From NCBI RefSeq assembly GCF_007994075.1, contig NZ_VIWU01000001.1:7006001-7070000 (forward strand): DNA of 64,000 bases, given 5' to 3'. A program made the translations under genes and the position numbers. The DNA is from Pseudonocardia hierapolitana (GTDB lineage Bacteria; Actinomycetota; Actinomycetes; Mycobacteriales; Pseudonocardiaceae). Shown here piece by piece: positions 1 to 64,000 of the stretch (the stretch's first letter is position 1; every line of letters begins with the position of its first letter). The notes under the pieces are model-generated. The model searched no databases, had not been told where the DNA came from, and worked only from the letters and a program-made list of their open reading frames with translations.

Positions 1-33
1 TCGTAAGTGCTCTCGATCACTTAGTGTCAGGTC

Positions 34-1488
34 GTGGCTGAAGATGCTCCCCAGAACGAGAAGCCCGAACCCCCGACGGACGAGCTGGTCACCACGTCGC
101 ACACCCTGCGTACGCCGGCGGGCGAGCTCACGTACACCGCGACGGCGGGCCGGATCGTCGTGCGGCACGAGAAGCACACCGACGGCACGTTCGACGGCCA
201 CGAGCCGCACGCCGAGGTGTTCCTCGTCGCCTACACGCTCGACGGCGCCGAGCCGGGCACCCGGCCGGTCACCATCGCCTTCAACGGCGGGCCCGGCTCC
301 TCCAGCGTGTGGCTGCACATGGGGTTGTTCGGTCCGCGGCGGGTCGTCATGGGGGATGCCGGGTCGCTCACGCCGCCACCGTGGGGGCTCACCGACAACG
401 AGGAGTCGCTGCTCGCCCACTCCGACCTGGTGTTCGTCGATCCGGTCAGCACCGGCTACTCGCGCGCCGTCGAGGGCGGCAAGCCGTCCGAGTTCCACGG
501 CTTCACCGGCGACGTCCAGACGGTCGGCGAGGTGATCCGGCTGTGGATCACGCGCAACGAGCGGTGGTTGTCGCCGAAGTTCCTCGCAGGCGAGTCGTAC
601 GGCACGCTGCGCGCCGCAGCGCTGGCCGAGCACCTGCAGGACCGGTACGGCATGTACGTCAACGGCCTCATGCTGATCTCGAGCGTGCTCGACATGGGCA
701 CGATCCGCTTCACCGAGGGCAACGACCGGCCGTACCCGCTCTTCCTGCCGACGTACGCCGCGATCGCCCACCACCACGGCCTGCACCCGGACCGGACGCT
801 CGCCGAGGTGCTGGCCGACGCGGCGGACTTCGCGGCGGGCGACTACCCGTGGGCACTGGCCCAGGGCAACCGGCTGCCCGCCCACGAGTTCGACCGGATC
901 GCCGCCCGGCTCGCTGCCCTGGCCGGGCTCGACGAGGACTACGTCCGCCGGGTGCGCCTGCGGATCGAGCACCAGCGCTTCTTCCGGGAGGTGCTGCGCA
1001 CGTCGGGCCGCACGGTCGGGCGGATCGACGGCCGGTTCACCGGCTGGGAGGCCGACGACGGCGGCGAGGTGCCCGGCTACGACCCGTCGATCGCGGCGAT
1101 CACGGGCCCGTACACCGCGGCGGTCAACTCCCACGTCCGCACCACGCTCGGCTACGCCAACGACCTGCCCTACGAGATCCTCACCGGCCGCGTGCAGCCG
1201 TGGTCGTACAAGGAGTTCGAGGGCAGGGCCGTCTCGGTGGTGGGCAACCTGTCGGCGGCGATGCGCGCCAACCCGCACCTGCGCGTGCACGTGGCCTGCG
1301 GCTACCACGACGGGGCCACCCCGTACTTCGCGGCCGAGCAGGTGCTCGCCCAGCTCCCGATCCCCGACGAGCTGCGCGACCGGATCGAGGTCCGCTACTA
1401 CGAGGCCGGGCACATGATGTACGTGCACGAGCCGAGCCGGGTGCAGCAGTCGGCCGACCTCGCCGCCTTCGTCACCGCAACGCCGTGA
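34..1488 (+). CDS. S10 family serine carboxypeptidase-like protein
   Basis: A 484-residue protein with the serine carboxypeptidase (S10, alpha/beta hydrolase) signature. The oxyanion-region motif NGGPGSSS lies near residue 85, the nucleophile serine is in GESYGT (about Ser188), an Asp lies in the segment CGYHDGATPY, and the catalytic His is in GHMMYVHEPS near the C-terminus, so the triad looks complete. There is no obvious signal peptide: the N-terminus is charged and proline-rich, so a cytoplasmic peptidase or esterase is likelier than a secreted one. The GTG start at 34 is the first in frame in the window, and upstream context is only 33 bases. It converges with the LysE gene, whose stop lies 4 bases away. 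Confidence 0.85.
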   Translation: MAEDAPQNEKPEPPTDELVTTSHTLRTPAGELTYTATAGRIVVRHEKHTDGTFDGHEPHAEVFLVAYTLDGAEPGTRPVTIAFNGGPGSSSVWLHMGLFGPRRVVMGDAGSLTPPPWGLTDNEESLLAHSDLVFVDPVSTGYSRAVEGGKPSEFHGFTGDVQTVGEVIRLWITRNERWLSPKFLAGESYGTLRAAALAEHLQDRYGMYVNGLMLISSVLDMGTIRFTEGNDRPYPLFLPTYAAIAHHHGLHPDRTLAEVLADAADFAAGDYPWALAQGNRLPAHEFDRIAARLAALAGLDEDYVRRVRLRIEHQRFFREVLRTSGRTVGRIDGRFTGWEADDGGEVPGYDPSIAAITGPYTAAVNSHVRTTLGYANDLPYEILTGRVQPWSYKEFEGRAVSVVGNLSAAMRANPHLRVHVACGYHDGATPYFAAEQVLAQLPIPDELRDRIEVRYYEAGHMMYVHEPSRVQQSADLAAFVTATP

Positions 1489-1492
1489 CCGG

Positions 1493-2116
1493 TCAGTCGG
1501 TGGCGATCCGGATGCCGAGACCCACCAGCAGGGTGCCCATCAGCGCGTCGATGGTGCGGCGGACCCGGTTGGCGGTGAGCAGCCTGCGCAGCGCGCTGAC
1601 CACGCCCGCCAGCACCGTGAACCAGGTCAGCGTGACGCCCGCGGCGACCACGGCGAGCAGCAGGTGGTCGACGGCGGTGGCCGTTGCGGGCAGGAACTGG
1701 GGGAGCAGCGCGACGAAGAAGACCGCCACCTTGGGGTTGAGCAGGTTGGTCACCAGGCCTTGGCGGAACGCGGCGAGCGTGCCGGTCGCGCGGGAGCCCG
1801 GGATCTGCGGGGCGTCCTCGTACTCGCCGCGCCGGGCGGCGAGCAGTGCGCGGATGCCGAGCAGCACCAGGTAGGCCGCGCCGACCAGTTTGACCGCGGT
1901 GAACGCCACCGCGGACGCGGCGAGCAGGCCGGCGATGCCCAGCGCGGTGACGACGGCCCACGCGAACACGCCAACGGCGATCCCCACACCGCATGCCATC
2001 CCGGCACGCCTGCCGGAGACCATCGCGTTGCGGGTGACGATCGCGAAGTCGGGGCCCGGGGACATCGCGGCGAGCAGGACGACGCCGCCGAGTGCGACGA
2101 ACTGGGTCACGACCAC
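1493..2116 (-). CDS. LysE family amino-acid exporter
   Basis: About 207 residues, the usual size for LysE/RhtB exporters, with about six hydrophobic segments. The N-terminal family motif is visible as LLAAMSPGPDFAIVTRNA, followed by the loop NLLNPKVAVFFVALLPQF typical of the second half. It probably exports an amino acid or small amine across the inner membrane. Two GTG starts (2116 and 2110) are possible; the longer is chosen. The frame stays open far upstream, but that stretch is antisense to the IclR gene and is not membrane-like. It is divergent from the IclR gene, with about 70 bases between starts. Confidence 0.85.
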   Translation of the reverse strand: MVVTQFVALGGVVLLAAMSPGPDFAIVTRNAMVSGRRAGMACGVGIAVGVFAWAVVTALGIAGLLAASAVAFTAVKLVGAAYLVLLGIRALLAARRGEYEDAPQIPGSRATGTLAAFRQGLVTNLLNPKVAVFFVALLPQFLPATATAVDHLLLAVVAAGVTLTWFTVLAGVVSALRRLLTANRVRRTIDALMGTLLVGLGIRIATD

Positions 2117-2188
2117 GTCGAGGACACTACTGGGACGGTCGGCCAGGTCTGCGTGGACAAGCCGCGCACCGCTGGGGAGACTCGCCCG

Positions 2189-2935
2189 GTGCCCCGGGTG
2201 CGGACGGGTGAGTCGGTGGTGGCCCGGGTGGTGCGCCTCCTGGAGGCGTTCACCCCGGACGAGCAGGCGCTGTCGGTCACCGAGATCGCCCGGCGATCCC
2301 GGTTGCCCGTCGCCACCGCGTCGCGGCTGATCGCCGAACTGGCCGTCCACGGGCTGCTGGCCCGGCGCGACGGCGAGGTGCGGGTGGGCGTGCGGATGTG
2401 GGAGCTGGCCCAACGGGCCTCGCCCACGCTGTCGTTGCGCGAGGCGGCCATGCCGTTCCTCGAGGACCTGCACGCGGTGATCGGCCACCACCTGCAGCTG
2501 GCGGTGCTCGACGGCGACGAGGTGCTGTTCGTCGAGCGGATCTCCGCGCCGAACGCCGTGATCAACTACACGAGGATCGCGGGGCGGCTGTCGCTGCACG
2601 CCTCCTCGTCCGGGCTGGTGCTGCTCGCCCACGCGTCCGCCGAGCAGCAGGAGCGGGTCCTGGCCGGGCCGCTGCGCCGCCTCACCCCGAACACGCCGGC
2701 CCGTCCGGCGCAGGTGCGCGCGATGCTCGCCGACATCCGCAGGCAGGGCTACGCGCTGTGCCCGGGCTTCATCCACGTCGATGCCACCGGCGTGGCGGCG
2801 CCCGTGCGGGACGGCTCCGGCGCGGTGGTGGCGGCGATCGGCGCGGTGGTGCCGAACGACGGCAACGCGTACGTGCACGTCCCCGCCCTGCTCGCGGCGG
2901 CCCGCGGGATCGGCCGCACGCTCGCCTCTCAATGA
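2189..2935 (+). CDS. IclR family transcriptional regulator
   Basis: A 248-residue IclR regulator. The N-terminal winged helix is seen around VARVVRLLEAF and SVTEIARRSRLPVATASRLIAEL, followed by the effector-binding domain with LQLAVLDGDEVLFVERISAP and a C-terminal segment rich in small residues (GVAAPVRDGSGAVVAAIGA). The GTG start at 2189 is chosen because GGGGAG (2174-2179) sits at ribosome-binding distance; GTG at 2153 is an alternative adding 12 residues. The reductase and P450 genes follow on the same strand, so it probably controls them, responding to an aromatic acid as is common for this family. That ligand is inferred. Confidence 0.85.
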   Translation: MPRVRTGESVVARVVRLLEAFTPDEQALSVTEIARRSRLPVATASRLIAELAVHGLLARRDGEVRVGVRMWELAQRASPTLSLREAAMPFLEDLHAVIGHHLQLAVLDGDEVLFVERISAPNAVINYTRIAGRLSLHASSSGLVLLAHASAEQQERVLAGPLRRLTPNTPARPAQVRAMLADIRRQGYALCPGFIHVDATGVAAPVRDGSGAVVAAIGAVVPNDGNAYVHVPALLAAARGIGRTLASQ

Positions 2936-2983
2936 ATGGGAACGCCGTATCGCCCGGTTCCGCCGCCCGCGGATCCTGCCCCC

Positions 2984-3943
2984 ATGAACGGTGCCGTTCC
3001 GGCGAACGTCGTCTCGCTCGAGGTCGTGACCAAGACGCGCGAGGCCGACGGCGTCGTCTCGTTGATGCTCGCCCGCCCGGACGGCCGCCGGCTGCCCGAC
3101 TGGACCCCGGGTGCCCACATCGACGTCGTGCTCCCGACCGGGATCACCCGCCAGTACTCGCTCTGCGGGGACCGGTTCGACGCCCACGCCTACCGGGTCG
3201 GTGTCCTGCGCGAACCGGACGGCCGCGGGGGCTCGGCGTACGTGCACGACGTGCTCGCGCCCGGAGACGTGATCGGCGTGGGCGGTCCGCGCAACAACTT
3301 CCCACTCGTCCCGAGCACGTCCTACCTGTTCGTGGCGGGCGGGATCGGCATCACGCCGCTACTGCCGATGATCCACCAGGCCGACCTGCTCGGCGCCGAC
3401 TGGCGGCTGCTCTACGGCGGCCGCGCCCGGGAGTCGATGGCGTTCCGCGACGAGCTGTCGGCGTACGGGGACCGCGTCCGGGTCGTCCCCCAGGACGAGC
3501 GCGGGCTGCTCGACCTCGCGGCCTTCCTCGGCGCGCCGCGCCCCGGCGTCAAGGTGTACTGCTGCGGCCCACCGCCCCTGCTCGCCGCGATGGAGCGGGC
3601 CTGCGCCGCGTGGCCGCCCTACACGCTGCACCTCGAACGGTTCGTCGCGAAGGAACAGGGGGCGCCCGCCCGCTCCGGCCCGTTCGCGGTGGAGCTGGCC
3701 CGCGCCGGCGTCGTCGTGGACGTACCGCCGCATCTCTCCGTGCTGGACGCCGTGCGCGCCGCCGGGGTCGACGTGCTGTCGTCCTGCAGGCAAGGGACCT
3801 GCGGCACCTGCGAGACCACCGTGCTCGCGGGCCGCCCCGACCACCGCGACTCGATCCTCGCCGACCACGAGCGCGCCGCGGGCGACTGCATGTTCCCGTG
3901 CGTGTCCCGCTCCTGCGACGACCGGCTCGTTCTCGACCTCTAG
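2984..3943 (+). CDS. Phthalate-dioxygenase-reductase-type flavin/[2Fe-2S] oxidoreductase
   Basis: A 319-residue electron-transfer protein with the classic order of this family: a flavin-binding barrel with RQYSLCG (about residue 65), an NAD(P)-binding part with GGIGITPLLPM, and a C-terminal plant-type [2Fe-2S] domain with CRQGTCGTC plus a distal Cys in MFPC. ATG 2984 gives the usual family length; the in-frame ATG at 2936 would add 16 low-complexity residues. The gene lies 9 bp before a P450 and probably reduces it directly. Co-transcription with the IclR gene upstream is likely from the 48-bp gap. Confidence 0.88.
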   Translation: MNGAVPANVVSLEVVTKTREADGVVSLMLARPDGRRLPDWTPGAHIDVVLPTGITRQYSLCGDRFDAHAYRVGVLREPDGRGGSAYVHDVLAPGDVIGVGGPRNNFPLVPSTSYLFVAGGIGITPLLPMIHQADLLGADWRLLYGGRARESMAFRDELSAYGDRVRVVPQDERGLLDLAAFLGAPRPGVKVYCCGPPPLLAAMERACAAWPPYTLHLERFVAKEQGAPARSGPFAVELARAGVVVDVPPHLSVLDAVRAAGVDVLSSCRQGTCGTCETTVLAGRPDHRDSILADHERAAGDCMFPCVSRSCDDRLVLDL

Positions 3944-3952
3944 GAGGCTCCC

Positions 3953-5173
3953 GTGACCAGCGCGCCCGCCACCGCACCGCCCGGGGTGCCGACCGACGAC
4001 GCCGACCCGTTCGCGCCCGACGTCCTCGAAGACCCCCTGCCCCTGCACGCCCGGCTGCGCGACGCCGGCCCCGTCGTGTACCTGAGCAGGTACGACGTCT
4101 ACGCGTTCGCCCGCTACGAGCAGGTGAACGCCGCACTGACCAACTGGCAGGGCTTCGAGTCCGGCGCCGGCGTCGGCCTGTCGAACTTCCGGCACGAGAA
4201 GCCGTGGCGCCCGCCGAGCCTGCTCCTCGAAGCCGACCCGCCGCGCCACGACGCACCGCGGCGGGTCCTCTCCGGGATCGTCGGCGCGCGGGCGCTGCGC
4301 ACGCTGCGCGAGCGATGGGCCGCCGCGGCGGAGGACCTCGTGGACCAGGTCCTCGCCGGCGGGAGCACGGAGCTCGACGCGGTGCCCGCGCTCGCCCAGG
4401 CGTTCCCGCTGCGCGTGTTCCCCGACGCGGTCGGCCTGCCGCCCGAGGGCCGGGAGAACCTGCTGCCCTACGGCGACCACGCCTTCAACGCCTTCGGCCC
4501 GAGCAACGACCTCGTCGCCAAGGGAGCGCCACGGGTGGCGGAGCTGTCGGCGTGGGTCAACGCCCGCTGCGCCCGCGAGGAGCTGGCCCCCGACAGGTTC
4601 GGCGCCCGGATCTGGGGGGCCGCCGACCGCGGCGAGATCACCTACGAACAGGCGCCCCTCGTCGTCCGCTCGCTGCTCACCGCGGGCGTCGACACCACCG
4701 TGCACGGCCTGGGCGCCGTGCTCTACGCGTTCGCCACGCACCCGGAGCATTGGGCGCGGCTGCGCTCGGACCCACGGCTCGCCCGGGTGGCGTTCGACGA
4801 GGCCGTGCGCTGGGAGTCGCCGGTGCAGACGTTCTTCCGGACGGCGACCACGGACGTCGCGATCACGGACGGCGTCGAGGTACCGGCCGGCCGCAAGATC
4901 CTCATGTTCCTCGCGGCGGCGAACCGCGATCCCCGGCGCTGGACCGACCCCGACGCCTTCGACCTGTCCCGCGACCCGTCCGGTCACGTCGGGTTCGGCA
5001 TGGGTATCCACCAGTGCGTCGGCCAGCACGTGGCGCGGCTGGAGGCGGAGGCCCTGCTCACCGCGCTCGCCCGGCGGGTTGCGACGATCGAGCTCGCCGG
5101 TCCGACCCGGCGCCACCACAACAACACCCTGCGGGCGTGGGAGTCCCTTCCGATGCGACTGCGGGAGGCGTGA
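3953..5173 (+). CDS. Cytochrome P450
   Basis: A 406-residue soluble bacterial P450. The I-helix oxygen-activation motif is TAGVDTTV, the K-helix ExxR is EAVR, and the haem loop is FGMGIHQCVG with the thiolate ligand at about Cys355. The start is GTG 3953, with GAGG from the overlapping upstream stop as ribosome-binding site. The B-C region and the phrase FNAFGPSNDL recall CYP199/CYP116-type enzymes that act on aromatic acids or ethers, but that assignment is only by memory of the families. The paired flavin/iron-sulfur reductase immediately upstream suggests a two-protein version of the self-sufficient CYP116B arrangement. Confidence 0.9.
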   Translation: MTSAPATAPPGVPTDDADPFAPDVLEDPLPLHARLRDAGPVVYLSRYDVYAFARYEQVNAALTNWQGFESGAGVGLSNFRHEKPWRPPSLLLEADPPRHDAPRRVLSGIVGARALRTLRERWAAAAEDLVDQVLAGGSTELDAVPALAQAFPLRVFPDAVGLPPEGRENLLPYGDHAFNAFGPSNDLVAKGAPRVAELSAWVNARCAREELAPDRFGARIWGAADRGEITYEQAPLVVRSLLTAGVDTTVHGLGAVLYAFATHPEHWARLRSDPRLARVAFDEAVRWESPVQTFFRTATTDVAITDGVEVPAGRKILMFLAAANRDPRRWTDPDAFDLSRDPSGHVGFGMGIHQCVGQHVARLEAEALLTALARRVATIELAGPTRRHHNNTLRAWESLPMRLREA

Positions 5174-5220
5174 CTTACGGTCGAGTGCGTCGGCCGATCA
5201 GCTGCGCGACCAGATTGCGG

Positions 5221-5487
5221 TCACGTGTACCACATGAGGTATCCGTCCCAGGTGTTGTCGCTCTGGCGGTAACACGCGTAATCGTCCGCGTTCTGCTGGG
5301 CCATCTGCGTCTGCCCCTGGTCGTCACAGGCGTTCTCGGTGGGGTAGTTGTAGCCGAACGGTTTGGTGATGACGCCGGCCTCGGCGGCGACAGCGGGCGT
5401 GGCCAGGGTGGCGGCCAGCACCAGGCCGAACGCGGCAGTGGCGGTTGCGCGCACCGCGATGCGGCGTGCTGCCCTCGTGGATCTCAT
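5221..5487 (-). CDS. Small secreted protein, unknown function
   Basis: An 88-residue protein with a clear Sec signal: arginine-rich start, hydrophobic core ATAAFGLVLAATLATPAVAA and an AXA cleavage site near residue 34. The mature part is only about 54 residues, polar, rich in Tyr, Gln, Asn and Asp, with two cysteines about 18 apart that could form one disulphide. A strong ribosome-binding site (GGGAGGA) precedes the ATG. It stands alone between the P450 operon and the hydrolase gene. I do not recognise the family. Confidence 0.65.
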   Translation of the reverse strand: MRSTRAARRIAVRATATAAFGLVLAATLATPAVAAEAGVITKPFGYNYPTENACDDQGQTQMAQQNADDYACYRQSDNTWDGYLMWYT

Positions 5488-5665
5488 CCTCGAAGTTCCT
5501 CCCTCGATGACGGCACTCGTGAATGGAATGTCGAGGACATTATTGCGATCGCGTACACGCCGCAGGGAGAGTTGATCGAGTCAAGAAGTGCCTGATTCTT
5601 GCCAGCCGTCGTCGCGTGACTCGTAGACCGTGCATCCGATGGTCATCGGAAACTGATGGATTGCG

Positions 5666-6586
5666 TCAGAACTGTCGCGAGAACTTCGCTCCACGTGGAC
5701 GGCGGTCTTGCAGGTTGTCGCTCTGTCCGGTGGCAGCTCGTGGTCGGTGCGGTTGTCGTACGGCCGAAGATGCGGCGAGCTTGCCCAGGATCGGGCGCAG
5801 CGTCTCGGCGAGCTCTCGGGGGTGGGTGAATTGAGGCACGTGTGCCCCGGGTGTTTCGACGAGCGGGGCGTGGAGCCGGTCGGCGAGCCACTTCGATGCC
5901 TCGTAGAGCCAGTGGTGGGTCGCAGCGGGATCGCGATTGTCGGCGCCTGCCGCGACGACGCACGGCAATCCGACCTCGGCGAGCTGTTCGGGCGTGGGGA
6001 GGTAGGTCAAGACGCTGTCGAGTTCCAGGCCGAAGAGGACCTCGCCGTTGCCGAGCATCCGGTCACGAAGCTCCGGGTCGAGGGACTCGAAGGCCTCGTC
6101 GCCGGCGACCCACCGCTGGAACAGCTCGGTCGCCACCGGTGGTCCACCCGTGGCCATCCCCTCGCCGATGAGTCGCTGGAGCTCGGCACCGACCTCCTCT
6201 GCCGCTGACGTGACACCGAGATAGGCGGGCTCGTGGAAGATCGCGCCGCGCAGCAGGGAGGGATGACGCAGCGCGAGGCTCGTCAGGATGATTGCTCCTC
6301 CGCTGTTGCCGTAAGCGACGACCGGAGCGAGGTCGAGCGCTGTGAGCAGGCCGGCGGCGTCGTCGGCCTGCTCCTCGACCGGTGCCGTGACCCAGTTCGG
6401 CGGGCGAGGGCTGCGTGAGTTGGCGCGCCGGTCGTAGGACAGCACCGAGTACTCGTCAGCCAGGGCGTCGCCGACCTCGGTCCAGTGTCCGGCGTCACCG
6501 GTTGCCCCGGAGATGAACAGGACCGTGGGGCCCTCCCCGCGCAGTTCGTAGTACAGCCTGGCTCCGTTGACGTCGATCGAACTCAC
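5666..6586 (-). CDS. Alpha/beta hydrolase
   Basis: About 306 residues with the alpha/beta-hydrolase fold: nucleophile elbow GNSGGA, an acidic residue in AAGADNRD and His in GAHVPQF. The GTG start at 6586 is chosen because GGAGG lies just upstream; an ATG at 6637 is open but has no such site. The last 30 or so residues (after about ILGKLAASSA) are unlike the family and are partly encoded by a 34-bp sequence that recurs at 7569, so the original C-terminus may have been altered. It follows the Crp-type regulator gene by 82 bp and is probably controlled by it. The substrate is unknown. Confidence 0.8.
   Translation of the reverse strand: MSSIDVNGARLYYELRGEGPTVLFISGATGDAGHWTEVGDALADEYSVLSYDRRANSRSPRPPNWVTAPVEEQADDAAGLLTALDLAPVVAYGNSGGAIILTSLALRHPSLLRGAIFHEPAYLGVTSAAEEVGAELQRLIGEGMATGGPPVATELFQRWVAGDEAFESLDPELRDRMLGNGEVLFGLELDSVLTYLPTPEQLAEVGLPCVVAAGADNRDPAATHHWLYEASKWLADRLHAPLVETPGAHVPQFTHPRELAETLRPILGKLAASSAVRQPHRPRAATGQSDNLQDRRPRGAKFSRQF
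5706..5739. repeat. 34-bp direct repeat, copy 1
   Basis: A 34-bp sequence beginning TCTTGCAGG and ending GGTGGCAGCTC recurs at 7569-7602 in the same orientation with one A/G difference. It lies inside the 3' end of the hydrolase frame. The two copies bracket the hydrolase and Crp genes. Origin unknown; it could mark an insertion or be the edge of a dispersed element. Confidence 0.75.
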
Positions 6587-6668
6587 GTCCGCCTCCGAGA
6601 TGAGTTGGCCGGCCCCGACGACCACGCAGGCAGCCATGCCGGGACGTTAGGGCGAGCGCCGATCCCGG

Positions 6669-7400
6669 TCAGGGACCTGAGTTCCAGTCGGGGGGTTGCG
6701 GATAGGCCTCGGCGAGCAACCGGTCGGGCGCGACGATCCTGATCCCGCCGCGTCGGGTTTCGAGCACGTCGCCGTGGCGGAGCTCGCGCAGTGCGCGGAC
6801 CACCACCTCGCGGACCGTGCCGACCGCGTCCGCAAGCTCTTGCTGGCTGACCTGCGCGATCAGCTCGCTGCCCCGTTGCCGATGCGTGGCCAGGTCGAGC
6901 AGGTGCCGAGCGACCCGCTGTCGGACGCTCGAGAACGCCGACCCTCCGATCTCCGCCGCGAAGGCCGCGGCGCGCTCGCTCAGCTCCAGCAGGAGTGCCC
7001 TCGCGACGCGAAGGTCGCGGTCCGCCAGTCGCCGGACAACTGCGGGCCTGATCGCCACCAGGTCCGAGTCGACCACCGCCTGGATCGTCACCGGCATGAC
7101 GAAGGGCTCGGCGTAGAGCGAGAGGACGCCGAGCAGGGCGCCCGTTCGGCAGTACCGAACGGTCAGCGTTCGGCCATCGGGTGCGCTCACGTGCACCCGG
7201 ACCACACCCGCTACGTCCAGCTCGATGTGGCGCTCGCCTTCGCCGGCGCGGTGAAGCGTGTCTCCGGCGCTCGCCCTGTGCCGCCGTGCGCCATCCAACA
7301 GATCATCGAGGATCTCTGCGGGGAGACCGCGCAGGTGTGAAGCGGCGAACGCCACCCGGATCCGATCGTCCGCCGGCGGGCCAACATGTGGCACCGGCAC
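6669..7400 (-). CDS. Crp/Fnr family transcriptional regulator
   Basis: A 243-residue regulator with an N-terminal cyclic-nucleotide-binding-type barrel (about residues 25-130, with GDTLHRAGEGERHIELDVAG) and a C-terminal Crp helix-turn-helix seen in QQELADAVGTVREVVVRALREL. No cysteine cluster for an Fnr-type iron-sulfur centre is present. The phosphate-binding motif of cAMP-binding members is not clear, so the ligand is uncertain. It is upstream of the alpha/beta hydrolase on the same strand, the likely target. Confidence 0.85.
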   Translation of the reverse strand: MPVPHVGPPADDRIRVAFAASHLRGLPAEILDDLLDGARRHRASAGDTLHRAGEGERHIELDVAGVVRVHVSAPDGRTLTVRYCRTGALLGVLSLYAEPFVMPVTIQAVVDSDLVAIRPAVVRRLADRDLRVARALLLELSERAAAFAAEIGGSAFSSVRQRVARHLLDLATHRQRGSELIAQVSQQELADAVGTVREVVVRALRELRHGDVLETRRGGIRIVAPDRLLAEAYPQPPDWNSGP

Positions 7401-7452
7401 GACGGCACGGTACGCCCTGGGCGGCGATCACGGGCTCCGCTCGGCGGCCGGC

Positions 7453-7610
7453 TCAGAAGGGTGGGGGTTCGTCTTCGTCGTCGGGGACGGTTCGGCCGTC
7501 CCAGAGGGCGGTGGTGCGCCGGTCGCGGTCGAGTCGTTCCAGGCGGGTGGCCAGGTCCTTCGGGAGGTTCTTGCGGGTTGTCGCTCTGTCCGGTGGCAGC
7601 TCTACCGCAC
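7453..7610 (-). other. Possible decayed ORF tail containing repeat copy 2
   Basis: The 237-base gap between the Crp gene and the Nramp-like gene holds an open minus-strand frame ending at 7453, with the protein-like acidic tail RTVPDDEDEPPPF preceded by a charged helix (LATRLERLDRDRRTTALWDG). It has no start of its own outside sequence antisense to the transporter gene. It may be the 3' end of a lost gene. I do not recognise the family. Confidence 0.25.
7569..7602. repeat. 34-bp direct repeat, copy 2
   Basis: Second copy of the sequence at 5706-5739, identical at 33 of 34 positions and in the same orientation. It lies about 35 bases beyond the stop of the Nramp-like gene. In both places the repeat is close to the 3' end of a minus-strand gene. 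Confidence 0.75.
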
Positions 7611-7637
7611 CAGCTGGACCTGCAACGTCGCTACGGC

Positions 7638-8876
7638 TCAATTCAGGAGCGTGGCGACGAGCCGGTAGCACGTCGCGAGGATCGCGATCAGGCCGATCGT
7701 CGACAGCACGTTCTGCCACCAGGTGTTGCGCAGGTCGCCCATCAGCCGCCGGTTGTTCGCCAGCACGACCAGGAGCACTCCGAGCAGCGGTGCGACGACG
7801 ACGGTGAGCGCCTGCGCGACGATGATCAGCTGGACGGGCCCGCTGCCGGCGAGCACGGTCACGGCTGCACCGAAGGCGAGCACGCCGAGGATCCCGAGGC
7901 GCACGCGCAGGGAGGACAGCCGGTTGCCGTAGCCGAAGCCGTCGGCGAGCAGGGTGCCGCCCGCGACGGCGTTGGCGATCATCGAGGAGAAGGCGGCACC
8001 GAAGAAGCCGAGCGCGAAGACGATCCGCCCGACGGGTCCGGCGATCGGTTCGAGGACGCCGGCGAGCTGGGCGAGGCTGTTGCTGTCGGAGCCGGGCAAC
8101 ACCGCGGCGGCGGCCACGATGACCAGCGCCGTCATCACCCCGGGTGCGACGATGCCGGGCACGGTGTCGGCGAGGGTGGTGTCGCGGTACTGGTCGCGGC
8201 GCAGCCCGCGTTCACGTGCCGCGTAGCCGGTGTAGAAGGCGGCGTTGATGGAGAAGTTGGTGCCGACCAGCGCGACCAGGAGAAGGCCGGTGCCGGCGGG
8301 CACGGAGGGGACCAGGCCTCCTGCCGCCGCCGACCAGTCCGGCCCGCTGAGCACGGCGGTGACGACGAAGGACACGGCCATGGTGGCGACGATGACCAGG
8401 AGGATCTTCTCGACGAGCCCGTAGAGCCTGCGGGCGAACAGGATCGCGGCCACGGCGGCGGTGCAGGCGAGCGTCCACCACACCGGCGAGCCGCCGAGAG
8501 TCAATGAGAGTCCGAGGCCGGACCCGACGGCGTTGCCGACGCTGAACATCAGGGTGATCGCGAAGACCCCGATGCCGGCCGCGCCGCCGGTGAACCGGCC
8601 GAGGACGTCCTTCACCGTCTCGATGAGCGAGCCGCGGGAGGACACGGCGATGCGGATGCTCATGTCCGTGAACATGATCATCAGCAGCGTCGAGACGGCG
8701 ATGACCCAGATCAGGGAGTAGCCGAACCGGCTGCCGGCCTGCACGGCCGAGGCGAGGTTGCCCGGGCCGAACTGCCAGGCTCCCACCACGAAGGCGGGGC
8801 CCATCAGCGCGAGGAGCTGGAAGATCTTGTGACGCCGCTGCGGCTGCACGGCAGGGGGAGTGGCTGGGTGGGACAT
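7638..8876 (-). CDS. Nramp-related membrane transporter with altered metal-site motifs
   Basis: A 412-residue polytopic protein with about 11 membrane segments and the overall Nramp pattern. TM1 reads FGPGNLASA (GPGN at about 37-40) where Nramp metal transporters have DPGN, and TM6 reads GTNFSIN (about 205-211) where they have the MPH motif. The key aspartate, methionine and histidine are therefore absent, and divalent metal transport is doubtful. It lies 104 bp downstream of a DHDPS-family gene on the same strand, opposite a LacI regulator, so uptake of an organic substrate of that aldolase is a reasonable guess. Confidence 0.82.
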   Translation of the reverse strand: MSHPATPPAVQPQRRHKIFQLLALMGPAFVVGAWQFGPGNLASAVQAGSRFGYSLIWVIAVSTLLMIMFTDMSIRIAVSSRGSLIETVKDVLGRFTGGAAGIGVFAITLMFSVGNAVGSGLGLSLTLGGSPVWWTLACTAAVAAILFARRLYGLVEKILLVIVATMAVSFVVTAVLSGPDWSAAAGGLVPSVPAGTGLLLVALVGTNFSINAAFYTGYAARERGLRRDQYRDTTLADTVPGIVAPGVMTALVIVAAAAVLPGSDSNSLAQLAGVLEPIAGPVGRIVFALGFFGAAFSSMIANAVAGGTLLADGFGYGNRLSSLRVRLGILGVLAFGAAVTVLAGSGPVQLIIVAQALTVVVAPLLGVLLVVLANNRRLMGDLRNTWWQNVLSTIGLIAILATCYRLVATLLN

Positions 8877-8980
8877 GTGGATCGTTTCCTCGCCCTCCGC
8901 GTCGTGGCGCGGAGTTCGTCGGGGACTGCGTTGTCACCGGACCGGCGCGACCCGAGGCGCACCGGGGAAGGAGCCTCCGG

Positions 8981-9898
8981 TCAGATGAGCTCGGCGGACT
9001 CGAGCGCGAGCACGATCTCCCGTTCCGCTTCGGCCGAGAGGTCGCGCAGCGGGGAGCGGACGGTGGCGGACGGGAGGATGCCACGGGCCTTCAGTCCCAG
9101 CTTGAGCGCGACGGTGCCCTCCATGTGCGAGCCGCGGTGGTACACGGCCTTGGTGACCGGCAGGAGCCGGTCGTGCACCGCTCGGGCGGCGGCGTAGTCC
9201 CGGGCCTTGCCCGCGGCGATCAGCTCGATCAGCGGCTCGGGGGCGAGGCCGCCGTAGCCGACGAGGGCGCCGTCGACGTCGAACATCGTGTGCAGCAGGT
9301 ACTCGTCGTGGCAGGTGAGGATCTGCAGGTCGGGATGCTCCGCGCGCAGCACGGGGATCTCGGTGTCCCAGCGGCGCATGTTGCGCACCCCGTTCTTGGT
9401 GGCGAACACGCCGGGCTGGGCCGCGATGTCCAGCTGGGTGGGCAGGTCGTAGCTGGCCTTGGTGGCATCGGGGTACTGGAACAGGATGAGCGGGAGCCCG
9501 GAGGTCTCGAAGATCGCTCGGTAGCGATCCTGCGGAGCACCTGGCTGGAAGCCGAACCGCAGCCACCCGTGGGACGGGTAGACGAGCCCGGCGGCCGCCC
9601 CGGCGTCGACCGCGCGTACGGCCTCGGCGGCGGCGACGGCGGTGCCCTCGCCCGTGATGCCGGCGATGATCGGCACGGTTCCGTCGACCGCTTCCACGAG
9701 CGTGCGGATCGTCGCGACCTGCTCGTCCTGGGTCAGGAACGTGCCCTCGCCAGCGTGTCCGAGGCACACGAGGCCCTCGACCCCGTCGAAGCTCGCGAGC
9801 CACTTGCCGTAGCTCGCCAAGGTGGCGTGGTCGACGGCGCCGTCGACGGTGAAGGGGGTGACGGGGGCGGGCACCAGGCCGCGCAGATCCGGGAACAC
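8981..9898 (-). CDS. Dihydrodipicolinate synthase (DapA)-family aldolase/lyase
   Basis: A 305-residue class I aldolase of the DapA/NanA/KDG-aldolase superfamily. The Schiff-base lysine is in FATKNG (about Lys168) and the partner tyrosine in FQYPD (about Tyr142); GHAGEG replaces the usual GTTGE loop. The GTG start at 9898 has GAGG at good distance; the frame is open further upstream but would cross the LacI operator. Pairing with a transporter and a divergent LacI regulator argues for catabolism of a keto-acid or sugar acid rather than lysine synthesis. Confidence 0.85.
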   Translation of the reverse strand: MFPDLRGLVPAPVTPFTVDGAVDHATLASYGKWLASFDGVEGLVCLGHAGEGTFLTQDEQVATIRTLVEAVDGTVPIIAGITGEGTAVAAAEAVRAVDAGAAAGLVYPSHGWLRFGFQPGAPQDRYRAIFETSGLPLILFQYPDATKASYDLPTQLDIAAQPGVFATKNGVRNMRRWDTEIPVLRAEHPDLQILTCHDEYLLHTMFDVDGALVGYGGLAPEPLIELIAAGKARDYAAARAVHDRLLPVTKAVYHRGSHMEGTVALKLGLKARGILPSATVRSPLRDLSAEAEREIVLALESAELI

Positions 9899-9915
9899 TC
9901 GTCGGTCCTCATCTC

Positions 9916-9939
9916 GGGAACGATTGCGGGAACGTTCCC
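9916..9939. promoter_or_regulatory. LacI-type operator between DapA-family gene and lacI
   Basis: GGGAACGTTCCC (9928-9939) is a perfect 12-bp palindrome with the central CpG usual for LacI operators. A second half, GGGAACG, starts at 9916. It lies 18 to 30 bases upstream of the aldolase start and about 60 bases before the divergent lacI gene, so it is the likely autoregulatory and target site. Confidence 0.7.
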
Positions 9940-9997
9940 ATAGGATGGAGGCCATCTGCATCTGCGTCAAGGCTCCCGGTCTCAGTAGCCTCCACCC

Positions 9998-10984
9998 GTG
10001 GTGACCATCCTCGACGTCGCTCGCGCGGCCGGCGTGAGCAAGTCGACCGTGTCGCGGGTGCTCGACGAGCGTCTCCCCCGCTCCACCAGTGCCACCGCGG
10101 AACGGGTCCGCCAGGTCGCCGCCGAACTCGGCTACGTGCGCGACCCGCTGGCATCGGGGTTGCGCCGGGCGGGTACGAGCACGGTCGGCGTCATCGTCCC
10201 CCGGCTCACCGACACCGTGATGGCGATGCTCTACGAGGAGATCGCCGCGGTGAGCGGCGCGCGGGGGCTCTTCGCGATCGTGGCGACCACGGAGGACGAA
10301 CCCGAGACCGAGCGCCTCGCCGTCCAGACGCTGCTCCGCCGCCGGGTCGACGGGCTGATCCTCACCACGGCCCGCCTCGACACGGCGATGGAGCGCGAAG
10401 GTGCTGCCCCGCGCGTGCTCGCGCTGCGAACGGACGGGGTCAGCCCCTCGTCGGTCGGCGACGACCGGCTCGGGGCGCACCTCGCGACCCGCCACCTGAT
10501 CGACCTCGGGCACCGGCGCATCGGCCTGGTCGGCGGGCCCTCGTACGCGTCGAGCGCCCGAAATCGGCAGGAGGGCTACCGGAGCGCGCTCGCCGAGGCC
10601 GGTCTCCCCGTCGACGAGTCACTCGTCGCAGGCGACTCGTTCTCGATGGAAGCGGGCGAGATCGCAGGACGCGCCCTGCTGGGCCGCCCTGACCGCCCCA
10701 CCGCCGTCTTCGCCGTCAACGACAACACGGCCATCGGTGTCATGGCGGCCGCCCACGCGCTCGGCCTTCGCGTCCCCGACGACGTGTCGCTCGTCGGCTA
10801 CAACGACATCCCCGTGGTCAGCCGCCTCCCGGTGCCGCTGACGACCGTCCGGGTGCCGTTCCGCCAGATCGCGGCCGGGGCGCTCGAGCTCCTTCTCGAT
10901 GCGGATCGCAACGGCCCGGCCCGGACGCTGGTCGCCACGCCGACGCTCATCCCGCGCCGGTCCACCGCGCCGGTCCCGGCCTGA
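9998..10984 (+). CDS. LacI family transcriptional regulator
   Basis: A 328-residue LacI regulator: helix-turn-helix at the N-terminus (ILDVARAAGVSKSTVSRVLDE), hinge helix region near residues 45-58, then a periplasmic-binding-protein-like sensor domain (TVGVIVPRLTD, AVFAVNDNTAIGVM, SLVGYNDIP). Starts with GTG 9998. Divergent from the DapA-family/transporter operon with a good palindromic operator in between, so it most likely represses that operon and itself. Confidence 0.88.
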   Translation: MVTILDVARAAGVSKSTVSRVLDERLPRSTSATAERVRQVAAELGYVRDPLASGLRRAGTSTVGVIVPRLTDTVMAMLYEEIAAVSGARGLFAIVATTEDEPETERLAVQTLLRRRVDGLILTTARLDTAMEREGAAPRVLALRTDGVSPSSVGDDRLGAHLATRHLIDLGHRRIGLVGGPSYASSARNRQEGYRSALAEAGLPVDESLVAGDSFSMEAGEIAGRALLGRPDRPTAVFAVNDNTAIGVMAAAHALGLRVPDDVSLVGYNDIPVVSRLPVPLTTVRVPFRQIAAGALELLLDADRNGPARTLVATPTLIPRRSTAPVPA

Positions 10985-11011
10985 TCTCCCGGCTCGGGTC
11001 GGCCAGGGCGC

Positions 11012-11380
11012 TCACGCCGCGGGGGCCGAACGCGATCGCAGGAGGGCTCGCACGCCCACGACCACGTAGGCGACCAGCAGCACGAACATGATCGCGCTGA
11101 CCCAGACCGCAGAAGGGCGCTGCGCGGTGCCGGCGATGGCCTCGCCGATCCGGAAGGCGTTCATCGACGATCCCAGCGCGCCGAGCACGGCGATGGCCAC
11201 GGCAACGGCCAGGGCGGCCCGCCGGCGCGACGCCGAGCGGGCGACGGCGGCGCAGACGAGCAGCGGGACGCCGACGAACGCGGGGATGAGCGCCGTGACG
11301 CTGACGGCTGACGTCAGGACGTAGGCGCCGACGCCGAGGACGACGAGCGCGATGCCGAGAGCGGTGGTGAACCGGACCAT
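11012..11380 (-). CDS. Small membrane protein, unknown function
   Basis: 122 residues with four clear hydrophobic segments (about residues 8-27, 32-48, 56-70 and 90-112) and short charged loops; the C-terminus is basic (RALLRSRSAPAA). No motif that I recognise. It converges with lacI and lies downstream of pabBC on the same strand, 24 bases after the pabBC stop in transcription order reversed (pabBC lies upstream), so co-transcription from pabBC is possible. Confidence 0.6.
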   Translation of the reverse strand: MVRFTTALGIALVVLGVGAYVLTSAVSVTALIPAFVGVPLLVCAAVARSASRRRAALAVAVAIAVLGALGSSMNAFRIGEAIAGTAQRPSAVWVSAIMFVLLVAYVVVGVRALLRSRSAPAA

Positions 11381-11404
11381 CCGGAAATTCTACGAGACGT
11401 CGAA

Positions 11405-13183
11405 TCAGCCCGCTCGCCTGGTGGGCCGCGCGGCGGTTCGGTCGGCGAGCGTTGCCGGTCGGCTGCCCCGCAGCGAGTTGACCAGCGCGAGGTCCTCGGC
11501 ACGGCGCAGGTCCGCCGGCCGGAGGACCCGCTCCTGGAGCGCACCGTCGGCCACGAGCCGGGCGCGTTCGATGCCGGGCAGGCAGCCGCTGTCCAACGGG
11601 GGTGTCCACCACCGCCCGTCGATCCGGACGGCGAGGTTGGCCGTGCAGGACTCGGTGACCTCGCCGCGCTCGTTCACCAGCACCACGTCGTCGGCCGCCG
11701 GGTGGCGCGCGAGCCGGGACGAGTACGGCTCGCGCAGGCTGGTCTTGTGGTGCGGCCAGCAGGCGGTCGAGTCGATCGGCTCCGGGTCGATCGCCAGGCG
11801 GACCCGGTCCGGGGCGGGCCGGGGGAGCTCCTCGACGTCGACGCCGACCGTGCCGTCGCGGTAGCAGCGCAGCCGGACCCGCGCGTCACCGGTGCCGGCC
11901 AGCCGCGCGTCGAGGGCGGCCCGCACGGCGGCGGGGTCGAAGCGGAACCCGAAGTAGGCCGCCGACGCCGACACCCGGGCCAGGTGTGCGTCGAGCGAGC
12001 GCAGCCGCCCGGCTTCGAGCCTCATGGTCTCGAGGAGGTGGAACTCCCGCGGGCGGGTGTCGAGCACCCGGGCCTTCGTGAGCAGCTCGGCGTACTCGGC
12101 GGCAGGCCGGGAGCTCCAGGTGATCCCGCCGCCCGTGCCGTAGGTGGCGCTGCCGCGCTCGCGGTCGACCAGCACCGTGCGGATCGCCACGGAGAACCGG
12201 GCCCGCAGCGGTGCGCCCGGCGGGGCGATCACGCCGATCGCGCCGCAGTACACGCCGCGCGGCGAGTCCTCGACGTCGCGGATCAGCTCCATCGTGCGGG
12301 CCTTCGGGGCTCCGGTCACCGATCCGCAGGGGAACAAGGCACGGAAGATCTCCGAGAGCCCGACGTCCGGGCGCAGCTGTGCGGTGACGTCCGAGGTCAG
12401 CTGGTGCACGGTTGCGAAGCGTTCGGCGTGCAGCAGGCGTGGCACCCGCACGCTGCCCGCGGTGGCGACGCGGGCCAGGTCGTTGCGCACCAGGTCGACG
12501 ATCATGACGTTCTCGGCGCGCTCCTTCGGGCTGGAGCGCAGCCGGGCGACGATCCGCTCGTCCTCGGCGCCGGTGCGGCCGCGTGCGGCGGTGCCCTTCA
12601 TCGGGCGCATGAGGATGCGGTCGCCGGAGAGCTCGAAGAACAGCTCCGGACTCGCGCTGGCGACGACGAAGCGGCCGGTGTCGAGGTAGGCGTTGTACGC
12701 GCCGCGCTGGGCGAGCGCGAGGTCCCGGTACAGCTCCTCCGGCTCACCGTCCACCGCGCGGGTCAGCCGCGTGGTGAGGTTGCACTGGTAGGTCTCCCCG
12801 GCGGCGATGCGGGACCGGACCTCCCGCACGGCCGAACGGTGGCGACGCTCGTCCCACTCCGGCGCCCAGTGACCCGCAGGCCGTCCGCCGGGATGTGGGT
12901 GCAGCGGCGCCGCGTCCTGCGGCCGCCCGACGCCGAACCACGCCAGCGGCAGACCGTCGATCGGCTCCCGGGTGGTGAGGACGGGGTCGAGTGCCGATGC
13001 GGCCTCGTAGGCGACGAAGCCGAACGCCCACGCCCCGGCGGCCGTGCGGCGCTCCACCTCGTCGAGGACGCCCGCCACCTGACCGGGTTCTGAGGCGACC
13101 AGCACCTGCTCGACCTCGGGGAACTGCAGGGCGGAACCGACCGTGAGGTCGTCGAACCGCGCCCAGGGGCGTGAGGCGTGCAT
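11405..13183 (-). CDS. pabB: Fused aminodeoxychorismate synthase component I / 4-amino-4-deoxychorismate lyase
   Basis: A 592-residue fusion for p-aminobenzoate, hence folate, synthesis. The first about 375 residues form the chorismate-binding PabB domain, with MKGTAARG (the K that marks aminodeoxychorismate rather than anthranilate synthase), SPELFFELSGD and FPCGSVTGAPKARTMELI. The remaining about 200 residues are a PabC-type PLP lyase, with the PLP lysine in HHKTSLREPY and the phosphate-binding GEVTESCTANL. The glutaminase PabA is not nearby. Fusions of this order are known in bacteria. The gene could serve primary folate synthesis or an antibiotic pathway; no biosynthetic cluster is seen here. 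Confidence 0.9.
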   Translation of the reverse strand: MHASRPWARFDDLTVGSALQFPEVEQVLVASEPGQVAGVLDEVERRTAAGAWAFGFVAYEAASALDPVLTTREPIDGLPLAWFGVGRPQDAAPLHPHPGGRPAGHWAPEWDERRHRSAVREVRSRIAAGETYQCNLTTRLTRAVDGEPEELYRDLALAQRGAYNAYLDTGRFVVASASPELFFELSGDRILMRPMKGTAARGRTGAEDERIVARLRSSPKERAENVMIVDLVRNDLARVATAGSVRVPRLLHAERFATVHQLTSDVTAQLRPDVGLSEIFRALFPCGSVTGAPKARTMELIRDVEDSPRGVYCGAIGVIAPPGAPLRARFSVAIRTVLVDRERGSATYGTGGGITWSSRPAAEYAELLTKARVLDTRPREFHLLETMRLEAGRLRSLDAHLARVSASAAYFGFRFDPAAVRAALDARLAGTGDARVRLRCYRDGTVGVDVEELPRPAPDRVRLAIDPEPIDSTACWPHHKTSLREPYSSRLARHPAADDVVLVNERGEVTESCTANLAVRIDGRWWTPPLDSGCLPGIERARLVADGALQERVLRPADLRRAEDLALVNSLRGSRPATLADRTAARPTRRAG

Positions 13184-13221
13184 CAGCCGATCCTCCCCCC
13201 GCGCACGCGGGGACGGATCGG

Positions 13222-13809
13222 CTATCCGTCGCGCCCGGCCGTGGCGGCGGAGAGGAGGGCGTCCAGCTCGACCGCGACGTCGTCGAGAGCGCGGGTGCTG
13301 CGGTCGGCCCGGCAGACGGCCACCGCTCCCTCGACGGCGGCGACGACGAGCGCGGCGAGCCGGCGGGCCCGCGTGGCCGCCACCCCGTTCTCCTGTAGCG
13401 ACGTGGCCAGCAGGGCCTCCCAGGTGCGGAATACGTCGGCTGCCGCCTCGACGGCCGGCGCGTCCGATTCCTGGACGGCGACGGCCAGAACCGGGCAGCC
13501 CGCCCGGTGGTCGGTGCTGATCACGACATCACGCCAGAGCGCGAGGAAGCTGCGCAGCCCCTCGACCGGCCCGGCGGCCAGCCGCTCCCTGAGCACACGG
13601 GTCACGGTGTCGCCCGCGAAGCGGACGGCCTCGGTGACCAGCTGGTCCTTGCCGCCCGGGAAGTAGTGGTACGTCGATCCCAGTGGGGCGCCGGAGTGTC
13701 GGGCCACTTCACGGATGCTCGTGGCGTGCAGGCCGCGGCGTCGCAGCATGTCGGCCGCTCCGACCACGAGCCGCGTTCGGTGGTTCGTCGTGTCCATGAC
13801 AGTCGTCAT
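13222..13809 (-). CDS. TetR family regulator (LmrA/YxaF type)
   Basis: 195 residues. N-terminal helix-turn-helix TSIREVARHSGAPLGSTYHYFPGGKDQL and a C-terminal ligand domain with the GCPVLAVAVQ segment characteristic of the LmrA/YxaF branch. The ATG at 13809 lies inside a palindrome shared with the divergent dehydrogenase; an in-frame ATG at 13797 (MDTTNHR) gives a start just outside the arm centre and is an alternative. Probably represses the dehydrogenase and itself. Confidence 0.85.
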   Translation of the reverse strand: MTTVMDTTNHRTRLVVGAADMLRRRGLHATSIREVARHSGAPLGSTYHYFPGGKDQLVTEAVRFAGDTVTRVLRERLAAGPVEGLRSFLALWRDVVISTDHRAGCPVLAVAVQESDAPAVEAAADVFRTWEALLATSLQENGVAATRARRLAALVVAAVEGAVAVCRADRSTRALDDVAVELDALLSAATAGRDG

Positions 13810-13831
13810 AGTATCCGGCTATGACGACTGT
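13799..13831. promoter_or_regulatory. Palindromic operator containing both divergent start codons
   Basis: Arms ACAGTCGTCATAG (13799-13811) and CTATGACGACTGT (13819-13831) are perfect inverted repeats separated by 7 bases. Each arm contains an ATG: the TetR start at 13809 on the minus strand and the dehydrogenase start at 13821 on the plus strand. Both proteins therefore begin MTTV. The arrangement implies leaderless messages or alternative starts. Confidence 0.75.
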
Positions 13832-14945
13832 TATAGCCGAGCGGGAGCTCAGGTTCGAACGCGCCGGGCGGCTGCGCTGGCACGAGCGGGCGGCGCCGCG
13901 GCTGCAGGACCAGACGGACGCGCTGGTCCGCCCGTTCCTGGCCGGCCGGTGTGACGGTGACACGCTGCCGATCCACCGACCCGTCTCGCGGGCGCTGCAG
14001 GCGGGATTGGCGCTCGGGCTGGTCGACCCGGTGGTCGGGCGGATCTGCGGATCGGTCCCGTTCCGCGGCCCGTTCCCGATCGGGCACGAGTGCGTCGCGG
14101 AGATCGTCGAGCTCGGGTCCGAGGTCACGGAGCTGCGGGTCGGGCAGCAGGTGATCGTCCCGTGGGCGGTGTCCTGCGGGAGCTGCCCACGGTGTGTCCG
14201 CGGCCTGACCTCGGCGTGCGACCGGACCGACGGTGCGCTCGCCGCGTTCGGGTTCGGCTCGTCCTGCGGTCCGTGGGGCGGCATGATCGCCGACTCCGTG
14301 CGCGTTCCGTACGCCGCGCACATGCTCGTGCCGGTTCCGCCCGGGGTGCCTGCCGAGCGCGTCGCCGCGGCGAGCGACAACCTGGCCGACGCCTGGCGGG
14401 CCGTCGTCCCCGCGTTGTCCGACCGGCCCGGCGGCAGCGTGCTGATCCTCGGGGGCGGTGCCCGCAGCATCGGGCTGTACGCGGCGGGTCTCGCCGTCGC
14501 CCATGGCGCGGGCGTCGTCGACTACGTCGACCGCAGCGCCGGCCGCCGGGAGATCGCGGAGTCGTTCGGGGCGCGGGTGCCCGCGCGCCCGGACCGGCCG
14601 CACCGCGGGTACGACGTCGTGGTCGAGGCCGGTTCCACCGCAGCGGGGCTGCGCCAGGCTCTGCGCTCGGCCGCACCCGGCGGCGTGTGCACGGCGGTGG
14701 GCTACTACCTCGCCACCGGCACGCGGGTGCCCCTGATGCACATGTACGCCACGGACGTCACGTTGCGCCTCGGTGTCTCACACGCGCGCGCCCTGCTGCC
14801 CGAGCTGCTGGAGTTCGTGCGTCGTACCGGGTTCCCGGCCGAGCGGGTCACCACCGTCACCGCCGACTGGGACGATGCCCCCACCGCCTACGCCACCCGG
14901 ACGACCAAGCTCGTGCTGCGACGCGACCCGGTCTCAGCCGGCTAG
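13821..14945 (+). CDS. Zinc-dependent alcohol dehydrogenase (MDR family)
   Basis: A 374-residue medium-chain dehydrogenase. Catalytic zinc residues include the GHE of PIGHECVAEI; the structural zinc site is CGSCPRCVRGLTSAC with four cysteines. The Rossmann domain is present but its glycine motif is GGGARSIG. Start ATG 13821 lies inside the TetR operator and has no ribosome-binding site, so translation may be leaderless. Substrate unknown. Its stop overlaps the convergent aldo/keto reductase end by 12 bases. Confidence 0.85.
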   Translation: MTTVIAERELRFERAGRLRWHERAAPRLQDQTDALVRPFLAGRCDGDTLPIHRPVSRALQAGLALGLVDPVVGRICGSVPFRGPFPIGHECVAEIVELGSEVTELRVGQQVIVPWAVSCGSCPRCVRGLTSACDRTDGALAAFGFGSSCGPWGGMIADSVRVPYAAHMLVPVPPGVPAERVAAASDNLADAWRAVVPALSDRPGGSVLILGGGARSIGLYAAGLAVAHGAGVVDYVDRSAGRREIAESFGARVPARPDRPHRGYDVVVEAGSTAAGLRQALRSAAPGGVCTAVGYYLATGTRVPLMHMYATDVTLRLGVSHARALLPELLEFVRRTGFPAERVTTVTADWDDAPTAYATRTTKLVLRRDPVSAG

Positions 14946-15932
14946 TGCCTTCTCGACGGAGTCCAGCTCGGTGGGGGAGAGTTCGAGGTGGTCGAGGGTG
15001 TCGAGGTTCGCGTCGAGCTGGGCGACGCTCGATGCCCCGACTATCGCCGACGTCACCGAGTCGTGCCGCAGCACCCACGCCAGCGCGAGCTGGGCGATGC
15101 TCTGCCCGCGTTCCGCCGCGATCGGGGCGAGCCTGCGGACGGTCGCGATCCGCTCCTCGGTGATGGCCGACGCCGTGAGGTAGCGGCCGCCCGCGGCGCG
15201 CGAGCCGGCCGGGATGCCGTCGAGGTAGCGGTCGGTGAGCACGCCCTGTTCGAGCGGGGAGAAGACGACGGCGCCCACGGCCTCGGCGTCGAGGACGTCC
15301 AGCAGGGACGGCTCGCCCTGCTCGATCCGGCGGTCGAGCATCGAGTAGCGCGGCTGGTGCAGCACGAGGGGCGTGCCCAGCTCGCGCAGGATCGCGGCCG
15401 CGCGGGTGGTGTCCTCCGGCGAGTACGAGGAGATGCCGACGTACAGGGCCTTGCCGGCCCGCACCGCGCTCGCGAGCGCACCCATCGTCTCTTCCAGGGG
15501 CGTGTCCGGGTCGCGGCGGTGGCTGTAGAAGACGTCCACGTAGTCGAGGCCCATGCGGCGCAGGGACTGGTCGAGGCTCGCGGTGAGGTACTTGCGCGAG
15601 CCGCCGTCGCCGTACGGACCGGGCCACATGTCGTAGCCGGCCTTCGTCGAGATGATCAGCTCGTCGCGGTAGGGCGCCAGGTCGTGGCGCAGGATCTCGC
15701 CGAATGTGCGCTCCGCCGCGCCGTAGGGCGGGCCGTAGTTGTTGGCGAGGTCGATGTGGGTGACGCCGCGGTCGAACGCCCGGAAGAGGATCGCCTTCTG
15801 CACCTCGCGCGGCTTGTCCTCGCCGAAGTTGTGCCACAGGCCCAGCGAGATGCGGGGCAGGACGAGGCCGGACCGGCCGGCGCGGCGGTAGATGTCGTGC
15901 TCGTAGCGCTGCTCGGCGGCGATGTAGGGCAT
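14934..15932 (-). CDS. Aldo/keto reductase (YghZ-like)
   Basis: A 332-residue NADPH-dependent aldo/keto reductase with the AKR catalytic tetrad visible: Asp and Tyr in HIDLANNYGPPYG, Lys in ISTKAGYD and His in FYSHRRD; the cofactor end is SAIVGASSVAQL. The length and the segment MWPGPYGDGGSRKYL resemble the YghZ/voltage-gated-potassium-channel-beta-like branch, whose E. coli member reduces glyceraldehyde 3-phosphate and methylglyoxal. It diverges from the Rieske oxygenase gene, with about 85 bases between starts. Confidence 0.87.
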   Translation of the reverse strand: MPYIAAEQRYEHDIYRRAGRSGLVLPRISLGLWHNFGEDKPREVQKAILFRAFDRGVTHIDLANNYGPPYGAAERTFGEILRHDLAPYRDELIISTKAGYDMWPGPYGDGGSRKYLTASLDQSLRRMGLDYVDVFYSHRRDPDTPLEETMGALASAVRAGKALYVGISSYSPEDTTRAAAILRELGTPLVLHQPRYSMLDRRIEQGEPSLLDVLDAEAVGAVVFSPLEQGVLTDRYLDGIPAGSRAAGGRYLTASAITEERIATVRRLAPIAAERGQSIAQLALAWVLRHDSVTSAIVGASSVAQLDANLDTLDHLELSPTELDSVEKALAG

Positions 15933-15977
15933 GTCGATCAGTCTGCACCCTGGTGTGTGGACCCCTACTTCCGTATT

Positions 15978-15986
15978 CTGGATCCA
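15978..15986. promoter_or_regulatory. Candidate GntR half of a GGATCC-type operator upstream of the Rieske gene
   Basis: CTGGATCCA lies about 35 bases upstream of the Rieske oxygenase start, in the spacer shared with the aldo/keto reductase. Related GGGATCCAG copies occur just upstream of the GntR gene at 19547 and 19568. The same nine bases also occur by chance or otherwise at 25036, so evidence is modest. Confidence 0.35.
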
Positions 15987-16018
15987 CTTCGTCCGATTCA
16001 GGATGCATGGGGTCGCTG

Positions 16019-17329
16019 ATGCTGAAGCAGGCGGACAACGAGCGCGTCACGCGGTCCGGACCGGGCACTCCGCTGGGGCGGCTGATGCGCGCCTACTGGC
16101 AGCCCGCGGCGCTCGTGTCCGAGATGCCCGCGGACCGCCCGGTCAAGGCGGTGCGGCTGCTCGGCGAGGACCTGGTGCTGTTCCGCCGCGACGGCGGCTG
16201 GGGTCTCGTCGGCCGGTTCTGCGCGCACCGCGGCGTCGACCTGTCCTTCGGACGGCTGGAGGACGGCGGTCTGCGGTGCCTCTACCACGGCTGGCTCTAC
16301 GGGCCCGACGGTCGCTGCCTGGAGCAGCCGGCCGAGCCGGAGCACTCCACGTTCGCCGCACGGGTGCGGATCCCGAGCTATCCGTGCGAGGAGCGCAACG
16401 GGATCGTCTTCGCCTACCTCGGCGAGGGCGACCCGCCCCCGTTCCCCGACTACGACTGCTTCACCGCCCCCGACGCGTACACGTTCGCGTTCAAGGGGCT
16501 CTGGGAGTGCAACTGGCTGCAGGGCGTCGAGGGCGGGATCGACCCGAGCCACGTGTCGTTCCTGCACCGGTTCGTGGGCGAGGACCCGCGCGAGGTGTAC
16601 GGCCAGCAGTTCAGCGAGGTCGTCGAGGGCACCGACAAGAAGCTCTCGGAGCTGGTGGCGGAGAACCACCGGCCCGACATCGAGGTGGAGGAGGCCCCGC
16701 ACGGGCTGCGGGTCTACGCGGTCCGGCAGCTCACCGAGCGGCTCAAGCACGTCCGGGTGACGAACCTGGTGTTCCCCAACGCTTTCGTCGTGCCGTTCGG
16801 CAACGATCGCGTCTTCTGCCAGTGGCACGTGCCGATCGACGACGAGAACCACTACTGGTACATGATCTTCTACGACTTCGCGGAGGAGACCGACAAAGAG
16901 ACGCTGCTCGCCCAGCGGCTCGCCGAGGTCTCCCTCCCGGACTACCGGCCCCTGCGCAACCGGTCCAACGACTGGGGCTTCGACGCTGCGGAGCAGCGGG
17001 ATCTGACCTACACGGGGATGGGGCTGGACATCAACGTCCACGACCAGTGGGCCGTCGAGAGCATGGGCCGGGTCCAGGACCGCACGGTGGAGCGGCTCGG
17101 CGTGTCCGACCGGGCGATCACCGCCAACCGGCGCCTGCTCCTGCGTGCGATCGACGCGTTCGAAGCCGGGCGCCCGACACCCGGCCACCCCGTCGACGCC
17201 GCAGCGGCGTGTGCTCTCACCGGGCCGCCGGCCGTCGACACGATCGCCCCGAGCGAGAACTGGGAACAGGCGTGGCGTGACCGGGAACAGCAGCGGCGGG
17301 CCCGATCGCCCTGGGCAGCCGGTGCGTAG
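16019..17329 (+). CDS. Rieske non-haem iron oxygenase, alpha subunit
   Basis: A 436-residue aromatic-ring-hydroxylating-type oxygenase. The Rieske centre is C68-x-H70 and C87-x2-H90 (FCAHRGVDL, RCLYHGW). The mononuclear iron site is in the segment CNWLQGVEGGIDPSHVSFLH with the two expected histidines. ATG 16019 matches the usual N-terminus (MLKQADNERVTRSGPGTPLG); ATG 16007 is a near alternative. No reductase or small subunit is adjacent, as in monomeric demethylase/phenoxybenzoate-type members. The glutamine-synthetase-like gene follows after one base, so the two are coupled. Confidence 0.87.
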   Translation: MLKQADNERVTRSGPGTPLGRLMRAYWQPAALVSEMPADRPVKAVRLLGEDLVLFRRDGGWGLVGRFCAHRGVDLSFGRLEDGGLRCLYHGWLYGPDGRCLEQPAEPEHSTFAARVRIPSYPCEERNGIVFAYLGEGDPPPFPDYDCFTAPDAYTFAFKGLWECNWLQGVEGGIDPSHVSFLHRFVGEDPREVYGQQFSEVVEGTDKKLSELVAENHRPDIEVEEAPHGLRVYAVRQLTERLKHVRVTNLVFPNAFVVPFGNDRVFCQWHVPIDDENHYWYMIFYDFAEETDKETLLAQRLAEVSLPDYRPLRNRSNDWGFDAAEQRDLTYTGMGLDINVHDQWAVESMGRVQDRTVERLGVSDRAITANRRLLLRAIDAFEAGRPTPGHPVDAAAACALTGPPAVDTIAPSENWEQAWRDREQQRRARSPWAAGA

Positions 17330-17330
17330 C

Positions 17331-18791
17331 GTGGACGAGCGCCCCGTCTCCGAGGCGGGCGGCGGGAGCGCCGTGCGCCCGATGCTCGCGGCCGACCGGG
17401 AGGGCTTCGTCGCCCGCCACGAGCTGTGGGACGACGCGAAACACGCCGCGGCCGCGCAGCTGCGGCGGGTGGTGGACGAGCTGGGCGTCGAGCGGGTGCG
17501 CATCGGGTTCGCCGACCAGCACGGGGTGGTGCACGGCAAGACCGTCACCCGGGAGGCGCTGCCGGCCGCTCTCCGCTCGGGGATCACGGTGCCGTCGTCG
17601 TTGCTGCTCAAGGACACCGCGGGCCGGACCGTCGTGCCGGTCTTCACGGCCGACCCCGGCCTCGGGGTCGGAGGCTTCGCCGGGGTGGGCGACGTCGTCC
17701 TGGTGCCGGACCCGACGACCTTCCGTGTGCTGCCGTGGTCGCGCGACACGGGGTGGCTGCTGTCCGACGTGCACTTCCCCGACGGGCGGCCGGTGCCGTT
17801 CTGCACCCGCACCCTGCTGCGCGAGGAGTTGGGCCGGCTCGCTTCCAGGGGGTTCGAGTTGACCGTCGGCGTGGAGCTGGAGTTCCACGTCTTCGGCGAG
17901 CCCGGCCCCGACGGCGTCCCGGTGCCGCTCACCGGTGGGGGGCAGCTCCTGCACGAGGAGGGCCTCGACCGCCACGACGACCTCGTCCGCACCCTGCACC
18001 GCGGGCTCACCGACCTCGACCTGCCCGTGCGCTCGCTCGAGCTGGAGTTCGGGCCGAGCCAGTTCGAGATCACCCTGGCTGCCCGCGCCGCCCACCTGGC
18101 GGCCGACGACGTCGTGCTGGCACGTGCCGCGATCCGGCAGCTGTGCAGGCGGGCGGGGCTGCGGGCCACGTTCATGTGCCGGCCGGCGGGCAGCACGTCG
18201 GCGAGCACCGGCTGGCACCTGCATCAGTCGCTGCGGGACGACACCGGGCGGGCCGCCATGGAGGCGCCGGGGGAGCTGCTCTCCTCGACCGGCCGGCATT
18301 GGCTCGGCGGACTCCTCGGGCACGCCGCGGCGGGAGCGGTGTTCTGCACGCCGACGGTCAACGGCTACAAGCGGTACCTGCCCCATTCCCTCGCGCCGGA
18401 CCGCGTCGGATGGGGCGTCGACAACCGGGCCGCCATGATCCGGGTCCTGCCGGCCCGGGCCGACGGCGGAGCGAGGCTGGAGAACCGCGCGGGCGAGCCC
18501 GCCGCGAACCCGTACCTCTACGTCGCGGCCCAGGTGGTGGCCGGGAGGGACGGCATCGCGACCGCCGCCGATCCGGGGGAGCCCCTCGACGCGCCCTACA
18601 GCGCCCCGGTGGCGGCCCTGCCCCGCTCGCTCGGCGAGGCCCTCGACGCGCTGGCCGCCGACCCGGTGTTCGAGCGGGCCTGGGGGAGCGAGGTCGTCAG
18701 CTGGTACACCGCGCTCAAGCGGGCCGAGTTCGAGCGCTACCTCGCCCACGTCTCCGATTGGGAGCAGCGCGAGTACTTCGGTCTGCTCTGA
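17331..18791 (+). CDS. Glutamine-synthetase-family ligase, probably gamma-glutamylating an amine
   Basis: About 486 residues with glutamine synthetase folds and motifs: metal-binding EXE in VGVELEFHVF, a second acidic set in LELEFGPSQFEIT, HQS in TGWHLHQSL, the NGYKRY loop and the R...E.R pattern in NRAAMIRVLP...LENRAGEPAANPYLY. The adenylylation segment of true GlnA is not evident. GTG 17331 begins one base after the Rieske stop; GTG 17322 is also in frame. In aniline and isopropylamine catabolism, GS-like ligases glutamylate the amine before oxidation; the tight pairing with a Rieske oxygenase suggests a similar role. Substrate inferred only. Confidence 0.83.
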   Translation: MDERPVSEAGGGSAVRPMLAADREGFVARHELWDDAKHAAAAQLRRVVDELGVERVRIGFADQHGVVHGKTVTREALPAALRSGITVPSSLLLKDTAGRTVVPVFTADPGLGVGGFAGVGDVVLVPDPTTFRVLPWSRDTGWLLSDVHFPDGRPVPFCTRTLLREELGRLASRGFELTVGVELEFHVFGEPGPDGVPVPLTGGGQLLHEEGLDRHDDLVRTLHRGLTDLDLPVRSLELEFGPSQFEITLAARAAHLAADDVVLARAAIRQLCRRAGLRATFMCRPAGSTSASTGWHLHQSLRDDTGRAAMEAPGELLSSTGRHWLGGLLGHAAAGAVFCTPTVNGYKRYLPHSLAPDRVGWGVDNRAAMIRVLPARADGGARLENRAGEPAANPYLYVAAQVVAGRDGIATAADPGEPLDAPYSAPVAALPRSLGEALDALAADPVFERAWGSEVVSWYTALKRAEFERYLAHVSDWEQREYFGLL

Positions 18792-18805
18792 GCGGGCCGG
18801 TGCGG

Positions 18806-19504
18806 TCAGCCGCGGAACACCGTCTGCGACCGTCGCTCGTACCAGCGGGCGAGGGCCTCACCGGCGGCGATCACGTGGTCACGCATCACCTGGCGCGCGA
18901 GCTCGCCGTCGTTCGCAGCGAGCGCCTCGACGACACGCTGGTGCTGGGCGAGGTTGTTGCTGCGCAGCCGTGGGTTGTCCCGGAGCACGAGCGCGGAGAC
19001 GTTGCGCGGGAACGCGTCGTTGACGTCGCGGATGGTGCGGGCGAGCCGCTCGTTCCCGGCGATCTCGTGGATGAGCGCGTGGAACCGGTCGTTCGCCGCG
19101 GTGGTCGGGGAGTCGGCCTCACCGCTCGCGGACGGGTCCTCGCGCAGCACGTCGATGGTGCGGCGCAGCTCGTCGAGCTGCTCCTGCGTGATCTCGCCGA
19201 CGGCGCGCACACAGGCGAGCCCCTCCAGCTCGGCCCGTACCTCGTAGGCCTCCCGGACCTCCCACGGCGCAGGCACCCGTACCACGGCCCCGCGCCGGGG
19301 CAGGACCTCGATCAGCCCGCCGGCCTGGAGCTGGCGCAGCGCCTCCCGGATCGGTGTGCGGCTGACGCCGAGCGTCGCGGCCAGGTCGGCCTGGCGCAGC
19401 TGGGCCCCGATCGGGATCTCGCCCGACATGATCCGCGCACGGATCGCGGCAGCGGTCTCGTCGACGAGAGCGTTCGGCTCCCGGGGAGCCGGGTCGGATT
19501 CCAC
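18806..19504 (-). CDS. GntR family regulator (FadR/FCD type)
   Basis: 232 residues: N-terminal winged helix (QADLAATLGVSRTPIREALRQLQAGGLIEVLPRRG) and an all-helical FCD ligand domain with conserved Asp/His metal-binding positions (for example NDRFHALIHEIAGN and ALAANDGELARQVMRDH). GTG 19504 is preceded by AAGGG at good distance. It converges with the Rieske/GS-like operon and two GGGATCCAG copies lie just upstream of its start, so it probably regulates itself and that operon. Confidence 0.86.
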   Translation of the reverse strand: MESDPAPREPNALVDETAAAIRARIMSGEIPIGAQLRQADLAATLGVSRTPIREALRQLQAGGLIEVLPRRGAVVRVPAPWEVREAYEVRAELEGLACVRAVGEITQEQLDELRRTIDVLREDPSASGEADSPTTAANDRFHALIHEIAGNERLARTIRDVNDAFPRNVSALVLRDNPRLRSNNLAQHQRVVEALAANDGELARQVMRDHVIAAGEALARWYERRSQTVFRG

Positions 19505-19545
19505 GGTCAGGCCCTTTCGCGCGGGGACCCTAACAAGAATCGCGC

Positions 19546-19576
19546 TGGGATCCAGTCCTGACAAGTTGGGATCCAG
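19546..19576. promoter_or_regulatory. Tandem GntR operator candidates
   Basis: TGGGATCCAG occurs at 19546-19555 and again at 19567-19576, a spacing of exactly 21 bases, or two helical turns. Both are 40-70 bases upstream of the gntR start. The same face of the helix would be presented twice, which suits cooperative dimer binding. Confidence 0.5.
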
Positions 19577-19586
19577 ATGTCCGGCG

Positions 19587-20741
19587 CTAGTGGAGAGCGA
19601 GGGTGCGGATGAGCTGCCGTGCAGCGTCCCCGCCCGCCTCGACCGCGATCCGCACGGCCGTGGAGACGTCCAGATCGTCGAGGAGCGCGGTCCGCACGCC
19701 CGCCACCGCCGCCTCGGTCGTGCCCCGGGTGCCGCCGGCGACGTACAGCTCCTCGAGCAGTCTCGTCGCATCCCGGAGCGCGCCCGGCCGGTACTCCCAT
19801 GCCTGGTTCCACCGCCGGTCCAGCAGCATGAGGCGCACGGCCGCGCCCGGCGCACTCTGCAGGAGGTCGTTCACCAGCACGAGGTTGCCGGTGGACTTGG
19901 CCATCTTGGCGCCGCCGACGCCGACGATGCCCACGTGGACCTGCCGCCGGGCGAACCGCGGGACGCCCGTGGCGGCCTGGGCCATCGCCACCTGGTAGGC
20001 GTGGTGCGGGAAGGCCAGGTCGGCGCCACCGGCGAGCACGTCCACCACACCCCCGAGCGTGGCGAGTGCCATGGCCGCGCACTCGGCGTGCCAGCCCGGA
20101 CGGCCCGCGCCCCACGGGCTCGGCCACGCCGGATCGCCCGGGCCGGACGGCTGCCACACGGGCGCGTCGAACGGGTCGTCCCGCAGCGGGTCGTCCGGGC
20201 GGTCGCCGTACTCCGCCGACAGTGCCCACGCCTGCTCCGCCGTCAGGCCGGCCGCGCCGGGCAGGTGGGCGCCGTGGAAGAACACGTGCCCGTCGCGCTC
20301 GTACGCGGCGCCGGTGGCCAGCAGTGCCGACGCCAGCCGCACGACGTGCTCGACGTGGTGGCGGGCGTGTGGCACATGGGTCGGTGGCCTGACGTGGAGC
20401 GCGGCCATGTCCCGGTCGAACCAGTACTCCTGGATCAGGCCGAACTCCTCGTAGGAGCGACCCCGCTCGGCCGCCGCGCGGGTCAGGACGTCGTCGACGT
20501 CGGTGACGTTGCGCGTGAGGACGGTGTCGACCCCGGTCATCCGGATGACCTGCCGGATCAGGTCGGTCCACACGAACGCCGACGCGTGACCGAGATGCGT
20601 CACGTCGTAGGGGGTGATCCCGCAGACGTAGATCCGGGCGGGGATGGTGAGCGGCAGCGGCTCGCCGGCCAGCCTCAGCGTCTCGGGCGACCTCGTCCCG
20701 CTGCTCGACTCCCACACCGCGTGACCCGTCGGTCCGGCCAT
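19587..20741 (-). CDS. Cysteine ligase of the MshC / cysteinyl-tRNA synthetase family
   Basis: A 384-residue class I synthetase-like enzyme. ATP-binding motifs are HLGH in GITPYDVTHLGHASAF and a KMSKS-type KMAKS; NVTDVDD and GRPGWHAECAAMAL match the MshC branch, which joins cysteine to glucosaminyl-inositol in mycothiol synthesis. It is shorter than classical MshC (about 410) and lacks the tRNA-binding C-terminal part of CysS. It may be the mycothiol enzyme itself or a paralogue with another amine acceptor. It diverges from the STAND gene; nothing else for mycothiol is nearby. Confidence 0.82.
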   Translation of the reverse strand: MAGPTGHAVWESSSGTRSPETLRLAGEPLPLTIPARIYVCGITPYDVTHLGHASAFVWTDLIRQVIRMTGVDTVLTRNVTDVDDVLTRAAAERGRSYEEFGLIQEYWFDRDMAALHVRPPTHVPHARHHVEHVVRLASALLATGAAYERDGHVFFHGAHLPGAAGLTAEQAWALSAEYGDRPDDPLRDDPFDAPVWQPSGPGDPAWPSPWGAGRPGWHAECAAMALATLGGVVDVLAGGADLAFPHHAYQVAMAQAATGVPRFARRQVHVGIVGVGGAKMAKSTGNLVLVNDLLQSAPGAAVRLMLLDRRWNQAWEYRPGALRDATRLLEELYVAGGTRGTTEAAVAGVRTALLDDLDVSTAVRIAVEAGGDAARQLIRTLALH

Positions 20742-20873
20742 CGGGCCATCGTGGCACGGACGCGGGCTCGGCGCGTCCCCGCGCGGTGGGGGACCGGAAG
20801 TCCGCGGGCTGTCCTGCCCGGTGCGGCGGGACCCGCCGAGCATCGAGCTATCCTCCCGGGCCGGGGGGCGATC

Positions 20874-23800
20874 ATGGGATTCGACCACGCCGTGGCGACG
20901 CGCGTCGTCGTGCGGGTGCTCGGTGACGCGGGCGAGCCGGTCGGCGCGGGGTTCCTGCTCGGGCCGGACCTGGTGGCGACGTGCGCGCACGTCGTCGCCG
21001 AGGCGCTGGCCCTCGATCCGTATGCGGCAGTGGGCCCGGCCGAGACGCTCCGGCTGGACTTCCCCATGGTGGCCGCCGACGGTGCGCCGGTCCGCGATGC
21101 CCGCGTCGTGCGGTGGGTCCCGATCGAGCCGGACGGCTCGGGGGACATCGCCGTGCTGGGCTTGTCCGGGCCCGTACCGGCAGGCGCGCGGATGCCGCCG
21201 CTGCGGCGGATCGACCAGCTCTGGGACCACCCGTTCCGCGTGCTCGGCTTCCCCGACGGCCTTGCCGACGGGGTCTGGTCGACGGGCCGCATCCGCGGCC
21301 GGCAGGCAACGGGCTGGTTCCAGCTGCAGGCCGCCCCGGGCGACCAGCCGATCGTGGGTGGGTTCAGCGGCTCGCCGGTCTGGGACGACGAGAGCGGGGC
21401 CGTCGTCGGCATGACGGTGGCCGCCGACCGGACGGGGGAGACGACCACCGCGTACCTGATCCCGATCGACCAGGTCCTCGGGACCGACCCGGAGCTCCTG
21501 CCCTGCCCGTACCGCGGACTGGAGCCGTTCGGCGAGGAGCACGCCGAGTTCTTCTTCGGTCGCGACGACGGCGTCGCCCAGGTCGAGGAGGTGCTGGACC
21601 GGCAGCCGATCGTCGCGGTCGCGGGGCCGTCCGGAGCGGGGAAGTCGTCGTTGCTGCGGGCGGGGCTGCTGCCGAGGGTCCGCTCCGCCGGTGCACGCGT
21701 CGCGGAGCTGCGCCCGTTGCCCGGCCAGCCGGTGGACGAGCTGATCGACGCGACCCTCGCCGACCTGCCCGACGACGGGCGCACGATCGTGTTGGTCGAC
21801 CAGTTCGAGGAACTGGCTGCCGCCGACGCGGCCGGTGCGCGGCGGCTGCTGGCCGTACTCGGCGATCGGCTCGACGCCCACGCCCGCAGGCCCGACGGGA
21901 ACTGGCCCCTCCAGGTCGTGCTGACGGCGCGGTCGAGCACGCTCGAGGACGTCCTGGCTCCGGAGATCGCGACGCGGCTGGGTGCCGGCACCGTGCTGGT
22001 ACCCCCGATGAACCGCCGCCAGCTGCGCGACGCCATCGTCGCCCCCGCCGAACGTGCCCCCGGCCTGGTGTTCGAACCGGGTCTCGTCGACCGCATCCTC
22101 GACGACGCGGCCGCAGAACCAGGCCGGCTGCCGCTCGTCGAGTCCCTGCTCACCGAGCTGTGGGAGCGGCGGGCGGGCGGGGTGCTCACGGTCGAGGCCT
22201 ACGAGCGCAGCGGCGGTGTCGCCGGCGTCGTGGCCACGCGGGCCGAGCAGGTGGTCGCCGCGCTCGACGTGCCGGCGGACGACCCGGGCCTGCGCCGGCT
22301 CTTCACCGGCCTCGCCGGGACCGACCGCGACGGCCGCTTCGTGCGCAGGCCGCTGCCCACCGCCGACCTGGATCCGGCGCTCCGACCGCTCGCCGAGCGG
22401 CTGGTGGCCGGACGGTTGCTGGTGCTGGAGCGCCCCCCTGCAGGCGAGGAGCGGCTGCAGCTCGCCCACCAGGCGCTCATCGAGCACTGGCCGAGGCTGC
22501 GCGGTTGGCTGGCCGAGGACCGGGACTTCCTCGCCTGGCGCGAGGAGGCCGAAGCGCAGCGCGATCGCTGGGAGACGGCCGGCCGCGACGACGGTGCCCT
22601 GCTGCGGGGCGTCTCGCTGGCCGCCACCGCCGAATGGCTGCCACGGCGCGCACCCGACGTGCCGCTCCCGCTGCAGGAGTTCGTCGGGCGAAGCCGGGCC
22701 CGGCAACGGCGCGAGGTGCGGCGCTGGCGCGTGGTCACCGCGGTGCTCGCCGTGCTGGTGCTCGCCGCGGGAGCGCTCGCGGCCGTCGCCGTCGCCCGTG
22801 GGCAACAGGTCACGGCCCAGCTGCGGCTGGCGGATGCGCAGATCATGGCCCGCTCCGCGATGGACCGGCTGCCGGGCGACCCGGTCACGGCGTCCGCGTT
22901 GGCGCTGGCGGCACACCGGTCGGACCCCGACAACGACGCCGCTCGGACGACGCTTTCCCGGCTGGCGTTCGGCATGCAGTCGGTCGACGCCGTGTACCCC
23001 GACGTCAACGCACTGCCCGGGGGCGCTCTCTCCACGTCCGAAGACGGGAACACGGTACTGGTCAACGACTCGAGCCAGGCCACGATCGTCACCGGGGCGC
23101 TCGGATCCGCACCGGCTCACTGGGTACTGCCGGATCGCCCGCGGGAGGAGAACCGACTGATCATGAGCCGCGACGGCCGAGCGGTCGCCGGGCTCGACCT
23201 GACCGGCCGGGTGCTCCTCTGGGACGTCGTGCAGCGCAGCGGCCCGGTCGTGATCAGTGACGGGCTGGGCGCCGCGCTGCAGGGGACGCTCTACTTCTCC
23301 CCGGACCAGACGCGGCTGTACTGGCTGACCGTGGCGCCGGATCGAACCCGCCGGCTCGTCGTGTGGGACGTGCGTGCCGCGGCCGCGGCCCCGGTCGGCC
23401 TCGGGCCGATCACGGACCCGCAGATCGGGCGGGTGGCGCTCACCGCCGATCCCGGGGCGGTGGCCGAGTACCGGACGACCGGGATGACCGTCCGCTCGAT
23501 CGCCGACGGCGCGGTCCGGGCCACGTTCCCGCCGGAGGGTCTCTCGGGGGATCGGTACGCCGTCACGTGCGCGCCTGGTGCGGCGCTCGTCTGGGACGCC
23601 ATGACCGGGCAGCAACTGCGCCGCCTGGCGCGTCTCACCGAGGACTGCACACAGGAGATCCTGAAGAACGAGCTGACCGGTACCGGCGAGTTCCTCGTGG
23701 AGGCGTACCCCGCCCTCGTGGACCGCGACATCGAGCGCTGGCGGATCACGTCCGTGCACACCGGGCAGGTCTACGAGCTGCTCGCTCCGCCGCACACGGG

Positions 23801-24917
23801 GGAGGCCTGGCGCAGCAGCGATCACACAGGGATGGAGGCGGCGATCGTGGGCGACCGCCTCGTGGTCTACGACCTGTGGCAGCGCTCGGTGCTGCGGCTG
23901 CACGCCGACCCAGCGGACGCCGGGCCCGGGGCGTTCCTGACCGCCGACCGGCGGTACGAGGTGTCCATCGGCGCGGACGCGATCATGGCCGTCGACGCGG
24001 TGACGCGCGGGCTTGCCGGGACCCTTCCCGGGTCCGCGCTCGCGGACAGCGGCGACCGGCGGCCCGTGATGAACGCCGACTCCGTCGGGGTGATCACGTC
24101 CGCCCCGGATCACGTCTCCTACGCCGAGTACGCCGTCCCCGGCTTCACCCGCATCGGGAACTGGACCCTGCCGGGAGGGCCCGCGCGGCCGGATGGCGCC
24201 CGGCCGTCCGTCGACTCGCTCGCCGACCAGGTCGCCGCCCTCAACAACGGGGTGCTCAGCGCGTGGGACCGGCGGACGGGCCAACCGATCGGCACGCCGA
24301 TCGATCTTGCCTCCGACGCAGAACGGGCCCGGCACTTCCGCAGCGACCTCGAGGTTCGGCTGCGGCCCGGCCCCGCGTGGGAGGCCGCGGTGCCGGGCCC
24401 GCACGGGGTCGAGCTCTGGGACATGGCCACGGGTCGACAGGTGGCCGTGCTGGAGTCCGAGTCGATCGGAATGATGTTCGACGCCGCGGGCGAGCGCCTG
24501 GCGGTGATCGAGAACGGCTGGTCGGTGCACGTGTGGAACGTCGACGAGCGCCGGCGCATCGGGGTGCCGGTCGTCACCCCGTCCGCATTGGTCCCGCTCG
24601 GGTTCACACCCGACGGTCTGCTCGCCGGTGGCGTCATACCCGATCCGGAGACGAGCGGCCGCATCCTCCTGATCGAGCCGGAGACCGGCAGGCAGCGGGG
24701 CGGCTTCACGCTCGCGAAAGGCGTCGACGCCGACACGGCGCTCACCGCTGATGGCCGGTTGGTCGTCGCGGGTGCCGACGGAGGCAGGCCGGTGGCGTTC
24801 CCCCTGGCCGTGCAGGAGTGGACGGACCGCCTGTGCGGGCTCCTCGATCGCCCGTTCACCGACGGTGAGCGGGCCCTGTTGCCCGCCAGCATCGACGCCG
24901 AACGGCCCTGCGGCTAG
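20874..24917 (+). CDS. Trypsin-like protease - STAND NTPase - beta-propeller protein
   Basis: A 1347-residue multidomain protein. Residues 1-200: trypsin-like protease with His39 (ATCAHVV), Asp91 (GDIAVLG) and Ser165 (GGFSGSPV), an intact triad. Residues 210-610: STAND/nSTAND1 NTPase, beginning CPYRGLEPFGEEHAEFFFGR, Walker A GPSGAGKSS (251-259) and Walker B TIVLVDQFEEL (304-314). One membrane-spanning segment lies at about 620-640, followed by a C-terminal region of repeated beta-strand units (LLWDV, LVVWDVR, ELWDM, VHVWNV) typical of WD40-like propellers. GGGGGG precedes the ATG. Proteins of this build are sensor-effectors in bacterial conflict or signalling. Its stop codon is formed by the end of the 168-bp repeat that follows. 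Confidence 0.85.
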   Translation: MGFDHAVATRVVVRVLGDAGEPVGAGFLLGPDLVATCAHVVAEALALDPYAAVGPAETLRLDFPMVAADGAPVRDARVVRWVPIEPDGSGDIAVLGLSGPVPAGARMPPLRRIDQLWDHPFRVLGFPDGLADGVWSTGRIRGRQATGWFQLQAAPGDQPIVGGFSGSPVWDDESGAVVGMTVAADRTGETTTAYLIPIDQVLGTDPELLPCPYRGLEPFGEEHAEFFFGRDDGVAQVEEVLDRQPIVAVAGPSGAGKSSLLRAGLLPRVRSAGARVAELRPLPGQPVDELIDATLADLPDDGRTIVLVDQFEELAAADAAGARRLLAVLGDRLDAHARRPDGNWPLQVVLTARSSTLEDVLAPEIATRLGAGTVLVPPMNRRQLRDAIVAPAERAPGLVFEPGLVDRILDDAAAEPGRLPLVESLLTELWERRAGGVLTVEAYERSGGVAGVVATRAEQVVAALDVPADDPGLRRLFTGLAGTDRDGRFVRRPLPTADLDPALRPLAERLVAGRLLVLERPPAGEERLQLAHQALIEHWPRLRGWLAEDRDFLAWREEAEAQRDRWETAGRDDGALLRGVSLAATAEWLPRRAPDVPLPLQEFVGRSRARQRREVRRWRVVTAVLAVLVLAAGALAAVAVARGQQVTAQLRLADAQIMARSAMDRLPGDPVTASALALAAHRSDPDNDAARTTLSRLAFGMQSVDAVYPDVNALPGGALSTSEDGNTVLVNDSSQATIVTGALGSAPAHWVLPDRPREENRLIMSRDGRAVAGLDLTGRVLLWDVVQRSGPVVISDGLGAALQGTLYFSPDQTRLYWLTVAPDRTRRLVVWDVRAAAAAPVGLGPITDPQIGRVALTADPGAVAEYRTTGMTVRSIADGAVRATFPPEGLSGDRYAVTCAPGAALVWDAMTGQQLRRLARLTEDCTQEILKNELTGTGEFLVEAYPALVDRDIERWRITSVHTGQVYELLAPPHTGEAWRSSDHTGMEAAIVGDRLVVYDLWQRSVLRLHADPADAGPGAFLTADRRYEVSIGADAIMAVDAVTRGLAGTLPGSALADSGDRRPVMNADSVGVITSAPDHVSYAEYAVPGFTRIGNWTLPGGPARPDGARPSVDSLADQVAALNNGVLSAWDRRTGQPIGTPIDLASDAERARHFRSDLEVRLRPGPAWEAAVPGPHGVELWDMATGRQVAVLESESIGMMFDAAGERLAVIENGWSVHVWNVDERRRIGVPVVTPSALVPLGFTPDGLLAGGVIPDPETSGRILLIEPETGRQRGGFTLAKGVDADTALTADGRLVVAGADGGRPVAFPLAVQEWTDRLCGLLDRPFTDGERALLPASIDAERPCG

Positions 24918-25081
24918 TGCTCCCCGCCGGAGGTTCGCCAAGGGTCTCGGCGGCCCAGCTCCACGCTGGACGCAGCGGCGAACAGCCCGAGTACGCCCGG
25001 TACGAGGGCTGTCCGCCGCCACGCCCAGCGAGAAGCTGGATCCACCGATACCCCCGACGAACCTCCGGCGGGAAGCACTAG
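24914..25081. repeat. 168-bp structured repeat, copy 1 (E1)
   Basis: Ends are inverted repeats of 24 bp with one mismatch: 24914-24937 begins CTAGTGCTCCCCGCCGG and 25058-25081 ends GGCGGGAAGCACTAG. Inside are the hairpin CCAGC-TCCAC-GCTGG (24955-24969) and a 14-bp stem (24975-24988 with 25006-25019, one mismatch) enclosing GTAC-GCCCG-GTAC. A second copy at 57564-57731 has the same length and layout with stem substitutions that remain paired. E1 occupies most of the 342-base gap between the STAND gene and the ABC operon and provides the STAND stop codon. Confidence 0.88.
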
Positions 25082-25171
25082 CGGTCCAGTCCGGCCACCA
25101 CCCCACCCCTCGCGACCGGGGCAGACGCACGCGCGCACGCTCCGGTCCGACCCCCGCGCTCCGTCGCGCTC

Positions 25172-25200
25172 TTGACAAGCATTTCCAGTAGAACTTAGGT
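25172..25200 (+). promoter_or_regulatory. Promoter of the ABC/MFS operon
   Basis: TTGACA (25172-25177), 17-base spacer, then TTAGGT (25195-25200) as a -10-like box, about 60 bases before the GTG at 25260. The stretch is locally AT-richer than its surroundings. TTAGGT followed by AGCCC resembles half of an iron-regulator (IdeR/DtxR) box, but the other half is not there. Confidence 0.5.
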
Positions 25201-25259
25201 AGCCCTTGTTCTACGCGTACTGCGTATTCGACGCAGGTGTCGCGGGAGAGGGGGGCACC

Positions 25260-27068
25260 GTGACCGTCACCGCCGTCCGGTCCGAGGAGGGCACGCCCGT
25301 CGAGCCGGTGGCCGAACCGCCTCAGGGCGCGTCACTGCTGGCGCTCGCCGAACCGGTACGCCGCCGACTCGTCGTCGCGGTCGCACTGGGTGCGGCGGGT
25401 GCGGTGCTGGGCGTCGCAGGCCTCGTCGCGCTGGCCTACGCGCTGCGCGAGCTGTTCCGGCTCGCGCCGGACGGGACGGCGCTGCTGGTACCCCTGGTGG
25501 CGGCGGCCGTCGGCGTGGTCGGTCGGTACGGGCTGCGGGCGTGGGCCTTCCAGGTCTCGCACATGGCGGCCTTCGACCTGGAGACCGTGCTGCGCACCCG
25601 GCTGGCCGCGCACCTGGGCCGGGTGTCGCTCGGCGACGTGCTGCGCCTCGGATCGGGGCCGTTGAAGAAGATCGTCCAGGACGACGTGCGCGCGATGCAC
25701 AGCGCCGTGGCCGACGCGACCCCGCTGGTGGGCTTCGCGGTGGCGCAGCCGGTCGCCGCGCTCGTCGCGCTCGCGGTCGTGGACTGGCGGATGCTGCTCG
25801 CGGTCCTCGTGATCGTGCCGGTCGTGGTCGTCGCGATGCAGCTCGCCATGCGCGACCACGCGACCGAGCGCGCCCGCTACGACCGGGCGAACGAGTCCAT
25901 CAACGCGGCGGTCGTGGAGTTCGTCCAGGGCATGCCCGTCGTCCGCACGTTCGACGACGGCAGCACCTCGTTCCGCCGGTTCGCCGCGGCGGTGGAGGGG
26001 TTCACCGAGGCCACCGCGAACTGGCAGCGGAAGAGCCGCACGCCGGGCGTGCTCGCGCGGATCGCGATGACGCCGGTGCCCACCCTGCTCGTCGTGCTCG
26101 CAGTCGGGATCTGGCTCGTGGCCGGAGGGCTGGTGGAGCCGGCGTGGCTGCTGGTGGCGCTCCTGATCGGCACGCTGCCGGTCGAGTCGATCCTGCCGCT
26201 GATGTACCTGAACAACTACGTGAACGACTCGAAGGCAGGCGCAGCCCGGATCGCCTCGGTGCTCGCGCTGCCCGAGCTGGCGGAACCCGCGCACCCCCGC
26301 CCGCCGGGCGACGGCTCGGTGCGCCTCCGCGGCGTCACCTTCGGCTACGGCACCGATCGGGGACGGCCGGCGCTCGACGGCGTCGACCTGGAGATCCCCG
26401 CCGGCACCGTGTGCGCGCTCGTCGGCCCGTCCGGCTCGGGCAAGTCCACGCTCGCCCGGCTCGTCGCGCGCTTCCACGACGTCGTCTCCGGATCGGTCGA
26501 GGTCGGCGGGGTCGACGTGCGCGAGATCGGCACGCCCGGCGTGCTGCGCCACGTCGCGCTCGTCTTCCAGGACCCGTTCCTGATCGACGACACGGTGGCC
26601 GAGAACATCCGGCTCGGCCGCCCGGAGGCCACCGAGGCCGAGGTGGAAGCCGCGGCGCGGGCGGCGGGTGCCCACGACTTCATCGTCTCCGAGCTGCCCG
26701 ACGGCTACGCGACCCGCGTCGGCGAGCGCGGTGGGCTGCTGTCGGGGGGTCAGCGGCAACGGGTCACGATCGCGCGGGCGATGCTCGTCGACGCCCCGAT
26801 CGTCGTGCTCGACGAGGCCACCGCCTTCGCGGATCCGGAGACCGAGGCGCAGATCCAGGAGTCGATCGCGGCGCTCACGCGCGGGCGCACGGTGATCGTG
26901 ATCGCCCACCAGCTCGCGACCGTCGCAGGCGCCGACCAGATCGTCGTGCTCGGCGACGGCCGGGTGGCCGAGCGGGGCACGCACATCGAGCTGCTGGCTG
27001 CGGGTGGGAGCTACGCGCGGATGTGGGAGCACCACGAGCGGGCACGGGCATGGGGGGTACGGGCATGA
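25260..27068 (+). CDS. ABC transporter, fused membrane and ATPase domains (first half-transporter)
   Basis: 602 residues: about six membrane segments (residues 25-330), then an ATPase domain with Walker A GPSGSGKST, Q-loop VFQDPF, signature LLSGGQRQR, Walker B IVVLDEAT and switch His in IAHQL. GTG 25260 follows a strong GGGAGAGGGGG site. It overlaps the next ABC gene by ATGA, implying a heterodimer. The pair resembles the IrtA/IrtB and YbtP/YbtQ systems, exporter-fold proteins that import iron-siderophores; the later MFS gene fits siderophore traffic. Assignment to iron is inferred from architecture and neighbours. Confidence 0.85.
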   Translation: MTVTAVRSEEGTPVEPVAEPPQGASLLALAEPVRRRLVVAVALGAAGAVLGVAGLVALAYALRELFRLAPDGTALLVPLVAAAVGVVGRYGLRAWAFQVSHMAAFDLETVLRTRLAAHLGRVSLGDVLRLGSGPLKKIVQDDVRAMHSAVADATPLVGFAVAQPVAALVALAVVDWRMLLAVLVIVPVVVVAMQLAMRDHATERARYDRANESINAAVVEFVQGMPVVRTFDDGSTSFRRFAAAVEGFTEATANWQRKSRTPGVLARIAMTPVPTLLVVLAVGIWLVAGGLVEPAWLLVALLIGTLPVESILPLMYLNNYVNDSKAGAARIASVLALPELAEPAHPRPPGDGSVRLRGVTFGYGTDRGRPALDGVDLEIPAGTVCALVGPSGSGKSTLARLVARFHDVVSGSVEVGGVDVREIGTPGVLRHVALVFQDPFLIDDTVAENIRLGRPEATEAEVEAAARAAGAHDFIVSELPDGYATRVGERGGLLSGGQRQRVTIARAMLVDAPIVVLDEATAFADPETEAQIQESIAALTRGRTVIVIAHQLATVAGADQIVVLGDGRVAERGTHIELLAAGGSYARMWEHHERARAWGVRA

Positions 27069-28834
27069 GACGGATCGTGACCATGATGCTGCGGGTCGCG
27101 GGCCCGTACCGGGACCGGTTCGCCGCGTCGATCCGCCACTCCGTGATCGGGTCGCTCGCGCAGGCCGGCGCCTACGCCAGCATGCTGCCGATCCTCCACG
27201 AGCTGTCGCGGCCCCAGGTGGAGGCGGCAGCGGCATGGCGGTGGTTCGCGGTGTTCGCCGCCTGCTACGCCGTCGAAGCGGTGTACCGGTGCCGCGAGAT
27301 CGGCTTCCAGTACACCGAGTGGACCGGGGTGATCGAGTCGATCCGCCTGCGCCTGGGCGACCGGCTGCGCCGCATGCCGCTGCGCGAGCTGGAACGGCGC
27401 GCCACCGGCGACCTCACCACGGTGGTGGGCGGCAACGTCGTGAACGCCGCACTCGGCGTCTCCGCGGTCGCGCTCGTGTTCCTGCAGATGGTCATCGTGC
27501 CGGTCGTGCTGATCGCGGTGTTCCTGGTCGTGGACTGGCGGTTGGGGCTCACCCTCGCCGTCGTCACCCTCCTGGCCGTGCCGTTCGTCCGGCAGGTGCA
27601 GCGCATCTCCGGGTCGGGGTTCCGGCGGGTGGACGAGGCGGACGCCGCCGCGGCGTCCCGGATCGTCGAGTACGTCCAGGGCCTGCCGGTGTTCAAGGCC
27701 ACCGGGCAGGTCGGGGAGTCGTCCGTCCGCCTGCGGGCGGCGTTGCAGGAACAGACCCGCCACCAGGCCGAGTCGCAGAGCCGGTCCGCGCTGCCGGCGC
27801 TCTACGCCGCGGCGGTGGTGCAGCTGGGGGTGATCGCCGTCGCCGCCGTCGGAACCGCCCTCGTGCTCGGGGCGGACCTGACCGCTCCGATCCTGGTCGC
27901 GGTCGTCGTCGGCGCGGTGCGCTTCGCCGAGCCCCTCGCGACCGCGACGACGCTGACCGCGATGTTCGAGATCACCGACGCCGCGATCGAGCGCGTGACG
28001 GAGGTGCTCGACGTGGCGCCGCTCGATGCGGACCCCGACGCCCGGATCACCCGGTTCGACGTGGCGTTCGACGAGGTGGCGTTCGGCTACACCGGCGCGC
28101 CGGTGCTGCGGGGCGTGTCGTTCGCCGTGCCCGCCCGCAGCTTCACCGCGCTCGTCGGCCCGTCGGGGTCGGGCAAGACGACCGTGACCAGGATGCTCAC
28201 CCGCTACGCCGACCCGGACGCCGGGACGGTCCGCATCGGTGGTGTGGACCTGCGCACCGTCGATCCCACCGAGATCTACCGCCACGTCTCGGTGGTGTTC
28301 CAGGACGTGTACCTGTTCGGCGACACCATCCGCGCGAACATCGCGATGGCGCGTCCCGATGCCACCGACGCCGAGGTGGAGGCCGCGGCGCGCGCGGCCA
28401 ACGTGCACGGCTTCGTGGAACGGCTCCCGCACGGTTACGACACGCGGGTCGGCGAGATCGGCGGTGCGCTGTCGGGCGGGGAGCGGCAGCGGATCTCGAT
28501 CGCCAGGGCGATCCTGAAGGACGCCCCGATCGTCCTGCTCGACGAGCCGACGGCGGCGCTCGACGCCGAGAGCGAGGTGGCGGTGCAGCAGGCGATCGAC
28601 GCGCTGGTCGCCGACCGCACGGTGGTCGTGATCGCGCACCGGCTGTCGACCGTGGTCGGGGCCGACCAGATCCTGGTGCTGGAAGGCGGCCGGATCGCCG
28701 AACGGGGCCGGCACGCCGAGCTGCTCTCCGCGCGTGGGCGCTACGCGCGGATGTGGGCGGCGCAGACCAGGGCCCGGCACTGGCGTGTGGAGGCGGAGAC
28801 GGCGAAGGTGGCCGGTGTCGAAGGGGGGCAGTGA
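27065..28834 (+). CDS. ABC transporter, fused membrane and ATPase domains (second half-transporter)
   Basis: 589 residues with the same layout as the preceding gene: membrane region about 15-300, then Walker A GPSGSGKTT, Q-loop VFQDVYLF, signature ALSGGERQR, Walker B IVLLDEPTAALD and switch His in IAHRLST. Start ATG 27065 overlaps the upstream stop (ATGA), so expression is coupled and stoichiometric. The second site is fully canonical, whereas the first protein has DEATAFAD after its Walker B. Likely heterodimer for siderophore or another amphipathic substrate. Confidence 0.86.
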   Translation: MRRIVTMMLRVAGPYRDRFAASIRHSVIGSLAQAGAYASMLPILHELSRPQVEAAAAWRWFAVFAACYAVEAVYRCREIGFQYTEWTGVIESIRLRLGDRLRRMPLRELERRATGDLTTVVGGNVVNAALGVSAVALVFLQMVIVPVVLIAVFLVVDWRLGLTLAVVTLLAVPFVRQVQRISGSGFRRVDEADAAAASRIVEYVQGLPVFKATGQVGESSVRLRAALQEQTRHQAESQSRSALPALYAAAVVQLGVIAVAAVGTALVLGADLTAPILVAVVVGAVRFAEPLATATTLTAMFEITDAAIERVTEVLDVAPLDADPDARITRFDVAFDEVAFGYTGAPVLRGVSFAVPARSFTALVGPSGSGKTTVTRMLTRYADPDAGTVRIGGVDLRTVDPTEIYRHVSVVFQDVYLFGDTIRANIAMARPDATDAEVEAAARAANVHGFVERLPHGYDTRVGEIGGALSGGERQRISIARAILKDAPIVLLDEPTAALDAESEVAVQQAIDALVADRTVVVIAHRLSTVVGADQILVLEGGRIAERGRHAELLSARGRYARMWAAQTRARHWRVEAETAKVAGVEGGQ

Positions 28835-30096
28835 TGGATGAACAGGAGGGCGGGGCCGGCTCCCCGGTGGAGCGGCGCGTGCTGCTGCTCCTGCTCGGCG
28901 CGGTGCTCGCGGGGTTCACCGGGCAGCAGCTGCTCGGCCCGGTGCTTCCCCCGCTCTCGCGCGAGCTCGGGCTCGGCGAGGTGCAGCTCGGGTTCGTGAT
29001 CACGAGCGCGGCGGTGGTGTTCACCCTGGCCAGCCTGTTCTGGGGGCGGGTGTGCGACCGGTGGGGTCAGCGCCGCGTCCTGCTGACCGGGCTCACGCTG
29101 TGCACGGCGGGGCTGGCCGGGTTCGCCGCCGTCTCGGCGTGGGCGCTCGGCAGCGCGGACCCGTCGGCCGCGACCGTCCTCACCGGGATGATCCTCATGC
29201 GCAGCGTGCTGTTCGGGTTCGGCGTCGGCGCGATCCCGGTCGCCGCGCTCGCCTATGTGGGCGCCGGCACCGCAGGCGAGGCGGAGCGGACCCGTGCGGT
29301 GTCGATGGTCGGGGCGGTGCAGGCGCTCGCGCTGGTGCTCGGCCCCGGCGTCGGCGGCCTGCTCGCGGCCGGCACGCTGCTCGGGCCGCTCTACCTCGCG
29401 CCGGTGGTGCTGGGCCTGATCACGGTCGTCGTCGCCGTGGTCCTGCCCCGCCCCACGCGGTCCGGTGCCGCCCCGCTGCGCCTGGCCCCTCCTGCCCGGA
29501 CGCTGAGCCCGTTCGACCCGCGGCTGCGGCGGTTCCTCGCCGTCGGGTTCATGCTCTTCCTCTCGCTCGGCACCATCCAGGTTGTGCTGGGTTTCCTGTT
29601 CCAGGATCGTCTCGGACTCGACGGCACGGCCACCGCTGCGACGACGGGCGCCGCGGGGTTCGCCACGGGGCTGGTGCTCGTCGCCGTGCAGGGCGGCGTC
29701 GTCCCGCGGCTGGGATGGGGCCCGCTCCGGCTGCTGCGGGTGGGGGCCCCGATAGCCGCGGCCGGGTTCGCAGTGGTCGCGCTCGGCCCCGAGTTCTGGT
29801 CGATGACCGCGGGGTCGATGGTCGTCGCGCTCGGGCTCGGGATGGCGATCCCCGGCTACACCGCGGGCCCGACGCTCGCGGTGGGCCGCTCCGAGCAGGG
29901 CGCCGTCGCGGGTCTGATCAACGCGACGAACGGGAGCACCTTCATCGCGGGTCCGCTCATCGGCACCGCGCTCTACGCCGCCGGGCCTGCCCTCCCGGTG
30001 GTGCTCAGCTGCCTGCTGTGCGTCGCGGCCTGCGCCCTGCTCGTCCGGCCGATCCGGCAGGCCGTCCCCGACGCGGGCGTCACCGTGGCGGAATGA
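28834..30096 (+). CDS. Major facilitator superfamily exporter
   Basis: 420 residues with 12 predicted membrane segments and the MFS loop motif GRVCDRWGQRRVLL between TM2 and TM3; GVGAIPVAALAYVGAG and ALVLGPGVGGLLAAG mark the drug/siderophore efflux style of TM4 and TM5. The ATG overlaps the upstream ABC stop (TGATG), placing it in the same operon. Export of a siderophore or protection from a drug are the two likely roles. Confidence 0.85.
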   Translation: MDEQEGGAGSPVERRVLLLLLGAVLAGFTGQQLLGPVLPPLSRELGLGEVQLGFVITSAAVVFTLASLFWGRVCDRWGQRRVLLTGLTLCTAGLAGFAAVSAWALGSADPSAATVLTGMILMRSVLFGFGVGAIPVAALAYVGAGTAGEAERTRAVSMVGAVQALALVLGPGVGGLLAAGTLLGPLYLAPVVLGLITVVVAVVLPRPTRSGAAPLRLAPPARTLSPFDPRLRRFLAVGFMLFLSLGTIQVVLGFLFQDRLGLDGTATAATTGAAGFATGLVLVAVQGGVVPRLGWGPLRLLRVGAPIAAAGFAVVALGPEFWSMTAGSMVVALGLGMAIPGYTAGPTLAVGRSEQGAVAGLINATNGSTFIAGPLIGTALYAAGPALPVVLSCLLCVAACALLVRPIRQAVPDAGVTVAE

Positions 30097-30103
30097 TGCC
30101 CGC

Positions 30104-30763
30104 ATGAGCGTGCCAGGACCGGCGGGGCGTGGGCGCCCGTTGCGCAGGGGGCGCGGCCTGCTCGACCGGCAGGCGATCGTGGCCGCGGCCCTCGCGGTGG
30201 CCCGCACCGAGGGCCTGCCCGCGGTGACGATGCGCCGGATCGCCGACGAGCTCGGCTGCGCGCCGATGTCGCTCTACCGCCACGTCGCCGACCGCGACGC
30301 GCTGGTGCTGGAGATGCTCGACGTCGTGGCGGCCGGGATCGACGTCCCGCCGCCGTCGTCCGACCCGCGCGAGGAGCTGACCGGCCTGCTCACCGCCGTG
30401 CACGCCGCACTCGCCGTGGACCACTGGGCCGTTCTCCCGCTGGTGGCCGAGGGGATGTCCAGCCCTCGCATCCTGCCGGTGCTCGACCGCGTGCTCGCGG
30501 CGCTCACGCGCAGCGGCTTCACCGGGCGATCGCGGCTGGCCGTGCACCAGATGCTCTGGCAGTACCTCTTCGGCGAGCTGCTCTGGACCCATCACGACCA
30601 GCCCGACTCCCACGGCAAGCGGATGGTGCGCGGGGCTCCCCCCGAGGACTTCCCCGCGATCGCGGACGCCGTGCGCACCGCGTCCGTCCACCCCGCCGAG
30701 AACTTCACCGACAATCTCCAGCGCCTGCTCGACGGCGTGCTCGGCGGTCCTGCGCAGCGTTAG
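30104..30763 (+). CDS. TetR family regulator
   Basis: 219 residues. The N-terminal helix-turn-helix is VTMRRIADELGCAPMSLYRHVADRDALVLEM; the C-terminal part resembles the TetR_C domain of the TetR/ActII branch (AVLPLVAEGMSSPRILPVLDRVL). It follows the MFS stop by 7 bases and is probably co-transcribed as the local regulator of the ABC/MFS operon. No clear palindrome precedes it. Confidence 0.85.
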   Translation: MSVPGPAGRGRPLRRGRGLLDRQAIVAAALAVARTEGLPAVTMRRIADELGCAPMSLYRHVADRDALVLEMLDVVAAGIDVPPPSSDPREELTGLLTAVHAALAVDHWAVLPLVAEGMSSPRILPVLDRVLAALTRSGFTGRSRLAVHQMLWQYLFGELLWTHHDQPDSHGKRMVRGAPPEDFPAIADAVRTASVHPAENFTDNLQRLLDGVLGGPAQR

Positions 30764-30817
30764 ACCACCGGTGACCGGGTATGCCCGGGGACAGGTTTCG
30801 ACCTCGGGGAGCAGACC

Positions 30818-31357
30818 ATGCGGAACCGGTTCGGCCGGCGGCGCCGTGCACGGCGGCCGACGGCGCAGCAGACGGTGTTCGTGGTGGTGGCAGCGGTGCT
30901 GGGCGGCCTCGTCGGAGCGGTGGCGGAGTACCTGCTCGATCCGGCCCGCGGGCACGCCCGCCGGGCCGGGCTGCGGGAGCGGTCGGCAGCGGCGGTCCGC
31001 CGCCCCGTGAAGCGGGCGCGGCGCACGGCGACGCGGAACGTGGCACACCTGCGCGGCAGAGCCCGCCGGGTGGGGCACCGGCTCAGCGCTTCCCACCCGC
31101 CCGCGGACGATCGCACGTTGGTGGACCGCGTGCGGAGCGAGGTGTTCGACCGCAGGCACTTCGGCCGGCGGTCGGTGAACATCGACGCGGTCGACGGCGT
31201 GGTCACGCTGCGCGGGCAGCTCGACGATCGGGACGCCATCCGCGACATCGAGGCCGCCGTCGGGCGGGTGGCGGGCGTGCGCGGGGTCGAGAACCTGCTG
31301 CACACCCCGGACACCGCGGCCCCGAACGTCGTGGGCCTGCAACGGCCGGAGCGCTGA
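30818..31357 (+). CDS. BON-domain protein with N-terminal membrane anchor
   Basis: 179 residues: a basic N-terminus, one hydrophobic segment at about 18-40 (TVFVVVAAVLGGLVGAVAEYLL), a long Arg/Ala-rich linker, and a BON domain at about 100-160 (DRTLVDRVRSEVFDRRHF...INIDAVDGVVTLRGQLDDRDAIRDIEAAVGRVAGVRGVENLL pattern). BON domains bind phospholipid or envelope components and are often stress-induced. It stands alone after the TetR gene. Confidence 0.75.
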   Translation: MRNRFGRRRRARRPTAQQTVFVVVAAVLGGLVGAVAEYLLDPARGHARRAGLRERSAAAVRRPVKRARRTATRNVAHLRGRARRVGHRLSASHPPADDRTLVDRVRSEVFDRRHFGRRSVNIDAVDGVVTLRGQLDDRDAIRDIEAAVGRVAGVRGVENLLHTPDTAAPNVVGLQRPER

Positions 31358-31405
31358 CGCGCGAAACCGGTTGTCGTCGACGGGCACGGCACGCTCGAAT
31401 GACGG

Positions 31406-32164
31406 GTGCCTTTCGACGCGATGTCCTTCGATCCGCGCACGAGCTTCGGCCCGAAGGTCGCGGCCTCCTACGACGACAGGCCACTGGGAGACGAGGAGGC
31501 CGCCGTCGCCCGGCTCGCACAGCTGGCCGGGGACGGGCCCGCCCTCGAGCTCGCGATCGGCACCGGCCGCATCGCCCTGCCCCTCGCCGCCACCGGTCTG
31601 CGCGTCGACGGCATCGAGCTGTCGGCGTCGATGATCGAGCAGCTGCGCTCGAAGCCGGGAGGGGACGCGCTAGCGGTCACCTGCGGGGACATGTCCACCG
31701 TGGAGCTGCCGGACCGGTACCGGCTCGTGTACGTCGTGTTCAACTCGCTGATGAACCTGATCACCCAGGATGGGCAGGTCGACTGCGTCGCGAACGCCGC
31801 CCGGCACCTCACCGACGACGGCGTGTTCGTCGTGGAGAACGTCGTGCCGGACCCGATGTACGGCCTGCGCCAGGACCGCGGCGGCGTCGACCAGTACGTC
31901 GACGCGTCGCACATCGACCCCGAGCGCGTCTCCGTAGAGGTCGGGCGCTTCGATCGCGTCACCCAGCGCGTCGACAAGTGCCACATCGGCCTCGGCGGTG
32001 CGGGGATCCGGCTCGACCCGCTCGCGCTGCGCTACGTCTGGCCCAGCGAGCTGGACCTCATGGCCCGGCTGGCCGGTCTGCGCCTGCGGGCTCGGTGGGG
32101 CGGCTGGTCCGGCGAGCCCTTCGACGCGCGCAGCCTGCGGCACGTGTCGGTCTACGGCCGCTGA
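31406..32164 (+). CDS. Class I SAM-dependent methyltransferase
   Basis: 252 residues. The SAM-binding motif I is LELAIGTGRIALPLA (about 47-61), motif II includes VDGIELSASMIEQL and motif III CGDMSTVEL. The substrate domain is not distinctive. Start GTG 31406. It stands alone between the BON gene and the convergent siderophore-type binding protein; the acceptor is unknown. Confidence 0.82.
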   Translation: MPFDAMSFDPRTSFGPKVAASYDDRPLGDEEAAVARLAQLAGDGPALELAIGTGRIALPLAATGLRVDGIELSASMIEQLRSKPGGDALAVTCGDMSTVELPDRYRLVYVVFNSLMNLITQDGQVDCVANAARHLTDDGVFVVENVVPDPMYGLRQDRGGVDQYVDASHIDPERVSVEVGRFDRVTQRVDKCHIGLGGAGIRLDPLALRYVWPSELDLMARLAGLRLRARWGGWSGEPFDARSLRHVSVYGR

Positions 32165-32171
32165 GCGGACC

Positions 32172-33140
32172 TCATCCGGGCGCGTACCGCGCGCGGTAGC
32201 CGCGCAGGCGCTCGAGCCCGGCCGGTGACGCCGCCCCGGTGACGAGCTCGCCCTCGCCGAGCAGTACCGCGGCGAGGTCGTCGAGCACCCACAAGGTCCC
32301 GAGCGCGCACGACATCGTCGCCCAGCGCATCGCGTCCACCTCCACCACCCGGCCGCCCCGCACGGCCCCGAGCCGCTGCCAGAGCGGCTCGTCGCGCAGG
32401 AAGGTGGGGTCGGCCGTCGGCCCGGTCAGGAGCAGGACGAGGTCGGCGTCGTGCTCGGTGATGCGCTCGGTCGAGACCGGGACGAAGGGCGTGGCGGGGT
32501 CGGTCGGGCCCCGCTGGGCGGCGGGTCGCGGCAGGCCGAGTGCCGCGGCGACGGTGCCTGCGGGCGTCCCGGCGCCGAGCAGGTACAGCGACCGGCCGTC
32601 GAGCCCGGGTGACAGCACCGACACCGTGGGCGGCGAGCCGGCCCGCAGCCGCGCGGCGAGCTCGGCGGTCCGGCGGTGCACGTCGTCCAGGAGGGCGTTC
32701 GCGTCGACGCCCATCCCGGCGGCGAGGGCGCGGCAGTCGGCGTCGTGGTCGCCCGTGCGCTCGACGGCGTGCACCGTCGCGAGCTCGCCGAGGACCGGGT
32801 CGGTGCCGGAGGTGCGGAAGCCGACCAGCCGATCCGGCTGCAGCGCGGCCAGCCGTTCGACGTCGATCCCGCCGCCCGCGCCGGACACGTCGGCCACGGG
32901 GCCGGCCTGGATCCGCGCGATGGCCTGCAGGAGCGGGTCGACGGCCAGGAAGGAGGCGGTGCCGACCTGGTGCGGGCCCAGCAGCAGTGCCAGTGCGGCC
33001 GTGGCGCCGTCGAGCGTGACGAGCCGGTCGCCCGGCACGTCGCCACGGACGCCGCTCGCGCAGCCCGCGAGCACGGTCGCCACCGCACCGGTGAGCAGCG
33101 TCCGGCGGGTGAGCGGCGGTGGGGCGGTCGGTGCCGTCAC
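32172..33140 (-). CDS. Siderophore-type (Fe/B12) ABC transporter substrate-binding lipoprotein
   Basis: 322 residues. The N-terminus TRRTLLTGAVATVLAGCAS carries a twin-arginine-like pair, hydrophobic core and lipobox LAGC, so it is exported and lipid-anchored. The body follows the periplasmic-binding class III fold (IDVERLAALQPDRLVGF, DADLVLLLTG, LWQRLGAVRGGRVVEVD). GTG 33140 is preceded by GGAGGAGATC. No permease or ATPase is adjacent, but the ABC/MFS operon lies upstream, consistent with shared iron-siderophore handling. It follows the TetR gene on the same strand by 64 bases. Confidence 0.83.
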   Translation of the reverse strand: MTAPTAPPPLTRRTLLTGAVATVLAGCASGVRGDVPGDRLVTLDGATAALALLLGPHQVGTASFLAVDPLLQAIARIQAGPVADVSGAGGGIDVERLAALQPDRLVGFRTSGTDPVLGELATVHAVERTGDHDADCRALAAGMGVDANALLDDVHRRTAELAARLRAGSPPTVSVLSPGLDGRSLYLLGAGTPAGTVAAALGLPRPAAQRGPTDPATPFVPVSTERITEHDADLVLLLTGPTADPTFLRDEPLWQRLGAVRGGRVVEVDAMRWATMSCALGTLWVLDDLAAVLLGEGELVTGAASPAGLERLRGYRARYAPG

Positions 33141-33204
33141 GATCTCCTCCTGTCGACGGTGTCGACGAGGAGGTCGCCTCGCCGCCCCGCCCGGTTCCCG
33201 GGGA

Positions 33205-33819
33205 TCAGGGCGGTCCGAGCACCTCGGGCGTGGTGAGAGCGCGGGCGGTGGCGGCGACGTACTGCTCGGAGGCCTGTTCCGCGAGGCCGAGGACGACACC
33301 CTGGACGAGCCCGACCAGGAGCGCGCGGAGCGCGGTGGCGAGGCGTTGCGCCTGCGGCCTCGTCAGGGCGGTCCCGTGGTGCGTGCGGCCGGTGAAGAGC
33401 CTGGTGAGGCGCTCCTGGTGCTCCCGGACCGACGCGGCGAGCCGGGCCTGCAGGTCGGGGTCGCGCAGGGCCGTGTCCTGCAGGCTGATCTCGAACGACA
33501 GGTGCCGCAGCGCGTCGGGGTCCTCGACGATGCGGCGGTAGTGCCGGGCGACGGCCTCGACGGCGTCCTGCAGGCCCAGCCCCGCGGGGACGGCCTGCTC
33601 GATCCGGTCGTAGTGCCGGCCGATGTGGTCGGTGACCAGCGCGGCCAACAGGCCGTTCTTGCTGCCGAAGAGCGAGTAGACGGCGCCGGTGGTCAGGCCG
33701 GCCTGCTCGGTGATCTCGTCCAGCCGGGCCCGGTGACCGTCCCTGGCGACGATCCGGCGCGCGGCGTCGAGCAAGGCGCGACGGTTGCGCTCTTTCGCCT
33801 CCGCCCTTGTCACTCTCAT
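33205..33819 (-). CDS. TetR family regulator
   Basis: 204 residues with N-terminal helix-turn-helix ARLDEITEQAGLTTGAVYSLFGSKNGLLAAL and an unassigned helical ligand domain. It is divergent from the M14 peptidase, with 26 bases between start codons, and upstream of the binding-protein gene. The short AT-rich spacer holds TTACGGTAA (33830-33838), a small palindrome that may be its operator, and GGATTAT is present twice, 17 bases apart. Confidence 0.83.
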   Translation of the reverse strand: MRVTRAEAKERNRRALLDAARRIVARDGHRARLDEITEQAGLTTGAVYSLFGSKNGLLAALVTDHIGRHYDRIEQAVPAGLGLQDAVEAVARHYRRIVEDPDALRHLSFEISLQDTALRDPDLQARLAASVREHQERLTRLFTGRTHHGTALTRPQAQRLATALRALLVGLVQGVVLGLAEQASEQYVAATARALTTPEVLGPP

Positions 33820-33825
33820 AAGGGG

Positions 33826-33845
33826 ATTATTACGGTAACTGGATT
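33826..33845. promoter_or_regulatory. Short divergent control region, TetR / M14 peptidase
   Basis: Only 26 bases separate the two starts. The spacer contains the palindrome TTACGGTAA (33830-33838) and is much more AT-rich than its flanks. There is no ribosome-binding site before the M14 ATG, so its message may be leaderless. Confidence 0.35.
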
Positions 33846-35243
33846 ATGAATCTCGCCGAGTGCATGCGACGGGTGCCCGACATCGCGCGGTTCCCGTCGG
33901 TGGACGCCCTCCACACCGAGCTCGACGCCCTGGCCAGTGCCCATCCCCATCTGGTTCGCGTGCGGCGGATCGGGACGTCCCGGCTGGGTGAGCCGCTGCG
34001 GGTGCTGACGATAGGCGACGGCCCTGCGGACGCGGTCGTCATCGGCGGGCCGCATCCCAACGAACCGGTCGGCGGCCTCACGGTCGGGGTACTGGCCGGG
34101 ATGCTGTGCCGGGACGACGCGCTGCGCGCGGAGCTGGGGTTCCGCTGGCACCTCATCCCGTGTGTCGACCCGGACGGTGCCCGGCTCAACGAGGGCTGGT
34201 TCGACAGGCCGGGCAACCGCCGCGCCTACTCCGAGCACTTCTACCGCCCCGACCCCGCGGAGCAGGTCGAGTGGACGTTCCCGCTGTCCGGCGAGGACTA
34301 CTGGTTCGACCGGACCCTTCCGGAGACCGCGGCGCTCATGCGGCTGATGGACGAGGTGGAGCCGTCGCTGGTGTGCTCGCTGCACAACGGGGAGCACCAC
34401 GGGGTCTTCTTCTACGTCAACCGCGACGACCCGGAGCTCGCCCGCCGGCTCGGTGAGCTACCCGGCCTCGCGGGCCTGCCGCTGCACCACGGAGAACCCG
34501 AGCTGCCGGGCTCGCGGCTGATCGCCCCTGCCGTCTACGCAACGCAGGACGGCGCCCGGGTCGGAGCGATGCTCGGCGCGGGGGCCGGCAGCGCCGACTA
34601 CGCCGCCCGGTTCGGCGCGCTGCACATCGTGCCGGAGGTGCCCCTGTGGGCCGATCAGCGCGTGGCCGACCGGAGCGCGACCGGCACCGGCTACCGGCAG
34701 TTGGTGGCCAGGGGAGCGGCGGCTCGGCGGGAGGCGCTCGACATGCTGGACACCGCGCTCGCGACCGTCGCGGACACCCTGACCGTGCGAACGCCGTTCG
34801 AGCGCTCCGTGCGCGCCAGCCTGCGGACCTTCCGCACGGTCACCGAGCACCGCGAAGCACTCGCCGGCGAGGACCGGTCCGCCACCGTCGCGGAGGAGTT
34901 CGATCACCGGCAGGCGCTGCACCTGCTGCGGCTCCGCCTGCTCGGCACCTTCCTGCGCATGCTCGACGCCGAGATCGCCGCGGGCAGCGCGACCGTCGCC
35001 GTCCGCACCCAGCGCCGGGTGCTCGGGGAGACCTTCGACCGGTGGGTGGGGGAGGCCGAGGCCGACACCCCGGGCCCGGCCACCGAGATCCGCAGGCCCG
35101 TTGCGGTGCAGCTCGGTGCGATCCTGCTCGCCGCCACCAGGGCCGCCGACGGGAGTCAGAACGCGAGCAGGATCCCGGAGGGCCGGTCGATGGGCAGCAG
35201 CGCGGGCAGCCCCGCCACCAGCACGGCGGCGACCAGCGTGTAG
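33846..35243 (+). CDS. M14 family zinc carboxypeptidase-like protein
   Basis: 465 residues. Zinc ligands fit the M14 pattern HxxE: IGGPHPNEPVGG (about residues 74-77), and the downstream His is in CSLHNGEHHG; DPDGARLNEGWF matches the substrate-binding stretch. A catalytic Glu probably lies in LHIVPEVPLW. Peptidases of this type trim murein peptides or small amides. The last 30 or so residues (after about AILLAATRAAD) are Ser/Ala-rich and overlap a membrane-protein-like frame on the opposite strand, so the natural C-terminus may be earlier. Confidence 0.78.
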   Translation: MNLAECMRRVPDIARFPSVDALHTELDALASAHPHLVRVRRIGTSRLGEPLRVLTIGDGPADAVVIGGPHPNEPVGGLTVGVLAGMLCRDDALRAELGFRWHLIPCVDPDGARLNEGWFDRPGNRRAYSEHFYRPDPAEQVEWTFPLSGEDYWFDRTLPETAALMRLMDEVEPSLVCSLHNGEHHGVFFYVNRDDPELARRLGELPGLAGLPLHHGEPELPGSRLIAPAVYATQDGARVGAMLGAGAGSADYAARFGALHIVPEVPLWADQRVADRSATGTGYRQLVARGAAARREALDMLDTALATVADTLTVRTPFERSVRASLRTFRTVTEHREALAGEDRSATVAEEFDHRQALHLLRLRLLGTFLRMLDAEIAAGSATVAVRTQRRVLGETFDRWVGEAEADTPGPATEIRRPVAVQLGAILLAATRAADGSQNASRIPEGRSMGSSAGSPATSTAATSV

Positions 35244-35251
35244 ATCACCTG
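35156..35251 (-). other. Possible membrane-protein remnant antisense to the M14 C-terminus
   Basis: The minus strand encodes IYTLVAAVLVAGLPALLPID followed by RPSGILLAF and a stop at 35156, a convincing hydrophobic segment plus short tail. Upstream it is interrupted by a stop near 35279. It could be a very small membrane peptide starting at GTG or the end of a lost gene. Weak evidence. Confidence 0.25.
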
Positions 35252-35360
35252 CGGGCCCGCGCAGTCAGCACGTGGCCGCCGTCAACCCGAACGGCCGAGA
35301 AACCCGTTGATCGAACCGAGGTCGCGTCCGCAGACTCGCCGCCGATGGAAGAGACCGATC

Positions 35361-36302
35361 GTGCTCACCCCGCCTGAGGGGGTCGCGGACGCGGACGTCC
35401 TCGCCGCGGCGCGCTGGCACTGGCTCGACGGCGCGCTGACCGCGGTCCACCTCCCGGTGGGGTTCGGTGCCCACCACTGGGAGGTCGCCGACGACGCGGG
35501 GCGCCGCCTGTTCGCCACGCTCGACGCGCTGGGGGAGCGACACTCCGCGGAGTCCCTCGAAGGCGCGTACGCGGGCGCGGCGGCACTGGCCCGGGCCGGG
35601 TTGCGGGCCGTCTGGCCGTCGATCCCGGCCTCCTCGGGGACGTACACGGTGCCGTTCGGCGACGGCTCCCCCCGGCCCGGACGACTCAGCGCGACGGGCT
35701 GGCTCGAGGGGCGGACACCCACCGAGGCGGAGGCCGCCGCGCCCGGGCACGTCGACGAGGTCCTCGCGGTCCTGGAGGTCCTGCACGGACATCCGCCGCC
35801 CCGTGGCATCCCGGAGTGGGCCCCGCGGGTCGCCGCCGACTTCCCACGCCGGCTGCGGGAGCGAGCCGCCGACCCGTGGACGCGCGGCCCGTTCGGCGAG
35901 GAGGCCAGGAGGGCCATCGTCGAGCGGCTCCCCGATGTCGAGCGCTGGACGCGCCGCTACCTGGTGCTCGCCGAGGAGGCGCACCGGAACCGGGGCGACT
36001 GGGTCGCCACGCACGGGGAGCCGCACTCCGCGAACCAGGTCGTCACGCCCGACGGGCTGCGGCTGGTCGACTGGGAGTCCCTCGCACTCGCCCCGCGGGA
36101 GCGGGACCTCGTCGACGCGGTCGACAGCGGTGCGGCCACCGCCGACGCGGTGGGCGCCCGGGAACAGATGCTGGAGCTCTTCCGGCTCGACTGGCGGCTG
36201 TCGGAGATCGACGCGTACGCCGCGTGGTTCAGCGGGTCACACGGCCGCAGCGGCGACGACCGCACCGCGCTCGGCGGCCTGCACGAGGAGCTGCGGGCCT
36301 GA
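35361..36302 (+). CDS. Aminoglycoside-phosphotransferase-like kinase
   Basis: About 313 residues. The kinase catalytic loop is THGEPHSANQVV (Brenner-type HGxxHxxN with Glu in place of the usual Asp) and the metal-binding Asp is in LRLVDWESLALAP. The N-lobe lysine is less clear. GTG 35361 has GGAAGAG at good distance. The family covers aminoglycoside kinases, choline/ethanolamine kinases and others, and the substrate is not predictable. It converges with the Rph-like gene 5 bases away. Confidence 0.75.
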   Translation: MLTPPEGVADADVLAAARWHWLDGALTAVHLPVGFGAHHWEVADDAGRRLFATLDALGERHSAESLEGAYAGAAALARAGLRAVWPSIPASSGTYTVPFGDGSPRPGRLSATGWLEGRTPTEAEAAAPGHVDEVLAVLEVLHGHPPPRGIPEWAPRVAADFPRRLRERAADPWTRGPFGEEARRAIVERLPDVERWTRRYLVLAEEAHRNRGDWVATHGEPHSANQVVTPDGLRLVDWESLALAPRERDLVDAVDSGAATADAVGAREQMLELFRLDWRLSEIDAYAAWFSGSHGRSGDDRTALGGLHEELRA

Positions 36303-36307
36303 CGTCG

Positions 36308-38833
36308 TCACGTGGCCGGGGCGAGCACCTCCACCCTTCCGCGGCCGCCGTCGACCCGCACCCGGTCGCCCGTGTGCAGCACGCTCGTCGCGTTGCCCGT
36401 CCCGACGACGGCCGGGATGCCCAGCTCGCGGGCCACGATCGCGGCGTGCGAGAGCGGGGCGCCGACGTCGGTGACCACGGCGGCGGCGCGGGGGAAGAGC
36501 GGGGTCCAGCCGATGTTGGTCACGGTGGTCACGAGGATCTCGCCGGCACGCAGGTCCGCGCCCTGCTCGGCGGAGCGCAGAACGCGCACGACGCCCTCGA
36601 CGACACCGCCGGCGCCCGGGAACCCGGTCACGTCCCCGCCGGCGGGCGGCGGGGTTGCCGAGGCGTCGTGGACGTCGGAGCGGCGGTTCGGATCCGCCGC
36701 CCAGGTGAACGGGTCGAACGCCCCCCGGATCAACGACGGGTACGGCGGGAGCGCGGCGTAGCGCTCGTAGGCGGCGCGCCGGTCGGACGTGTCGGGCACG
36801 GGCGCTCCGCGCAGGACCGCGGCGACCTCCTCGGCCTCGAGCATGAACACCTCGTCGCCGAGCCCGGTCAGGTCGCCGGCCCGCAGCACGTGGGCGCGGG
36901 CCACCGCGAACGCCCTGATCACCTCGGTGCGCGCCAGCTCCCGCTTGCTCGCGGCCCGCGCCCACCGCTGCAGCCGCTTCCGGGTGGCGGCCACCCGCTT
37001 CGGGTGCGCGGTGACGAGCCGCTCCCACGCGGCGCGGTGGGCCGCCTCCTGCTTCTGCAGCAGCTCGAGGGGGTCGGCGCCGGCCTCGCGCAGCGCGCCG
37101 AGCTGCTGCTCCGCCCAACCGGGCTGCTCGGCGGGGCGGGGGAGCGAGACCTCGAACTCGTGCGGGCCGCGGTGACCGTACCGCTCGGCGTACGTGGCCT
37201 CGTCGATGTCGCCGCGTTCGAGCTGGGCCAGTCCCACCACGGGGCCGAGGCTCGCGAGCATCTCGCCGTCGACGGTGATCCCCGAGGTGAGCGCGGCCGC
37301 GTCGGCGTTGCCGACCAGCTTCCGCAGCCTCTTCTGGACGGTCAGCAGGGCGACCGGGTCGCTGCGTCCGGCGGCCGCCAGCATGTCGGAGGCCGTGACG
37401 ACGAGCGGGCGCAGCTCGTCGTCCCAGAGCCGGGCGAGCGCGACCGGATCGGTGGTCGCGGCGATCCTGTCGGTCAGCTCGGCGCACCGCCGCGGGTTGC
37501 CGGCGACGAAGCCCGGCAGCCGCCGCAGCGTGCCGGGCACGCTCGCGACGAACCGGACAGCGGTGGGGACGAGGCGTCGGAGCACCTGCATCCGCGACAG
37601 CGGGACCGGTGGGATCGCGACGCCGGCCGGCAGCCGGCCGAAGGTGTTCTCGGTGAGCGAGCGGAAGCGGGCCTCCGAGATGCCGACGAGCCCCGACATG
37701 GCCGCGGACAGGCTGAGGTTCAGGTAGAAGCGGCCGCCGATGTTGCCGTACCCGCGGAAGCCGGCCAGCGAGAGCGTCGGCATCGCCCGGGACATGAACA
37801 GCTGCACCAGCGACCAGGTGCAGGGCGTCATGACGTCCGGGATGGCCTCGCCGAGGTTGGTGTTGGTCCACAGGTAGTCGCCGAGGCGGGTGTCGTTCCA
37901 CGGGTCGCGCAGGCCGGTGATCGGCCGCGCCTGCACGATCGCGAACCCACCCCCGGCCAGGGTCCACTCGACGTCCATCGGCCGGCCGTAGTGCTCCGCG
38001 ATCCGCCGGCCGAGGGCGGCGAGCTCGGAAGAGCCGGCATCGTCGAGGACGGGGCTGCGGCGCCGCTCCTCCGGCACCGGCCGCTCGGCGGTGCCGTCGG
38101 GCGTGCGGACGGTCATGACCGCCTTGTCGCCGGTGCGCCGTTCCCGTACGGCGCCGGTGGCGGCGTCGAGCACGAGCTCGTCCGGGGTGACCTGCCCGCC
38201 CACGAGGGACTCGCCCAGTCCCCACGTCGCGTTGACGACCATCCGGTCGGTCGCGCCCGTCACGGGATCGGCGGTGAACAGCACGCCGGCGGCGTCGGCG
38301 TCCACCAGCTCCTGGACGACGACGGCAAGCGCGACGTCTCCGGGATCGATGCGCTCGCGCCTGCGGTACTCGATCGCCCGCGCGGTCCACAGAGACGCCC
38401 AGCAGCGGCGGACCGCGTCGACCACGGCGTCGGCGCCGCGGATGTCGAGGTACGTGTCCTGCTGCCCGGCGAAGGAGGCGCCGGGCAGGTCCTCCGCGGT
38501 CGCCGACGAGCGGACGGCCACCGCGGGCTCGCCGAGCGCGGTGTACGCGGCCCGGATCGGGGCGGCGAGCTCGTCGGGCACCTCGTGCGCCGCGAAGAGC
38601 GCCGCGATCGCGTCGCTGTCGCCGGTGGCGGCCGCGGCGACGATCCGGTCCTGCAGGTCGTGGTCGGCGACGAACCGCCGGTAGGCGGCCGTGGTCACGT
38701 GGAAGCCGGGCGGCACCGGGAGACCGGCGCGCCGCAGCGTCGCGAGTGAGGCGCCCTTGCCGCCCACGGTGGCCAGGTCCGCGCCGGTCTCGTCCAGCGC
38801 GAGCACGTAGCTGCTCCGCGTGCCCGTGGTCAT
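36308..38833 (-). CDS. Rifampicin-phosphotransferase-like, PEP-synthase-family enzyme
   Basis: 841 residues with the three-part order of rifampicin phosphotransferase: an N-terminal ATP-grasp domain (VGGKGASLATLRRAGLPVPPGF, AVRSSATAEDLPGASFAGQQDT, GVLFTADPVTG, VQARPITGL), a long central substrate domain (about 330-720), and a C-terminal swivelling phosphohistidine domain with His796 in GAPLSHAAIVAREL. Size matches Rph (about 865). True Rph phosphorylates rifamycins; members acting on other substrates exist. ATG 38833 follows GGAGGAGA and overlaps the TetR stop (ATGA), so the pair is one unit. Confidence 0.83.
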   Translation of the reverse strand: MTTGTRSSYVLALDETGADLATVGGKGASLATLRRAGLPVPPGFHVTTAAYRRFVADHDLQDRIVAAAATGDSDAIAALFAAHEVPDELAAPIRAAYTALGEPAVAVRSSATAEDLPGASFAGQQDTYLDIRGADAVVDAVRRCWASLWTARAIEYRRRERIDPGDVALAVVVQELVDADAAGVLFTADPVTGATDRMVVNATWGLGESLVGGQVTPDELVLDAATGAVRERRTGDKAVMTVRTPDGTAERPVPEERRRSPVLDDAGSSELAALGRRIAEHYGRPMDVEWTLAGGGFAIVQARPITGLRDPWNDTRLGDYLWTNTNLGEAIPDVMTPCTWSLVQLFMSRAMPTLSLAGFRGYGNIGGRFYLNLSLSAAMSGLVGISEARFRSLTENTFGRLPAGVAIPPVPLSRMQVLRRLVPTAVRFVASVPGTLRRLPGFVAGNPRRCAELTDRIAATTDPVALARLWDDELRPLVVTASDMLAAAGRSDPVALLTVQKRLRKLVGNADAAALTSGITVDGEMLASLGPVVGLAQLERGDIDEATYAERYGHRGPHEFEVSLPRPAEQPGWAEQQLGALREAGADPLELLQKQEAAHRAAWERLVTAHPKRVAATRKRLQRWARAASKRELARTEVIRAFAVARAHVLRAGDLTGLGDEVFMLEAEEVAAVLRGAPVPDTSDRRAAYERYAALPPYPSLIRGAFDPFTWAADPNRRSDVHDASATPPPAGGDVTGFPGAGGVVEGVVRVLRSAEQGADLRAGEILVTTVTNIGWTPLFPRAAAVVTDVGAPLSHAAIVARELGIPAVVGTGNATSVLHTGDRVRVDGGRGRVEVLAPAT

Positions 38834-39549
38834 GCCGTCTCCTCCGTGGCCAGCGCGGCGTGGAGCCGCTCCTCGGCGATGGTCAGGGTGCGGTCCAGGT
38901 GGTCGTGCACCGCGCGATCCATCACGGCCACCTCGTCCGGCGTGAGCGGTTCGGGCCGCTGGAGGGCCCGCCACACCGCCTCGGCCACCAGGCCGGGCAC
39001 CGCCTCGTCGGGCACGCGGAAGTCGTCCGGCATGAGCGGCGCGGTCAGGAAGTAGCCGAGGTACACCGCGCTCAGCACGGTGATCTGCTCGGGCAGGGTG
39101 CGGTCGGTGCGGACGAGTCCCTTCGTGCGCAGCGTCGCGACGAGCTCGGCGACGCCGCCGTTCGGCCTGCCCTCCTCGGCGGCGGCCCGCGCCAGGCTGC
39201 CGAGGATCTCCGTGTCGCGGGTCAGGACCGCGGTGACGAGCGGGCTGCGCTGGTACGCGCGCACGCTCTCGGCGAGCAGCAGCTCGAGGCCGGCGGGACG
39301 TCCCGCGGCGCGGAGCCGGTCGCGGACCTGAGCGAGGAGGACCGCCTGCTCGCGGCGCAGCAGCGCGAGGAAGAGCCGGTCGCGGCTGCGCCAGTGCGCG
39401 TAGACGCTGCCCTTCGCGATGCCGGCTTCACGGGCGATGTCGTTGATGGTCGTGCGGTCGTGGCCGTAGCGCAGCAGGAGCCGCGCCGCGGCGTCGAGGA
39501 TGCGGTCGGCCCGCTCCGCCGGGTCGACGGGGATTCCCCGTGGTGACAC
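38830..39549 (-). CDS. TetR family regulator of the Rph-like gene
   Basis: 239 residues. Helix-turn-helix TTINDIAREAGIAKGSVYAHWRSRDRLF near residues 33-60, then a mostly helical ligand domain. It overlaps the Rph-like start by ATGA and has a strong palindrome just upstream of its own start (39565-39596). It therefore most likely represses the two-gene operon and is released by an inducer, perhaps a rifamycin-like compound. Confidence 0.86.
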   Translation of the reverse strand: MSPRGIPVDPAERADRILDAAARLLLRYGHDRTTINDIAREAGIAKGSVYAHWRSRDRLFLALLRREQAVLLAQVRDRLRAAGRPAGLELLLAESVRAYQRSPLVTAVLTRDTEILGSLARAAAEEGRPNGGVAELVATLRTKGLVRTDRTLPEQITVLSAVYLGYFLTAPLMPDDFRVPDEAVPGLVAEAVWRALQRPEPLTPDEVAVMDRAVHDHLDRTLTIAEERLHAALATEETA

Positions 39550-39564
39550 CGAGCCCTCCGATGA

Positions 39565-39596
39565 ATGATGACCAGATGGACGAATCTGGTCATCAT
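39565..39596. promoter_or_regulatory. TetR operator
   Basis: Perfect 12-bp arms ATGATGACCAGA (39565-39576) and TCTGGTCATCAT (39585-39596) with an 8-base spacer, 16 bases upstream of the TetR start. Ideal geometry for a TetR dimer pair. Confidence 0.75.
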
Positions 39597-39611
39597 GGTG
39601 CCACAGGTTCG

Positions 39612-40649
39612 TCAGGAACTCTCGCGGGGCACGATCCGGAACCCGACGTCGCGGACCTTGTCGGTGACGGAACGGCGTTGCATGCGGTCCAGGAGCAGGG
39701 TGCCGGCCAGCGCACCGATCTCCTTGGTCGGCACGGCCACCGTGGTCAGGGACGGCACGAGGTGCGAGGCGATGTCGTAGTCACCGAACCCGGTGATCGC
39801 GAGCCGATCCGGCACCGGGATGCCTCGCCGGGTGCAGGCGAGCAGCGCGCCTGCTGCGAAGACGTCGCTGGCGAAGACCACCGCGTCGGCGTCCGGGTGC
39901 TGGGCGAGGACCCGGTCGAGCAGCTCCACGCCGGTGTCCATGCTGACCGGGCGGTCGTGAGCCGCGACGATGCGCGGCTCGGTGCCGAGCAGCTCGCGCA
40001 CGGCCGCGGTGAAGCCGTCCCGGCGCTCGGCCGCCCGGAAGTCGCCGGGCTGCAGCGCGCCCGCGAAGACCGGTCTCCTGCGGCCGCGTCCGACGAGGTG
40101 GCGCACGAGCTCACCGGTGGCGGCGGCGTTGGAGAACCCGACGAGCATGTCGACCGGCTCAGCGGTCCACCCCCACGTCTCGACGACGGGCACGCCCGCG
40201 GCCGCGAGCAGGGTGCGCGTGCCCTGCGAGTGCTCCGTGCCGACGACCAGCAGGCCGTCCGGGCGCCTGCCGAGGAAGCTGCGGACGAGCGCCTCCTCCT
40301 GGTCGGGGTGGTAGTCCGTGCTACCGACGAAGATCTGGTAGCCGTGCGGGCTGAGCACCCCGGAGAACGCGTGCACGGTCTCCGCGAAGATCGAGGCGTT
40401 GATCAGCGGGATGATCGCCGCCACCGCCCGGCTGCGGTTGGACGCCAGGTTGCTCGCCGCCAGGTTCGGGACGTAGCCGGTGGCGGCCACGGCCTTCTCC
40501 ACGCGCTCGTAGGTCTCCTCGGCGACGGCCTCCGGGTCGCGCAGCGCCCGGGAGACCGTCTGGGGTGAGACGCCCGCCGCCACCGCGACGTCGGCGAGGG
40601 TCACCGAGCGGGTCGCGGAGCGCCTGCGCGGTCGGCGGGTCGATTCCAC
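39612..40649 (-). CDS. LacI family transcriptional regulator
   Basis: 345 residues: helix-turn-helix VTLADVAVAAGVSPQTVSRAL at about 16-36, hinge, then sensor domain (AVAAIIPLINASIFAETVHAF, DAVVFASDVFAAGALL, AITGFGDYDIASHLVPSLTTV). It is the last gene of the minus-strand run that begins with the MFS gene at 45073, and the double TAGCGCTA palindrome upstream of that MFS gene is its likely target. The GntR-like GfxD effector pocket is typical of GntR/gluconate-type LacI members; the inducer is unknown. Confidence 0.86.
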   Translation of the reverse strand: MESTRRPRRRSATRSVTLADVAVAAGVSPQTVSRALRDPEAVAEETYERVEKAVAATGYVPNLAASNLASNRSRAVAAIIPLINASIFAETVHAFSGVLSPHGYQIFVGSTDYHPDQEEALVRSFLGRRPDGLLVVGTEHSQGTRTLLAAAGVPVVETWGWTAEPVDMLVGFSNAAATGELVRHLVGRGRRRPVFAGALQPGDFRAAERRDGFTAAVRELLGTEPRIVAAHDRPVSMDTGVELLDRVLAQHPDADAVVFASDVFAAGALLACTRRGIPVPDRLAITGFGDYDIASHLVPSLTTVAVPTKEIGALAGTLLLDRMQRRSVTDKVRDVGFRIVPRESS

Positions 40650-40674
40650 GGTGGAACCGTATCCAGCGCTCGGA

Positions 40675-41454
40675 TCAGCGCCTGCGGAAGACCGGCGGCC
40701 GCTTCTCGGTGAACGCCCGCCTGCCCTCCGCGGCGTCCTCGGTGGCGAAGCAGATCGTCTGCAGGTCGCGCTCGTACTCGAGGGCCTTGTCCTCCGGCAT
40801 GCTGTAGGCGGCCCGCAGGTTGACCTTCGCCGTCTCGGCCGCGATCGGGGCGCGGGACGCGATGGTCGCCGCGATCGCCCGCGCTCGCGCCAGGAGGTCG
40901 TCCGGGGCGGTCACCTCGCTGACGAGGTGCCACCGCAGAGCCTGGTCGGCGTCGATCGGGTCCCCTGTCATGATCATGAGTGCGGTGTTGCTCGCGCCGA
41001 TGGCCCGGGCCAGCAGGCTCGTCATGCCTCCACCGCCGATCCAGCCCAGCTTGATCTCGGGCGCAGCGAACGTGGCGGTGGCCGCCGCTATCCGGATGTC
41101 GCAGGACAGCGCGGTCTCCAGGCCGCCGCCGAGCGCGTAGCCGTTCACGGCCGCGATCGTCGGGGTGCGGGCGGCGCGGATGGCGTCGCAGTAGTCCGGG
41201 CGGTTGCGGAAGTCCCACGGGGTGGCGTAGCGGTCGAGCTCGCGGATGTCCGAGCCCGCGCAGAACGCGCGCCCGGTGCCCGTCACCACGACCGCCCGCA
41301 CCTCGTCGGAGGCGTCGCACCACGCGACCGCCTCCGCGATGGCGCCCGCCATCTCCGGGGTCACGGCGTTCAGCTTCGCCGGCCGGTTGAGCGTGAGCGT
41401 CGCGACGTGGTCGGCGACGTCGAGGAGCACCTCGTCGGTCCCGAGATCGGTCAT
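40675..41454 (-). CDS. Enoyl-CoA hydratase/isomerase (crotonase) family
   Basis: 259 residues. Oxyanion-hole segments AFCAGSDIRELDRY and NGYALGGGLETALSCDI are present, with the two acidic catalytic positions at Glu in GGGLETAL and in FAAPEIKLGWIG. ATG 41454 overlaps the upstream stop (ATGA). It should act on a CoA thioester formed by the CoA-transferase two genes upstream. Confidence 0.86.
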   Translation of the reverse strand: MTDLGTDEVLLDVADHVATLTLNRPAKLNAVTPEMAGAIAEAVAWCDASDEVRAVVVTGTGRAFCAGSDIRELDRYATPWDFRNRPDYCDAIRAARTPTIAAVNGYALGGGLETALSCDIRIAAATATFAAPEIKLGWIGGGGMTSLLARAIGASNTALMIMTGDPIDADQALRWHLVSEVTAPDDLLARARAIAATIASRAPIAAETAKVNLRAAYSMPEDKALEYERDLQTICFATEDAAEGRRAFTEKRPPVFRRR

Positions 41455-42551
41455 GGCATCCGTTCCTTCTCGCGGTGGAGCTCCTGGAGGCGGTCGAGAC
41501 CGCGGCGATGGCCCAGGACGCCGGCGAGCGTGTCGCGGACGACGGCCGAGGCCGCCGACTGGAACGCGATGTAGCCGGCGTATCGCGGGCGCACCCACGC
41601 GGTCTCGCAGGTCCGGGCGGTCCGGCGGTAGAAGTCGCACGCCGCGGCGTTGACCCGGTCGTCGGCCCATGCGGCCCACGCGCTCGGCTGCCCTGCGTGC
41701 TCGGGCAGGAACCGGGTCTGGGCCTCGGTGCCCATCAGCCACCGGACGTGGTCGAGCAGCGCGGGCGTGGGCGTGCAGCGGCTGCTGAGGGCGATGCCGG
41801 TGCCGCCCAGGGTCGAGCCGGGACGCCCGCCGGGCACGGCGGCCGGGGCGTCACCGAACGTCACGCGCCCGGCGTAGTTCACGTACCCGTAGACGAGCGG
41901 GCAGAGCGCGAGGTCGTCGGTGCTCGACATCAGCTCCAGGAGCCCGATGGGGTTGAGCGCGCGGGTCTGCGCGGGGGCCCGCCCGTCGATCGACGCCATG
42001 AGGTCGAGCACGGCCAGCCCGGTGCCGGTGGACAGGAGGTGGTCCGGGTCGGTGGCCGGCTCCTCGCCCAGCGCGACCGCGATCGAGGCGAACGTCAGGA
42101 AGGCGTGCGGGCCGGCGAGCGAGAGCGCCACGGCGGCCGTGCGGGAAATCCGCTCGACCTCGTCCCAGGTGGCGGGCAGCTCGTCGGCGAGGTCGGCGCG
42201 CGCGGCGCACACCTGCGTTGCGCCGTCGAGCGGAAGCGCCCACTGCCGGCCGTCGCAGGCGTAGGAGCGCATCGTCGACCCGATGCTCGCCGCCGCCCAC
42301 GTCGCGAGCTCGTCGGCGGCGAACAGGTCGTCGAGCGGGGTGAGGCAGCCGGTCGCGAGCGCGTCGCCGAGGTGGGGGTGGTCGAGCACGACGAGGTCGT
42401 AGCGCGCGCACAGGTCGTCGATCGGGTGCGACTCGAACCCTTCGAGGGGCTGGGTGTCCCAGGCGACGAGGTTCCCGGCCACGGCCTTCAGCGCCGCGTA
42501 GCCGCGGGGGTGGTCCCAGGTCAGGCCCCGGAAATCAGCACCGTAGGTCAC
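41451..42551 (-). CDS. Binding-protein-like (solute-binding family 1) protein without a signal peptide
   Basis: 366 residues resembling extracellular sugar-binding proteins (family 1): YDLVVLDHPHLGDAL, LPLDGATQVCAARADLADELPATWDEV, GGTGIALSSRC. Yet the start is MTYGADFRGLTWDHPRGYAAL, with no signal sequence, Tat motif or lipobox, and GTG 42551 is fixed by the GTGA overlap with the CoA-transferase stop. It is thus predicted to stay in the cytoplasm. It is also coupled to the crotonase downstream. Function unknown; possibly a ligand-binding or scaffold partner in the same pathway. Confidence 0.75.
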   Translation of the reverse strand: MTYGADFRGLTWDHPRGYAALKAVAGNLVAWDTQPLEGFESHPIDDLCARYDLVVLDHPHLGDALATGCLTPLDDLFAADELATWAAASIGSTMRSYACDGRQWALPLDGATQVCAARADLADELPATWDEVERISRTAAVALSLAGPHAFLTFASIAVALGEEPATDPDHLLSTGTGLAVLDLMASIDGRAPAQTRALNPIGLLELMSSTDDLALCPLVYGYVNYAGRVTFGDAPAAVPGGRPGSTLGGTGIALSSRCTPTPALLDHVRWLMGTEAQTRFLPEHAGQPSAWAAWADDRVNAAACDFYRRTARTCETAWVRPRYAGYIAFQSAASAVVRDTLAGVLGHRRGLDRLQELHREKERMP

Positions 42552-43756
42552 GCCGTCTCCACCACGACGCCGTCCGCCAGCAGCCGATCGATCTCCGCGC
42601 CCTCGAGGCCGAGCTCGCCCAGCACCTCGCGGGTGTGCTCGCCGGTGAGCGGGGCGCCCCGGTCGATCCGCGGCGGCGTGGCCGAGAACCGGTAGGGGAA
42701 GCCGGGCGTGGTCACCCGGCCCTCGCTGGGGTGGTCGTAGGTGACGAACGTGCCGTTGTGCCGGATCTGCGGGTCCTGCAGGAGGTCGGCGTAGCCGTAG
42801 ACGGGACCGGCCCAGATGCCGGCGGCGGCGAACGCGTCGAGCCAGTGCTGCGACGGCTTCGTCCCGAGGTGGCGGGCGGTCGTCGCGAAGATCTCGTCGC
42901 GGTGGCTCCAGCCGTGCTCCTCGTCGACCATGTCGAGGAAGGAGTCCTCGCCGAGCACCTCGCCGAGCGTCTTGAGCGGCGGGAACGCCAGCACGATGTA
43001 GCCGTCGGCGGTGCGGAACGCCCCGTAGGGCGCCCGGATGTAGACGTGGGCGTGCGGCTCGTCGGACCGCGTCTGCGGCAGCCCGCCGACGGTGTGCACC
43101 GACAGCTCCTGCATCTGCAGCGTCGTGATCGCGTCGAGCATGTTGACGGTGACGAGCTGTCCCTCGCCGGTGCGCTCGCGGTGCAGCAGCGCGGCGAGCA
43201 CGCCCTCGAACGCGGTGGACGCGGTGACGGCGTCCACGATGTACTGCCCGGCCGCCCGCGGTGCCTCTCCCGCCCGGCCGCTGGAGAGCATCGCGCCCGA
43301 CATGGCCTGCAGCAGCAGGTCCTGGCCAGGGCGCTGGGCGTACGGTCCGTCCTCGCCGTAGCCGGAGATCGACACGTAGACCAGCGCCGGGTTGACCGCG
43401 CGCAGGCTCTCGTAGTCGACGCCCAGGCGCGCCGCCACGCCGGGCCGGTAGTTCTGCAGGAAGACGTCCGACGAGGCGACGAGCCTGTGCAGCACCTCGC
43501 GTCCCGCGTCGGTCTTCAGGTCCACGGCGAGGGAACGCTTGTTGCGGTTCAGCGACAGGAACGAGACGTTGATCCGGTTGCCGCCCGCCCCGCCCGCGGC
43601 CGCGTGGCGCTGCCACTCGCCGGTGACGGGCTCGACCTTGACGACGTCGGCGCCGAGGTCGCCCAGCCGCTGGGCGGCGAACGGGCCCGCCATCGCGATG
43701 GAGCAGTCGAGGACGCGGTAGCCGGTGAGCACACCGGGCTGCTGCTGGCTTGTCAT
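42548..43756 (-). CDS. CaiB/BaiF family CoA-transferase
   Basis: 402 residues of the class III CoA-transferase family: N-terminal VLDCSIAMAGPFAAQRLGDLGADVVKVEP, the nucleotide/CoA part LNRNKRSLAVDLKT, and the catalytic Asp in GQDLLLQAMSG (about residue 155). It transfers CoA between carboxylic acids. Co-transcribed with the binding-protein-like gene (overlap), crotonase and, 12 bases upstream, an MFS transporter, which together form an uptake and activation route for an organic acid. Confidence 0.88.
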   Translation of the reverse strand: MTSQQQPGVLTGYRVLDCSIAMAGPFAAQRLGDLGADVVKVEPVTGEWQRHAAAGGAGGNRINVSFLSLNRNKRSLAVDLKTDAGREVLHRLVASSDVFLQNYRPGVAARLGVDYESLRAVNPALVYVSISGYGEDGPYAQRPGQDLLLQAMSGAMLSSGRAGEAPRAAGQYIVDAVTASTAFEGVLAALLHRERTGEGQLVTVNMLDAITTLQMQELSVHTVGGLPQTRSDEPHAHVYIRAPYGAFRTADGYIVLAFPPLKTLGEVLGEDSFLDMVDEEHGWSHRDEIFATTARHLGTKPSQHWLDAFAAAGIWAGPVYGYADLLQDPQIRHNGTFVTYDHPSEGRVTTPGFPYRFSATPPRIDRGAPLTGEHTREVLGELGLEGAEIDRLLADGVVVETA

Positions 43757-43768
43757 GTCGGTACTCCC

Positions 43769-45073
43769 TCAGGCGGCGGTGGCCGGGGCCGGCTCGCCCG
43801 TGACGCGGCGGGCGACGTCCGGGTTGGTCTCCGGCGCGAGCCACGCCGACAGCGCCGAGACCCCGGCGAGCCCGATCACGAGGAGCGCGACGAGCCACGT
43901 GCTGCCGCCTGCGGCCACGACGAGCGCCGTGGCGACGAGGGGGAGCGGGCCGCCGATGAGCGCGCCGGTGACCTCGCGGGCGGTCGCGATACCGGAGAAG
44001 CGGACCCTGGCCGGGAACAGCTCGGTGTAGAACGGCGCCTGCACGCCGAAGATCGCGCGGTCGGCCACGTGCGCCACGACCACGGCGACGTAGAGCATCC
44101 CGAGGCCGAGCTCGATCAGCGTGAAGAACGGGAAGATGAACGCGATCAGGAACAGGGCCCCCCCGATGATGACCGGCCGGCGGCCCACCCGGTCCGACAG
44201 CGCGCCCCACGCCACGGTCGCGGCCGCTCCGACGAGGCCGGAGAGGACCACGCCGAGCAGCGAGACGACCGGCGGGTAGCCCAGGTTGTTGATCGAGTAG
44301 GACAGTGCGAACGTCTGGAAGACGTACGCGAGGTTGCCGCCGAAGTTGACGCCTGCCGCGATGAAGAGGCGGCGCTTGTGCGAGGTCCACAGCTCGCGGA
44401 ACGGCGAGCGCTCCGTGTGCTGCTCCCGGACCTCCTTCTCGAACTCCTCGGTCTCGGGCATCCGCACCCGGATGAAGACGGCGAGCCCCAGCCCGACGAC
44501 GCTGAGCAGGAACGGCACGCGCCAGCCCCACGCGTCGAACTGGTCGCGGGGCAGCAGCGCGAAGAGCGCGAAGATTCCGGTGGCGAGCAGCATCGCGACG
44601 TCGACGGCCGCGCCCGGGATGCTGGAGAAGAGGCCCCGGCGCGTGCGCCCGGACTCGCCGGCCACCACCACGGCGCCGCCGTACTCGGCTCCCGCGCCGA
44701 AGCCCTGCACCACCCGCAGCAGGACCAGCAGGGCGGGCGCCCAGTAGCCGATCGCGTCGAAGTTCGGCAGCAGGCCGATCGCGATCGTCGACACGCCCAT
44801 CAGCAGCACTGTCGCGAGCAGCACGGGCTTGCGCCCGACCCGGTCGCCGATGTTGCCGAACACGATGCCGCCCAGCGGGCGCACGACGAAGCCGACCGCG
44901 TAGGTCGCGAAGGCGATCATCGTGCCGGCGACCGGGCTGACGTCGCCGAAGAACTGCGTGTTGAACACCAGGACAGCGGCCGACGAGTACAGGAAGAAGT
45001 CGTACCACTCGATCACGGTGCCCATTGCGCTGGCCGACACCGGCACCCAGCGTTGTCGAGCCGCGTCGCTCAT
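43769..45073 (-). CDS. MFS transporter, metabolite:H+ symporter (MHS) type
   Basis: 434 residues, 12 membrane segments. MHS features: GTVIEWYDFFLYSSAAVLVFN in TM1, FGNIGDRVGRKPVLL in the 2-3 loop, and RVVQGFGAGAEYGGAVVVAGE in TM4. Family members carry dicarboxylates, shikimate, proline or other polar acids. First gene of the LacI-controlled minus-strand operon; the double operator lies 15-40 bases upstream of its start. Confidence 0.88.
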   Translation of the reverse strand: MSDAARQRWVPVSASAMGTVIEWYDFFLYSSAAVLVFNTQFFGDVSPVAGTMIAFATYAVGFVVRPLGGIVFGNIGDRVGRKPVLLATVLLMGVSTIAIGLLPNFDAIGYWAPALLVLLRVVQGFGAGAEYGGAVVVAGESGRTRRGLFSSIPGAAVDVAMLLATGIFALFALLPRDQFDAWGWRVPFLLSVVGLGLAVFIRVRMPETEEFEKEVREQHTERSPFRELWTSHKRRLFIAAGVNFGGNLAYVFQTFALSYSINNLGYPPVVSLLGVVLSGLVGAAATVAWGALSDRVGRRPVIIGGALFLIAFIFPFFTLIELGLGMLYVAVVVAHVADRAIFGVQAPFYTELFPARVRFSGIATAREVTGALIGGPLPLVATALVVAAGGSTWLVALLVIGLAGVSALSAWLAPETNPDVARRVTGEPAPATAA

Positions 45074-45087
45074 GCTTTCTCCTCTGG

Positions 45088-45113
45088 TGTTAGCGCTACC
45101 GCTAGCGCTAACA
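45088..45113. promoter_or_regulatory. Double LacI operator in the MFS/SDR divergent promoter
   Basis: TGTTAGCGCTA (45088-45098) and TAGCGCTAACA (45103-45113) are perfect 11-bp inverted repeats separated by four bases. Each arm itself contains the palindrome TAGCGCTA with a central CpG, the LacI hallmark. The site sits between two divergent operons and can control both. Confidence 0.75.
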
Positions 45114-45212
45114 TCACGCTAGGCAGCCGCCGGTCGGGGTGTCAAACGGGAGCTGCGATCTTCGAGAGAAGGGTTCACCGATGAACCGTTCGTTGTCCGA
45201 CGGCGGCCGCTC

Positions 45213-45950
45213 ATGACGGCCGCGCTCGTCACCGGGGCTGCGGGCGCGCTCGGCCGGGCCACCGCGGGCCGTCTCGCGGCCGACGGGTTCGACGTCGCCC
45301 TGCTCGACGTCGACGAGGCGGGCCTGGAGGCGACGGCCGAGGAGGTCGTCAAGACCGGCGGACGTGCGTTGACGTTGCGGGTCGACCTGCGCGAGGCGGA
45401 GGCGATCGAGGACGCGGTCGCCCGCACCGCCGCTGAGCTCGGTCCGTTGGGGGCGCTCGTCAACAACGCCGCGACCTACCCGAGCCGCCCGTTCCTCGAC
45501 GTGCCCCTCGAGGAGTACGAGCAGGTGGTCGCGGTGAACCAACGCGCCTACTGGATCGCGGCGCAGGCCGCGGCCCGCCGGATGGTCCGGGCCGGGCGGG
45601 GGGCGATCGTGAACATCGCGTCGATCACCATGCACGGCGGCTGGTCCGACCTCGCGGCCTACGTCTCCACCAAGGGGGCCGCGGCCGCGTTCACCAGGGC
45701 GCTCGCGCGCGAGCTCGGCCCGTACGGAGTGCGCGTCAACTGCGTCTCGCCCGGCGCGTTCCCCACCGCGGCGGAGGAGATCCACGAGAACCCCGAGGAG
45801 TACCAGCGGTTCGTGCTCGACCGGCAGTCGCTGAAGCGGCGCGGCCGTCCCGAGGAGCTCGCCGCGGTCGTGGCGTTCCTCGTCGGCCCGGACTCCTCGT
45901 TCGTCACCGGGCAGTGCATCGAGGTCAACGGAGGGTGGGTGATGGCGTGA
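45213..45950 (+). CDS. Short-chain dehydrogenase/reductase
   Basis: 245 residues. Cofactor motif TGAAGALG at 7-14, NNAAT at 84-88, catalytic Ser137 and Tyr150-x3-Lys154 (AAYVSTKGA), and C-terminal GQCIEVNGGW. An Asp at the end of strand 2 (LLDVDEA) favours NAD. First gene of the plus-strand operon with DUF4432, Gfo/Idh and isomerase genes, so it probably oxidises a sugar or polyol. Overlaps the next gene (GTGA). Confidence 0.87.
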   Translation: MTAALVTGAAGALGRATAGRLAADGFDVALLDVDEAGLEATAEEVVKTGGRALTLRVDLREAEAIEDAVARTAAELGPLGALVNNAATYPSRPFLDVPLEEYEQVVAVNQRAYWIAAQAAARRMVRAGRGAIVNIASITMHGGWSDLAAYVSTKGAAAAFTRALARELGPYGVRVNCVSPGAFPTAAEEIHENPEEYQRFVLDRQSLKRRGRPEELAAVVAFLVGPDSSFVTGQCIEVNGGWVMA

Positions 45951-46996
45951 CGTTCGATCGAGCCGGGCTCGCGCGGCGGGCAGGGGACGTCAGCGCAGCG
46001 GGCGGGGTGCGCGCGGTCGTGCTGGACGACGGCGCCGAGCGCGGCATCCGGGTGCTGGAGTTCCGCACCGGTGGCGGCCTGGCGTTCGACGTGCTGATCG
46101 ACCGGGCGATGGACCTCGGTGCCGCCGAGTTCCGCGGCAACGGGTTCGGGTGGCGCTCGGCCACCGGCTTCCGCCACCCCGGCCTGCACGAGTACGCCGA
46201 CGAGGGCGGGCTGTCGATGCTGCGCAGCTTCTCCGGGCTGCTGCTCACCGCGGGGCTGGACCACACGCTGTTCACCGCCGAGGTCGACGCGTCGCAGTAC
46301 CGCTACCCGCACCGCCCGACCGTCTGGAACGGCCTCCACGGCCGCGTGGCCAACATCCCCGCCCGGCTGCACGGGTACGGCGAGCACTGGATCGACGACG
46401 AGCGCTGTGTGCTCTGGGCCGAGGGCGAGGTGCGCCAGGCCGCGGTCTTCGGCGAGCACCTGCGGCTCACCCGGCGCATCGAGGCCGACCTGGGCGGCAC
46501 CGAGATCCGGCTGATCGACACCGTGCGCAACGCCGGCTTCGACCCGACACCGCACATGTACCTGTACCACGTCAACGTCGGCTGGCCGTTCCTCGACGAC
46601 GGCGCCCGATGCGAGCTGCCCCTCGAGCGCACGCTCTGGCAGAGCGACAGCGTGGCCGAGCAGGGCGTGTCGAACGCCGAGATGCCCGCCCCGCAGAAGG
46701 GCTTCGTGGAGCAGGTGTACGAGCACGAGCTCAAGCCCGACGCCGCCGGCAAGGTGCGGCCGCGGCTGGTGAACGAGCGGCTCGGCGTGTTCTTCGAGCT
46801 CGAGTACGACGCGGCGCGGTTCCCGGCGTTCTTCCAGTGGCTGCACCTGCGCGAGGGCGCCTACGCCGTGGGCTTCGAGCCGTCCACGCACCACGTGCAG
46901 GGCGAGCCCGCCGCCCGCGAGGACGGGTCCATGACGTTCCTCGAGCCGGGTGAGGAGCGCCGCTACGAGACGGTCTTCCGAGTGGGGGAGTTGTGA
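45947..46996 (+). CDS. DUF4432 family (aldose-epimerase-like) protein
   Basis: 349 residues of galactose-mutarotase-like type: HPGLHEYADEGG, TVWNGLHGRVANIPARL, MYLYHVNVGWPFLDDG and a C-terminal FEPSTHHVQG. The spaced His and Glu residues are those expected of the aldose 1-epimerase fold. DUF4432 proteins accompany sugar-catabolic clusters and may epimerise or mutarotate the substrate. GTG 45947 is set by the overlap with the SDR stop. Confidence 0.8.
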   Translation: MTFDRAGLARRAGDVSAAGGVRAVVLDDGAERGIRVLEFRTGGGLAFDVLIDRAMDLGAAEFRGNGFGWRSATGFRHPGLHEYADEGGLSMLRSFSGLLLTAGLDHTLFTAEVDASQYRYPHRPTVWNGLHGRVANIPARLHGYGEHWIDDERCVLWAEGEVRQAAVFGEHLRLTRRIEADLGGTEIRLIDTVRNAGFDPTPHMYLYHVNVGWPFLDDGARCELPLERTLWQSDSVAEQGVSNAEMPAPQKGFVEQVYEHELKPDAAGKVRPRLVNERLGVFFELEYDAARFPAFFQWLHLREGAYAVGFEPSTHHVQGEPAAREDGSMTFLEPGEERRYETVFRVGEL

Positions 46997-48072
46997 GCGA
47001 TCTCGTTCCCGACCAGCCGGTCCGCTGCCGCGACTTCGGCATCGGCGCCGTGGGTGCCGGTTTCATCATGGCCGACGTCCAGCTGGACGCGTACGCCCGC
47101 GCCGGCTTCCCGGTCCGCGCCATCACGTCCCGGACCCGGGCGAACGCCGAGGCCGTGGCGAAGCGGTGGGACATCCCGGCCATCTACGACAGCGTCGAGG
47201 AACTGGTCGCCGACCCGTCCGTGCAGATCCTCGACGTGGCGTTCCCGCCGCACCTGCAGCCCGACGTCATCCGCGCGGCCCTGCGTCACGACCACGTCCG
47301 CGGCATCCTCGCGCAGAAGCCCCTCGCCCTGGACCTGGCCGCGGCCACGGCGCTGGTCGAGGAGGTCGAGGCGGCCGGCAAGGTGATGTCGGTCAACCAG
47401 AACATGCGCTACGACCAGTCGATCCGCGTGCTCAAGCAGCTGATCGACCGCGGCGAGCTCGGGGAGATCGTCACGGCCACCGTGGACATGCGTGCGGTGC
47501 CGCACTGGCAGGAGTTCCTGCGCGGCTACGACCGGCTGACGATCGCGAACATGAGCGTGCACCACTTCGACGCGCTGCGGTTCCTCTTCGGCGACCCGGA
47601 GGACGTCTACACCGCCGTGCGGAAGGACCCGCGCACCACGTTCGACCACGTCGACGGGATCGTCGCCTCCACGCTGCGGTTCCCGAACGGCGTCCTCGCG
47701 CTCTCGTTCGAGGACGTGTGGAGCGGGCCTGTGCAGGAGGGCGTCGAGGGCGACGTCGCCATCCGCTGGCGGGTCGAGGGCACGCGGGGGCTCGCCACGG
47801 GCACGCTCGGCTGGCCCGACTACCCCGACGGCAGCCCGTCGACGCTGCGCTACTCCAGCGAGTCGACGGACGGGTGGGTCGAGCCCACCTGGGACACCCG
47901 CTGGTTCCCCGACGCATTCGCCGGCGTCATGGAGCAGCTGCAGCACGCGCTCGCCACCGGCGAGCCGCCCGCGCTCCCGGCGCGGGACAACCTGAAGACC
48001 ATGGCCCTGGTCGAGGCCGCCTACCGATCGATCGCCGAGCGACGCGCCGTGTCGCCGGCCGAGTTCCTCTGA
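46993..48072 (+). CDS. Gfo/Idh/MocA family oxidoreductase
   Basis: 359 residues. N-terminal Rossmann domain with IGAVGAGFIMADVQ, the ILAQKPLALDL loop containing the EKP-type catalytic Lys, and a C-terminal beta domain with MSVHHFDALRFLFG carrying the catalytic His. It oxidises or reduces a sugar or inositol derivative with NAD(P). GTG start overlaps the DUF4432 stop, so expression is coupled. Confidence 0.87.
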   Translation: MSDLVPDQPVRCRDFGIGAVGAGFIMADVQLDAYARAGFPVRAITSRTRANAEAVAKRWDIPAIYDSVEELVADPSVQILDVAFPPHLQPDVIRAALRHDHVRGILAQKPLALDLAAATALVEEVEAAGKVMSVNQNMRYDQSIRVLKQLIDRGELGEIVTATVDMRAVPHWQEFLRGYDRLTIANMSVHHFDALRFLFGDPEDVYTAVRKDPRTTFDHVDGIVASTLRFPNGVLALSFEDVWSGPVQEGVEGDVAIRWRVEGTRGLATGTLGWPDYPDGSPSTLRYSSESTDGWVEPTWDTRWFPDAFAGVMEQLQHALATGEPPALPARDNLKTMALVEAAYRSIAERRAVSPAEFL

Positions 48073-48095
48073 TCCCGTCCACGAAGGAGTGGCCT

Positions 48096-48998
48096 GTGCT
48101 TCCCGTCGGCATCTTCTCCGGCATCTACCAGCACGACCTCGCCGAGGCCGCCCGGCGCGCCCGCGCGCACGGGTTCGGCTGCGTGCAGTTCGACCTCGAC
48201 TTCTCCTCGTGGGGTTCCACAGAGCAGGGCCTGACCGAGGCCGAGTGCAAGGAGGTCCGCGACACCTACCGCCGCCACGACCTGCCGATCGTCTCGGTGT
48301 CGGGCTACACCAACATCATCCACCCCGACCCGGAGGAGCGGCAGCTCCGCCTCAACCGGCTCCGGGCCCTGATCCGCAACGGCCGCAACCTCGGCACTCC
48401 CTACGTCATCAGCGAGACCGGCACCTACAACGTCGACAGCGACTGGGCGCCCGACCCCCGCAACCTCACCGAGGCCGGCTACGCCGAGTGCCTCGACGTG
48501 ATCGGCGAACTGGTGGAGGAGGCCGCCAAGCACGACGCCGTGTTCTGCGTGGAGACCTACGTCAACAACGTGATCGGCACGATCGACGCCACCCTGCGGC
48601 TGTTCCGCGACATCGACAGCCCTCACCTCGGCCTGGTCATGGACCCGACCAACTACTTCGAGGACCACAACATCGACGACATGGACGGCGTGCTGCGCCG
48701 CATGTTCGCCGAGCTCGGCCCGTACATCAAGATCGCGCACGCCAAGGACGTCGCCCGCGCGTCCGATGCCGGTGAGAAGCACGCCGACACGGGTGCCGCG
48801 GAGTACCTGTCGTTCCGCGGGGTCGGGGCGATGGAGCTGCACGGCCCCGGCCAGGGCGCGCTGAACTACCCCCTCTACCTGAAGCTGCTCGCCGCCCAGC
48901 ACCCGAACATGCCGGTGATCATCGAGCACGTCACGGAGGAGGAGGTCCCGGCGGCGAAGGACTTCGTCTACGGGGCGCTGATCGAGGTGGGCGCGTAG
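48096..48998 (+). CDS. Sugar phosphate isomerase/epimerase (xylose-isomerase-like TIM barrel)
   Basis: 300 residues of the AP-endonuclease-2/xylose-isomerase-like TIM barrel family. Metal-binding residues are apparent in VETYVNN, VMDPTNYFEDHN, IAHAKD and IIEHVTEE. GTG 48096 has AAGGAG at ideal distance. Last gene of the plus-strand sugar operon, followed by a strong palindrome that should terminate transcription. Likely isomerises or epimerises a keto-sugar intermediate. Confidence 0.85.
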   Translation: MLPVGIFSGIYQHDLAEAARRARAHGFGCVQFDLDFSSWGSTEQGLTEAECKEVRDTYRRHDLPIVSVSGYTNIIHPDPEERQLRLNRLRALIRNGRNLGTPYVISETGTYNVDSDWAPDPRNLTEAGYAECLDVIGELVEEAAKHDAVFCVETYVNNVIGTIDATLRLFRDIDSPHLGLVMDPTNYFEDHNIDDMDGVLRRMFAELGPYIKIAHAKDVARASDAGEKHADTGAAEYLSFRGVGAMELHGPGQGALNYPLYLKLLAAQHPNMPVIIEHVTEEEVPAAKDFVYGALIEVGA

Positions 48999-49002
48999 CC
49001 CC

Positions 49003-49059
49003 GTTCCGACGAACGGCGCGTTCGTCGGAACCTATCCGACGAACGCGCCGCTCGTCGGA
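49003..49059. terminator. Bidirectional palindromic terminator / repeat unit A
   Basis: Perfect 12-bp arms GTTCCGACGAAC (49003-49014) and GTTCGTCGGAAC (49020-49031) with loop GGCGC, followed by a second hairpin with TCCGACGA and TCGTCGGA (49035-49059). It lies between the convergent isomerase and DUF559 genes and overlaps the end of the latter. Its core recurs at 50104-50166. Confidence 0.7.
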
Positions 49060-50021
49060 ACGTCAGGGAGGGCGTAGAGCCTGGGCCGGGGGCGTAGCGC
49101 CGCCTGGGCGTGCGTGCGCTCCAGCTCGGCGAGGACCGTTGCGGGCTCGCGTGCGATGCGGCTGGGTGCGGTGGCCACCACGATGATCCCCGTCGCCGTC
49201 ATCGCGGAGCGGCGGGCGAGGGTGGCGGCGTGGTCGGCGGGGCCCAGGTGGAACTCGTGCGAGTCGATCTCCCATGCCATCGCCACGTCGTCGAACCAGG
49301 CGTCCGGCTTCGCGATGAACCGTCCGTGCTCGTCGACGACCTCCGGGTTCCACAGGGCCGGCGGCAGCGCCTTGCTGCGCTGCAAAAGCACGCGGGCCTT
49401 CGCCTCGGCGACGGACCGGATCCCCGCGCTCACCTCCCGCAGCACCTCACGGGGGAGCCGGGACCCGCGTTGGGCACCCGCCTCGAGCTCGGTGGCGAGC
49501 TGTGCGGGAGTGCGCAGGCCGCGCTGCACGACCTCGGCGACGACCGAGCGCACGACGTCGCGCTCGCGCATCCGGCGCACGGTGTCGATCACGGCGCGTT
49601 CGAGCGGAGCGATCGGCCACCGCCCGGGCGCGGGACCGGGGAGCCGGTCGGTGCGCTCGATCATCACGAGCCCGTAGCCGCTGCGCCGCCGCTCGGGTGG
49701 CACGAGCAGGTGCACGGGTCCGCTGGGACGGGGTGCCCGCTCCAGCCCGTGCAGCTCGAGCGCGTCGAGACCGGTGATCAATGCATCCGGGCCGGCGTGC
49801 AGCAGCCCACCCCGACGGCGATCGTCCCGGGTGGGAGGACCGTTGCGCAGCATCACGAGGCCGGGCGCCAGCCGGCGCCATGGCCCGCCGGGGCGGCAGC
49901 GGTAGGCGATCGTGTCGCGGTGCATCCCGAGTTCGACGAGGTCGCGGACGAGGACGACGAGACCGCCCCGGTAGGCGACGAGATCGTCGAGGTCGGGGAC
50001 GTCCGTGCGGCGGCGAGGCAT
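49032..50021 (-). CDS. DUF559-type / AbiEi-like protein
   Basis: 329 residues. An N-terminal region with a winged-helix look (LVVLVRDLVELGMHRDTIAYRCRPGGPWRRLAPGLVML) like AbiEi-type antitoxin proteins, a middle segment, and a C-terminal nuclease-like fold: NPEVVDEHGRFIAKPDAWF, AWEIDSHEFHLG, GIIVVATAPSRI, matching the DUF559/Vsr-like PD-(D/E)xK pattern. Many actinobacteria carry several such lone genes. It is enclosed by two related palindromes (49003 and 50104), and its last codons lie inside the first. DNA cleavage activity is inferred only. Confidence 0.7.
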   Translation of the reverse strand: MPRRRTDVPDLDDLVAYRGGLVVLVRDLVELGMHRDTIAYRCRPGGPWRRLAPGLVMLRNGPPTRDDRRRGGLLHAGPDALITGLDALELHGLERAPRPSGPVHLLVPPERRRSGYGLVMIERTDRLPGPAPGRWPIAPLERAVIDTVRRMRERDVVRSVVAEVVQRGLRTPAQLATELEAGAQRGSRLPREVLREVSAGIRSVAEAKARVLLQRSKALPPALWNPEVVDEHGRFIAKPDAWFDDVAMAWEIDSHEFHLGPADHAATLARRSAMTATGIIVVATAPSRIAREPATVLAELERTHAQAALRPRPRLYALPDVPTSGAFVG

Positions 50022-50103
50022 TCGCCCACGGTGCGATCCCGCCGAGGCTCCAGCCAGGCGAACCTCGGATCTGTGGATGCGCGAGGCACGAGGTGGACAA
50101 CCT

Positions 50104-50166
50104 CGATTCCGACGAACGGCGCCTTGGTCGGATAGGTTCCGACGAAGGCGCCGTTCGTCGGAATCG
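50104..50166. repeat. Long palindrome, repeat unit B
   Basis: Perfect 22-bp arms (50104-50125 and 50145-50166, starting CGATTCCGACGAACGGCGCC) with a 19-base loop that contains a further inner stem GTCGGA/TCCGAC. The core TTCCGACGAACGGCGC is shared with 49005-49020. It lies upstream of the DUF559 start and just past the end of the ATPase relic, so it may be a terminator for the relic and/or part of an element around the DUF559 gene. Confidence 0.7.
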
Positions 50167-50169
50167 GGT

Positions 50170-50666
50170 CAGCCCGAAGTAGTCCGACAGGACCGGTACG
50201 AAGAGCACGGCGGCGAACGCCACGACGAGCACGGCGACCAGCACCGCGGCGGCCTCGGCGAAGTCGGCGTCGGTTCCGTAGGTCAGACCGGTGTAGCTCT
50301 CGAACTCGTTGATCACCTCGTCGGGGGTGCGCCCGGTGCTGAACCCGTTCGACACGAGCTTGTAGAGGTAGGCGTACACGGCCGTGCCGAACCCGGCCGT
50401 GACGACCGCTGCGGGGATGACGAACCGCGCGAGGTTCCCCAGCAGGTGCTCGTCGGCGCGTCGTTGTACCGGCCCATCGCGAGCAGGGCCGCGCCGATGA
50501 CGAAGAGGATCGAGTTGTAGAAGGAGAAGACGTTCGTGCGCAGGATCGTCGCGTAGCTGCGCGAGGTGCCGGTGACCGGTGTGTTCGCCTCGCCCGCGCG
50601 CCGGAGGGCGGCCGCCTCCGCGGAGGTCAGCCCGGCGGGTGCCGTGACCTGCGCCCGTGCGTCCAT
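50170..50666 (-). pseudogene. P-type ATPase (CtpE-like) with large internal deletion
   Basis: The first 65 or so codons from ATG 50666 match the N-terminus of CtpE-type P-type ATPases (GLTSAEAAALRRAGEANTP, TSRSYATILRTNVFSFYNSIL, TM1 ending MGRYNDA). The frame then shifts near 50485, and the next frame reads a C-terminal ATPase-like membrane region (HLLGNLARFVIPAAVVTAG, VLVAVLVVAFAAVLFVPVLSDYFGLT), as in the last segments of CtpE. The phosphorylation DKTGT and nucleotide domains, about 600 residues, are missing. The frame has no proper stop before the palindrome. Clearly non-functional. Confidence 0.75.
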
Positions 50667-50681
50667 GGCGCGGAGATTAGG

Positions 50682-51542
50682 TCAGCGGCCTGTGCGCGAC
50701 CTGATGAGCACGGAGGCGGCGTTCGCGGTGACGACGAGCGTGATGCCGAGCCAGTCGAGCGGAGCGAGCGCCTCGCCGAGCACGAGGGCGCCGATGCCGG
50801 CCGCGAACACCGGGTGGACGCTCATGAAGATGCCGAAGTAGTGGGCGGGGATCCGGCGCAGCGCCAGCAGGTCCACGAGGAACGGGACGGTCGAGGCCAG
50901 CACGCCCGCGGTCGCGGCGCAGGCGAGTGCCGTCGGGGTGGGCGGGTGCGCGATCAGGACCGCGACCCCGATCGGCAGGTACGCGAGGGCGGACACGGCG
51001 CCTGCGGCGGCCGACCCCTCCACGCCGGGCACGCGCCGCCCGACGGTGCGGTTGAGCAGGATGTAGGCCGACCAGCACGCGGCGGCGAGCAGGCCGAGGC
51101 CGATGCCGAGGTAGTCGCTCGACGGCTGCGGCCGGGTGAGGACGACGACCCCGACCGCGGCGAGCACCACGCAGCCGAGCGTGGCGCGGCGACGGGAGCC
51201 CGCCACCGCGACGGCGAGGGGACCGAGGAACTCCAGCGTGACCGCGAGTCCGAGCCCGATCCGGTCGATCGCGGTGTACAGCGAGACGTTCATGGTGCCG
51301 AACACGGCGGCCAGTCCCAGCACGGGCCACCACTGCCGCCGCGTGAACGCCCGCAGCCGCGGCCGGCCGAGGAGGAGCAACGCGACCCCGGCCACCCACT
51401 GGCGCACCGCCACCACGCCGACCGGCCCGATCACGTCGAAGGCGAGCGCGCCGACGGCGGCGCCGGTCTGGTTGGACAGGGCGCTGCCGAGGAGCAGCGC
51501 GACCCCCGAGGCCTCCCGTCGTGATCGGATGTCGGTGTCCAC
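50682..51542 (-). CDS. EamA/RhaT (RhtA-like) drug/metabolite exporter
   Basis: 286 residues with ten hydrophobic segments in two EamA repeats. MNVSLYTAIDRIGLGLAVTLEFLGPLAVA in the first half and VLASTVPFLVDLLALRRIPAHYFGIF in the second are typical of the RhtA threonine/homoserine exporter branch. Divergent from a LysR gene with 68 bases between starts, so its expression is probably controlled by that regulator. Confidence 0.85.
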   Translation of the reverse strand: MDTDIRSRREASGVALLLGSALSNQTGAAVGALAFDVIGPVGVVAVRQWVAGVALLLLGRPRLRAFTRRQWWPVLGLAAVFGTMNVSLYTAIDRIGLGLAVTLEFLGPLAVAVAGSRRRATLGCVVLAAVGVVVLTRPQPSSDYLGIGLGLLAAACWSAYILLNRTVGRRVPGVEGSAAAGAVSALAYLPIGVAVLIAHPPTPTALACAATAGVLASTVPFLVDLLALRRIPAHYFGIFMSVHPVFAAGIGALVLGEALAPLDWLGITLVVTANAASVLIRSRTGR

Positions 51543-51563
51543 GTGGCCAGGATGCGCTCCGAT

Positions 51564-51593
51564 CGAGCATTCACAAAATGCATCCCGTGCTCG
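51564..51593. promoter_or_regulatory. LysR binding region between eamA-like and lysR genes
   Basis: GCATTCACAAAATGC (51567-51581) is a 5-bp-armed palindrome of LysR T-N11-A type, nested in wider arms CGAGCA (51564-51569) and TGCTCG (51588-51593). It sits in the 68-base divergent spacer. Confidence 0.5.
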
Positions 51594-51610
51594 AACGATA
51601 CGCTTGACGC

Positions 51611-52501
51611 ATGGATGTGGAGCTGCGGCACCTCCGCTGTCTCGTCGCGATCGTCGACACCGGAGGATTCACCGGTGCCGCCGCGGAGCTCGGCGTCACG
51701 CAGCCGTCCGTGTCCCGCGCCATCGCCGCGCTGGAGGACGCGCTCGGGGTGCGGGTGCTGCGCCGCACCAGTCGGGAGGTCCTGCTCACCACGGCGGGGG
51801 AGCGGGTGCTGGCGAGGGCGCGCCGGGTGCTCGCCGAGGTCGAGGACCTCGTCGGCGAGGCACGCAGCGGCCACACGCGGCTGCGGCTCGGCCACGCATG
51901 GGCGGCACTCGGCGCGCACACCGTCGAGCTGCAGCGGCGGTGGGCGGCGACGCACCCGGATGTGTCGCTGCAGCTGGTGCGCACCAACACACCGACGGGC
52001 GGGCTGGCCGAGGGCGCCTGCGACATCGCGGTGGTGCGGTCCGCACCGGGGCCGGCCCGCCTCGACCGCGTCCGCTTCGACAGCGCGGTGGTCGGGCTCG
52101 AGGCCCGCTACTGCGCCCTCGCCACGGACGACCCCCTCGCCCGGCGCCGGCAGCTGCGCCTCGCCCACCTGGCCGACCGCGTCGTCGCCATCGACCCGCG
52201 CACCGGCACCACCACCGTGGAGCTCTGGCCGCCCGACGCGCGCCCGGACGCGGAGGAGATCCACGACGTCGACGACTGGCTCGCCGTCATCGCGGGCGGC
52301 CGCTGCGTCGGCGTCACCGCGGAGAGCACCCTCACGCAGTACCGGCGCCACGGCGTGGTCTTCCGGCGCCTGCGCGATGCCCCACCGGTGCCGGTGCGGC
52401 TGGTGTGGTGGCGCGACGATCCGCACCCCGCGACGACCGACGTGGTGGGCCTGCTGGCGGAGCTCTACCGGCGGCGGGTTCGCACGCCGGCAGGCTCGTG
52501 A
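51611..52501 (+). CDS. LysR family transcriptional regulator
   Basis: 296 residues. N-terminal LysR helix-turn-helix HLRCLVAIVDTGGFTGAAAELGVTQPSVSRAIAALEDALGVRVL, then the two-lobed effector domain (LRLGHAWAALGAHTVELQRRW, DIAVVRSAPGP, DWLAVIAGGRCVGVTAEST). Divergent from the EamA exporter, its likely target. Converges with the WYL regulator gene. Confidence 0.87.
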   Translation: MDVELRHLRCLVAIVDTGGFTGAAAELGVTQPSVSRAIAALEDALGVRVLRRTSREVLLTTAGERVLARARRVLAEVEDLVGEARSGHTRLRLGHAWAALGAHTVELQRRWAATHPDVSLQLVRTNTPTGGLAEGACDIAVVRSAPGPARLDRVRFDSAVVGLEARYCALATDDPLARRRQLRLAHLADRVVAIDPRTGTTTVELWPPDARPDAEEIHDVDDWLAVIAGGRCVGVTAESTLTQYRRHGVVFRRLRDAPPVPVRLVWWRDDPHPATTDVVGLLAELYRRRVRTPAGS

Positions 52502-52522
52502 TCAGCGACAGGAGGCGACAAC

Positions 52523-53497
52523 TCAGGCCGACTCCCCGTAGCAGGTGACGATCGCGGCGGCGCGGTCGCGGAGGGAGGTGCGCAACCAGTGCGGGGCCAG
52601 GGCCTCCGCGTTCGTGGCGAGCTGCCACAGGGCCCATTCCGCGTGTCGTGAATCTTGGAAGGCCACCTCCATGCGCAGCCAGCCGTCTGCGTCGGCTTCC
52701 TCGGTGCGGACGGCCAGTGCGGTGCTCACCAGGTCCTCCCGCCGCGCCGGGTTCACCCGGACCAGCACGGTGACCTGGTCGCCGCCGACCCGGAACTGCG
52801 TGCTGCGTTCCCGCCAGGCCAGGTCCAGATCGACCCGGTCCGGTCGCTGTGCGGGTTCGGTGAGCTCCTCGGCGGCCAACACCCGCGACAGCCGGTAGGT
52901 GCGGTCCGCGCCGGACCTCGTGGCCAGCAAGTAGCCATGGCCGCGCACGGTGACCAGGCCGATCGGGTCCACCGTGCGCCACTTCGGGGCCTGGTCCACT
53001 GCCGCGTACCGGATCCGCAGCTTGTGCCCGGCGAACACCGCGCGCCGGACCTCGGTCACGACGGCGTCGGCAACCTCCTCGGCGACCAGCCGGCGCGACA
53101 GCAGGTCGGTCTCCGGGTCGACGAGCAATCGCCGGGCCGCGTCGCTCGCGGTGTCCCGATGGCTTTCGGGCAGCGCGTCGATCACCTTGAGCATGGCCGA
53201 CGCGAGCGCCGACCCGAGGCCGAACACCTGCGCGCCGCGCCGTGATCCGGCGACCAGCAGAGCGAGCGCCTCGTCGTGGTTCAGCCCGGTGAGCTCGGTC
53301 TGGAAGCCGGGCAACAACGCGAAACCGCCGTGCCGGCCGCGTTCGGCGTAGACCGGGACGCCGGCCGCGGACAGCGCCTCGATGTCGCGCAGCACGGTGC
53401 GGGTGGACACCTCCAGCTCGCGGGCCAGCGTGGTGGCCGTCAGGCGACCGTGCCGGCGCAGCAACAGCACCAGCGAGACCAGCCGGTCGGCGCGCAC
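52523..53497 (-). CDS. WYL-domain transcriptional regulator (YafY/DeoR type)
   Basis: 324 residues: an N-terminal HTH (TATTLARELEVSTRTVLRDIEALSAAGVPVYAERGRHGGFAL), a WYL ligand domain (KLRIRYAAVDQAPKWRTVDPIGLVTVRGHGYLLATRSGADRTYRLSRV region, about 160-215) and a WCX C-terminal extension (LRMEVAFQDSRHAEWALWQL). Many respond to nucleic-acid fragments or metabolites. A palindrome just upstream of its start lies in the divergent spacer with the RidA gene, suggesting it controls both. Confidence 0.85.
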   Translation of the reverse strand: MRADRLVSLVLLLRRHGRLTATTLARELEVSTRTVLRDIEALSAAGVPVYAERGRHGGFALLPGFQTELTGLNHDEALALLVAGSRRGAQVFGLGSALASAMLKVIDALPESHRDTASDAARRLLVDPETDLLSRRLVAEEVADAVVTEVRRAVFAGHKLRIRYAAVDQAPKWRTVDPIGLVTVRGHGYLLATRSGADRTYRLSRVLAAEELTEPAQRPDRVDLDLAWRERSTQFRVGGDQVTVLVRVNPARREDLVSTALAVRTEEADADGWLRMEVAFQDSRHAEWALWQLATNAEALAPHWLRTSLRDRAAAIVTCYGESA

Positions 53498-53516
53498 GCG
53501 AAGACCCTACCGAATA

Positions 53517-53535
53517 CACGACACAGGATGTCGTG
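53517..53535. promoter_or_regulatory. Candidate WYL-regulator operator
   Basis: CACGACA (53517-53523) and TGTCGTG (53529-53535) form a perfect 7-bp inverted repeat with 5-base spacer, 20 bases upstream of the WYL gene start and about 60 bases before the divergent RidA start. Confidence 0.5.
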
Positions 53536-53596
53536 ATTCGTTGGGAGGCTCACGGGTGTGGGGAACCTCGACGAGTCGAATGGAGCTGGTGTGGCG

Positions 53597-53992
53597 ATGG
53601 AGCGGACGGCGGTCAACCCCGTGACGTGGTCGGTGGAAATGGGATTCAACCAGGGGGAGATCGTCTCAGGGCACACCAGGACCCTGTACTGCTCCGGGCA
53701 GACCGCGATGAGCGGCGACGGCGAGCCCCGGCACGACGGGGACATGGCGGCGCAGTTGGCACTGAGCATCGACAACCTGGAGGCCGTGCTCGGCGAGGCC
53801 GGCATGTCCCTCGCGAACCTCGTCCGGCTAGGCGTCTACACCACCGACGTGGACCTGCTCCTCCAGCACTACGGCGTGCTGGCGTCGCGCTTGGGCGCCG
53901 CCGGGGTGGCACCGGCCACCACGATGCTCGGGGTGACGCGGCTGGCGATCCCCGGCCAGATGATCGAGCTCGAGGGGACCGCCGTCGCGTGA
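53597..53992 (+). CDS. RidA (YjgF/YER057c/UK114) family protein
   Basis: 131 residues, the standard size for RidA enamine/imine deaminases. Family features include RTLYCSGQTAMSGDGEPRHDG, DNLEAVLGEAGMSLANLVRLGVYTTDVD and the C-terminal MIELEGTAVA. The catalytic Arg of strict RidA, usually in a C-terminal RxxVE context, is not evident, so this is probably a diverged subfamily. ATG 53597 gives the usual length; GTG starts at 53558 and 53591 are open. Divergent from the WYL regulator. Confidence 0.83.
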   Translation: MERTAVNPVTWSVEMGFNQGEIVSGHTRTLYCSGQTAMSGDGEPRHDGDMAAQLALSIDNLEAVLGEAGMSLANLVRLGVYTTDVDLLLQHYGVLASRLGAAGVAPATTMLGVTRLAIPGQMIELEGTAVA

Positions 53993-54083
53993 TGCGAGCA
54001 CTGGGCGGCATAGACGCGGTTGATGCCATCCATCCCGACTATCTGTTTCCGGTCCGGTGCGGCCGGTTCCTACCGTGCTCTAC

Positions 54084-54569
54084 ATGCGGATCGTGGTGTG
54101 TCGGCTCGACGAGTTCCCGCCGGGTTCGCGGCGCATCGTGCAGGCGGGGCGTCGCTCGATCGGGGTGTTCCGGGTGGGGGACCGGTTCTACGCGATCAAC
54201 AACTACTGCCCCCACATGGGCGGGCCGCTGTGCCTCGGGCGGACGAAACCGTGGGTGAGCTCCAGCGGTCCCGGCGAGTTCGTGCTGGACGAGGAGGAAG
54301 CGCTGCTCGCCTGCCCGTGGCACGGGTGGGAGTACGACCTCGCCACCGGCCAGTCCTTCCTGGGGCCGGGTGAGCCGCCGGTCCGCACGTACGAGGTGTC
54401 CGTCGAGTCGGAGGCGCCGGCGGCGGAGGCACGGGCCGGGCGGATGCCCGGGCCGTACGTCGCCGACACGTACCCGGTGCACGTCGAGGACGCCTGCGTC
54501 GTGGTCGAGACCACCCCCCGCCCGGCGACGCAGGCGCCGGGCGTTCGAGCTGCTGGAGGTGCGCAATGA
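54084..54569 (+). CDS. Rieske [2Fe-2S] ferredoxin-like protein
   Basis: 161 residues with one Rieske domain: CPHMGGPLC gives the first Cys-x-His, and ACPWHGW the second Cys-x2-His. A long insert (about 30 residues) separates the two halves. It lacks the catalytic domain of oxygenases, so it is a stand-alone electron carrier or small subunit. ATG 54084 starts MRIVVCRLDEFPPG; upstream codons are not domain-like. Its stop overlaps the following amidohydrolase start (ATGA). Confidence 0.8.
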   Translation: MRIVVCRLDEFPPGSRRIVQAGRRSIGVFRVGDRFYAINNYCPHMGGPLCLGRTKPWVSSSGPGEFVLDEEEALLACPWHGWEYDLATGQSFLGPGEPPVRTYEVSVESEAPAAEARAGRMPGPYVADTYPVHVEDACVVVETTPRPATQAPGVRAAGGAQ

Positions 54570-55669
54570 CGAGCACGCTGCCCCGAGAACAGACATCCGG
54601 TCCGCGGACCGGTTACACGATCGTCGACTCCGACATCCACCCGCACGCGCTGGCCCGCGACATCCTCCCGCGGCTGTCGGCGCAGCACCGGAGGCGGTTC
54701 GAGATGTTCGGCAGCCGCGTGCCCGGCCCGCCGGAGATCTACCCGCGCGTCCGCAACTCCGGCTTCCGGCTCGACTCGTGGCCCGAGGGCGGCTTCCCCG
54801 GAAGCGACCTGCAGATGACGCGCGACCAGCTGCTCGACGAGTACGGCATCGACCACGGCGTCCTCATCCCGCTGCAGGGCCACAGCTGGGGCGTGGAGCA
54901 GCCGGAGTACGCCGCGGCGCTGTGTGGGGCGCTCAACGACTGGATCACCGAGGAGTGGCTCGACCGGGAGCCGCGGCTGCGCAGCTCCATCGCCATCTCG
55001 ATCGAGACGCCCGAACTCGCCGCCGATGAGATCGCCCGCCGGGCGGCCGACCCGCGGTTCGTGCAGGTGCTGCTGTCCACTGGCGGCGAGTCCGGCTTCG
55101 GCGTGCGTCGCTACTGGCCGATCTACAAGGCGGCCGCCGATGCGGGGCTGCCGATCGCGGCCCACACCGGCGGGCTGGAGCAGCACCGCGGCGCAGGCTG
55201 GCCGTCGTTCTACCTCGAAGAGCACGTGTGGAACGGCAACACGATGGCCTCCCTGGTGACGAGCATGCTCTGCGAGGGGGTGTTCACCGAGTTCCCGACG
55301 CTGCAGGTGGTCTGCGTGGAGGGTGGGATCGCCTGGGCGGGCCCGCTGATGTGGGCACTGGACGAGGCGTGGCCGAAGCTGCGCGAGGACGTCCCGCACC
55401 TGACGCGGCCGCCGTCGGAGTACATCCGCGAGCACGTGTGGTTCACGACCCAGCCGGTCGAGGAGCCGGACGACCCGAAGCACCTGGAGACGGCGTTGCG
55501 GCACATCGGGATGAACGACCGGATCATGTTCGCCTCGGACTACCCGCACTGGGACTTCGACTCGCCCCAGCAGGCGCCGAAGCTGTTCCCGGCGGCACTG
55601 CGGCGCGACATCATGGGCGCCAACGCCTGCCGCCTGTACGGGCTGCCGGAGCGGGAGGCCGCGGCATGA
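54566..55669 (+). CDS. Amidohydrolase family 2 (ACMSD-like) metal enzyme
   Basis: 367 residues of the amidohydrolase-2 family. The N-terminal metal motif is VDSDIHPHA, a further His is in IAAHTGG, and the late catalytic Asp is in FASDYPHWD. Members decarboxylate or hydrolyse aromatic-ring cleavage acids such as ACMS and gamma-resorcylate. It forms an overlapping operon with the Rieske ferredoxin and the next amidohydrolase, which suggests a ring-cleavage pathway. Confidence 0.85.
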   Translation: MTSTLPREQTSGPRTGYTIVDSDIHPHALARDILPRLSAQHRRRFEMFGSRVPGPPEIYPRVRNSGFRLDSWPEGGFPGSDLQMTRDQLLDEYGIDHGVLIPLQGHSWGVEQPEYAAALCGALNDWITEEWLDREPRLRSSIAISIETPELAADEIARRAADPRFVQVLLSTGGESGFGVRRYWPIYKAAADAGLPIAAHTGGLEQHRGAGWPSFYLEEHVWNGNTMASLVTSMLCEGVFTEFPTLQVVCVEGGIAWAGPLMWALDEAWPKLREDVPHLTRPPSEYIREHVWFTTQPVEEPDDPKHLETALRHIGMNDRIMFASDYPHWDFDSPQQAPKLFPAALRRDIMGANACRLYGLPEREAAA

Positions 55670-56706
55670 CGGCCGTCCAGACGGCGGTGATCGACACCGA
55701 CGTGCACTGCTCACCCAAGGCGCTGTCCGACTTCTCGCCGTACCTCGACGCCTACTGGCGCGGCTACATCACCGAGGGCGGGCTTTCGCTCTCGCCGACG
55801 CAGGGCGGGGCCTACCCGCCTGCCGCGCCGACGAGCGGCACGCCCGCGGCCACGTCGCTCGAGGAGCTGCGGGAGGGCTTCCTCGACGTGCAGGGGCCGC
55901 AGCTCGCCCTGCTGAACTGCACCACGTCGTTCCACTGCAACCGCAACCCGTACTACGAGGCGGCGCTGTGCCGGGCGGTCAACGACTGGCTGGTGGCGGA
56001 GTGGTTGGAGCGCGACGACCGGCTCCGGGCGAGCATGGTCGTGCCGACCCTGGACACCGCAGCGGCCGTCGCCGAGATCGAGCGGATCGGCGAGCACCCG
56101 CGGATCGTGCAGGTGCTCCTGCCCGTCCGCACGGACGCCCCGTGGGGCAACGTCCGGCACCGCCCGCTGCTGCGGGCGGCCGCCGAGCGCGGCCTCGTCG
56201 TCGGCCTGCACGCGTGGGGCCGGATCGGCAACGCCCCGACGTCGAGCGGCATGACCCACACCTACCTGGAGGACTACCTCGCCAACTCGCAGATCATCGT
56301 GCAGGCGCAGGTGACGAGCCTGGTCACCGAGGGCGTGTTCGCACAGCTGCCCGATCTGCGGGTCACGCTCCTGGAATGCGGCTTCTCGTGGCTGCCCACG
56401 CTGCTGTGGCGCTTCGACAAGGACTGGAAGGGCGTGTGGCGCGAGGTCCCGTGGCTGGACGCGAAGCCGTCGGAGACCGCGCGGCGGCACCTGCGGCTCA
56501 CCACGGCCCCGGCCCACCTCCCCCGCGATCCCGGGCAGGTGCGGGAGGCGCTCGACCTGCTCGACGCCGGCAGCATGCTGCTGTACGCGAGCGACCACCC
56601 GCACGACCACGGGTCCGGTGGCGAGCGGCTGCTCGCGGCGCTCACCGACGAGGAGCGGGAGCGGGTGCTGGGCGGCAACGCCGCCGACTGGTACACCCTC
56701 GCCTGA
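55666..56706 (+). CDS. Second amidohydrolase family 2 metal enzyme
   Basis: 346 residues, a paralogue of the preceding protein with the same motif order: VIDTDVHCSPKAL near the N-terminus, VVGLHAWG, LLECGFSWLPTLLWRFDKDW and YASDHPHDHG near the C-terminus. The first metal motif is DVHCS, not HxH, so metal binding may differ from its neighbour and the two may form an unequal pair. ATG 55666 overlaps the upstream stop (ATGA), and its own stop overlaps the hydrolase start. Confidence 0.83.
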   Translation: MTAVQTAVIDTDVHCSPKALSDFSPYLDAYWRGYITEGGLSLSPTQGGAYPPAAPTSGTPAATSLEELREGFLDVQGPQLALLNCTTSFHCNRNPYYEAALCRAVNDWLVAEWLERDDRLRASMVVPTLDTAAAVAEIERIGEHPRIVQVLLPVRTDAPWGNVRHRPLLRAAAERGLVVGLHAWGRIGNAPTSSGMTHTYLEDYLANSQIIVQAQVTSLVTEGVFAQLPDLRVTLLECGFSWLPTLLWRFDKDWKGVWREVPWLDAKPSETARRHLRLTTAPAHLPRDPGQVREALDLLDAGSMLLYASDHPHDHGSGGERLLAALTDEERERVLGGNAADWYTLA

Positions 56707-57731
56707 TGCTGGACGGGTTCGCCAGGGCCGACGTCGCCACGCCGGGCGGTGCGCGCATCCGGGTGCGCACCGCCGGGACCGGGCCGCCGCTGGTGCTGCT
56801 GCACGGCTACCCGCAGACCTCGGCGATGTGGCACCTCGTCGCGCCCGAGCTGGCCCGCGACCACACGGTGGTGCTCGCCGACCTGCCCGGGTACGGCGAC
56901 AGCCTCGCCCCGCCGGACGCACGCGTCGAGGCGTTCGGCAAGCGCGCGATGGCCGCGGAGATCGTGGCCGCCATGGCCGAGCTGGGGTTCGACCGGTTCG
57001 CGGTGGCCGGGCACGACCGCGGCGCCCGGTGCGCGTACCGGCTCGCTCTGGACCACCCGGACACCGTCACGGCGCTCGCGGTGCTCGACATCCTGCCGAC
57101 GGCCGACGTCTTCGCGCGGGTCGACGCCGCCTTCGCCCGGTCGGCGTGGCACTGGTTCTTCCTCGCCCAGCCCGGCGACCTGCCGGAGCGGTTGATCGCC
57201 GCCGACCCGGACGCGTTCTTCCTCCGCGGCGCCACGCCGTTCGCTCGGGACGCGCTGGCCGAGTACCGCGCGGCCTGGTCGCGCCCCGAGGTGGTGCACG
57301 CGATGTGCCAGGACTACCGGGCGGGCGCGACCGTCGACGTCGCCGACGACGAGGCCGACCGCGGGCGGCGCACGATCGCATGCCCGACGCTCGTGCTGTG
57401 GGGGACCGGCGGCCCGCTGGGCCGGGAACCCGACGTCCTCGGCACGTGGCGGGCGTGGGCACCGGAAGCCACCGGGCACGCCCTGGAGTGCGGGCACCAC
57501 GTCGCGGAGGAGCGCCCGGCCGAGACGATCGTCGCGGTGCAGGAGATCCTCGCCAGTCCCATACCAGTGCCCCCCGCCGGGAGTCCGCCGAGCAATTCGG
57601 CGGCCCAGCTCCACGCTGGCCGCACCGGCCGGCGGCCCGAGTACGCCCGGTACGAGCAGCCTCCGTCCGGCGCACCCAGCGAGAACCTGCATCCACCGAC
57701 TTACCCAGCGGACTCCCGGCGGGGACACTAG
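56706..57731 (+). CDS. Fluoroacetate-dehalogenase/epoxide-hydrolase-like alpha/beta hydrolase
   Basis: 341 residues. The nucleophile is an Asp in GHDRGAR (Asp104), as in haloacid dehalogenases and epoxide hydrolases. Positions matching the fluoroacetate dehalogenase pocket are present: Arg105 and Arg108, His149-Trp150 (SAWHWFF), Tyr204 (DYRAG) and the catalytic His264 (CGHHVAEER). The family length ends near residue 283 (VQEILAS); residues from about 287 to 341 are encoded by the 168-bp repeat E2, whose terminal TAG is the stop. ATG 56706 overlaps the upstream stop, so it is in the amidohydrolase operon. Confidence 0.83.
   Translation: MLDGFARADVATPGGARIRVRTAGTGPPLVLLHGYPQTSAMWHLVAPELARDHTVVLADLPGYGDSLAPPDARVEAFGKRAMAAEIVAAMAELGFDRFAVAGHDRGARCAYRLALDHPDTVTALAVLDILPTADVFARVDAAFARSAWHWFFLAQPGDLPERLIAADPDAFFLRGATPFARDALAEYRAAWSRPEVVHAMCQDYRAGATVDVADDEADRGRRTIACPTLVLWGTGGPLGREPDVLGTWRAWAPEATGHALECGHHVAEERPAETIVAVQEILASPIPVPPAGSPPSNSAAQLHAGRTGRRPEYARYEQPPSGAPSENLHPPTYPADSRRGH
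57564..57731. repeat. 168-bp structured repeat, copy 2 (E2)
   Basis: Same length and layout as E1 (24914-25081). Terminal arms 57564-57588 and 57708-57731 pair (one ends GGGAGTCCGC, the other starts GCGGACTCCC). The internal block at 57597-57619 is identical to 24947-24969 of E1, and 57635-57656 is identical to 24985-25006; CCCAGCGAGAA and ATCCACCGA are also shared. Stem bases differ between copies but remain paired. E2 forms the end of the dehalogenase-like frame and stops 4 bases before the LysR start. Confidence 0.88.
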
Positions 57732-57735
57732 GCCG

Positions 57736-58689
57736 GTGGTGAGGCGAGCGACGTCGCTGGCGAACCTCGACCTGAACCTCCTGGTGATCCTGCGGGAGCT
57801 GCTGCGCGAGCGGAACGTCACCCGCGCGGCGCGCCAGGTCGGGATCACCCAACCCGCCGCCAGCGCCGCCCTCGGCCGGTTGCGCCGGCACTTCGGCGAC
57901 GAGCTGCTCGAACGCACCCGCGGCGGTTTCGTCCTCACGCCGCTCGGGGCGCAGCTCGCCACGCAGATCGAGACCGTCTGCGCCGGCGTCGAGCGGCTCT
58001 TCTCCACCGATCCCGCGTTCCGGCCGGAGGACTCCGAGCGGGAGTTCGTGGTGCTGATGCCCGACTACGTGCTCGCGGCGCTCGGCGAGGGCCTCTCCCG
58101 GGTGATGCACGGGGAGGCGCCCGGCACCCGGCTGCACATCAAGGTCGTCCACGAGGCGATGCCGTCCGACCTCCTGGAGACCTTGCGCGTGATCGACGGC
58201 ATCGTGTCCGTGCCGATGCCGAGGTTCCAGGTCACGGGGATCCGCGCACTGGAACTGTTCCGCGACCGCTGGGTCTGCGTCGTCTCGGCCGACAACCCCG
58301 TCGGCGACAGCCTGGAGCTGGCCGACCTCGAACGCCTGCCCTGGGTGGTGCCCCACCACCCCGACGGCGAGTACCCGGCCACGTCGCCGCTCGCGCCGCT
58401 CTTCGCCCGGCTGTCGGCGCGCCCGCAGGTGGCCGTGCGGGTCGACAGCTACCAGGCCACCCCGTACTTCGTCGCGGGAACGGGGCGGGTCGCGGTGATG
58501 CAGCGGCGGCTCGCTCTGCGCTTCGCCGACCGGCCCGACCTGCGGGTGCTCGAATGCCCCGGCGACCCGCCGCCGATCGTCGAGACGCTGTGGTGGCACG
58601 CGAAGAACGACGAGGACGACGCCCACACCTGGTTCCGGTCGATGGTCGCGCGGGCGGCGAAGGACGACTGCGCGTCAGGTGACCGGTAG
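57736..58689 (+). CDS. LysR family transcriptional regulator (NodD/LinR-like)
   Basis: 317 residues. Helix-turn-helix DLNLLVILRELLRERNVTRAARQVGITQPAASAALGRLRRHFGDELL; the style matches the NodD/NahR/LinR branch that responds to aromatic compounds. The effector domain follows (VVLMPDYVLAALGEGL, DRWVCVVSADNPV, VDSYQATPYFVAGTGRVAVMQ). GTG 57736 lies 4 bases after repeat E2. Likely regulator of the amidohydrolase/dehalogenase operon upstream. Its 3' end overlaps VapC by 15 bases, convergently. Confidence 0.85.
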   Translation: MVRRATSLANLDLNLLVILRELLRERNVTRAARQVGITQPAASAALGRLRRHFGDELLERTRGGFVLTPLGAQLATQIETVCAGVERLFSTDPAFRPEDSEREFVVLMPDYVLAALGEGLSRVMHGEAPGTRLHIKVVHEAMPSDLLETLRVIDGIVSVPMPRFQVTGIRALELFRDRWVCVVSADNPVGDSLELADLERLPWVVPHHPDGEYPATSPLAPLFARLSARPQVAVRVDSYQATPYFVAGTGRVAVMQRRLALRFADRPDLRVLECPGDPPPIVETLWWHAKNDEDDAHTWFRSMVARAAKDDCASGDR

Positions 58690-59112
58690 CAGCTCGACGA
58701 TCGCTCGGTCGCCGGGGTGCAGTGCATGCGGAATGCCTCGATCGAACGTCACCAGCTTTCCCTTCCTCTTGGCCGCCAGCGCGGCCAGATGGACATCGGT
58801 GAGCTGCTTGTGGGTGCCGAGCCGGTCGGTCGGAAACGGTGGGTCGACCAGGCGGGCGTCGTCGGGCCAGAACTCGTGACCAGGCAGGCTGCAGAGTGCT
58901 CGAAGAACGCCTTGAGCGTTGCCGGGCGTGGCTGCACCGGGAATCACGTTCTTGTTGGACGAGACCCTGACGAACCCGAGCTCGGTCACCGGCGTCGTTG
59001 CCCATCCAGCGGAGCTCGCCGTGTCGAACCAGCGGCGAGCGGCGGTGTGATGGACATGGTTCGGCCAGGTCAAGGCGATCAGGACGTTGACGTCGAGCAG
59101 GGCGACGCTCAT
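58675..59112 (-). CDS. vapC: VapC-type PIN-domain ribonuclease toxin
   Basis: 145 residues with the PIN-domain acidic residues: Asp7 in LLDVNVLI, Glu in VTELGFVR, Asp in LTDVHLAALA and Asp in VTFDRGI. VapC toxins cleave tRNA or rRNA. The antitoxin gene lies 3 bases upstream, in the usual antitoxin-first order. Confidence 0.87.
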   Translation of the reverse strand: MSVALLDVNVLIALTWPNHVHHTAARRWFDTASSAGWATTPVTELGFVRVSSNKNVIPGAATPGNAQGVLRALCSLPGHEFWPDDARLVDPPFPTDRLGTHKQLTDVHLAALAAKRKGKLVTFDRGIPHALHPGDRAIVELLPVT

Positions 59113-59115
59113 CGA

Positions 59116-59331
59116 CTACTCGTCGAGAGCGCGATCGACCACGTCAGGTGTGATCGCTGGGGCGTCTGCTGGCACGTCGAACGTGGGAAACTCGCCGCCG
59201 CTGCGCTGAGCCGGCAGCAGGGCACGGCGAGCGAGCTCCGAGATCACCGAGCCCAGCGACCTGTTCTCCGCCTCGGCGATGGCTCGCGCGGCGGCGAGAA
59301 CACCGTCGTCGATGTCGAGCGTCGTTCGCAT
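59116..59331 (-). CDS. vapB: VapB-type antitoxin (ribbon-helix-helix)
   Basis: 71 residues. N-terminal ribbon-helix-helix MRTTLDIDDGVLAAARAIAEAENRSLGSVISELARRAL binds DNA, and the acidic/proline-rich tail should bind and block VapC. Starts immediately downstream of inverted repeats (59336-59356) that are the likely autoregulatory operator. Confidence 0.87.
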   Translation of the reverse strand: MRTTLDIDDGVLAAARAIAEAENRSLGSVISELARRALLPAQRSGGEFPTFDVPADAPAITPDVVDRALDE

Positions 59332-59335
59332 GTGG

Positions 59336-59356
59336 TGATGCTACATCAACGCATCA
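59336..59356. promoter_or_regulatory. VapB operator candidate
   Basis: TGATGC (59336-59341) and GCATCA (59351-59356) form a 6-bp inverted repeat with 9-base spacer immediately upstream of vapB. TGATGCGATGCA occurs again near 59380. The spacer to the MFS gene is locally AT-rich. Confidence 0.45.
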
Positions 59357-59470
59357 TCGCACCGCGTCATACATCGTAGTGATGCGATGCATGTCGACAG
59401 ATGATTTCCGTGGATAGGGGCGTGCTTCGTAGCGTGATCGTCGGACCCGAAGCGCACGAAGGGGTGTGCC

Positions 59471-60874
59471 ATGGCCGAATCGGTCGATGCCCGAGACGCC
59501 CGACCCGTCGTCGACGTCGTCCCGCTGATCGAGAACCAGAAGGTCGGCCGGTTCTGGGTCGTGCTGTTCGCGGTCGCGTGGGCCGTGACGTTCCTCGACG
59601 GCTTCGACCTGCAGATCATCTCGTTCGCCGGTCGCTACATCCAGGAGTCGTTCGCCCTGAGCAACACCCAGCTCGGCACGCTGGGCACCGTCGGCGTCGT
59701 GGGCACGCTGCTCGGCGGCATCGCGTTGGGCTACCTCGGCGACCGGGTGGGCCGCAAGCCCGCGATCGTCGTCTCGACGATCGGCTTCGGCGTGTTCATG
59801 CTGCTCTTCGCCGTGGCGCAGGACTACGCGCAGCTGGTGGTGCTGCGGTTCGCGACGGGCGTGTTCCTCGGGGGAGCGCTGCCGCTCGTGTGGGCGGTGG
59901 TCACGGAGTTCGCGCCGGCGCGCCTGCGCTCCACGTCGGTGGTGATCACGATGATCGGTTACAGCCTCGGCAGCGCGTCGGGCGGCCCGATCTCCAACGC
60001 CCTCATCCCGCGGTTCGGGTGGGAGGCGGTGTTCATCGCCGGGGGAGTGGCGTCGCTCCTGGCCGTCGTCCCGGTGGTGCTGTTCCTGCCGGAGTCGGTC
60101 AAGTTCCTGGCCCAGAAGGACCTCCACCACCAGCGCATCGCCGGGATACTGCGGCGCGCGCTGCCGGACGTCACGGTCCCCGCGGGCGCGCGGTTCGTCG
60201 TCGGCACCGGCCCGCGCCGCGACCGAACCCGTTTCACCCCTGCCGACCTGTTCCGCGGGGGCCGGCTCGCACTGATCACCCCGATCGTCTGGGTGGCCTA
60301 CATGTGCTCGTCGGCGATCGTGTTCTACCTGGCGTTCTGGGGTCCGATCCTCAACGAGCGGATCGGGTTCAGCGTGTCCGCCGCCGCGACCCTCGCCGCG
60401 TGGACGGCCGTGGCCGGGGCCGCAGGCCAGCTGCTCATCGGGCGGTTCATCGACCACCGCGGGGCCGGCACGATCGCGTGGATGCCGTTGCTCGCGGTGC
60501 CCTGCCTGATGGTGATCGGGCTGGTCCCGCTGAGCGCCGCCGGCTACATCGTAGTGATCGTCCTGGCCCACGTGTTCGTCATCGGCGGGCACGGCGGCAT
60601 CATCAGCATCTGCGGGATCTTCTACCGCCCCGCCATCCGTGCGAACGGAGCGGGCTGGGCGACGTCGATGGCCAAGTTCGGGGCGATGCTCGGTCCGTGG
60701 CTGGCCGGGTTCGTCATGGACCACGGCCTCGACGCCCGCGGCACGTTCTTCGTGTTCGCGTTCTTCCCCCTCGCCATGGTGGTGCTGCTGGTGCTGCTGG
60801 GCCGCATCCAGCGCGGCCTCCCGGCGGACGCCGACGGCTCGCTGCACGCTCCGGCTCCCGCCGTCGCGCGGTAG
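59471..60874 (+). CDS. MFS transporter, aromatic acid:H+ symporter (AAHS) type
   Basis: 467 residues, 12 membrane segments. TM1 carries the AAHS motif FLDGFDLQIISFAGRYI, the 2-3 loop is GYLGDRVGRKPAIV, and TM4 has RFATGVFLGGALPLVWAVVTEFAPARLRSTSV. Family members (PcaK, BenK, MhpT) import benzoates and related aromatic acids, which fits the catabolic genes around it. Starts at ATG 59471 after a GAAGGGG site. Confidence 0.87.
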   Translation: MAESVDARDARPVVDVVPLIENQKVGRFWVVLFAVAWAVTFLDGFDLQIISFAGRYIQESFALSNTQLGTLGTVGVVGTLLGGIALGYLGDRVGRKPAIVVSTIGFGVFMLLFAVAQDYAQLVVLRFATGVFLGGALPLVWAVVTEFAPARLRSTSVVITMIGYSLGSASGGPISNALIPRFGWEAVFIAGGVASLLAVVPVVLFLPESVKFLAQKDLHHQRIAGILRRALPDVTVPAGARFVVGTGPRRDRTRFTPADLFRGGRLALITPIVWVAYMCSSAIVFYLAFWGPILNERIGFSVSAAATLAAWTAVAGAAGQLLIGRFIDHRGAGTIAWMPLLAVPCLMVIGLVPLSAAGYIVVIVLAHVFVIGGHGGIISICGIFYRPAIRANGAGWATSMAKFGAMLGPWLAGFVMDHGLDARGTFFVFAFFPLAMVVLLVLLGRIQRGLPADADGSLHAPAPAVAR

Positions 60875-60884
60875 GGATCTCGAT

Positions 60885-61145
60885 CAAGCCACGGCTGGCG
60901 CTGGTCGGAGCGTTGTTCCTCGCCGCGGGCACCGTGTGCATGGAGCTCTCCCGCGGCTCGGCGGCCGCCACCGACTTCACCGTTCAGACGTCGGTGATGG
61001 GCATCCTCCGGATGGTCCTCACCGGTCCCGCCTCCTGCTCGCCGGCCAGTTCGGCTACCCCTGGCTGATCACGGGCGCGCTCGGCCTCACGTTCGCCGGT
61101 GCCACGCTCACGGCGCTATGGGCGAGATCGCACCCAGTGCCCTAA
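60885..61145 (+). pseudogene. Frameshifted small membrane protein remnant
   Basis: The 337-base gap after the MFS gene holds two abutting frames: the first reads KPRLALVGALFLAAGTVCMELSRG...VMGILRMVLTG to about 61022, and the second continues with LLLAGQFGYPWLITGALGL then TFAGATLTALWARSHPVP and a stop at 61145. Joined, they make a small (about 85-residue) protein with two membrane segments. No clear start precedes it. The break near 61020-61035 is a one- or two-base frameshift, or a sequencing error. Confidence 0.5.
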
Positions 61146-61211
61146 CGGCGTGCCTTCCGCGTTGCGAAAGCGCCGTCGAGGCGCGAGGCCCGCCCGGGCA
61201 TCGTGACAGGC

Positions 61212-62321
61212 ATGAGCATGACCACCCGCGCCGCGATCTGCCGGGAGCCCCGCAGGCCGTGGGAGATCACCGACGTCGAGCTCGACGACCCCCGCGCGAA
61301 CGAGGTGCGCATCCGCTTCCACGCGGCCGGGCTGTGCCACTCCGACGACCACATCCAGAAGGGCGACGCCCGGATGCGGTTCCCGGTGGTGGGCGGCCAC
61401 GAGGGCGCAGGGGTGGTCGAGGCCGTCGGCGAGGGCGTCACCCGGGTCGCGGTCGGCGATCACGTCGTCTGCTCGTTCATCCCGGCCTGCGGCGCGTGCC
61501 GGTACTGCTCGACGGGTCGGCAGAACCTGTGTGATGCCGGCAAGAACGCGTCGACGGGGGAGTTCCCGGACGGCACCTTCCGGTTCCACCTCGACGGCGA
61601 GGACCTCGGCGGCCTCTGCGTGCTCGGCACGTTCGCCGAGCGCGCGGTGGTGTCGGAGTTCTCGTGCATCCCGATCCCTGAGGACATCCCGTTCGACGTC
61701 GCCGCGCTGGTGAGCTGCGGGGTCCCGACGGGATGGGGATCGGCCGTGTACGCGGCCGGAGTCCGCGCGGGACAGACCGTCGTGGTCTACGGCGCGGGCG
61801 GGGTGGGCAGCAACGCCGTGCAGGGCGCGCGCTACGCGGGCGCGAAGAACGTGGTGGTCGTGGACCCCGTCCCGTTCAAGCAGGACATGGCGAAGGTCTT
61901 CGGGGCCACGCACACGTTCGCCGACGCGGAGGCCGCTCACGAGTTCGTGGTGGACACGACGTGGGGTGAGCTCGCCGACCACGCGATCATCACCGTCGGT
62001 GTGCTGCACGACGAGGTCATCGCGAACGCTCTGAAGGTGGTGGGCAAGACCGGGCAGGTGACGATCACCGCCGTCGGCAACGGGTCGCTGTCGGCCCCGG
62101 CGGGCATGCTGATCGGCTACCAGCGGCGCGTGCAGGGCGCGATCTTCGGTGCCTGCAACCCGCTCTTCGACGTCCCGCGGCTGCTGGGCCTCTACCGCTC
62201 CGGGGATCTCAAGCTCGACGAGCTGATCACCCGCCGGTACCGGCTCGACCAGGTCAACGAGGGCTACCAGGACATGCTCGACGGCAAGAACGTCCGCGGC
62301 GTCATCGTCCACGAGCACTGA
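61212..62321 (+). CDS. NDMA-dependent alcohol dehydrogenase (zinc MDR family)
   Basis: About 369 residues, zinc-dependent. Catalytic zinc ligands Cys in GLCHSDD and His in GGHEGAG; structural zinc CGACRYCSTGRQNLC; Rossmann glycines in VYGAGGVGSNAV. The overall pattern (PEDIPFDVAALVSCGVPTGWGSAVYAAGV, CNPLFDVPRLLGLYRSGDLKLDELITRRY) matches the actinobacterial NDMA-dependent family with tightly bound NAD, usually linked to mycofactocin. ATG 61212 is chosen; GTG 61203 and ATG 61218 are possible. Followed by an aldehyde dehydrogenase, so the pair takes an alcohol to an acid. Confidence 0.87.
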   Translation: MSMTTRAAICREPRRPWEITDVELDDPRANEVRIRFHAAGLCHSDDHIQKGDARMRFPVVGGHEGAGVVEAVGEGVTRVAVGDHVVCSFIPACGACRYCSTGRQNLCDAGKNASTGEFPDGTFRFHLDGEDLGGLCVLGTFAERAVVSEFSCIPIPEDIPFDVAALVSCGVPTGWGSAVYAAGVRAGQTVVVYGAGGVGSNAVQGARYAGAKNVVVVDPVPFKQDMAKVFGATHTFADAEAAHEFVVDTTWGELADHAIITVGVLHDEVIANALKVVGKTGQVTITAVGNGSLSAPAGMLIGYQRRVQGAIFGACNPLFDVPRLLGLYRSGDLKLDELITRRYRLDQVNEGYQDMLDGKNVRGVIVHEH

Positions 62322-62343
62322 GACACGGGACTGAGAGGACGCG

Positions 62344-63798
62344 ATGACGACCGCTCCACCCGCCCCGTTGCTCGTCGAGAACGCCCACCTCATCGGGGAC
62401 GAGTGGGTCCCGGCGACGTCCGGCGAGAGGATCGACGTGATCGACCCGGCGACCGGTGACCTGCTGGCGCGCGTGCCGCGCGGCACCGCCGTCGATGTCG
62501 ACGCTGCCGTCCGTGCCGCCGAGGCCGCGTTCCCGGCGTGGCGGGACACCAGCGCCACCACGCGCGGCGCGCTGGTGGGCCGATGGGCCGCGCTCGTCGA
62601 GGCACACGCCGCCGAGCTCGACCGCCTCGAATCGCAGGAGGTGGGCCGCCCGCACTGGGGCCCGCCGCCGATGCCCCGCATCCTCACGTTCATCGCGGGC
62701 CAGGCCGACAAGGTGCAGGGGCTGTCGCTGCCCACCCAGTCGCCGGACGTGCTGGGTCTGACCCTGCGCGAGCCGTTCGGCGTGGTCGGCAGCGTGATCC
62801 CGTGGAACGCGCCGGGCCCGATGTTCGTCACCGACACCGGCGCTGCCATCGCCGCGGGCAACACGATCGTCGTCAAGCCCGCAGAGGACGCTCCGCTCAC
62901 CCCGCTCGCGCTCGCCCGGCTCGCGCGCGAGGCCGGGATCCCGCCGGGCGTGGTGAACGTCGTCACCGGCTACGGCCCGGAGGCGGGCGCCGCGCTCGCC
63001 TCGCACCCGGGCATCCGGCGCATGAGCTTCACCGGCTCGCCGCAGACGGGCGCCCAGGTGATGGCGGCGTGCGCGGCGAATCTGGTGCCGCTGCACCTCG
63101 AGCTGGGCGGCAAGTCGCCGCAGGTGGTGTTCCCCGACGCCGACCTCGACGTCGCGATCCCGGCGATCGTCGCAGGCATCACGCTCAACACCGGGCAGAT
63201 CTGCGCCGCAGGCTCGCGCGTGGTGGTCGACCGGTCCGTGCACGCCGAGGTCGTCGAGCGGCTCGCCGAGCGCATGGCCCAGGTGAGCGTCGGCCCGTGG
63301 CACGAGAAGGTGCAGATGGGGCCGTTGATCAACGCGAAGCAGCACGCGCGGGTGCTGGACTACGTCCGGGTCGGCCGGGAGGAGGGCGCGGAGCTCGTCA
63401 CGGGCGGCGGCCGCCCGGCGGGCGCGGTCTTCGAGCGCGGCTTCTTCGTGGAGCCCACCCTCTTCGACCGGGTGGCGCCGGACATGCGGATCGCGCGCGA
63501 GGAGATCTTCGGCCCCGTGCTCTCGGTGATCCCGGTCGACGGCGAGGCGGAGGCCCTCGAGGTCGCCAACGGCACCGACTACGGGCTCGTCGCCTCGGTC
63601 TGGACCCGCGATGTCGGACGGTCGGTGCGGATGGCACGTGGCCTGCAGGCCGGTCAGGTCGTGGTGAACGCGGCGCTGGGTGCCGGGGTGATCGGTGGAC
63701 CGTTCGGTGGGTACAAGCGCAGCGGCTTCGGCCGCACGATGGGAGCCGACGCGGTGCTCGAGTACACCCAGGTGAAGACGGTGTCGTTCCGTGGGTGA
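62344..63798 (+). CDS. Aldehyde dehydrogenase
   Basis: 484 residues. Catalytic Cys287 in NTGQICAAGSRV, Glu in LELGGKSP, cofactor motif FTGSPQTGAQ and the proton-relay Asn in VIPWNAPG. A typical NAD(P)-dependent enzyme of broad family. Lies 22 bases after the NDMA-alcohol dehydrogenase and would oxidise the aldehyde product. Its stop overlaps the LLM gene start region. Confidence 0.9.
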   Translation: MTTAPPAPLLVENAHLIGDEWVPATSGERIDVIDPATGDLLARVPRGTAVDVDAAVRAAEAAFPAWRDTSATTRGALVGRWAALVEAHAAELDRLESQEVGRPHWGPPPMPRILTFIAGQADKVQGLSLPTQSPDVLGLTLREPFGVVGSVIPWNAPGPMFVTDTGAAIAAGNTIVVKPAEDAPLTPLALARLAREAGIPPGVVNVVTGYGPEAGAALASHPGIRRMSFTGSPQTGAQVMAACAANLVPLHLELGGKSPQVVFPDADLDVAIPAIVAGITLNTGQICAAGSRVVVDRSVHAEVVERLAERMAQVSVGPWHEKVQMGPLINAKQHARVLDYVRVGREEGAELVTGGGRPAGAVFERGFFVEPTLFDRVAPDMRIAREEIFGPVLSVIPVDGEAEALEVANGTDYGLVASVWTRDVGRSVRMARGLQAGQVVVNAALGAGVIGGPFGGYKRSGFGRTMGADAVLEYTQVKTVSFRG

Positions 63799-64000
63799 CG
63801 GTGTTCGCCTGCGCGTGCTGATGGAGCCGCGCCACGGGGCCCGCTACGAGGAGATCCTGGCGCTCGCGCTGGCCACCGAGGAGGCGGGGTTCGACGCGTT
63901 CTTCCGCTCGGACCACCTGATGGGCGTGGACCCGAACGACCCGTCCTACCGCCCGACCGACTGCTGGACGACCCTCGGCGGGCTGGCCCGCGACACCTCG
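63791..64000 (+). CDS. LLM class F420-dependent oxidoreductase (N-terminal part)
   Basis: Only the first 70 codons are inside the window. The N-terminus RVLMEPRHGARYEEILALALATEEAGFDAFFRSDHLMG is typical of luciferase-like F420-dependent enzymes with an initial TIM-barrel strand and substrate loop. GTG 63791 overlaps the aldehyde dehydrogenase stop by 8 bases, indicating coupled expression; GTG 63815 or ATG 63821 could also be starts. Runs off the window end. Confidence 0.75.
   Translation, partial: MGDGVRLRVLMEPRHGARYEEILALALATEEAGFDAFFRSDHLMGVDPNDPSYRPTDCWTTLGGLARDTS

Follow-up and report, generated by a model that had tools for sequence, protein, structure and literature searches.

A 168-nt MITE family of Pseudonocardia, probably moved by IS630-type transposases, whose hairpin is under selection to pair on one strand

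The window analyzed here, a 64,000-nt stretch of the Pseudonocardia hierapolitana genome, contains two 168-nt sequences, E1 and E2, that belong to one family and are set between or within genes of mixed function (Table 1). The gene upstream of E1 encodes, in its scanned part, Trypsin_2 and nSTAND1 NTPase domains, a type of domain combination discussed in connection with defence or signalling proteins, while the hydrolase ORF upstream of E2 gains a tail of approximately 55 residues from read-through of the element. The original prediction had paired these two sequences on the basis of their length and common parts, and both are borne out: the quoted arms, the GTAC-GCCCG-GTAC centre and CCCAGCGAGAA are present in E1 and E2 alike, and CTAG stands at three of the four outer ends, the remaining one (the left end of E2) being CCAG. 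The sequence CCAGCTCCACGCTGG occurs exactly twice in the window, once in each copy, and allowing up to two mismatches gave nine matches against 0.56 expected. The Rfam scan of the window returned no match at the gathering score, in line with the earlier statement that the element was not recognised as a known family; a search of four loci at E values up to 5 gave five matches, all below the gathering score, one of them a microRNA model on the hairpin L037. No description of the family was found in the literature, where subscription journals were mostly outside coverage so that this is weak evidence of absence, and the apical sequence was not found in literature text.

Table 1. Coordinates of E1, E2, their parts and their neighbours in the window
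Feature	Position	Strand	Description
E1	24914..25081	-	Complete 168-nt hairpin copy with CTAG at both ends; minus is the folding strand, which tolerates G.U
Left CTAG of E1	24914..24917		Target/duplication; the TAG inside is the stop codon of the upstream gene
Right CTAG of E1	25078..25081		Target/duplication
E1 5' outer arm of folding strand	25050..25078	-	Resembles terminal repeat of IS630 element L121 (19/26, 22/30)
GTTCGTCGGGGGT in E1	25050..25062	-	Identical in the L121 terminal repeats (G000), at the same distance from TA
E1 3' outer arm of folding strand	24917..24945	-	Other terminal inverted repeat
E1 structured core	24946..25049	-	Covaries apart from the arms
E1 apical motif CTCGTACCGGGCGTACTCGG	24987..25006	-	GTAC-CGGGC-GTAC loop above a 2x2 internal loop
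E2	57564..57731	-	Second copy, divergent subfamily, orientation as E1; model match G000:7063564-7063731
Upstream neighbour of E1	21000..24917	+	Trypsin_2 + nSTAND1 NTPase protein (scanned part)
Downstream neighbour of E1	25263..27068	+	ABC transporter with membrane domain
Alpha/beta hydrolase ORF	56748..57731	+	Runs through E2 and stops at its right TAG
LysR-type regulator	57736..58689	+	Starts 5 nt after E2

Searched as DNA against the genome of the window (G000; a single contig of 8.86 Mb), the element gave 58 matches with both strands of the palindrome counted, and a covariance model built from 40 sequences gave 94 matches, which resolve into 50 places when the better strand is kept. Forty-three of these places score above 98 bits and the weakest scores 41, some of the low-scoring ones being partial or lacking the usual ends; 31 of the 50 copies are exactly 168 nt long. 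By DNA search, E1 and 14 other copies are 91–100% identical to E1 over nearly the full length, and most others are 73–79% identical. Short (168 nt), present in 50 places and devoid of a transposase gene, the element is in these respects like a MITE. Copies expected in related genomes are present as well, with DNA matches in 14 of the 35 other same-genus genomes (13 candidates scored per genome). Scanning genome contigs with the 20-nt apical pattern further identified at least 119 stretches, with 80 loci among the matches listed; the hosts among these include many Pseudonocardia and Streptomyces, together with Amycolatopsis regifaucium, Actinacidiphila and Prauserella flavalba, whose copy is not clean. 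Single pattern matches in Nocardioides and in a Myxococcota MAG were rejected as family members because they are not long hairpins. E1 had no match among plasmids and phages, a Streptomyces copy of the hairpin matched 59 plasmid records, and the apical pattern had no exact match among viral contigs. Some copies are altered in structure. At L075 (G000:3700914-3700999), the core is deleted and only ~40–45 nt of each E1-type arm remain, each of the two flanking called genes ending in one of its terminal CTAGs, and at L188, L209, L215, L227 and L228 (Streptomyces/Actinacidiphila), the hairpin carries extra GC-rich palindromes, such as CCCAGCGGTAGCTGGG, within an arm.

Folding of the element corrected the original prediction in one respect. 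CCAGC-TCCAC-GCTGG, which had been read as a local hairpin, does not form; in the minimum-energy fold, each of its arms pairs with the opposite half, and the fold and strand given earlier are replaced by one rod-like hairpin that is stronger on the minus strand. E1 alone folds with −159 kcal/mol on minus and −124 kcal/mol on plus, forming 77 pairs versus 66, and all 11 pairs gained are G.U. With flanks included, the values are −166 kcal/mol on minus (z −14.7) and −131 kcal/mol on plus (z −12.8), and none of 200 shuffles folded as well.

This rod-like fold is also the one that covaries. In an alignment of 40 sequences picked for diversity, with a structure of 77 pairs derived from one of those sequences, 93.1% of cells pair, as compared with 37–45% in slid controls. 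Both sides have changed at 49 of the 77 pairs, so the stem changes are compensatory as the original prediction had it, and none of 500 shuffles, which ignore relatedness, reached any of the measures. The core alone (45 pairs) has double changes at 22 pairs, again unmatched by 500 shuffles. Across all cells of the alignment, the ratio of G.U to A.C on the folding strand is 452:45; taken separately, the arms give 161:11 and the core 279:27, and G.U predominates in 38 of 40 sequences in the arms and likewise in the core. The loci collected with the apical pattern, which by construction all have the apical motif in common, provided a separate set. Here, G.T to A.C stands at 295:21 in Pseudonocardia (31 of 35 loci, four being too short or identical), at 240:68 in Streptomyces/Actinacidiphila (39 of 40 loci, one being too short) and at 18:4 in three other loci, and 29/31, 39/39 and 2/3 of them, respectively, fold better on that same strand.

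Recent changes within clusters of closely similar copies revealed the same asymmetry. The test set comprised 71 copies, namely 31 exact 168-nt copies from G000 and 40 windows from G022, some of them off register by 1–2 bases; 53 of the 71 fall into clusters with four or more members that have 151 or more of the 168 letters in common (sizes 15, 19, 13 and 6), and the remainder were excluded. Private G→A and T→C changes on the folding strand occurred at 16 of 1158 G.U positions, where they yield Watson–Crick pairs, versus 4 of 3267 Watson–Crick positions, where they yield A.C (p = 7e-7), while private C→T and A→G changes that create G.U numbered 26 of 3267. Transversions fell at 13 Watson–Crick and 8 G.U pairs. 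At a stricter threshold of 160 common letters, the corresponding counts were 8/792 (G.U to Watson–Crick), 1/2226 (to A.C) and 16/2226 (to G.U). A strand-specific mutation bias does not account for these data, because G→A and T→C do occur at G.U pairs, where the fold is kept, and rare where A.C would result and the fold be broken. Selection acting only to weaken the hairpin of the mRNA strand was also rejected, since, of the three classes counted, changes that restore pairs at G.U sites occur at the highest rate. Selection for strand-specific pairing is thus well supported, and it favours pairing on one strand only, as in an RNA. Constraint on individual copies after insertion looks weak at L025/L344, one of two insertions common to G000 and G022 (the other being L071/L362) and the one compared gap-free: 14 pairs differ, two of them by a double change, but A.C mismatches occur at two pairs of the G000 copy, and another four pairs are disrupted in either the G000 or the G022 copy. 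These mismatches therefore argue against strong constraint on each single copy.

The original prediction had also suggested that empty sites be sought in relatives, and they were found. The joined flanks of G000 copies, queried against 16 same-genus genomes, gave element-free matches across five of the six junctions, each in at least 7 to 14 genomes among the matches listed. Twenty loci were aligned for empty sites; at L061, a plain single CTAG lies in G004, and at other empty sites in relatives the junction differs (e.g. CTAC, no CTAG or small gaps), several not being CTAG today. CTAG is the terminal tetranucleotide at 49 (5') and 52 (3') ends of the 87 full-length copies of G000 and G022. 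The tetranucleotide is itself ~15-fold depleted in G000, with 66 occurrences versus 984 expected from base composition over 400 kb (20 samples of 20 kb, L091–L110). By crude gene calls nearly all copies are intergenic; only E2 and L113 are crossed by an ORF in G000, 2 of 40 G022 copies were flagged inside a called gene, and in 16 of 50 G000 copies, E1 included, the terminal CTAG contains the exact end of a called gene. Tenzen and Ohtsubo reportedly described in 1991 a preference of IS630 for the TA in CTAG. According to PMC2170065, an IS630-type transposase duplicates TA; because the target here is CTAG, a TA duplication and a CTAG duplication are indistinguishable.

The partner transposon family is not visible from the window alone. 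In G000, four IS630-type (DDE_3) matches were identified, L121 occurring once and L122–L124 three times, and all are bounded by inverted repeats at CTAG. Overall, inverted repeats were found in 13 of 33 loci examined, L147, L153 and L168 having other ends that match no arm; in Streptomyces/Amycolatopsis genomes, candidate repeats were found in 11 of 30 loci. Twelve elements were compared with 214 arms, gap-free over 26 nt and with 400 shuffles. The best matches reached 20–21 of 26 for L121, 21 for L122 and up to 22 for L154/L156/L162, and for at least one end of each of these no shuffle in 400 was as good; the best-matching arms come from copies in G015, G010, G014 and G001. Scores as high as those observed did arise among the shuffles at both ends of L158, L170, L298 and L304 and at a single end of L154, L162, L297 and L306. 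The E1 arm matches L121 at 19 of 26 positions (22/30), including GTTCGTCGGGGGT at an identical offset. For the E2 arms, the best partner match is 17/26, and two candidates for the E2 arm type are only suggestive: L304 (18–20/26, with 1 in 400 shuffles as good at each end) and L295 (19–20/26, 0/400), whose left end, at 1.2 kb from the transposase ORF, may be part of something else. As a reference, 100 TAGTG-anchored genomic 26-mers, not cleaned of element ends, had a mean best match of 14.9; seven reached at least 20, and we would guess that these are mostly the elements' own ends.

The proteins of L121, L122, L162 and L295 are IS630 transposases by NCBIfam (above cut-off) and are 25–38% identical to one another. 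Since the arms match such divergent IS630 types, one core carries arms that resemble several IS630 lineages. No DDE_3 match was found in G001, G007, G014 or G016, all of which have copies, and the IS630 ends of Streptomyces/Amycolatopsis genomes poorly match the arms of local copies, the best value being 20/30, to a copy in an actinomycete MAG. The searches made revealed no identity to a known IS end, as the original prediction required, although the arms do resemble IS630 ends. In A. regifaucium, the hairpin copy L206 and an IS5-type (DUF4096) element, L363, share the end TAGGGCGTGTCC, and it is only suggestive from this shared end that a second transposase family, of IS5 type, may move the same core there. 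Copy number, intergenic position, CTAG ends, empty sites, IS630-like arms and IS630 genes in the genome are all observed for the E1/E2 family; the case for movement by IS630-type transposases is strong for the family and fair for E1. The earlier reading as a structured RNA or MITE-like mobile element under structural constraint thereby holds in both its parts, as the element is mobile (50 places in G000, empty sites, IS630-like arms) and its stems covary.

The copies are also non-randomly oriented. With dnaA of G000 at 3.54 Mb, a position with which sampled GC skew broadly agrees (two samples are opposite), 39 of 50 G000 copies have the folding strand directed against the fork, as do, among the matches listed, 28 of 40 G022 copies, giving 67 of 90 against replication for both genomes combined (p = 4e-6). 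Among 48 listed G022 copies, the count is 34 with the terminus placed at 5.1 Mb, 33 at 4.6 Mb and 30 at 5.6 Mb. For the copies listed in the two genomes, the folding strand is antisense to co-directional flanking genes in 35 versus 12 cases (n = 47), and at convergent or divergent sites a replication bias persists (28/41, p = 0.03). Coding bias was rejected as the cause of orientation, given this persistence and an almost even leading/lagging split of coding bases (50.4%, summed over 18 of 20 G000 samples with crude gene calls). Replication and gene direction are not fully separated, because 39 of 47 co-directional flanks lie on the leading strand. In most copies, the strand that forms the stronger hairpin is absent from the lagging-strand template and lies antisense to co-directional genes, suggesting that the opposite orientation is costly; this would agree with strong hairpins being lost when the lagging-strand template carries them. 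For pneumococcal repeats, the corresponding passages of PMC3049150 give ~61–63% on the leading strand, said there to mirror coding bias.

Taken together, we consider it probable that the family is an IS630-type MITE with a strand-selected structured core, for the fold of which the most likely role, as RNA, would be in the element's own spread or persistence. E1 and E2 would be 168-nt non-autonomous elements moved in trans by IS630/Tc1-mariner transposases that recognise the outer arms, and they would insert at the TA of CTAG sites, often those that contain a TAG stop codon; cut-and-paste at TA is what the IS630/Tc1-mariner family predicts. In addition, the entire element is a hairpin under selection to pair on one strand, in the manner of an RNA, and its transcript may serve spread or persistence, e.g. 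as a bound or RNase-III-processed RNA. Confidence in the IS630 MITE reading is slightly lower because the E2 arms are without a firm partner, and the antisense placement relative to most co-directional flanks counts against it, making the route of transcription puzzling. A bolder version, which we offer tentatively and think doubtful, is that the core is a transposition passenger that repeatedly exchanged its "coat" of terminal repeats and so travelled with different, deeply diverged IS630 transposases (and possibly with one of IS5 type in Amycolatopsis) across Pseudonocardia, Streptomyces and relatives, so that the core RNA, having a function of its own, and not the ends, would be the long-lived replicating unit.

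The same antisense placement bears on the proposal that the hairpin is a host regulatory or processing signal (a terminator or mRNA-stability element) spread by transposition, as ERIC or Correia repeats are. The nearly always intergenic position, often right at stop codons, would suit such a signal, and passages of PMC10969869 and PMC2229807 describe RNase III cleavage, or exposure of RNase E sites, for other MITE hairpins; the better-folding strand is, however, antisense to most co-directional genes and the gene contexts are mixed, making this role rather unlikely. The selected molecule might instead be single-stranded DNA, with the hairpin forming during replication or transposition as in IS200/IS605, REP and attC systems. 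G.T wobble in DNA could also produce the strong strand asymmetry, orientation tracks replication in two genomes, and Y1 transposases occur in three copy-bearing genomes (G003, G015 and G022). Yet in most copies the folding strand, judged from dnaA, is on the leading-strand template and not on the exposed lagging-strand template, the arms match terminal repeats of IS630 (DDE) elements, and no Y1 transposase (PF01797) was matched in G000, G001, G004 or G014, all with many copies. Mobilisation of the IS200/IS605, RAYT or attC type is set back by this placement and by the missing PF01797 match in G000, and we regard a DNA target of selection as improbable and infer that RNA is the selected molecule. 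Finally, the family could be an ordinary MITE in which covariation reflects arm-to-arm conversion (quasi-palindrome correction) and exchange of matched terminal repeats, the fold being functionless. Some double changes are indeed transversion swaps (e.g. CG to GC), the arms come as blocks that match different IS630 ends, and the shared insertion L025/L344 has decayed. A preference for G.U over A.C confined to one strand is not what correction would produce, however, and that bias is present in the core, in the arms and within clusters of similar copies, which renders this explanation very unlikely.

Among known systems, the pneumococcal RUP, an IS630-Spn1-type MITE, is a precedent for an IS630-driven MITE and resembles the present family in being short (107 bp), repeated and tightly folded with paired terminal repeats, IS630-like ends and a TA target, according to passages of PMC2229807 and PMC3049150. 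As compared by description, RUP is linked to one IS whereas the E1/E2 core carries arms like three divergent IS630 types, and the strand-specific covariation present in the E1/E2 family is unmentioned in those passages. ERIC and Correia/NEMIS are likewise MITE-like repeats that form hairpins and yield processed RNA (passages of PMC10969869 and PMC2229807); they belong to other phyla and, beyond the Rfam scan, are set apart by description. YPAL/RU-2 of Yersinia has the same length (168 bp) and is palindromic and mobile with known empty sites, but as portrayed in part of PMC2229807 it is without TA ends and makes duplications of 3–26 bp, whereas the E1/E2 family, compared by description, has CTAG ends. 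The IS630 elements L121 and L122–L124 of G000 share the CTAG target, and the L121 arm resembles that of E1, but they differ in carrying a transposase gene, and past its terminal repeat L121 has no hairpin core in the stretch read.

Bacterial MITEs are usually treated as transposon debris, their hairpins being a consequence of the inverted repeats. In the E1/E2 family, the internal core is better conserved than the ends and covaries apart from them, and pairing is one-stranded even among very similar copies, which is evidence that the fold of a MITE is itself selected. The question of what role a MITE RNA plays thus becomes testable in culturable actinomycetes, with orientation against replication as a second measurable handle.
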